IMG/VR virus record: IMGVR_UViG_3300035698_007470
Location: 1 to 24,711 of that record
DNA from: a virus
Strand: one strand, 5' to 3'
Length of the DNA stretch: 24,711 nucleotides
The notes beneath the pieces are model-generated. The model made no database searches. It saw nothing but the letters and a program-made list of their open reading frames with translations, and was not told the DNA's origin. Shown here piece by piece: positions 1 to 24,711 of this stretch. The position numbers and the translations under genes are program-made. Position 1 is the first letter of the stretch. Every line of letters begins with the position of its first letter.

Positions 1-77
1 CCCATACACGAAAAACCGCGGGTTTTGGGAAAACCGGAGGGGGGGTAGAGGAAGGGCGTTTCTCCCGACGTCTGTTT
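1..77. other. Non-coding left edge, possible packaging/cos-type region
   Basis: I see no coding sequence here. Two mutually exclusive short hairpins overlap: AAAACC (12-17) with GGTTTT (21-26), and the same GGTTTT with AAAACC (30-35). A G-rich tract, GGAGGGGGGG, follows at 36-45. In cos phages with a P27-type small terminase, the cohesive-end and terminase-binding DNA normally lies just upstream of the small terminase gene, which starts here at 325. The assignment is inference from position and base composition only; no overhang or terminase site can be recognised directly. Confidence 0.3.
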
Positions 78-335
78 TTGCTCCCTCGAATGAGGGCATG
101 CGGACGCTCGACCCTTACGACCTCCTGCAATCAATCTTCGCTGGTTGCGATCGGTGCAGATGTCTGCACCGTCGCGCCGGCATCAACACCGGAACCGCCA
201 CCGGCACCAACGGCGAACCGCCCCTTGGATATCCAGACCATCGACATAGCTGAAATCGAGCCCGGCTATTGCGACCTGATGGTCGACCGCTGGGAGGAGC
301 TCACCAGAGGGACCGCAACACGCCATGGGAGCTAG
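78..335 (+). CDS. Short ORF ending like a phage DNA methyltransferase C-terminus
   Basis: This 85-residue reading frame starts at a TTG (an in-frame ATG lies at 90). Residues 53-85 contain IEPGYCDLMVDRWEELT, which matches the usual last segment of phage N4/N6 DNA methyltransferases, where an acidic-Pro-x-Tyr-Cys/Val-Asp motif precedes an RW-E-x-T helix. The catalytic DPPY and the SAM-binding FxGxG motifs are absent, and the N-terminal half is a Pro/Ala-rich linker, so this is a remnant or a free-standing tail of the family, not an active enzyme. The stop overlaps the small terminase start by 11 bp, which suggests translational coupling. A competing 51-codon frame, 98-253, begins MRTLDPYDLLQSIFAG and could instead be the real product over the first part; a frameshift between the two is possible. 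Confidence 0.4.
   Translation: MLPRMRACGRSTLTTSCNQSSLVAIGADVCTVAPASTPEPPPAPTANRPLDIQTIDIAEIEPGYCDLMVDRWEELTRGTATRHGS
153..170. promoter_or_regulatory. Palindrome site 1 (GGTGCAGATGTCTGCACC)
   Basis: First of five copies of a recurrent dyad with consensus GTGCAGAYGTCTGCAC. Here the arms are 8 bp (GGTGCAGA and TCTGCACC) around a central TG. It lies inside the short ORF upstream of the small terminase and is read there as A-D-V-C-T. Function is unknown; a protein-binding operator or partition-like site is possible. Confidence 0.6.
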
Positions 336-918
336 AGGGCCAAGACCAACGCCGTCGGCACTGCTCGAACGCAAGGGCAGCGAGCGCGCGCACCGCAACC
401 CACACGAGCCAAAGCCTGAGCGCGTGGTGAAGCCGACGGCGCCGCGACCGATGTCGAAGGACGCGAAGAAGCATTGGCGTCACCTCTGCGAGCTGCTCGA
501 TGCGATCGGCATCCTGACGCGCGCCGACCTGGTTGTCGTCGAACGGTATTGCGAGACGCTGGTGCTTTGGCGCCAGTGCCGCGACTTCGTGAGCAAGAAC
601 GGAATGGTTCACCCGATCAAGAAGTGGAACCCGAACAAGGACAACGGCGCCGACGAGAACGGTGACAAGCGGCCGCCCGGAGCGTTCGAGGTCGTAGGCT
701 TCCGCGACTTCCCGCAGGTTAAGAACCTCATGAAGCTCGACAGCACGCTACTACAGCACGAGCGCGAGCTCGGGCTGACGCCAAGCGCGCGCACCCGGCT
801 CATCGCGGACGAGCGCGAGTCTGGTCGACCGCCCGGCGCCGCCGATGATCGCAGCACGGCGCACACGTTCAAGGGGCCGCGGCTGCGGTCCGTTGGTGGT
901 GGTGGCAGTGCCGGATGA
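325..918 (+). CDS. Terminase small subunit, P27 family
   Basis: The small terminase recognises phage DNA and recruits the large subunit for packaging into proheads. The 197-residue protein opens with MGARGPRPTPSALLERKG, the hallmark N-terminus of P27-family small terminases (G-x-RGP-x-P-P). It continues into a helical DNA-binding core, 'KDAKKHWRHLCELLDAIGILTRADLVVVERYC' in pieces at about residues 45-76, and a second helical region (about 128-160) ending in the conserved LGLTPSARTRL. The Gly-rich tail (SVGGGGSAG) is typical linker-like sequence. Length fits the family, which usually runs 140-200 residues. Its start lies 11 bp inside the upstream ORF, and its TGA overlaps the large terminase ATG (ATGA at 915-918), so the packaging pair should be co-translated. 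Confidence 0.93.
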   Translation: MGARGPRPTPSALLERKGSERAHRNPHEPKPERVVKPTAPRPMSKDAKKHWRHLCELLDAIGILTRADLVVVERYCETLVLWRQCRDFVSKNGMVHPIKKWNPNKDNGADENGDKRPPGAFEVVGFRDFPQVKNLMKLDSTLLQHERELGLTPSARTRLIADERESGRPPGAADDRSTAHTFKGPRLRSVGGGGSAG

Positions 919-2633
919 AGTGGAAGCCAGACGAGATCGAGCCGGCGTGGGTGGAGCTCCTGCGGCTGGTGCCGGGCTACGATCCTCTCGGCACCGCCGA
1001 GCCCGGCGACTGGTTCGATCCCGAGGTCGCGCAGAGTGCCGTCGACTTTTTCAGCGACCACCTCACGCTCACAAAGGACGCCGCGGCGACGCGAGGCGGC
1101 GAGCCGTTTCACTTGCAGCCGTGGCAAGCTGCGATCGTCTCGAACGCCTTTGGCTGGTTCAGAGTCGACGAGTATGGCGACGCTGTGCGTCGTTACCGGG
1201 AGGTCTTTATCGGGATCCCTCGCAAGAACGGCAAAACGGAGATGACGGCCGGGCTCGGCCTGCTTGCGTTCTTCTGGGACGACGAGCTCGGCGCCGAGGT
1301 CTACTGTGCCGCGAAGGACAAGGGGCAAGCCTCCAAGCTGTTTTCTGCTGCAAAGCTCATGGTGAACCGGAATGCGACGCTGAAGAACTCGTGCCGGGTT
1401 TACCGCGCGGCGCTGTTCCAGCCCGAGGACGGGAGCACGTTCCAGCCCATCAGCGCCGACGCGGATCGGCAGCACGGCGAGAATCCACATTGCGCGATCA
1501 TCGACGAGGTTCACGTCCAGCCGAATGGCGACCTGATCGAAGCGCTGGAAACCGGACAGGCCTCGCGAAAGCAGCCGCAGCTGCTCTACCTATCGACGAG
1601 CGACTACGACCGCGCCGGCAGCGTTTGCAACGAGCTCTGGGATCACTCGCGAGCCGTGCGCGACGGACAGCGCAAGGCCTCGCGATTCTTGCCGGTGCTT
1701 TACGAAGCGCTCGACACAGACGATTGGGAAAGCGAAGACCTCTGGCACGCATGCAACCCGAACCTCGGCGTCAGCGTCTCAATCGACTACCTGCGCGACA
1801 AGGCCGAGAAGGCTCGGCAGCTTCCGCGCCTGCTCAACAGTTTCAAGCGGCTGCACCTCAACATCCGCACCGGGCAAGCGGAGCAGTGGCTTCCGATGGA
1901 TAGATGGGACGAATGCGACGGCCGCCGCGTAGGACTCGGCACACTGACCGGCGATGCGTTTGCGTCCCACCTTCACGGCCGCGAGTGTTGGGTTGGGCTC
2001 GACCTCAGCCAGAAGCACGACATGACAAGCGCCGCGCTGGTGTTCCCCGAAGAGATCGAGCACCCCGATCGCGCCGGCGAATCTCGGACGTTCTACTGGG
2101 TTTTACCGTTCTTCTGGTTGCCGGCCGACACGATCAAGGACCCGAAGCAGGACCCGAAAAAAAAGGACCTGTGGCAGCAATGGCAGCGCGAAGGCTGGCT
2201 CGAAGCTACCCCGGGCGATGTCGTCGACTATGATCGGATTCGTCAACGTATTGTTGAAATCAGCAGCGACTTCGCTGTGCAACAGATTGGAGTCGATCCA
2301 TGGAATGCAGAAAGCACGGCGCAAGGCCTGACGGCGGAGGGTTTCGAGGTCGTCTATTGCCGGCAGGGCTTCGCTCAGTTCAGCGGCCCGACGCAGGAGT
2401 TCGAGACGGCCATCGTCGACCGGCGCATCGTTCACGGTGGGCACCCGATCCTACGGGAGCAAGCCCGAGTGGCTGCGGCCGACGAGGACGCATACGGCCA
2501 CACACGCCCGAGCAAGAAGCGGAGCGGCGACAAGATCGACGGGATCGTTGCGACGGTCATGGCGATCGGTCTGGCAATGACGGGCGATGGGTCCGGGAGC
2601 GTCTATGAAGACCGTGGCATCCGCACGCTTTAG
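915..2633 (+). CDS. terL: Terminase large subunit (packaging ATPase/nuclease)
   Basis: This is the motor that pumps DNA into the prohead and cuts the concatemer. The 572-residue product has the two-domain plan of the HK97-like Terminase_1 family. The ATPase domain carries a Walker A-type loop PRKNGKT (residues 102-108) and a Walker B strand CAIIDEVH (193-200, with Asp197 and catalytic Glu198). The RNase H-like nuclease domain shows the expected acidic residues in GLDLS (Asp363), IGVDPWNA (Asp461) and SGDKIDGI (Asp542). An LQPWQ adenine-binding-like motif sits at 67-71. Length is normal. The start overlaps the small subunit stop by 4 bp and the 3' end overlaps the next small gene by 29 bp. An A8 run at 2157-2164 is the only long homopolymer and leaves the frame intact. 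Confidence 0.96.
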   Translation: MKWKPDEIEPAWVELLRLVPGYDPLGTAEPGDWFDPEVAQSAVDFFSDHLTLTKDAAATRGGEPFHLQPWQAAIVSNAFGWFRVDEYGDAVRRYREVFIGIPRKNGKTEMTAGLGLLAFFWDDELGAEVYCAAKDKGQASKLFSAAKLMVNRNATLKNSCRVYRAALFQPEDGSTFQPISADADRQHGENPHCAIIDEVHVQPNGDLIEALETGQASRKQPQLLYLSTSDYDRAGSVCNELWDHSRAVRDGQRKASRFLPVLYEALDTDDWESEDLWHACNPNLGVSVSIDYLRDKAEKARQLPRLLNSFKRLHLNIRTGQAEQWLPMDRWDECDGRRVGLGTLTGDAFASHLHGRECWVGLDLSQKHDMTSAALVFPEEIEHPDRAGESRTFYWVLPFFWLPADTIKDPKQDPKKKDLWQQWQREGWLEATPGDVVDYDRIRQRIVEISSDFAVQQIGVDPWNAESTAQGLTAEGFEVVYCRQGFAQFSGPTQEFETAIVDRRIVHGGHPILREQARVAAADEDAYGHTRPSKKRSGDKIDGIVATVMAIGLAMTGDGSGSVYEDRGIRTL

Positions 2634-2778
2634 CGCGGCCGTGACGGCCTTGTTGTTGTTTGGGGCGTTGGCGATGGTCGGCGTTGGTTTCGGTTTGTGG
2701 GTGCATCCTGGCGCGGGAGTCTGCGCCGCCGGGCTCCTGCTTTGGGTTGATTTGCTGCTGTGGAGCCGCGCGAAATGA
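2605..2778 (+). CDS. Small two-helix membrane protein
   Basis: A 57-residue protein starts at ATG 2605, chosen because a GGGAG Shine-Dalgarno sequence lies 5 bp upstream (2595-2599). The frame is open from 2587, but that start lacks such a signal. The sequence is nearly all hydrophobic: one predicted membrane segment at about residues 10-30 (AVTALLLFGALAMVGVGF) and a second at about 34-52 (GAGVCAAGLLLWVDLLLW), with a short basic N-terminus. It overlaps the terminase end by 29 bp and its TGA forms ATGA with the portal start. Tiny two-helix membrane proteins between large terminase and portal genes occur in many HK97-like phages. Their role is unknown and no holin function can be claimed from sequence. 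Confidence 0.7.
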   Translation: MKTVASARFSAAVTALLLFGALAMVGVGFGLWVHPGAGVCAAGLLLWVDLLLWSRAK

Positions 2779-4559
2779 GCATTCTCGGTCGCCTGTTGTC
2801 TTCTGCCGCTGTTGAAACAAGCGACCTGCAGAATCCTTCGCTTTGGGTTTCTGACGGCATCGGCGGCACCGCCTCAGCCGCTGGGGTGTCCGTCTCGCCC
2901 GAGAAGGCGATGGGGTTGGATGCTTACTACCATTGCATCCGATCGATCTCGGAGGACATCGCGAAGATTCCGCTGGTGACCTACAAGCGCTCTGGCGAGC
3001 GAGGCGAGCGCGGCAAGCGTGAAGACTTCACGCACCCCGTGCACGATCTGTTGCTGCGCGCACCGTCACCCAACTACACCGCCTTCACGTTCTGGCGCAC
3101 GCTGGTCGCTTGGACGCTTGGGTGGGGCAACGGCTACGCGGAAATCGAGTTCTCCCGCACGACCGGCCGGCCGCATCGGCTGTGGCTCATGCACCCCTCG
3201 CGTGTCGAGGTCAAACGGCTCAAGGGTCGCGGGAATCGGCGCAGCGTCGAATACCACGTTCATAACGACGACGGGACGAGCGTGCAGATGTCTGCACGCC
3301 GGGTTTTCCACCTCCAAGGCCTCGGCGGCGACGGATTGGTGGGCTACAGCGTCTGGCGCCTGGCGATGCAGAGCATTGGCATCGGTCTCGCGACCGAGGC
3401 CTACGGATCGACCTTCTTCGGCAACGGGGCACACTTGTCGGGCGCGCTCAAACACCCCGGCAAGCTCGGCGATAAAGCGTTTTCGCATCTGCGCGATTCG
3501 TGGGCGAAGACGCACGTCGGCGTCGCCAACGCGCACAAACCGGCGATTCTTGAAGAGGGGATGGAGTGGCAGAAACTCGGCGTCGAACCCGAGGCCGCTC
3601 AGTTCCTGAGCACCCGCACCTTCAACGTCGAGCAGATGGCTCGATGGTTCCGCATGCCGTCGTCGAAGATGGGCATCGTCGTCAAGAGCGGCGGTGGCGG
3701 CGACAAGATCAGCGACGAAGACGTGCAGAGTCTCTACGTGACCGACACGCTGCAGCCATGGATGACGAACATCGAGCAGGAGATCCTGCGTCGGCTGTTC
3801 CCGTTCGATGATGAAAAGGACAAGTTCGCACGGTTCCAAGTGGTCGCGCTGCTGCGCGGTTCGATCAAGGCGCGCGCCGACTTCTATTCGAAGCTCTACC
3901 ACGTTGGCGCACTGTCGGCGAACGAGATTCGCGAGGCCGAAGACCTCAACCCGATCGAGAACGGCGATACCTACTACGTGCCGGTCAACCTGGTCAGCGA
4001 TGAGTTCGCAAGCGAAGGCGAAGCCGGCGGAGCTCCGGCGCCGCCAAACAACGACACGACGCCGCGCCCGCGAGGGCCTGAGCGTGACCAGACCAACACC
4101 GACCGCAAGCGAGGCGACAGCGATCGCCGTCGCGAGACCGGCGCGCCGCCGCAGCGCGACAAGCAGCGAGCCGAAGCGCTTCGGCCGGCGTTCGTCGATG
4201 CGTTCGCTCGGGTGAAGGGCCGCGAGCGCAATCTCGTCGTGCGCAACATCAAGCGCCACCGCGCCGACGACGAAGCCTGGGCCGGATGGCTCGACACGTT
4301 GCACGCGGATCACCTCGATTGGGTGAGCACCGCGCTCGAGCCACTGTTGGCCAGCGCGTGCGCTTTGGTTGGGCTCGATGAGCTCAACGAGCCGAAGGTC
4401 ATTCGCACGGCCGCCGATAGTTTCGTCGAGCTCGTGAGCGGACTGCGCAACGTCGAAGACCTTGGCCCGCAGTGGGAAGCCCGCACGGACGCACGCGAGG
4501 ACGACCTCGCGGCTGCTGTGCTTGAACAGATCGCGGCCGCGGCCGCCTCGGAGAGCTAA
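2775..4559 (+). CDS. Portal protein, HK97 family
   Basis: The portal forms the dodecameric channel at one capsid vertex through which DNA enters and leaves. ATG 2775 (594 residues) is preferred over an in-frame GTG at 2760 because it overlaps the preceding stop as ATGA and has GGAG 9 bp upstream. Typical segments follow in order: AYYHCIRSISEDIAKIPL near residues 49-66, HPVHDLLLRAPSPN, WTLGWGNGYAEIEF, the QSIGIGLATEAYGSTFFGNG helix, and the AQFLSTRTFNVEQMARWFRMP segment, ending around ENGDTYYVPVNLV at about 400-412. The last 180 residues are an extension: first a disordered Gly/Pro/Arg-rich stretch (about 418-465), then a helical domain of unknown role. The stop at 4557-4559 abuts the protease ATG at 4560. 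Confidence 0.95.
   Translation: MSILGRLLSSAAVETSDLQNPSLWVSDGIGGTASAAGVSVSPEKAMGLDAYYHCIRSISEDIAKIPLVTYKRSGERGERGKREDFTHPVHDLLLRAPSPNYTAFTFWRTLVAWTLGWGNGYAEIEFSRTTGRPHRLWLMHPSRVEVKRLKGRGNRRSVEYHVHNDDGTSVQMSARRVFHLQGLGGDGLVGYSVWRLAMQSIGIGLATEAYGSTFFGNGAHLSGALKHPGKLGDKAFSHLRDSWAKTHVGVANAHKPAILEEGMEWQKLGVEPEAAQFLSTRTFNVEQMARWFRMPSSKMGIVVKSGGGGDKISDEDVQSLYVTDTLQPWMTNIEQEILRRLFPFDDEKDKFARFQVVALLRGSIKARADFYSKLYHVGALSANEIREAEDLNPIENGDTYYVPVNLVSDEFASEGEAGGAPAPPNNDTTPRPRGPERDQTNTDRKRGDSDRRRETGAPPQRDKQRAEALRPAFVDAFARVKGRERNLVVRNIKRHRADDEAWAGWLDTLHADHLDWVSTALEPLLASACALVGLDELNEPKVIRTAADSFVELVSGLRNVEDLGPQWEARTDAREDDLAAAVLEQIAAAAASES
3281..3298. promoter_or_regulatory. Palindrome site 2 (CGTGCAGATGTCTGCACG)
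   Basis: Second copy of the recurrent dyad, with 8-bp arms around a central TG, inside the portal gene and read as S-V-Q-M-S-A-R. The reading frame differs from that of sites 1 and 5. It lies 120-140 codons from any gene boundary, so an ordinary promoter operator is unlikely for this copy. Confidence 0.6.
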
Positions 4560-5555
4560 ATGCCTGACATTCTCAAGAGCCGGGCGGCATGCCTGGCACA
4601 ACACGCCGGCCTGTGGTGCGCCGTTCCCGGATGGCTCGACACGATGGTCGGCGCAGTGAACCGCGGGTTGCTCAGCGGCCGCGGCGAGTTCGCGCGCCTG
4701 GCTGTCGAGCAGCGCGAGGTCCGCGACGCGCTCGCCGAGCTCGGCGACGACGCGCTTGCTGACAACCGAGAGCGCCGACCGAGGGCCGCGGCTGAGCTTC
4801 GCGAGAAGCGGCACCGCCCGTTCATGCTCGACGAAAGCGGAATCGCTGTGATCGAGATGGTCGGCCCGATGATGAAGGGCAGTAGCAAGCTCGGTTCGAA
4901 CGCGAACACGATCGACGTGCGCCGAGCTATTCGGGCTGCCGTCGGAGATCCCGAGGTGCAGGGCATCCTGCTCGTCGTCGACTCGCCTGGTGGCACCGTC
5001 GCCGGCACCGCTGAGCTCGCGGCCGACGTTCGCGCCGCCGCCGAGAAGAAGCCGCTGCGCGTGCATGCCGACGACCTCATGGCGAGCGCTGCGATCTGGG
5101 CGACCGCCTCAGCTCACCGGATCACGGCGTCGCCGACGACTGAGGTCGGCAGCATCGGCACCGTGCTCGTCGTGCAGGACACGAGCGAAGCAATGGCGAC
5201 CGAAGGTGTTCGCGTTCACGTCATCAGCACCGGCCCGAACAAGGGCGCCGGCGCGCCTGGTGCCGAGGTCACGCCAGAGCAGCTCGCCGGACTGCGCGAG
5301 CGCGTCGAGGACTTGAACGCTCACTTCATCAAGGCGCTCGAAGACGGCCGCGGCCTCAAGGGTGCGAAGCTCGACGCCGTCAGCGATGGGCGAGTTTGGA
5401 TCGCGGAGCGTGCGCAAGGCCTCGGCCTGATCGATGCAGTTGCGACAATGGATGAAGCGCTGACGCACTTCCGTCGCTCGCTGGCTCGGTCGGCCCGTTC
5501 GCGGGCGGCGCGCGCTGATTTGGCTGAGGCCGAGCTCCGCGCCGCCGGCCTATAA
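4560..5555 (+). CDS. S49 (SppA/ClpP-fold) prohead maturation protease
   Basis: This 331-residue serine peptidase probably trims capsid and scaffold sequences during head maturation, as its place between portal and capsid indicates. The crotonase-like core starts near residue 94 (IAVIEMVGPM). The oxyanion-type loop DSPGGTVAGT is at 141-150, the catalytic serine is expected at Ser176 in DDLMASAAIW, and the general-base lysine at Lys228 in GPNKGAG, which gives the Ser/Lys dyad of family S49. GSIG (197-200) is also conserved in SppA-like enzymes. The N-terminal 90 residues and an Arg/Ala-rich C-terminal helix (about 305-331) flank the core. The C-terminal helix could carry a scaffolding role, since no separate scaffold gene is evident, but that is inference. 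A hairpin follows the stop by 4 bp. Confidence 0.92.
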   Translation: MPDILKSRAACLAQHAGLWCAVPGWLDTMVGAVNRGLLSGRGEFARLAVEQREVRDALAELGDDALADNRERRPRAAAELREKRHRPFMLDESGIAVIEMVGPMMKGSSKLGSNANTIDVRRAIRAAVGDPEVQGILLVVDSPGGTVAGTAELAADVRAAAEKKPLRVHADDLMASAAIWATASAHRITASPTTEVGSIGTVLVVQDTSEAMATEGVRVHVISTGPNKGAGAPGAEVTPEQLAGLRERVEDLNAHFIKALEDGRGLKGAKLDAVSDGRVWIAERAQGLGLIDAVATMDEALTHFRRSLARSARSRAARADLAEAELRAAGL

Positions 5556-5559
5556 AAAC

Positions 5560-5588
5560 GGGGCCGAACGCTCCAAGCATTCGGCCCC
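5560..5588 (+). terminator. Hairpin after protease gene, probable terminator
   Basis: A perfect 9-bp stem, GGGGCCGAA (5560-5568) with TTCGGCCCC (5580-5588), encloses an 11-nt loop and starts 4 bp after the protease TAA. The tail TCTCATTG is only weakly T-rich, so termination may be partial or the hairpin may protect mRNA ends. Together with the hairpin after the capsid gene it brackets the 734-residue gene and the capsid gene as a separate expression block. Confidence 0.6.
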
Positions 5589-5678
5589 TCTCATTGTCGC
5601 ACGTCCCACTGATCTGTCCGCGCTCCTCTCGGCTAGAAATCCTAACCGCAAATCCCCAAACGGGAGAGAGAGAGCAAT

Positions 5679-7883
5679 ATGAAACCGCTGGCAACATTCA
5701 CGCCCCGCCCCGCTGCCGCCGACGGCGCCGCTCATCCAACAATCACCATCGCGACACCGAGCACCATCCCGACGAAGGCTTGGGTGCCGGTGCCGGTGCC
5801 ATACCGCGACGCCATTGATCTCGGCGAGCTCGCGACGTTCAAGGCCGAAGGCCGACCCGACGCGCTCGCGATTCGCGGCCCGGCCGTCGGCGTGCAAACC
5901 GTTTTCTACGATGTCCTGCTGGAGCTCGCCGCGCTCGACGTCGTCGCCGGCGAGCTCGTGCCGATCACCGCTGCCGAAGCCGAGAAGCTCAGCGCGCCCG
6001 AGGTCGCTAGCCTCGATGCCTCGCCGGCTGACGACATGAACGAAGACGCACCGCTTGGCCTGGTGCCAACCGATTGGGTCGTCGACGACCTCAGTCGCCT
6101 AGTGCCTCGCTTTGTGGTTCGCGAAAGCGACGGCACGACGCACGCGCCCGAACCGACACAACCCGTTCTCGAGTTCGCTAGCCGTGCGCGACAAACCTGG
6201 TCGGTCACGGTCCGCTGCGGGCCAATGGTGCTTCACTTCTGGGCGACGTTCTGGTCTGGCCAAGACGTGGTCGAGTGGGAGCTGCTGCCGGTTCACAGCG
6301 ACCCGAGCGCAGCGCGCCGCACCGTTACCATCGAGGACATCACCGTGCAATTCGGCGAGCCGGTCGTCGTGAATGACGCGGCCGCGCTGGGCATTGCACC
6401 GCCGATCTACGACCGCGCGACCGACGTTTGGCGGTTTGACCTGGTCGGCGGCCCGACCGAGGTCGGAGACGCGCAGGGCTTTCCGATCGTGCGCGGTGCA
6501 TTGCTGGCCACCGACTCGCGTCACCCTTGGTGGCATCACTTACTGAGCACCGACGAGAAGACCGCGCAACGCATCGAGCGGCTCAAGTCTCGCATCGTTG
6601 GCGCCCCGATCTCGGGAACGCATTGGGATGGCAAGTGGCTGGCGTTTCAGGCGACCATCCCGGCCGGCCCGAGCGACCGGGCCGAGCTTGACGGCATTTG
6701 GGACCAGCACCGCAGCGACCTGGCCGGCGGCCGCGAGACGTTTTACGTTCGCCGTCGCGGCCAGAACAAGAACGCCGGCGCGACTGGCGCGCAGGGCGAC
6801 TTCGCTGCGACGAAGGGCGGCCAGATCCACCTCGGCGACTTGCGTGCGGGTTTGCTGTGGCACTACCACACGCAGGAAGCGATGCGGCCGATGCACTACC
6901 GAGAGCAGAGCGGCGCGCCGGTTCTCTTCGCGGATCACCCGGATTGGGTCACTTGGTCGCAAGTCACGCATTGGCACTGCGACGTCTCGACCGACCGGCT
7001 TGGAAAGGGTTGCCCACCGATGCCGAGCAACTCGCACGGATTCACCGGCAAGGACGACCAGCACGTTACGAGCAACGCGCTCGCTGCCAACGTCGCCGCC
7101 TTCGATTGGCCCGCGCACCGAATGCTCGTCCGCGACGAGATCGAGGTCGCGCTCGCGAATACACGTTTGCACAAGCAGCGATCGCCCGGAGCTCCGCGCG
7201 CCGTCGGCCGGCGAATGCAGCAGAACGCCAACCAGTTCATGCTGACCGGCCGCGAAGACGTTTGGGCCGGCTTGGTCGTGGAGCATGGAAGAATCGCGCA
7301 CGAGTTCGCCTTCACGCCGGCCAGTGTGACCGGCTTCCGGTTGCAAGGCGCGCCGATGGTCGACGGGCGGCAGTTGCGCCAAGGCGGCGACCCGAACGCC
7401 GATCCGGTTCCGACGTTGGTTGTCTGGCAGGAGGGCCTCGTGCTTCGCGGCTTGGCCGCCGGCTGGGCGACGCACCGCTACCGGCAGAGCATCGGCCGGC
7501 CGACAATCGCCGGCACCGAGAAGATCGGCGAGCAGCTCGTCGGCATCGCCTCGACGATGATGCGGCACTGTTTCGCCAAGTCAGGCGGGAAGTGGCACAC
7601 CTGGTTGGCTTTGCTTTGGGAGAACGGCCAAGCGCCAGCGCCAGCAATCATCAGCAAGCTCGAACAAACGCCCGGCGTAGCAGAAGGCCGCGTCGGCGTT
7701 TCAGCTGGCGGCTGGTGCCCTTGGATCATGGCCGGGCTCTACTACTTGGCGCGCGCTGATCACAGCTTGAACGTGCCGGCTGACGTCGCGGAAAAGCTCG
7801 TCGGCCTGGCCACCGAGATCGACGCCGCGCTAGTCGGCGCGTCGATCTCCGACCGGGAATGGTGGGCTGTCGTGCAGAGGTAG
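5679..7883 (+). CDS. Large protein of unknown function between protease and capsid genes
   Basis: I do not recognise this 734-residue protein with confidence. It begins at ATG 5679 after a purine tract, GGGAGAGAGAG. The first 330 residues look beta-rich, including strands around TWSVTVRCGPMVLHFWATFW (about residues 173-192). A middle region is dense in Trp, His and Asp, with HPDWVTWSQVTHWHCDVSTD around 425-445 followed by GKDDQHVTSN. The last 250 residues read as paired helices (ALAANVAAFDWPAHRML, GEQLVGIASTMMRHCF, GGWCPWIMAGLYYLARADHS). This order, beta barrel or sandwich then alpha/alpha toroid with His/Asp-rich loops, resembles carbohydrate-active enzymes such as YetA/rhamnogalacturonan-lyase-like families. 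That is a weak structural inference. It has no signal peptide or membrane segment. Base composition matches its neighbours, so it is not an obvious recent insert. A capsid decoration protein is an alternative. Confidence 0.6.
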   Translation: MKPLATFTPRPAAADGAAHPTITIATPSTIPTKAWVPVPVPYRDAIDLGELATFKAEGRPDALAIRGPAVGVQTVFYDVLLELAALDVVAGELVPITAAEAEKLSAPEVASLDASPADDMNEDAPLGLVPTDWVVDDLSRLVPRFVVRESDGTTHAPEPTQPVLEFASRARQTWSVTVRCGPMVLHFWATFWSGQDVVEWELLPVHSDPSAARRTVTIEDITVQFGEPVVVNDAAALGIAPPIYDRATDVWRFDLVGGPTEVGDAQGFPIVRGALLATDSRHPWWHHLLSTDEKTAQRIERLKSRIVGAPISGTHWDGKWLAFQATIPAGPSDRAELDGIWDQHRSDLAGGRETFYVRRRGQNKNAGATGAQGDFAATKGGQIHLGDLRAGLLWHYHTQEAMRPMHYREQSGAPVLFADHPDWVTWSQVTHWHCDVSTDRLGKGCPPMPSNSHGFTGKDDQHVTSNALAANVAAFDWPAHRMLVRDEIEVALANTRLHKQRSPGAPRAVGRRMQQNANQFMLTGREDVWAGLVVEHGRIAHEFAFTPASVTGFRLQGAPMVDGRQLRQGGDPNADPVPTLVVWQEGLVLRGLAAGWATHRYRQSIGRPTIAGTEKIGEQLVGIASTMMRHCFAKSGGKWHTWLALLWENGQAPAPAIISKLEQTPGVAEGRVGVSAGGWCPWIMAGLYYLARADHSLNVPADVAEKLVGLATEIDAALVGASISDREWWAVVQR

Positions 7884-8161
7884 TGACGGCAACCTCGCGT
7901 ATTGCGATTAGTGCGCGGAATGGGTTTTGGCATGTTGCTCGTTGCCCATTGACGAGGGCTTGGCGGTGTTGCACGTTCGAGTGCATAACCCGGAAGGCTC
8001 CACCGCCGCCGACACACCTCGCCGTTGCGAGCTCGTCGACGGCAACGGAGTTCGACGACACCGAGCAGCTCGCCGTTGCGGCCTCGGGGATCGTCTGACG
8101 AACGCTCGCGTGGATTCCACCGCGTGACGGATACCAGACCACCCGAAACGAGGACCCCGCC
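7884..8161. other. 278-bp gap before the capsid gene, no convincing gene
   Basis: This is the longest gap in the structural region. Two overlapping frames (7859-8098 and 7927-8127) are open, but neither has a good ribosome site or a recognisable protein. A 12-bp direct repeat, CTCGCCGTTGCG, occurs at 8018-8029 and 8069-8080. Its core CCGTTGC can pair with GCAACGG at 8042-8048 from either side, so two alternative 7-bp hairpins are possible. The capsid gene's GAGGA ribosome site (8150-8154) closes the gap. A promoter or leader for the highly expressed capsid gene is plausible here, but I see no clear -35/-10 pair. Confidence 0.45.
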
Positions 8162-9577
8162 ATGAATTGGTTGGAGATGCAAAAGAAGGCCGCCGAGCTG
8201 TTGACTCAGGCGCGCGGTTTACAGACCGAGCTCACCACACAAGCCGCCGAGATGACGGCCGAGCAAGTCGACGAGCAGACCACCAAGGTCGAAGCGCTCA
8301 TTGCTGAGGCGAACGGGCTCACGGCCAAGGCCGAGCGACTCGAAGCACTGGAGACGTCGCTAGAAAGCGCCGACGCCAGCGCCAGCGCACGCACCGCGCC
8401 GGTTGCCCAAACCGACGACCCCGAAGCGACGGATCGCGTAACCGCGCACCGCCGGTTGCCTGCTCAGGCTCGCGACGCCGAAGCCGAAGACCGCCGCGGA
8501 TTCCGCGACTTCGGCGAGTTCGCGGCCAGCGTCTACGCGGCCAGCCCGGCCGCCGGTGGCAACCACCGGATCGACCGGCGCCTTGGCGCGCTGTACGACG
8601 AAGAGGCCGGCGTGAACGCCGCGACCGGACTCGGCCAGACCGTCGGCAGCGAAGGCGGCTGGCTAGTTCCGCCGGCGTTCTCAACACGTGTTTGGGATGG
8701 CATGCGCAAAGAAGAGGACAACCTCCTGGCGCGCACCGACATATTCCCGATCGACGGCGAGAGCCTCACGCTGCTTGCGAACGCCGAGAAGTCACGCGCG
8801 ACCGGCAGCCGCTACGGTGGCGTGCAAGGCTACTGGCTCGAAGAGGCCGACCAGATTCTTGCCAGCAAGCCGAAGGTGCGCCGGATGAAGCTGGAGCCGC
8901 ACCAACTCGCTGCGATGGTCTACGTCACGGACAAGCTGTTGCAGAACGGCGGCGCCGCGGTTTCGGCATGGCTCGAGCGCGCCTGTCGCGCGGAACTCGG
9001 ATGGCTCATCAACGACGCCATCATGAACGGCAACGGTGCCGGCAAGCCGTTGGGCATCCTCAACAGCTCCTGCTTGGTCACCGTGGCGAAGGAAGTCGGC
9101 CAGGCGGCTGACACGGTCAATCAGGAGAACATCGCCAAGATTTGGGCGCGCATGCACGCTCGCAGCCGTCGGAACGCGGTTTGGCTATTGAATCAGGACG
9201 TCGACCCGCAGCTCGATCTCATGGTGAGCAACGTCAAGAACGTCGCCGGCACCGAGAACGTCGGCGGCTTCGTGGCAGGGCTTTACAATGCCGATCGCGA
9301 CACGCTCAAGGGCCGTCCGATCATCCGCACGGAGTTCAACAAGACGCTCGGCGACAAGGGCGACATCGTGTTGGCTGACTTGACTGGCTACGCTTCCGCG
9401 TTCCACCGTGCAGGCGTGAGCTCGGCGATGTCGATGCACTTGCGATTCGACTACGCGGAGACGGCGTTCCGGTTCATGGCCGACGTCGATGGCCAGCCGT
9501 GGCTCAAGGATCCGATCACGCCGGCAAACGGCTCCAACACGCTGTCGCCGTTCGTGGCGTTGGCTGACCGCGCGTAG
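8162..9577 (+). CDS. Major capsid protein, HK97 fold
   Basis: This builds the icosahedral shell. The 471-residue product starts with a long coiled-coil delta domain (about residues 1-75, heptad-like Leu/Ala/Glu), which serves as the internal scaffold and is normally removed by the maturation protease. A charged linker follows. The HK97 shell domain begins around residue 150 with GLGQTVGSEGGWLVPPAF, and the E-loop and spine region includes PHQLAAMVYVTDKLLQN. Diagnostic is NGNGAGKPLGILNS (about 287-300), the near-invariant motif of the family, followed by NAVWLLNQDVDPQL. The C-terminal P and A domains include GRPIIRTEF and a final LRFDYAETAFRFMADVDGQPWL. Starts at ATG 8162 with GAGGA 7 bp upstream. 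The long N-terminus agrees with the lack of a separate scaffold gene. Confidence 0.96.
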   Translation: MNWLEMQKKAAELLTQARGLQTELTTQAAEMTAEQVDEQTTKVEALIAEANGLTAKAERLEALETSLESADASASARTAPVAQTDDPEATDRVTAHRRLPAQARDAEAEDRRGFRDFGEFAASVYAASPAAGGNHRIDRRLGALYDEEAGVNAATGLGQTVGSEGGWLVPPAFSTRVWDGMRKEEDNLLARTDIFPIDGESLTLLANAEKSRATGSRYGGVQGYWLEEADQILASKPKVRRMKLEPHQLAAMVYVTDKLLQNGGAAVSAWLERACRAELGWLINDAIMNGNGAGKPLGILNSSCLVTVAKEVGQAADTVNQENIAKIWARMHARSRRNAVWLLNQDVDPQLDLMVSNVKNVAGTENVGGFVAGLYNADRDTLKGRPIIRTEFNKTLGDKGDIVLADLTGYASAFHRAGVSSAMSMHLRFDYAETAFRFMADVDGQPWLKDPITPANGSNTLSPFVALADRA

Positions 9578-9584
9578 CGGGCAC

Positions 9585-9613
9585 CCGGGCGGAGCTCGCT
9601 GAGCTCGGCCCGG
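9585..9613 (+). terminator. Strong hairpin after the capsid gene
   Basis: CCGGGC (9585-9590) pairs with GCCCGG (9608-9613), and GAGCTC (9592-9597) with GAGCTC (9601-9606), separated by one G-G mismatch, around a GCT loop. The stem is followed by TTT. It starts 7 bp after the capsid stop. A partial terminator here would keep capsid mRNA in excess over downstream connector and tail genes, as seen in many phages. Confidence 0.65.
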
Positions 9614-9642
9614 TTTCCATCAACTCGGATAAGGAGCGCGCG

Positions 9643-10053
9643 ATGCCATTCTCTACCGCGATCGATAACTCGATCCTCGACCACTACACGGGCAAGAGCT
9701 CGTGGACCGCCCCAACGGCGATCTACGCGGGCTTGTCTTCAACCACGCCGACCAAGGCCGGCGGCAACGTCACCGAGCCAAGCGGCGGAGCCTATGCGCG
9801 CGTTGAAATCACGGCGGCGCAGTTCGATTCCGCATCGAGTTCAGCGACGCAGACCAACGCCGACAAGACTTTCCCGACCGCCTCGGCCGACTGGCTCGCC
9901 GGCGCGGATCTTACGAACCTTGTCATCTACGACGCCGCAACGAGCGGCAACTTCCTCGGCTTCAAGGCCTTCACGGTCGCGAAGCCCGTTACCAATGGGG
10001 ACACCGCCAAGATCAACAGTGGCGACCTCGACATTTCAATCGGAGGCACCTAA
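9643..10053 (+). CDS. Small virion protein, beta-sandwich 'GLSTTTP' type
   Basis: A 136-residue protein with a textbook AAGGAG ribosome site 6 bp before ATG 9643. It belongs to a widespread but poorly named phage family that I recognise by its order of motifs: N-terminal ILDHYTGKSSWTAPTAIYAGLSS in pieces (residues 7-29), TTPTKAGGNVTEPSGGAYARV, then TFPTASADW (about 75-83) and NLVIYDAATSGNFLGF. Members are found among head, neck or tail-fibre genes, and some are called tail-fibre-like. Placed directly behind the capsid, a decoration or neck-fibre role is the simplest inference. No enzymatic motif is visible. Confidence 0.7.
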   Translation: MPFSTAIDNSILDHYTGKSSWTAPTAIYAGLSSTTPTKAGGNVTEPSGGAYARVEITAAQFDSASSSATQTNADKTFPTASADWLAGADLTNLVIYDAATSGNFLGFKAFTVAKPVTNGDTAKINSGDLDISIGGT

Positions 10054-10056
10054 GCC

Positions 10057-10527
10057 ATGAGCAAGCTACTCAGCGAAACAGCCAACCTCCGCGTCGCGAT
10101 CGCTGCGGGCGCGGATCTCTACAACGGCAACCCGACGTCGGACCGTTTCAACATGGCCGACTACGAGCGCGCAGCGTTCGTCGTCCATCACGGCGCCGGT
10201 GCAACCGGCACGGCGACGTTTACCGTCGTCGCATCGAGCGATGCCGCCGGCACCGGAGCGGAGGCAATTCCGTTCCGCTACCGCGTGCATGGCGTGACGG
10301 CCGAGCCTGGTGCAATCACGGAGGCCGCTGCCGCGGGCTTCACGATCGCCGCCGGTGCCGACCAGATCGCGATCGTCGAAATCGCTGCCGACGCTTGTCC
10401 TGACGGTAAGCCATTCGTTGCGCTAGTCGCCACCGAGGTAGCCGACTCCCCCGTTGCCGGTTGCGTGATGATGGCGATGACCGGCGCCCGCTACACCGAC
10501 GGAGCTCCGCCGGCGGCCGTTTCCTAG
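10057..10527 (+). CDS. Small probable structural protein, unknown family
   Basis: I do not recognise the family. The 156-residue protein starts at ATG 10057, four bases after the previous stop, with GGAGG overlapping the end of the upstream gene about 10 bp before the start. It is Ala/Gly-rich, lacks signal peptide, membrane segment and coiled coil, and alternates short beta-strands (AAFVVHHGA, TATFTVVASSD, QIAIVEIAADA, FVALVATEVA), consistent with a single beta-sandwich domain. Next to the capsid gene, and of this size, a head decoration protein is a reasonable guess. It could equally be a connector accessory. Confidence 0.6.
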   Translation: MSKLLSETANLRVAIAAGADLYNGNPTSDRFNMADYERAAFVVHHGAGATGTATFTVVASSDAAGTGAEAIPFRYRVHGVTAEPGAITEAAAAGFTIAAGADQIAIVEIAADACPDGKPFVALVATEVADSPVAGCVMMAMTGARYTDGAPPAAVS

Positions 10528-10545
10528 GCCGTCACGGCTAACCCT

Positions 10546-10561
10546 CTACAGACGTCTGCAC
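10546..10561. promoter_or_regulatory. Palindrome site 3 (CTACAGACGTCTGCAC), before ribosome site
   Basis: Third copy of the recurrent dyad. The right half is perfect and the left half has two changes at its outer end. It is the only intergenic copy. It ends 3 bp before the AGGAG (10565-10569) of the next gene, the same arrangement as site 4, so a control role on transcription through or translation of that gene is possible. Confidence 0.55.
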
Positions 10562-10574
10562 AGCAGGAGAGACC

Positions 10575-10937
10575 ATGAGCGACAAAGTGATGATCCAACT
10601 GACCAACGCCCGCGATGGCGTTGGTGCTGCAGGCGAGGTTGTCGTCGTCGGCGCCGAGCGCGCCGAGCGATGGTGCAAGGAGGGCCTCGCCGTCATGCCC
10701 GAGAAGAAGAAGAAGCCGAGCGCGGCTGTGGCGAAGCTGGTGAAATCGCTGGCTGGCGCGCGGACGCAGCTCGATGAGCTCGCCGCCAAGCGCGACGAGG
10801 CGAGTGCCGCGGTCGAAGCGGCCGAAGCCAAGGACAAGCCGAAGCTGCAGGAGGTGTTAGCCAAGTTTGACGCCAAGCATGCCGAGGCCACCAAGCTGGT
10901 CGAAGAGTGTGAAGACGCTCTGCAGGAGGCCGAGTAG
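10575..10937 (+). CDS. Small coiled-coil phage protein
   Basis: A 120-residue protein preceded by AGGAGA at 10565-10570. Residues 1-40 form a short beta domain (VMIQLTNARDGVGAAGEVVVVGAERAERWCKEGLAV, broken here only by my reading) resembling a small domain often found alone in phage head-connector regions, in which the last helix marks a residue run 'AERW/LxxxGLAV'. From about residue 50 to the end it is a highly charged Ala/Glu/Lys helix with heptad spacing, so a dimeric or trimeric coiled coil is expected. Enzymatic motifs are absent. It lies directly before the gp6-like adaptor gene and probably acts in the head-tail joint, but function is unproven. Confidence 0.65.
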   Translation: MSDKVMIQLTNARDGVGAAGEVVVVGAERAERWCKEGLAVMPEKKKKPSAAVAKLVKSLAGARTQLDELAAKRDEASAAVEAAEAKDKPKLQEVLAKFDAKHAEATKLVEECEDALQEAE

Positions 10938-10941
10938 CTAA

Positions 10942-11565
10942 GTGACTGGACTGCGCGAGATCCGCAAGCCAGCGAGTGAACCTCTCAGTCTCGAAGAGAC
11001 TGCGGCGTTCATTCGCTTGGCTGACGAAAGCGACAACCGCGTCGTCGAGCGGCTCATTGCAGCAGCCCGCTACCACGTCGAGCAATCGACTCGCCGGTGC
11101 TTCGTGACACGCACGCTCGAGGCGACGTTTGACGAGTGGCCGATCGCGTGCCGCCGATACAATCACAGCCGGCAAGTGCAGGAGCCCGAGCTGCTGCTGC
11201 CTGGCAGCCCGCTAGTCGATGTCGTCAAGGTGCAACACCTCGACCTCGATGGCGAGCTCCAGACGGTCGACCCGGCGATCTATCGCACCATCGTCAATCA
11301 GGAGCCCGGCCGCATCCGCCGACGCAAGAACGCGAGCTGGCCGAACACGAGCGACGAAGGCGATTCGATCATCGTGACGTATCGCGCCGGCTACGGCGAA
11401 GACGACGACGTGCCGAGCGACGCCAAGGTGGCAATGCTCATGCTCGTCGGTCACTGGTACGAAAACAGAGAAGCCGTCGACATCAGCACCGGCGGCACCG
11501 TGACCAGCGTGCCCGATGGATTCCGTGCCATCGTCAACAACCTCACCGTGCCGAGGGTTAGCTAG
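10942..11565 (+). CDS. Head-tail adaptor, gp6-like connector
   Basis: This ring protein docks under the portal. The 207-residue product starts at GTG 10942, with AGGAGG at 10924-10929 inside the preceding gene. The N-terminal helical bundle has the family pattern LSLEETAAFIRLADESDN followed by RLIAAARYHVEQSTRRCF (about residues 13-53). In the family the second helix binds the portal clip. The middle section, with LPGSPLVDVVKVQHLD, is the inserted beta region. The C-terminal helix begins VPSDAKVAMLMLVGHWYENREA (about 154-175), which is characteristic of gp6/TIGR02215-type connectors. Its TAG overlaps the next GTG by one base. Length is in the family's upper range. Confidence 0.88.
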   Translation: MTGLREIRKPASEPLSLEETAAFIRLADESDNRVVERLIAAARYHVEQSTRRCFVTRTLEATFDEWPIACRRYNHSRQVQEPELLLPGSPLVDVVKVQHLDLDGELQTVDPAIYRTIVNQEPGRIRRRKNASWPNTSDEGDSIIVTYRAGYGEDDDVPSDAKVAMLMLVGHWYENREAVDISTGGTVTSVPDGFRAIVNNLTVPRVS

Positions 11566-11924
11566 TGGGCCGCATTGGCAAATTGCGCCAGCGCGCGCGC
11601 CTGCAACGGCGCACGAATCAGCGCGACGCCGAGGGCGGCGTCAAGCCGGCGTGGACCACCTACAAGTCGATCTGGTGCAAGGTCATTCCCAAGCGCGGCC
11701 AGGAGAAGCTCAGCGAGCAACGCACGACGGCGCTCGTCGAGCACCAAGTCGAGACGCGATACTTCGAAGGGGTCCATCCTTCGGACCGATTGCTGCTGCG
11801 TGCTCCAAGCGGCACGGATCGCGTGCTGTCGATCTCGGCCGTGCTCAACAAGCAAGAGCGGTTCGCCCGCCTGGTTCTCGATTGCACTGAGACGATCGCG
11901 CCTTTGCCCGAGGCTTCGTCGTGA
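11565..11924 (+). CDS. Head closure protein (SPP1 gp16-like)
   Basis: The 119-residue product is a small beta-barrel head-completion protein that plugs the connector. GTG 11565 overlaps the previous stop by one base. Motifs that fit the family are an Arg-rich N-terminus (IGKLRQRARLQRRT), the GGVKPAWTTYKSIWCKV region, LSEQRTTALVEHQVETRYF at about 49-67, and the final RLVLDCTETI. This Q-x(7)H-x(4)R-arrangement around the central strand is typical for the phage_H_T_join/TIGR01563 group. Its position between the gp6-like and gp10-like genes is the standard order. It ends in a GTGA overlap with the next gene. Confidence 0.85.
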   Translation: MGRIGKLRQRARLQRRTNQRDAEGGVKPAWTTYKSIWCKVIPKRGQEKLSEQRTTALVEHQVETRYFEGVHPSDRLLLRAPSGTDRVLSISAVLNKQERFARLVLDCTETIAPLPEASS

Positions 11925-12436
11925 GCAAGCGCACTGTTGTAGTGATGTCACACCGGCCGTCGTTTATGGCGGCCGTTCGTGGACTCAAGCAGCTCACGAG
12001 CAAGAGCAAGCGCAACCAAGCAATCCGGCCCGCGGTCAACAAGACGGCGACCGTACTGAGTAAAGCGATGAAGCGGCGTGCCCGCGGCGTCGGCCCCATC
12101 CTCTACCGAACGAAGAACGGCCCCAAGACGATCCCGGCGAACCAGCTCGCGAAGAGCATCGGCATTCGCCGGCGAACATATCGGCGCTCGGGCTTCGTCG
12201 TCGCGATCATCGGCCCCCGATTCGGCTACACCGCGCCGGGCGACGTGCAGCCGAGCGCGATCGCCGCCTTCGTCGAAGGCCTGCGACCGTCGGACAGTTT
12301 GCTGTCGACGCCGAAAGCCTTCGCACGGCCGGCGGCTCGTGAGTCGCTGCAAGCAATGAAGTCGACTTTCCGTCGCGAGTTCATCGCCAGCACGAAGAAG
12401 GTGCTGCGAGGACTTCGCGCAAAGGGGAGCCTGTAA
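11921..12436 (+). CDS. HK97 gp10-like tail completion/neck protein
   Basis: The 171-residue protein begins at GTG 11921, overlapping the preceding TGA by 4 bp. It is very basic, with an N-terminal helix carrying LKQLTSKSKRNQAIRPAVNKTATVLSKAMKRRA in pieces (about residues 22-55), then a beta section TYRRSGFVVAIIGPRFGY, and a C-terminal helix ending in STKKVLRGLRAKG. This architecture, and the position between head closure and tail-terminator genes, matches the HK97-gp10/neck family. Compared with the family (about 120-160 residues) it is slightly long. The variable central segment makes the call less certain than its neighbours. Confidence 0.72.
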   Translation: MSKRTVVVMSHRPSFMAAVRGLKQLTSKSKRNQAIRPAVNKTATVLSKAMKRRARGVGPILYRTKNGPKTIPANQLAKSIGIRRRTYRRSGFVVAIIGPRFGYTAPGDVQPSAIAAFVEGLRPSDSLLSTPKAFARPAARESLQAMKSTFRREFIASTKKVLRGLRAKGSL

Positions 12437-12482
12437 CGAAACCACCCGAGGGCCGCGGCCCGCACTAACTGGAGCAAGAAGA

Positions 12483-12890
12483 ATGGTAAACGCGCTATAC
12501 AACGCCGGCAAAGAGGGCTTTCTCGGCGGCACGATCGACTGGGACAACGACGACATCAAGACGATCCTCGTCGACACGGACGACTACACGGTCGATCTCG
12601 TCAACCACCAAGACCTAGCCGACATCCCGGCCGGGGCTCGCGTCGCGACGTCTGCCAACATGGGTAGCAAGACGATCACCGCCGGCGTCGCCGACGCGGC
12701 CGACGTCACGTTCTCCAGCGTCACCGGCGACCAGAGCGAGGCGCTCGTGATCTTCAAGGACACGGGCACCGAAGCAACGAGCACACTCATCGGCTACATC
12801 GACACCGCGACGGGCTTGCCGGTCACGCCTGACGGCAGCGACGTCACCATCACCTGGGACGGCGGCGCCAACCGAATCTTCGCGCTCTAG
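12483..12890 (+). CDS. Phage virion-associated protein, 'ALYNAGKEGFLGG' family
   Basis: The 135-residue product starts at ATG 12483 with GGAG 8 bp upstream. The N-terminus NALYNAGKEGFLGGTIDWD and following IKTILVDTDDYTVDL, then DIPAGARVATSANMGSKT, are the fingerprint of a small, widespread phage family usually labelled hypothetical. The remainder is beta-rich with an ITWDGGANRIFAL end. No membrane or enzymatic motif is present. Related proteins occur near head-tail connector or tail genes of many siphoviruses and are probably minor virion proteins. A GC-rich palindrome (GGGCCGCGGCCC, 12450-12461) lies in the 46-bp gap before it. Confidence 0.75.
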   Translation: MVNALYNAGKEGFLGGTIDWDNDDIKTILVDTDDYTVDLVNHQDLADIPAGARVATSANMGSKTITAGVADAADVTFSSVTGDQSEALVIFKDTGTEATSTLIGYIDTATGLPVTPDGSDVTITWDGGANRIFAL

Positions 12891-12904
12891 GAGCACCTCT
12901 GCGC

Positions 12905-13858
12905 ATGGTCGAGCCGATTGGCATACCAAGCGGCGAAGCCTTCGGCACGCCGACCGTCCACCTGATCCGCAAGGTTGCACCGCTCGCCATCGCTTCGGCG
13001 TTGGCGTTCGGCACACTTGCTGTCGGCTTGGGGTCTGGCCATACGGTTGCCCCGAGCTCGATCGAAAGCGGTGCGGCCTTCGGCACGCCGCAGGTATCTC
13101 TGCCGGCCCGCGTCGAGCTCGTGCCGAGTGGTATCGAATCCGCTGCGGCATTCGGCACCGCCCGGCTCAGCGTCGCCGACCAAGTGCAGCTGGCGCCGAG
13201 CGCCATTGGCAGCGGCGAAGCCTTCGGCACGGCATCGGTCGCACTGCGGCCGGCCACGACGGTCGCGGTGCCGTCGATCGTTTCCGGTGAGGCCTTCGGC
13301 ACTGCGACACTTTTGCGCGGCACCGGGATGCAGGTGGTGGTGCCGGGAGTCGCATCGACGACGTTGTTCGGCGTTGCCGAGCTCGGCGCCCGCGTGCGGA
13401 CTGTCGGCGGCGTTCCGATCAAGACGGCGCTGTTCGAATACTTGCAGAGCGACGTCGAGCTCGTCGGCCTGATCGGTTTGCGGCTGTTCCCGAACGCAGT
13501 GCCGGCCGGATTCGGCACGCTGCCGAACGTCACTTACCGGCGGCGAGATTACAACGGTATGCATCACCTCGGAGGCGCGAGCGGCTTGGCTTCGTGCGAG
13601 TTCCGTTTCGAGGTGCGAGCACTGAGCGACTTCGAAGCCGGAACCATTGGGGAGCGGCTTCGCCGTTTGCTCGATAGCCTCTACGCTCGGATCGGCGTCA
13701 GCGTGGACGTCTTCGTTCAACGGTGCGCATTGACCGACATCGACGACGACTTCATCGAACCAACGGACCAAGGCGAGATTGGCGAATACCGCAGCCGCCT
13801 CGACTTCGAGTTTCACTACAGGGAATCACTCCCCGAACCCCTCAACAGCGCGAGGTAG
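12905..13858 (+). CDS. Tail terminator (DUF3168-like) fused to N-terminal FGT repeats
   Basis: This 317-residue protein combines two unlike parts. Residues 1-160 are seven repeats with consensus I-x-S-x-E/A-A-F-G-T, with the Phe at 13, 35, 59, 83, 107, 131 and 155. Residues 170-317 match the tail-terminator/tail-completion fold (HK97 gp11-like, DUF3168): IKTALFEYLQSDVEL, then VTYRRRDYNG, RFEVRALSDFEAGTIGERLR and a final LDFEFHYRES. That domain usually stands alone at about 120-150 residues and closes the tail tube at the head end. Placement just before the tail tube gene fits. The repeats resemble beta repeats seen in some tail-fibre proteins. An AGGAG lies 11 bp before ATG 12905. No internal start with a good ribosome site is evident at the junction, so a single fused product is expected. 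Confidence 0.8.
   Translation: MVEPIGIPSGEAFGTPTVHLIRKVAPLAIASALAFGTLAVGLGSGHTVAPSSIESGAAFGTPQVSLPARVELVPSGIESAAAFGTARLSVADQVQLAPSAIGSGEAFGTASVALRPATTVAVPSIVSGEAFGTATLLRGTGMQVVVPGVASTTLFGVAELGARVRTVGGVPIKTALFEYLQSDVELVGLIGLRLFPNAVPAGFGTLPNVTYRRRDYNGMHHLGGASGLASCEFRFEVRALSDFEAGTIGERLRRLLDSLYARIGVSVDVFVQRCALTDIDDDFIEPTDQGEIGEYRSRLDFEFHYRESLPEPLNSAR
12917..13400 (+). repeat. Seven tandem ~72-bp coding repeats (FGT repeats)
   Basis: The repeats encode the N-terminal half of the tail-terminator fusion. The period is 24 codons (22 for the first), and each unit has the core G/S-G/A-E/A-A-F-G-T followed by alternating hydrophobic residues and a Pro before the next unit. Units 5 and 6 are closest to consensus (SGEAFGTA). 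Unit 7 is degenerate (STTLFGVA). Divergence between units at the DNA level shows that this is an old expansion. Confidence 0.85.
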
Positions 13859-13864
13859 ATAGCT

Positions 13865-14272
13865 ATGGCAGCGACAACGATCGGAACCGGCACGACGGTA
13901 GTTTTTGGAACGAGCGGCTTCACCGCGCACATCATGGAAGTCTCGTGGTCCGGCATCGAACGCGAGAGCGTCGAGTCGACTCACATGGGGACGACCGACG
14001 CCAAGACGTTCATCCCGGGCAAGCTTTACGACGCCGGCGAGATCGAGATGGAGATCGCTTTCGACGGCGACGATACGCCGCCGATCGACGCGGCACCGGA
14101 GACGATCACGGTTACCTGGGCGAAGAAGAACGCGGGCAGCGCCAATGGTGCGAGATGGTCGGCAACGGGCTTCGTCACCGAATACGAGGCATCTGCACCG
14201 CTCGAGGACAAGATGACCGGCAACATCACGATCAAGATCACGGGCGCCATCCAATTCACCGACGAGAGCTAG
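13865..14272 (+). CDS. Major tail tube protein
   Basis: A 135-residue beta-rich protein starting at ATG 13865, six bases after the tail-terminator stop. The segment WSGIERESVESTHMGTTD (about residues 28-45) followed by FIPGKLYDAGEIEMEIAFD is the recognisable core of small siphovirus tail tube proteins, whose hexameric rings stack into the tail. The C-terminal strand ITIKITGAIQFTDES also fits. Position between tail-terminator and tail-chaperone genes is the canonical one. A direct assay is not available from sequence, but no other gene in the window is a better candidate. Confidence 0.82.
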   Translation: MAATTIGTGTTVVFGTSGFTAHIMEVSWSGIERESVESTHMGTTDAKTFIPGKLYDAGEIEMEIAFDGDDTPPIDAAPETITVTWAKKNAGSANGARWSATGFVTEYEASAPLEDKMTGNITIKITGAIQFTDES

Positions 14273-14276
14273 CACG

Positions 14277-14708
14277 ATGCCAAGCCTGAGCAGAACGGAC
14301 ATCCTGGGAGCCAAAGACCTCGGCCTGACGCCGGTCGAGGTTCCCGAGTGGGGCGGCACGGTCTACGTGCGCAGCATGACGGCGCGCGAGCGCATCACCT
14401 GGGAGGGCATGATTCGCGAGCAGTTCGTCGGAGCTCGCGCCGAAGCTTCAGGCGCAGACGGCGAAAATAGAGTGGGGCTCGAAGCGCTCGAGCAAGAGAT
14501 GGCCGACCGGAGCATTCACACCGACTTGCTAGTGCGAACCGTTTGCGATGAAAACGGCGAGTTGCTGTTCACGGCCGAAGACATCGAAGGGCTCGAAAAG
14601 AAGGCTTGGCCGCCGCTCCGTCGCGTGCTCGAAGCGGCAGCGAAAGCCTCTGGCATCGCACTTACCGGCGACGGGCCGCCGATGGTCGAAGACGTGGGAA
14701 ACTACTAA
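14277..14708 (+). CDS. Tail assembly chaperone, short (G-like) form
   Basis: The 143-residue product of normal translation is the counterpart of lambda gpG, which coats the tape measure during tail assembly and is absent from the finished tail. Typical features are a short N-terminus LSRTDILGAKDLGLTPVEV, the beta-hairpin PEWGGTVYVRSMTARERI (about 23-40), an acidic helical core, and CDENGELLFTAEDIEGLEKK (about 91-110), a motif shared by small chaperones of this type. The gene ends with GGGAAACTACTAA, where a fraction of ribosomes is expected to slip into the -1 frame and read on to 15091. Starts 4 bp after the tail tube stop. Confidence 0.85.
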   Translation: MPSLSRTDILGAKDLGLTPVEVPEWGGTVYVRSMTARERITWEGMIREQFVGARAEASGADGENRVGLEALEQEMADRSIHTDLLVRTVCDENGELLFTAEDIEGLEKKAWPPLRRVLEAAAKASGIALTGDGPPMVEDVGNY

Positions 14709-15091
14709 GGCGGGACCGGGACGAACGAACCTGGTTCCGCCTCGCCGCTACACTTGGGGCAACCGTTGAAGAACTACAGAAACGAATCAGCAGTCGAGAG
14801 TTTCAGCGCTGGAGAGCGTTCGAAGTCGTCGACCCATGGTGGCTTCCGCAGCGCCTCGACGCGGCCGTTGCGTTGCTCTGCTCTGTCGTACACAACCAAA
14901 GCCGAACCAAGCGGAGCCAGATGCGAGGCGCCGACAAGTTCTTCCCGGACTATGACAAGAACGCCCGCCGCCTACTGCGCCGATTCAAGCCTTTCGAGTC
15001 ATCGGGTGCCGACGACCTGCAGGCACGCTTCAAGTTGCTCACCGTTCAGAGCGGCGGCACTGTGCAGACGTCTGCACCAAAGGGAGCGTAG
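14277..15091 (+). CDS. Tail chaperone frameshift fusion (GT-like), joined at 14702
   Basis: The long form is read as 14277-14702 and then, after a -1 slip, from 14702 to the TAG at 15089-15091. This gives 142 + 129 = 271 residues, with the junction VEDVGN-LLRRDRD. The T-part contains TWFRLAATLGATVEELQKRIS and SREFQRWRAFEVVDPW, matching the T domain of tail assembly proteins (pattern L-x-S-x-E-F-x-x-W-x-A-F). In lambda the fusion binds the tape measure and tail tube through this domain. No start codon with a ribosome site precedes the T-part in its own frame; the open frame upstream of 14702 (from 14606) reads as Arg-rich shadow sequence. The last codons contain palindrome site 4. Confidence 0.88.
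14696..14742 (+). promoter_or_regulatory. -1 programmed ribosomal frameshift signal
   Basis: GGGAAAC (14696-14702) is a canonical X-XXY-YYZ slippery heptamer in the zero frame (GTG GGA AAC). Two codons later comes the short form's stop. A 13-bp stem follows after a 5-nt spacer: 14708-14720 pairs base by base with 14730-14742 (two G-T wobbles), with loop ACGAACGAA. The spacing and order fit known -1 stimulators. Confidence 0.92.
15062..15077. promoter_or_regulatory. Palindrome site 4 (GTGCAGACGTCTGCAC), before tape measure
   Basis: Fourth copy and the only one that is a perfect 16-bp palindrome, because its centre is CG. It forms the last codons of the chaperone T frame (V-Q-T-S-A-P). It ends 3 bp before the AGGGAG (15081-15086) of the tape measure gene, matching the layout of site 3. 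In RNA it could form a 6-bp hairpin with loop ACGU. Confidence 0.65.
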
Positions 15092-15094
15092 GTA

Positions 15095-16666
15095 GTGGCA
15101 TTCATTTCCATTGGCAAACTCGCCTACACGGTCGCGGCGAATACCGGGCCGTTCGTAAAGTCGATGCGGGGAGTGTCGCGGCGGATTCACAAGCTCGGCC
15201 AGAGCAGCGGCATCAAAGGCATCGCGCGAATCGGCGCGTCGGCCCTAACCTCGACGACGGCAATGCTCGGGCTCGGGTCGGCGATCGGCACCGTCGCGGG
15301 ATCGGTTGCGCTGTTTAAGCGCGGAATGGCGATGGAAGAGGTCGAGCGCTCGTTCACGTCGTTGTCTAAGTCGATCGGTAGTTCGAGCGGGCAGATGCTC
15401 GCGAAGATGCGAACAGCAACGCACAGCGCCGTGAGCGACTACGAGCTAATGCTGGCCAGCAACAACGCGATGCTGCTGGGCGTCGCCAAGAGCGATCAAC
15501 AGTTTTCGGAGCTCGCGGGTAAGGCGATGGTGTTGGGGCAAGCGCTCGGCCGCGGCCCTGTTGAATCACTCAACGACATCACCATCGGCATCGGTCGCCA
15601 GTCGAAGCTGATCCTCGACAACCTCGGCATCATGATCAAGTCGGACGAGGCCTACAACGCCTACGCCGCCAGCATCGGCAAGACGGCCAGCCAGCTAACC
15701 GACGCGGAGAAGAAGCAGGCATTCTTCAACGCGACGCTCCAAGCTGTCGACGAGAAGCTGGCCGCGCTGCCGACGCAAATCGAAAGCGCCAAGGTGGCAT
15801 TCAGCCGGCTCGGCGCGTCGATCCTCAACATCATCGACCACGCGATGGCGCCGGTCGTGGCAGCGGCGACGCCGTTCGTGAACGAGCTCGCGAAGAAGAT
15901 TAAGGAGATCCCGATTCAAGACGTCGCGATGGGGATCTTCGACGTGTTTAGCGGGATCATCCAGGCGCTCGCATGGATTATCGACAACGTCGGGATCGTC
16001 GTCATCGCGTTCAATTTGATTAAGGCGATCGCCGGCGCAATCGGGGCCGCGATCTTTTCGACGTTCCACAATATCGTCGTTGTTGCCGACGAGGTTGCTC
16101 AGTTCTTTGGCGGCGAGGGCTTTGGCGAAGAACGGCGGTCATTGCACGAGCTCAAGATGGGATCGCTGGAGATGGCCGGCGATGGCTTCATGGGAATAGC
16201 TGGGGGCTTTGACCAAGTGTTCTACGGCGACACGAACGCGTCCGACTTCACGAACAACATGCTCGGTGAGATGCGCGAAGAGATGCGGAGCGCGCTGGCC
16301 AATGAAGAACAGCACCGAGCCGAGTCGGACGCGCAGCGAGCCACGCAGAGCAGCCACGCGGCCTTTGTCGAAGAAGTGAAGCGTACGCTCAATGTTCGTG
16401 ACCCGATCCTCGCCGAGCATATTGCCAACAAGCTCGGCGACGATCGCGAAGCGCTCGCAAAGCTTCATGGCCAGACCGCTGCCGATTCCGTTGCGCGCAA
16501 TATGTCGCCAACTGCCGTGACCGCTGCCGAACAAGAAGCGAAGGCGGCGAGCGCGCAGGAGAAAGCGACGGGCCTACTCAAGACCGGCAACAGCATTCAG
16601 CTACAGCAGCTGCAGACGCTTCAAGAGATTCGCGAAATCAGCCGCAGCGGCGGGAGGCTCAAGTAG
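15095..16666 (+). CDS. Tape measure protein
   Basis: This sets tail length and is ejected with the DNA. GTG 15095 is chosen because GGGAG (15082-15086) lies 8 bp upstream. The 523-residue product starts with a basic region (VKSMRGVSRRIHKLG), then a hydrophobic stretch at about 47-75 (IGASALTSTTAMLGLGSAIG), followed by the tape-measure core MAMEEVERSFTSLSKSIG and a long helical section with LNDITIGIGRQSKLILDNLGI and KKQAFFNATLQAV. This is typical of TIGR01760-type tape measures. A second hydrophobic block lies at about 283-330. The C-terminus is coiled-coil with Ala/Glu/Gln richness. At roughly 0.15 nm per residue the tail would be near 80 nm, short for a siphovirus. Confidence 0.9.
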   Translation: MAFISIGKLAYTVAANTGPFVKSMRGVSRRIHKLGQSSGIKGIARIGASALTSTTAMLGLGSAIGTVAGSVALFKRGMAMEEVERSFTSLSKSIGSSSGQMLAKMRTATHSAVSDYELMLASNNAMLLGVAKSDQQFSELAGKAMVLGQALGRGPVESLNDITIGIGRQSKLILDNLGIMIKSDEAYNAYAASIGKTASQLTDAEKKQAFFNATLQAVDEKLAALPTQIESAKVAFSRLGASILNIIDHAMAPVVAAATPFVNELAKKIKEIPIQDVAMGIFDVFSGIIQALAWIIDNVGIVVIAFNLIKAIAGAIGAAIFSTFHNIVVVADEVAQFFGGEGFGEERRSLHELKMGSLEMAGDGFMGIAGGFDQVFYGDTNASDFTNNMLGEMREEMRSALANEEQHRAESDAQRATQSSHAAFVEEVKRTLNVRDPILAEHIANKLGDDREALAKLHGQTAADSVARNMSPTAVTAAEQEAKAASAQEKATGLLKTGNSIQLQQLQTLQEIREISRSGGRLK

Positions 16667-17457
16667 TGCCAGTCAACATCCTCACGAGCGACCATTCGCT
16701 GAGCGAAGGCAGCGACGGCTTCAAGCTCGACCAGTCGCACTTCGTTGAAGTCACCGGCCACGCTTCGCAAGATTCGGCACTGTTCGACATTCTCAACGAC
16801 CCGAACATTCCGCGCCGAGGCGATCCGCACCCGATCATTCCGAACATCAAGGTCACCGACCGTTCGGTCACCCCGGTTGCCGGCGACTCGCGCCGCTTCG
16901 CTGTGAAGCTGGCATACACGATTCCAGGAGCCGGCGACCCGGTGAGCGGTTTGACAACCGTGAGCACGGGCAGCGGCTCGCACGGCGAGCAAATCAGCAT
17001 CGACCTCGATGGCCAGCCGATCGTTACCGAGGACGAGATGACCCAAGAGCTTCCCGACGGCGGCACGTCGACGCGGCTTGACCGTCAAGTGCATAGCGTG
17101 GACGTCGAGAGGCCAAGCACTTCGGTCGAGTTTGAGCGAGTCGAACAAGCAAACCCGACCGTGCTTTCCCGTGCCTACGTCGGCCGCATCAATCGATCGC
17201 TCTGGTACGGCGGCTCGGCTGGGACCTGGCTTTGCACCGGCATCCAAGGGGCGAGCGACGATGGTGGCGAGACCTACAAGGTGCGCTACTCGTTTCAGTT
17301 CGAGCCGAACGGATGGAACCCGACCATCCGGCATCGCGATCCGCAGACGGGCTTGCCGGCGTTCTTTTCGCCGTTCTCGCGCGCAGTGATTCAACCGAGT
17401 GTTTACCGCGCCGCCAACTTCGGAGCGCTTCGACTGACGCAGGGGCTTCGAACGTAG
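16666..17457 (+). CDS. Minor tail protein, unknown family (distal-tail position)
   Basis: I do not recognise the fold from sequence alone. GTG 16666 overlaps the tape measure TAG by one base, and the 263-residue product ends in a one-base TAG/GTG overlap with the next gene. Three regions stand out: an N-terminal beta part with LDQSHFVEVTGHASQDSAL; a middle segment with acidic GQPIVTEDEMTQELPDGG; and a C-terminal domain with LSRAYVGRINRSLWYGGSAGTWL, then DGGETYKVRYSFQFEPNGWNP. A similar 'N-W-x-G-x-x-x-x-T-W-L-x-T-G-I' run is found in other phage tail proteins downstream of tape measures, so a baseplate-hub or distal-tail role is inferred from position. Confidence 0.6.
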   Translation: MPVNILTSDHSLSEGSDGFKLDQSHFVEVTGHASQDSALFDILNDPNIPRRGDPHPIIPNIKVTDRSVTPVAGDSRRFAVKLAYTIPGAGDPVSGLTTVSTGSGSHGEQISIDLDGQPIVTEDEMTQELPDGGTSTRLDRQVHSVDVERPSTSVEFERVEQANPTVLSRAYVGRINRSLWYGGSAGTWLCTGIQGASDDGGETYKVRYSFQFEPNGWNPTIRHRDPQTGLPAFFSPFSRAVIQPSVYRAANFGALRLTQGLRT

Positions 17458-18125
17458 TGGTTGGCGAGATCGATAGACGATTCCGGCGGAGCTCGCGGCA
17501 AGACCTCAAGAACGAGAAACCGGGGCGATCGCTTGAACCATTCCGCGTCGGCGAGGTGTTGACGGCGGCGAAGCTAACGAAGCTCGTCGACGCGCAGAAC
17601 CGCACGACGTCATTCGGAGCAGCTCAGCAGATCAACGGGCTACGGGATCGCGTCACCGGCATCTTCGAGGCGCGCGTCGTCGACGAGCGCGACGACTTCC
17701 TGATCTGCGAGCTGTTCGAATACAGCGGCAACCCGGAGCGCATCATCGTCGCCAAGCCGTTCACGCTGCGCCGGCGCCCGCACGAATCATTTGGCCGCGG
17801 TGACATTGCCTTCGAATACAGCGACACGCCAGGGCAGCGCACGGCAACCTTCACCGATCCATCGACGGGCGACACCGCTTCGGCTGCGCACTTCATCAGC
17901 CCGGCCTACGTGCCGCGGTCCGGGTCCGATCCCGGCGATTTGCTTTACGTCACCAACAACATTGTCGGCGGCGTTGCTTTGTTCGCTGGCACGTTCGAGC
18001 TCGAAGGCGGCGTGGCGCCTGAGCACTTTATCGACATGAACACCGACGGCCGGCAGTGGGCCGCCGAGGTGCCATGTGAGCCTGCGGTCGAGCTGTCGAC
18101 TGATCCCACCGCCACCGCGGGCTAA
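17457..18125 (+). CDS. Tail-associated protein of unknown function
   Basis: The frame is open from 17232, but GTG 17457, overlapping the preceding TAG by one base, is the likely start because every neighbour shows the same coupling, and the upstream extension would be 75 residues of Arg-rich shadow sequence. The 222-residue product has a polar N-terminus, a short helix (VGEVLTAAKLTKLVDAQNRT), and then a mostly beta domain: RVTGIFEARVVDERDDFLICELFEY, PERIIVAKPFTLRRRPHESF and DLLYVTNNIVGGVALFAG. Small proteins with this layout, a conserved 'TA-x-x-x-x-L-x-x-x-V' helix before a beta domain, occur in tail modules of some phages. Function is unknown. Confidence 0.55.
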   Translation: MVGEIDRRFRRSSRQDLKNEKPGRSLEPFRVGEVLTAAKLTKLVDAQNRTTSFGAAQQINGLRDRVTGIFEARVVDERDDFLICELFEYSGNPERIIVAKPFTLRRRPHESFGRGDIAFEYSDTPGQRTATFTDPSTGDTASAAHFISPAYVPRSGSDPGDLLYVTNNIVGGVALFAGTFELEGGVAPEHFIDMNTDGRQWAAEVPCEPAVELSTDPTATAG

Positions 18126-18129
18126 GGCG

Positions 18130-20211
18130 ATGCCGAACCCGCCGACGCCGACGCTTGACACCGTTCGCTACCGCGTCGAAACGCGAGTCGTGACTCGGCA
18201 GAACTTCCCCGACATCGCGCTCGCTCCCGACGGATTCCGAGAAACGCGCTACGTGCCCGTGCGCCCGCTCGATCAGCTCGGCCGAGGACTTCACCGGACG
18301 AGCCAAGGCAACGCACGCGCAAAGATGCGGCCGCTCGTCGAGTGCTTGAGCAAGGTGCCGATCACGCCACCGCCAACGAACACGAGCGGTTGCGAAGATC
18401 CCGTCGCCGTTGCCGAAAGCGTCGTGGCTGCTCGCGGCGCGCGGCACTTGTTCATCGGTGCGCCTGGCGAGGACACGGCCGGCAGCGGGCAAGACGAGGG
18501 CCGGCTGTACATCGCCGAACCGCCGTCGCCGCATGGTGGCAGCGCTGGCGCGCCGCAAGGCCAGTGGTCGATTCGCCAACTCGAAGCGCCGTGGGGCAAG
18601 GGCTCAAGCGAGCGATTCGGCGACGCGATCGCCATCGATGACGACGGCGCTTACGTCGCTGTTGGTGGGCAGTTCGCGGAAGGTCGCATCGCTTTCTATC
18701 GGTTCGACGAAGACTCGGGCCAGTACGAGCACGCCGGCACGTTGCAGGCGCTTCCGGCGATCGACGACTTTGGTGCCGAGCTCGTGATGTCTGGCAGCTA
18801 CGCCGATCGGACGCTGGTGCTGGCGGGGCTTGCGACGAAGGGCCGGTTCGACGACGACAACGAGGTCTGGTTGTTCGAGGTCAACAGCGACGGCACTTGG
18901 GACGCTTCGCCGGATTGGACGCTCACAACGGCCGACGTTGCGACCGACGCCAGCCTCGACGCGAGCTACTTCATGGGCACGGCGCTCAGCCTTGCGACGA
19001 GCTCCGGCAGCACCCGGTTGCTTGTTGGCGATCCTGAGCTCGAAGACGGCGGTGACCAAGTGGGCGGCGTGCTTGTGTATGAGCGGCAGAGCGCCAGCTC
19101 GTGGACTTACGTGCAGCACTTGTTCGAGGAGCCACCGAACAATCGATGGCGTGGCAATCAGTGGGGCCGCAAGAGCGGCCAGAGCGCTACAGGCGATTGG
19201 GTTGCGGTCGGCGGATGCGTTGGCGGCAAATCGTTCAACGGAAGCAACACACCAACGAACGGCAGCGTCGCGCAGCTCTGGAAGTGGACCGGCTCGGCCT
19301 ACCAAAAGAAGGTGCAGCTATGGGGCCACACGGTTCGCGTGCGCGCGTCGTGGCGCATCGAGATCGGTGGCACGCTCAGCGGCGAAGCGTTCACGATTGA
19401 AGCGTGGGACAAGGACGTATTGCCGACGCCGTTCTACTCGACGTTCGGCAGCCACACCGATTCGACTGGCTCGATCGTCGACACGCGCGACGCGCTCATC
19501 ACGAGCTTCAACGGCAACATCTCGTCCGATGGATTGACCGCCACCGCGGGCGCGACCGATGGCGAGTTGCTCATCGTGCGCGACTTTCCCGGCGAGATCG
19601 AGGAGCAGTTCACGCTGCGGCTAACGACGCCCGGCGGCGCCGCGACGTTTGAGCTCGAAGAGACGACGGCATTCCCTTACCCGATTCCGCCGGCCACACT
19701 CGAGTATCAACTGACGATCCCTCCGGTGCATGGTGTCAGCTTCGAAGTCGACCACGATCGGCACGAGTTTCAGCACAGCGCCGCGGCTCGCTTGGACGTC
19801 ATGCTCGACCCGCGCGGCTTGCTTCTGGTGCGCGAACCCGGTCGACGAATCAGCGACTACGAAGACCCGTTTGGCTCGACGACAGCCGGCCACCTGACCG
19901 CCTCGGCCGTTCATGTTCTGACGTTCAACGAGGACACGGGCGCGCTCAAGTGGTGGGCCGTCATCACCGAAGAGACGGCCAACTTCGCGACGCCGGTCAC
20001 TGGGATCTCGGGCTACATCCAGCCGGCCTACTCGCCCACCGAGTTCGGGACGTCGATGGCGCTGCTCGATGACTTCCTCGTGATTGGCGCACCCGGCGAG
20101 CTCGACAGCGCAGCATTCGAACCCCGCAGCGCCTTCACTTTTTACGATGGCAGCACCGGCGCCGCCTACACCTACCGGCTCGACCTTGAAACGATCCTCG
20201 CCGACCGCTGA
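18130..20211 (+). CDS. FG-GAP-like beta-propeller tail protein with inserted module
   Basis: ATG 18130, four bases after the previous stop, is preferred to an in-frame upstream start at 18076 that would lie inside the previous gene. The 693-residue protein contains repeated FG-GAP-type blades, the unit of integrin-like propellers: HLFIGAPGED (107-115), RFGDAIAIDDDGAYVAVGG (162-180), DFGAELVMSGS with TLVLAG (213-233), MGTALSLAT with LLVGDPELED (282-306), GDWVAVGG (355-362) and EFGTSMALLDDFLVIGAPGE (638-657). Between blades, residues 403-512 form a separate module also found at the start of the protein two genes downstream. The propeller suggests surface binding, so a tail-tip or receptor-binding role is likely, though the ligand cannot be read. 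Signal peptide is absent. Confidence 0.75.
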   Translation: MPNPPTPTLDTVRYRVETRVVTRQNFPDIALAPDGFRETRYVPVRPLDQLGRGLHRTSQGNARAKMRPLVECLSKVPITPPPTNTSGCEDPVAVAESVVAARGARHLFIGAPGEDTAGSGQDEGRLYIAEPPSPHGGSAGAPQGQWSIRQLEAPWGKGSSERFGDAIAIDDDGAYVAVGGQFAEGRIAFYRFDEDSGQYEHAGTLQALPAIDDFGAELVMSGSYADRTLVLAGLATKGRFDDDNEVWLFEVNSDGTWDASPDWTLTTADVATDASLDASYFMGTALSLATSSGSTRLLVGDPELEDGGDQVGGVLVYERQSASSWTYVQHLFEEPPNNRWRGNQWGRKSGQSATGDWVAVGGCVGGKSFNGSNTPTNGSVAQLWKWTGSAYQKKVQLWGHTVRVRASWRIEIGGTLSGEAFTIEAWDKDVLPTPFYSTFGSHTDSTGSIVDTRDALITSFNGNISSDGLTATAGATDGELLIVRDFPGEIEEQFTLRLTTPGGAATFELEETTAFPYPIPPATLEYQLTIPPVHGVSFEVDHDRHEFQHSAAARLDVMLDPRGLLLVREPGRRISDYEDPFGSTTAGHLTASAVHVLTFNEDTGALKWWAVITEETANFATPVTGISGYIQPAYSPTEFGTSMALLDDFLVIGAPGELDSAAFEPRSAFTFYDGSTGAAYTYRLDLETILADR

Positions 20212-20725
20212 TCCCACCCGCACCGACTGGCGTGGCGTCAACCTCGACGATGAGGACTTCGGCCGCCGCTGTTGGTACGGCTACGACTTTAGGGGCGCGT
20301 CGCTGCGCTGCTCGAGGCTGGCTTGGGCGTCGTTCCCTAAGTGTCGGTTCGACGGCGCCGACATCCGTCTCGCGCACATCAAGAGCCGCAGCGATCTGTG
20401 GTGGCGCCGCAAGATGCTCAGCGAGCAAGGCGCCCTGCAGCTATCGCGGAAAGCGCTGGGCCTGGAGTTGCTCAAGCTGTCGTGCACACGTCTGCACGAC
20501 TTGCAGGAGCTCGCCGAGCAGCTCACAGAAAAGCGGTTCGCTCTGCCTGCTTGGGTCTCGCGTGATTCCGTCCTAGCGGCGACCATGGCAGCAGCGCAGG
20601 AGCACGAGCCGAACCCGGTCGCGCGTGATCTGACATGGGAAACGCGGCGCGTGGCGCAGCTACCGTTTCTCCCCGAGTTTGCTGCGCCCTACTTGCTTCA
20701 AAGGAACGCTGACTATGGCCACTAA
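20186..20725 (+). CDS. Pentapeptide-repeat tail-region protein
   Basis: The frame is open from 20084 and the start is ambiguous. TTG 20186 gives a 179-residue protein, MKRSSPTADPTRTDWRGV onwards, overlapping the previous gene by 26 bp; ATG 20147 is the alternative. No strong ribosome site precedes either. From 20234 to about 20383 about ten pentapeptide units follow, with central residues L, F, W, F, L, L, F, F, I, I in VNLDD-EDFGR-RCWYG-YDFRG type units and Ala/Cys/Ser at the minus-2 position. This predicts a right-handed square beta-helix of about two and a half turns. The rest is helical (RKALGLELLKL, LQELAEQL). Such folds serve as spacers or DNA mimics in other systems. In a tail module a fibre or adaptor function is more likely. 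It contains palindrome site 5. Confidence 0.62.
   Translation: MKRSSPTADPTRTDWRGVNLDDEDFGRRCWYGYDFRGASLRCSRLAWASFPKCRFDGADIRLAHIKSRSDLWWRRKMLSEQGALQLSRKALGLELLKLSCTRLHDLQELAEQLTEKRFALPAWVSRDSVLAATMAAAQEHEPNPVARDLTWETRRVAQLPFLPEFAAPYLLQRNADYGH
20482..20497. promoter_or_regulatory. Palindrome site 5 (GTGCACACGTCTGCAC)
   Basis: Fifth copy of the recurrent dyad, with a single change from the perfect palindrome (C instead of G at the sixth base). With flanking bases it extends to C...G at 20481-20498. It lies inside the pentapeptide-repeat gene, read as S-C-T-R-L-H-D, a third codon frame compared with sites 1 and 2/4. Confidence 0.58.
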
Positions 20726-21983
20726 GTTTTGGGTTGGGAAAGCCGCCGCCGTCGCGCAGGTCACCACGGTCACCGTTGGCGGCACGCTGAGCGGCGAAGA
20801 CTTCACCCTGTCGATCAACGGCATCGCCCTCGCGACATGGACCGACGCCAGCGCTGACGCAACCGACACGCGCGACGAGCTGATCGACTTGTGGAACGCC
20901 AGCACGCACCCCTACGCGACCGGCATCACGGCCATGGCCGCTGCCGGCGACACCTTGACGCTCACGGCTGACGTCGCCGGCGTTCCGTTCGTGCTTACGC
21001 TCAACACGCCAGGTGGGTCGGCAACCTTCGGCCAGGCGGCGACCACTGCCGCGACTGGTCCGAATCACTGGGACAACGCGACCAACTGGAGCGACGGATC
21101 GGCGCCGTCGAGCACCGACGTCGCGGTGTTCCGCAGCTCGTCGGTCTCGGTTGCTTTCGGGCTCGACCAGAACGCCGTCGAGCTCGCTGATCTCATCATC
21201 GAGCAAACCTACACCGGCCGCATCGGTCTCAACCGGAACGCCTTCGCGCTGAGCGCCGACGGCCAGATCGTGACGACGGCCGCCACCGAATACCGTGACG
21301 ACTACCTGCGGATCGGCTTCGACAACCTTCGCATCGGTGAGCAGCCCGGACCTGGTTCGCCAACTGGCTCGGCTCGCATCAAGATCGACTGCACGCAGAC
21401 GACCGGCACGCCGCGCGCCCAGGTGTTCAACACCGCGAGCGCACCGGCCGAAACCGGGTTGCCGGCCGTGCGCTTGCTGTTCGCCAACGCGGCCGCCGAG
21501 CTGCACTGTCGCAACGGCGCCGGCGGGATCGGCCTCGCGATCGACGAGCCAACCGAAACGACGACGATTGGCACGGTGACCGTCAGCGGCACGAGCTCGG
21601 CCTACATCGGCAGCGGCACCACGCTCACGACGTTCGAACAGAACAATGGCACGGCCCGACTCTCGGCGGCCGCCACGATCACGACGCTCAAACTTTGGGG
21701 CGGCACGCTGCAAACGGAGGGTGACTTCACCGTGACGGCCGCAACGGTCTACGGCGGCGAGGCCTACTTCAACCACGTCAAGACCGCCGGCAACGCGATC
21801 ACGACGCTCAACGCTAACGGTGGTGAGATCGATACGACTGACGTGCTCGACGACCGCACGTTTGCAACGGTGAACATGGCCACCGCCGGCCGCCTCAAGA
21901 TCAACGCCGACCACATCACCATCACGACGCTCAACCACCCGACCACCGGCGTCTTCACGGTGACGGCCGAGGAGGCCGCGTAG
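20715..21983 (+). CDS. Beta-rich tail fibre-like protein
   Basis: ATG 20715, with AAAGGA about 10 bp upstream, overlaps the previous stop by 11 bp and gives 422 residues; an open extension to 20679 is not needed. Residues 18-108 hold the same module as residues 403-512 of the propeller protein (GGTLSGEDFTL, TRDELIDLWN, LNTPGGSATF). A short linker then leads to NHWDNATNWSDGSAP (about 117-131), a motif known from autotransporter-type beta-helix proteins. The remainder is Thr/Gly/Ala-rich with regular short strands (TTIGTVTVSGTSSAYIGSG, TFEQNNGTARLSAAATITTLK, GDFTVTAATVYGG), typical of a solenoid fibre. A receptor-binding fibre or spike is the likely role. No chaperone or enzymatic domain is visible. 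Confidence 0.7.
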   Translation: MATKFWVGKAAAVAQVTTVTVGGTLSGEDFTLSINGIALATWTDASADATDTRDELIDLWNASTHPYATGITAMAAAGDTLTLTADVAGVPFVLTLNTPGGSATFGQAATTAATGPNHWDNATNWSDGSAPSSTDVAVFRSSSVSVAFGLDQNAVELADLIIEQTYTGRIGLNRNAFALSADGQIVTTAATEYRDDYLRIGFDNLRIGEQPGPGSPTGSARIKIDCTQTTGTPRAQVFNTASAPAETGLPAVRLLFANAAAELHCRNGAGGIGLAIDEPTETTTIGTVTVSGTSSAYIGSGTTLTTFEQNNGTARLSAAATITTLKLWGGTLQTEGDFTVTAATVYGGEAYFNHVKTAGNAITTLNANGGEIDTTDVLDDRTFATVNMATAGRLKINADHITITTLNHPTTGVFTVTAEEAA

Positions 21984-21986
21984 CTC

Positions 21987-22277
21987 TTGGATATGCCAAC
22001 CCTAGTTGCAATCCTTGCCCTAGCGCTGCAGGCGATCGTGATGATCGTTGGCGGCATCTGGTTCGTCGCCAAGGTCAACACCCGATCCGAGCAGCACTTC
22101 GCACGCTTCGACGCGACGATTGACCACCTGGCGACCACCGTTAAAGAGGTGGGCCGCGTCGTCGATAAGCTAGACGACAAACTCGACGAGCACGGGCAGC
22201 GGCTTGCGGTCGTCGAGAACACATTGCAGAATGATTCGAGGCGCTGGCCACCGCCGGCGCAGGGAAGGAACGGATGA
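21987..22277 (+). CDS. Membrane-anchored coiled-coil protein, lysis region
   Basis: The start is either TTG 21987 (11 bp after AGGAGG at 21970-21975) or ATG 21993, giving 94-96 residues. A single N-terminal membrane helix (about residues 5-28, LVAILALALQAIVMIVGGIWFV) is followed by a charged coiled coil (about 45-85, with VGRVVDKLDDKLDEHGQRLAVVENTL). The build resembles i-spanin (Rz) proteins and also XhlA-like holin-associated proteins. Basic residues just after the helix (AKVNTRSEQHFAR) and the acidic N-terminus favour a cytoplasmic coiled coil, which argues for the second. Its ATGA overlap with a lipoprotein gene is typical of phage lysis cassettes. Confidence 0.68.
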   Translation: MDMPTLVAILALALQAIVMIVGGIWFVAKVNTRSEQHFARFDATIDHLATTVKEVGRVVDKLDDKLDEHGQRLAVVENTLQNDSRRWPPPAQGRNG

Positions 22278-22540
22278 AAAGAACACTACGACTGGTCGCC
22301 TTTGCCGCCGCTTTTCTGCTCGCGAGCTGCTCTGGCCTCAACGTGCAGCCGGCCCGCCAAGCTCACGACGTGCTGAGCCCGGACCACCTTCGATACGTCG
22401 ATGCCGATCCGACGCTCGACGCGGACGAGAAGCTTGCGCGCCGCTTGGCTTGGAAGGGCTTCGACGCATGGGTGCGAGCTCACGAGGACAACCCGCCGGC
22501 GCCGCTGGTCGGTCCTGCTTCCGCGAGGTCTGACCGATGA
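22274..22540 (+). CDS. Small lipoprotein, lysis region (o-spanin candidate)
   Basis: An 88-residue protein begins in the stop of the previous gene (ATGA). It has a lipoprotein signal peptide: basic MKRTLR, hydrophobic LVAFAAAFLLAS, and lipobox LASC with the modified cysteine at residue 19. Ser at the next position predicts outer-membrane sorting by the usual rule. The mature part (about 70 residues) is polar, with one helix (LDADEKLARRLAWKGFDAWVRAHE) and a short Pro cluster (NPPAPL). Adjacent coiled-coil membrane protein plus small lipoprotein recalls Rz/Rz1 spanin pairs that fuse inner and outer membranes at lysis. It is longer and less Pro-rich than lambda Rz1, so this is only a candidate. 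Confidence 0.7.
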   Translation: MKRTLRLVAFAAAFLLASCSGLNVQPARQAHDVLSPDHLRYVDADPTLDADEKLARRLAWKGFDAWVRAHEDNPPAPLVGPASARSDR

Positions 22541-22812
22541 CGCCGCTCGAAACGATCCGCCAGTCTGTCGAGGAGTCGATGGCCGACTTGCCGCACGAGG
22601 ATCGCATTGCGGCCGTCGAGGTGCAGGAGCTCACCGTACGCATCACCGCCCGGCAACTAGCTGGCGAGGCTGGCTTGGATGACGAGGCCGACATGCTGCG
22701 CACAGCGGCGGCCGGGCTCAGTGGCGCCGCCCTGGTGCGTCTCAACGCCGGCATCCTCGAAGGGGTCGGCCGCGTCGTTCGCCCGTTCCTGTTCGGAGTT
22801 CTCGGGCTATGA
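22537..22812 (+). CDS. Small helical protein of unknown function, lysis region
   Basis: I do not recognise this 91-residue protein. It starts in an ATGA overlap with the lipoprotein gene and ends in another with the holin-like gene, so it is clearly part of the same translation unit. It is helical throughout: LETIRQSVEESMADL, then AVEVQELTVRITARQLAGEAG, and a hydrophobic, possibly membrane-active C-terminus (GILEGVGRVVRPFLFGVLGL, residues 72-91). It lacks endolysin motifs. Holin modulator or membrane-associated accessory is possible, but position is the only support. Confidence 0.6.
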   Translation: MTPLETIRQSVEESMADLPHEDRIAAVEVQELTVRITARQLAGEAGLDDEADMLRTAAAGLSGAALVRLNAGILEGVGRVVRPFLFGVLGL

Positions 22813-22988
22813 GCAGAATCGCGAGACCCGATCGCAAGGTCGTCGCCGGCGGATTTGCCGGTGCGGTGGTCGTGGTCGCTGTGTGGTGCCTTCGCACGTT
22901 CGCCGCGATCGAGATGCCGCCCGAGATTGCGGCAGCGCTGACGACCGTTGTCGCGGGCCTGGTGGCCTACTTCGTGCCGAATGCGTAG
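22809..22988 (+). CDS. Holin-like small membrane protein (59 aa)
   Basis: This short frame starts at ATG 22809 in an ATGA overlap and ends with TAG 22986-22988. The product opens with basic MSRIARPDRK, has a first membrane helix at about residues 12-27 (VAGGFAGAVVVVAVW), a loop with IEMPPEIAAALTT, and a second helix at about 43-56 (TVVAGLVAYFVPNA). The P-x-E-x-A-A-A-x-T-T-x-x-x-G-x-x-A-Y-F-V-P pattern at the end is characteristic of small class II holins (r1t-like group). It would make membrane lesions that release or activate an endolysin. No endolysin gene is recognised in the window. Confidence 0.75.
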   Translation: MSRIARPDRKVVAGGFAGAVVVVAVWCLRTFAAIEMPPEIAAALTTVVAGLVAYFVPNA

Positions 22989-23006
22989 CTAATTATTGCC
23001 TGGCGG

Positions 23007-23040
23007 GAACTCAATTACCGCCATCGGCACGTATGAGTTC
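23007..23040 (+). promoter_or_regulatory. Inverted repeat covering a start codon
   Basis: GAACTCA (23007-23013) pairs perfectly with TGAGTTC (23034-23040), and the ATG at 23033-23035 lies at the base of the right arm. A second nested pair, TGGCGG (23001-23006) with CCGCCA (23018-23023), competes for the same region. The structure could limit initiation of the following gene or end lysis-operon transcripts. There is no T-tract. Confidence 0.35.
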
Positions 23041-23422
23041 AATGGGATCTACAAAGCGACAGCGTGCCACGATCGGTGACGGAGCCCGCCTAGGTTGCGG
23101 GTGTCTGTTGCTGGTCGTCGCGATCTTTGCCATCTTCGCCAGCCTTCCCGGGATAGCCGCCTTCGTGGCGGTGTTCGGACACGACTCGGAAGCCGAGACC
23201 GTTGAGCCAGGCCCGCCAGAATCCGGGCCGGCAATGGCCCGTCAGGTCTGGACACCCTCAGGCCCGATCCTTGTTCCCGGCGTGGCGAAGATGGTCGGCG
23301 GCGAGCACGCCGGCGCGCTGGTCAGCACCCAAAGCGTCAACAGCGAGACCGGAATGGTCCAAGTCCAGGTGGGCGCGCGGTTACAGTGGGTCACCGCGGC
23401 GAAGCTTGCACCTGCTAAGTAG
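23033..23422 (+). CDS. Single-pass membrane protein with small C-terminal beta domain
   Basis: ATG 23033 gives 129 residues (a second ATG lies at 23042); the frame is open further upstream but overlaps the holin-like gene with no coding character. A basic N-terminus (STKRQRATIGDGARLG) leads to one membrane helix at about 21-46 (LLLVVAIFAIFASLPGIAAFVAV), then a Glu/Pro-rich linker and a beta domain from about residue 71 (VWTPSGPILVPGVAK, ALVSTQSVN, VQVQVGARLQWVT) that could be SH3-like. Because the N-terminus is the positive side, the beta domain should face the periplasm. Function is unknown. It follows the lysis genes after a 44-bp gap and could be a superinfection-exclusion or lysogenic-conversion gene; that is speculation. 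Confidence 0.55.
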   Translation: MSSMGSTKRQRATIGDGARLGCGCLLLVVAIFAIFASLPGIAAFVAVFGHDSEAETVEPGPPESGPAMARQVWTPSGPILVPGVAKMVGGEHAGALVSTQSVNSETGMVQVQVGARLQWVTAAKLAPAK

Positions 23423-23441
23423 CCAACCGAAAGAGAACCAA

Positions 23442-23528
23442 ATGACTAAAAATGCGGGTTATAGGATCTACAGTTCCGTTCGTGATATGCGGCCCACTAG
23501 CGACCTGTTCCCGTCTTCCGCGTCTTAG
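23442..23528 (+). CDS. Possible 28-residue peptide
   Basis: ATG 23442 follows a purine run (AAAGAGAA) and opens a frame of 28 codons ending TAG 23526-23528, MTKNAGYRIYSSVRDMRP onwards. The local sequence is richer in A/T than its surroundings. There is no family evidence; it may be a leader peptide or chance. It lies in the 139-bp gap between two genes. Confidence 0.25.
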   Translation: MTKNAGYRIYSSVRDMRPTSDLFPSSAS

Positions 23529-23561
23529 CGTCACTTCCGAGCGTTCTTTTGGGGGCGCGCG

Positions 23562-23921
23562 ATGAGTGATTTGCCGCCGACTGGGGGGATCGACGTTGAA
23601 GCGGTGCGCACCGAGTTTCTGGAGCTCGTGACGGCGCGATCGATTGCTGGCGGTATCAACTTCGGTGAGCGCTCTTTCGACGCGAAGGGCCATCACCTTT
23701 GCGACGAAATCGCCGAGGAGCTGGCGGACATCGCGTCGTGGGGGATCCCGCTCTACGGCCGCCTCATGCGCTTGCGCCAGCTCATCGAGAGGCTTGAGGC
23801 GACACACGACTTTCTGGAGGAGCTGCGCAAGTCCGTCGGTGTTGACGCACGCCGCGGTCACGGCAACAGCCATGGCGTGACAAGCCTTGTGCATCGCGGC
23901 CTGACTGAGCTGGGGATGTGA
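23562..23921 (+). CDS. Small helical phage protein, MazG-like hint
   Basis: A 119-residue protein from ATG 23562, with a G-tract (23551-23555) as a poor ribosome site. The core NFGERSFDAKGHHLCDEIAEELADIASWG (residues about 32-60, in pieces) followed by YGRLMRLRQLIERLE resembles phage proteins with pattern 'FG-x-R-x-F-x(5-8)L-x-x-E-I-x-E-E-L-A-D', which belong to the all-alpha MazG/NTP pyrophosphohydrolase type. The expected EExxE and later ExxD metal ligands are only partly present, since a second acidic helix is weak, so catalysis is doubtful. It is likely an early or accessory gene. It ends 4 bp before the next ATG, so the two are probably co-transcribed. Confidence 0.5.
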   Translation: MSDLPPTGGIDVEAVRTEFLELVTARSIAGGINFGERSFDAKGHHLCDEIAEELADIASWGIPLYGRLMRLRQLIERLEATHDFLEELRKSVGVDARRGHGNSHGVTSLVHRGLTELGM

Positions 23922-23925
23922 ACCA

Positions 23926-24264
23926 ATGGACACGGAGAACAAGATGACTACGACCGAGACAACGACCGCCGCCGCCGCTGATGAGTTCATGACCATCAAG
24001 GAGGCTTGCAACAAGTACCGCATCGAGCGCCGCGCGCTGCTCGCTCTGGTCGACAAGGGCGAGTTTCCGAAGGGTTTGCGCGTGAGTGAGCGCCGCTGGC
24101 TGTTCAAGCGCGCCGATGTCACGGCGTGGGAAGAGGGTCGCTGGGTGCGTCCGGGCGATCTGGCGGCTCGGGCTGACGCAGCGGGCTCGTCTCTTCGACA
24201 GCCTCCGGCACATCGGCCAGGTGCTTCTGCCAATTCTCAAGAACACCAGCACGACGCTTGCTGA
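23926..24264 (+). CDS. AlpA/excisionase-like HTH DNA-binding protein
   Basis: The 112-residue frame starts at ATG 23926 (ATG 23944 is an alternative). After a Thr/Ala-rich leader, residues 20-72 match the winged-helix excisionase/AlpA family: EFMTIKEACNKYRIERRAL is the helix-turn-helix, and DKGEFPKGLRVSERRWLFKRADVTAWEEG is the wing plus final helix with the typical R-W-x-x-x-D-V-x-A-W. Such proteins bend DNA to steer integrase towards excision or act as transcription regulators, and the neighbouring integrase supports the first. The last 40 residues are low-complexity and overlap the opposite-strand integrase 3' end by 146 bp, so the C-terminus may be an unconserved read-through. Confidence 0.75.
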   Translation: MDTENKMTTTETTTAAAADEFMTIKEACNKYRIERRALLALVDKGEFPKGLRVSERRWLFKRADVTAWEEGRWVRPGDLAARADAAGSSLRQPPAHRPGASANSQEHQHDAC

Positions 24265-24646
24265 TCTCATAAGTGTATCGATCGGTAGTGCTCAGGTTGC
24301 GGTGACCCGCGAGGCCCTTGGCTTCGACGGGTGCGGCGCCGCTGTAGAGCAAGCCGGTCACGAACGAATGCCGCAGCGTGCGACCCGAAAGGCGCTGGTC
24401 GCCAAGCCGCTCTTTCCATCGCCTGCAGAGGTTCGTGATTCGGTTCATGCTGTCGGGCAGCAGCACCGTGCTCGGCACGTCGCCGCCGGCTCGCCGCTCG
24501 GCATGCACGCGAAAGCTCGCAAAGATTGTGGAGAACGATTGGAGTTCGGGCGGGGTCGATGCCGTATACACACAGGGGCGGGACCGACCCCGCCCAAGAC
24601 CGAGGAGCAAGAACATGAACGACGCCAGATACCGAGAACCCGACAA
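24119..24646 (-). pseudogene. Tyrosine integrase, C-terminal catalytic half only
   Basis: On the minus strand, 175 codons are open, but only about residues 34-140 look like integrase. Box II is clear: RLSGRTLRHSFVTGLL (Arg92; the usual His three residues earlier is Arg89), then KGLAGHRNLSTTDRYTY with His115 and the expected nucleophile Tyr124. The SAM-like core-binding domain, box I arginine and N-terminal arm-binding domain are missing. Residues 1-33 (SGSRYLASFMFLLLG) are unlike any integrase and cross a hairpin and a forward gene. The true fragment therefore starts near 24547, at the left arm of an inverted repeat. It reads as a 5'-truncated gene with an added Pro/Asp-rich C-terminal tail, and cannot be active alone. 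Confidence 0.72.
24548..24595. repeat. Competing inverted repeats at the integrase break
   Basis: GGGCGGGGTCG (24548-24558) is exactly complementary to CGACCCCGCCC (24585-24595), an 11-bp stem. GGGCGGG (24576-24582) pairs with the same right arm (24589-24595) as a 7-bp hairpin. The shared right arm makes the two mutually exclusive. The left arm coincides with the point where integrase similarity stops, and the right arm lies 19 bp before the next ATG. A terminator/antiterminator, or an element end or attachment-site remnant, are the candidate explanations. Confidence 0.55.
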
Positions 24647-24711
24647 CGCCCGATTCTGGGTCTATGGCAGCGGGGGATTGTGCAAGCTGACGCTGCGCCC
24701 AGGCCAGACCC
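24615..24711 (+). CDS. Start of a hypothetical gene, cut by the window edge
   Basis: ATG 24615 follows GAGGAG (24602-24607) and the frame stays open to the window end. The 32 visible residues are MNDARYREPDNARFWVYG, then SGGLCKLTLRPGQT. The part F-W-V-Y-x-x-G-G-x-x-K-L-T-L-R-P-G-Q recalls a short conserved protein I associate with Planctomycetota genomes, but no function is known to me and the recollection is weak. It runs away from the integrase fragment, so it could be host or phage DNA beyond the integration module. Confidence 0.6.
   Translation, partial: MNDARYREPDNARFWVYGSGGLCKLTLRPGQT

Follow-up and report, generated by a model that had tools for sequence, protein, structure and literature searches.

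A virus-borne member of an unnamed α/α-toroid family related to PcRGLX/YetA and shared with Planctomycetota: a predicted carbohydrate-active enzyme

The closest described relatives of the viral protein considered here, P0001, are the PL26 enzyme PcRGLX (PDB 5XQ3, 5XQG, 5XQJ and 5XQO; Pfam PF19501 and PF21345) and the Bacillus YetA-like proteins, which share with it a build of β domains followed by an α/α toroid; they differ in that their identity to P0001 is just ~11% and that P0001 falls below the detection of the Pfam models. The (α/α)6 toroid is also common to P0001 and the GH94 cellobiose phosphorylases, along with other such enzymes (GH116, GH47/127-like; Foldseek E 4e-5 to 1e-3), but the domain build of these differs and no sequence relation to them was found. 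Among viral proteins, the nearest parallels are the carbohydrate-active auxiliary genes and the phage depolymerases, which, like P0001, are virus-encoded putative glycan-degrading enzymes. Phage depolymerases are typically β-helical tail proteins; in contrast, P0001 is a predicted toroid, is not tied to tail genes and attains no usable PHROGs score. Planctomycetota, in which we found the cellular relatives of P0001, are major degraders of complex polysaccharides, and to our knowledge their viruses are almost unstudied.

The 734-aa gene and its position in the head module

The window, i.e., the whole 24,711-base stretch of an uncultured-virus record that was analyzed, belongs to an uncultured tailed phage and displays the gene order TerS, TerL, portal, S49 head-maturation protease (4560-5555), P0001 and HK97-type major capsid protein (8162-9577). 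An earlier sequence-only reading had described a 734-residue ORF larger than the terminase between the protease and the capsid genes, bracketed by an upstream hairpin and a 278-bp downstream gap. The ORF, which begins with an ATG, is confirmed at that position (Table 1), as is its size relative to the terminase (TerL has 572 aa); the gap has exactly the length given, and the two motifs quoted in that reading are present at residues 420-435 and 457-463. The hairpin is likewise real (folding of 5553-5682 gives z = -3.7, with 0/200 shuffles equally good), but it is not peculiar to P0001: G+C-rich hairpins are also present downstream of the capsid gene (gap 9578-9642) and of the tail-chaperone gene (gap 14709-14760). 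The codon-position GC of the ORF (0.69/0.51/0.81) matches that of the adjoining genes and holds steady along its length, which shows the frame to be coding. Around the gene, including the downstream gap, we looked for signs of a separate transcription unit and found no sigma-70-like promoter; terminator-like sites downstream of it are within the number expected by chance, the hairpin being on the upstream side. Direct repeats that might mark a clean insertion at the gene borders were limited to a single 9-bp match.

That HK97-type modules normally pass from protease to capsid without a large insert was borne out by three annotated phages with capsids among the nearest to that of the window in the phage collection, namely Bradyrhizobium phage ppBdUSDA122-1, Caulobacter phage W2 and Streptomyces phage Dagobah, all of which have the protease gene followed directly by that for the capsid. 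Further, a capsid-profile scan recovered 80 viral loci, and none of the 58 in which both portal and capsid were matched carries a P0001 homologue. In the nearest related locus with a protease (L012; 43% capsid and 46% protease identity) the junction is empty, with ~250 nt of non-coding sequence between protease and capsid as against the 278-bp gap that lies 3′ of P0001. Hence, the P0001 gene is a lineage-specific insertion, missing from this junction in relatives as an auxiliary or moron gene would be, and the 58 modules without it led us to reject the idea of its being part of a conserved head module. A locus with a 2.3-kb protease–capsid interval (L074) was considered as a second carrier and rejected, as there is no P0001 homologue inside it.

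Table 1. Features of the P0001 gene and its flanks (window coordinates)
Feature	Position	Strand	Basis
Strong hairpin right after the protease stop	5560..5588		Resembles a terminator on the - strand; T tract weak on the + strand
Purine-rich RBS-like stretch GGGAGAGAGAGAG ahead of the ATG	5662..5674	+	Sequence
734-aa gene (P0001), viral member of the PcRGLX/YetA-related α/α-toroid family	5679..7883	+	ORF, codon bias, homologues, model and Foldseek, profile–profile comparison
Predicted N-terminal β domains (residues ~20-276) with Pro41	5736..6506	+	AlphaFold secondary structure, column comparison
Predicted helical (α/α)6-type toroid (residues 285-729, ~12 helices)	6531..7865	+	AlphaFold secondary structure, PL26 and GH94 fold matches
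Conserved motif HPDWVTWSQVTHWHCDVSTDRLGK (residues 420-443), putative active-site loop	6936..7007	+	Invariant columns in alignment A2 and in the 30-sequence core; low model confidence here
Conserved motif GFTGKDDQHVTSN (residues 454-466) with D459, H462 and N466	7038..7076	+	A2, column comparison; counterpart HGWNxFDxEHxS in the bridging group
Conserved RxxGR (residues 507-511)	7197..7211	+	A2, column comparison
Non-coding gap of exactly 278 bp ahead of the capsid gene	7884..8161

A rare family of uncultured viruses and Planctomycetota

P0001 itself has no usable match in Pfam, PHROGs, NCBIfam or the sequences of the PDB, and single-sequence searches of viral, genome, phage and plasmid collections recovered nothing; we dismissed as noise the weak matches to cytochrome c552, desmoglein and protein A. 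The family was reached by means of a degenerate DNA pattern for the motif HPxWxxWxxxxHxH, scanned over viral contigs, which uncovered 15 viral loci with homologues (tblastn E 1e-15 to 1e-40). Their alignment (A2) is colinear over the full length of the protein and features 28 invariant columns, mostly H, W, D, R, K and N, that cluster as HPxWxxW...THxH..SxDRLGK...GxDxxHxSxN...R..GR. A search based on this alignment extended the set to 22 viral and 11 genome loci, nine of the latter being titled as Planctomycetota or a planctomycete genus and the remaining two only as “bacterium”. Family matches are present in 11 of 294 Planctomycetota genomes, about three of them strong and full-length. We found no member in the records of isolate phages and no description of the family in the literature searched, which took in only a minority of subscription journals. 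Judging from these matches, P0001, which had earlier been taken for an orphan of unknown affinity, belongs to a rare unnamed family of uncultured viruses with cellular members found only in Planctomycetota, two unassigned bins apart. At one viral locus (L217:7962-9991) the homologue is spread over two ORFs lying side by side (281 and 398 aa), being either a split gene or the result of a sequencing frameshift.

The closest relatives of P0001 are planctomycete proteins, at 30% identity. The unnamed and apparently exported Planctomycetota proteins (L219-L229, L241-L247) constitute the same family, with the same motif and full-length HMM scores of 329-392 bits; the neighbors of the cellular copies include genes for a polynucleotide phosphorylase-like protein, a histidine kinase and a serine/threonine kinase, housekeeping or regulatory genes that mark these copies as chromosomal. 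The cellular and viral copies differ at their N-termini: a hydrophobic segment precedes the first β strand in all 12 cellular copies checked (12-residue mean 1.68-2.38), whereas it is seen in none of the 18 viral copies (values of at most 0.87, or no extension at all), the maximum in the extension of P0001 being 0.26. This split is complete, the export call being a hydropathy proxy rather than the output of a signal-peptide predictor. Nor does P0001 have a longer start, for the open frame reaches just 11 codons further upstream. By this measure, the export signal is missing from the viral copies, P0001 included. In the maximum-likelihood tree, P0001 groups on a long branch with two planctomycete proteins (91/79 support), and this trio is nested in a strongly supported group that holds most of the viral copies; the family has likely crossed between cells and viruses more than once.

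The capsid of the window has relatives in 31 of 294 genomes of Planctomycetota, the sole phylum sampled in this way, with 46% identity in L290. These relatives fit but do not prove a planctomycete host for this virus, which we infer. HK97 capsid genes with 37-46% identity to that of the window are frequent in Planctomycetota genomes (loci L290, L286, L288, L292 and L296); no portal or terminase matching those of the window is detectable near them, and they are uncharacterized prophages or capsid-like elements.

Predicted fold, putative active site and the link to PcRGLX/YetA

An AlphaFold model of P0001 built with alignment A2 (pLDDT 71.8, pTM 0.80) predicts N-terminal β domains joined to an (α/α)6 toroid; the single-sequence model (pLDDT 34.5) was meaningless and was discarded. 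The succession of β strands and then helix pairs, with loops rich in Trp, His and Asp, had earlier prompted the guess of an α/α-toroid, YetA-like fold, with structure prediction and a Foldseek search proposed as the check, and both the model and the search sustain it. Thus, the 16 Foldseek hits in the PDB at E <= 0.001 comprise ten chains of PL26 exo-rhamnogalacturonan lyases and six GH94 phosphorylases (best E 2.6e-5). The global TM-scores against PL26 are low, at 0.23-0.35 (rmsd 12-21 Å), so these hits speak for the fold class rather than for a detailed superposition. A viral structure library contained one 738-aa protein that matches from end to end (TM 0.55, E 2e-19).

Profile comparisons point in the same direction. 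P0001 has no direct match to the Pfam models PF19501 and PF21345 at their cut-offs, and a single family member reaches PF19501, at E 0.0099 only. We compared the family with 22 planctomycete proteins positive for PF21345 (PcRGLX_2nd), among them one that finds PcRGLX in the PDB at 2e-114. With the 30-sequence family on one side and these 22 on the other, hhalign gave a probability of 97.4% over 511 columns (E 1.2e-11, to be read, like all the hhalign values here, as a single comparison), whereas the controls, namely the reversed family profile and the terminase, portal and capsid profiles, all remained at or below 0.8%. The broader profile was required, as the core family against just two PL26 sequences gave a non-significant 2%. 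A planctomycete group (A3) bridges the two sets: it aligns with the family at 99.9% probability (E 7.9e-33), its motifs TGTPRN, RPYH, LSxExLGR and HGWNxFDxEHxS matching TGxQEDF, RxxHYE, VSPDRLGK and GWxGYDDQHRS, and its members are also found by a plain PL26 HMM at 7.7e-10. At the profile level, the P0001 family and the PcRGLX/YetA (PL26) group can be considered distant homologues across both the β domains and the toroid. At ~11% identity, neither the substrate nor even the lyase chemistry of PL26 is transferable to P0001.

The putative active-site residues are retained across the family, and the columns held in common with the 22 PcRGLX-like proteins include Pro41 (22/22), H462 (14/22), R507 (15/22) and G510 (11/22). 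The HPxWxxW..THxH..SxDRLGK loop of the P0001 family is, however, mostly unaligned in the PL26-like proteins. As the putative active-site loops have a pLDDT below 50 and the TM to PL26 is low, the model does not establish the geometry of this site.

Gene neighborhoods and candidate functions

The sequence-only reading called for a survey of whether the homologues always adjoin S49 protease and capsid genes. They do not: in other viruses they are mostly found beside replication or nucleotide-metabolism genes, and the variety of these neighbors indicates that the gene is not tied to head genes. The associations include ribonucleotide reductase, dUTPase, dCMP deaminase and thymidylate synthase (L210-L212), primase and DNA polymerase (L213), primase (L197), helicase and primase (L199, L204), UvsX and an ATPase (L202, L217) and DnaB with SbcC (L208). 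In five further loci (L198, L201, L205, L206 and L218) terminase or portal genes lie no more than ~8 kb from the homologue, which is on the opposite strand in L198 and L205. In L213 (5518-10079) the primase gene ends at 7974 and the homologue starts at 7974, an overlap that suggests coupled translation.

We favor, with a probability of about 0.6, the interpretation that P0001 is a predicted virus-borne carbohydrate-active enzyme of planctomycete derivation that is not exported and reaches its substrate at lysis. Under this proposal, the gene would have been captured from a planctomycete family of exported enzymes, with the viral form starting right at the first β domain, shorn of the export signal. 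Lacking that signal, P0001 would accumulate in the host cytoplasm while infection runs, and cell lysis would most likely bring it to its substrate, conceivably a polysaccharide, acidic or pectin-like, in the envelope, matrix or biofilm of the host. Cleavage of this host-derived polysaccharide might then help the progeny get away and spread. The catalytic activity, the substrate, the timing and the release at lysis are, like the host, what we infer. Two observations count against parts of this proposal: the cellular copies checked are not in polysaccharide-degradation clusters, and the replication or nucleotide operon setting in several viruses also fits an intracellular substrate as opposed to release at lysis.

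The latter setting raises the alternative that P0001 acts in the cytoplasm, where storage glycans, nucleotide sugars and sugar-modified bases are examples of possible substrates, and thereby feeds replication or modifies DNA. The want of an export signal in all 18 viral copies, the overlap with the primase stop in L213 and the nucleotide-metabolism neighbors in L210-L212 are in keeping with this; nevertheless, the signal-like N-terminus of every cellular relative examined implies that the ancestral substrate was extracytoplasmic, and in the window the gene stands among late structural genes, so that we rate an intracellular role as unlikely. The location between the protease and capsid genes was behind the earlier proposal of a virion-borne glycan-degrading enzyme encoded in the head operon. 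Such an enzyme would be co-expressed with the head genes, carried inside the particle or on its surface, and would degrade a host surface glycan at adsorption; in this virus, the gene does share its strand with both of these neighbors. A virion protein too would be expected to go without an export signal. This proposal is not supported and appears rather unlikely to us, for the position is peculiar to this virus, with 0/58 related head modules carrying the gene, its homologues lie mostly in replication or nucleotide-metabolism modules, and the aligned homologues show no fusion to structural domains. Still less probable is a composite scenario, in which a viral enzyme family not described before would descend from the exported toroid enzymes of planctomycetes and have been re-targeted to the cytoplasm. 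Its substrate would be an intracellular or DNA-linked sugar in some viruses, and the virus studied here would have recruited it into the head gene block as a glycan lyase carried by the virion. Adjacency to the capsid gene is also what might recommend a non-catalytic role for P0001 as a giant decoration or scaffold protein reusing an enzyme fold. Here, PHROGs returned no head decoration or scaffold match, the gene is missing from related head modules and not associated with heads in other viruses, and the putative active-site H, D, R, K and W columns are (nearly) invariant in viral and cellular members alike; we regard this idea, also raised earlier, as scarcely credible.

Returning to the favored lysis-released enzyme, the uniformly signal-less viral members set against exported cellular ones would present a clear and testable case of a secreted host enzyme re-routed by viruses. 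The motif of the family provides a marker for finding such viruses, and the family is possibly a new one of polysaccharide-active enzymes.

Other genes of the window also deserve mention. The ORF for the tail assembly chaperone (14277-14708; phrog_344) is overlapped by one in another frame (14606-15091) that resembles the C-terminal part of the chaperone; a programmed frameshift in 14277-15091, with a strong hairpin at ~14709-14741, is possible. In the tail region that follows (15095-21983) most ORFs (523, 263, 297, 711 and 434 aa) are without a confident match in Pfam, PHROGs or NCBIfam, and by this token the tail module is very divergent. The gene after that for the capsid (9643-10053) codes for a head protein that matches the phage GP4 gp80 family (PF23140, E 5e-33).
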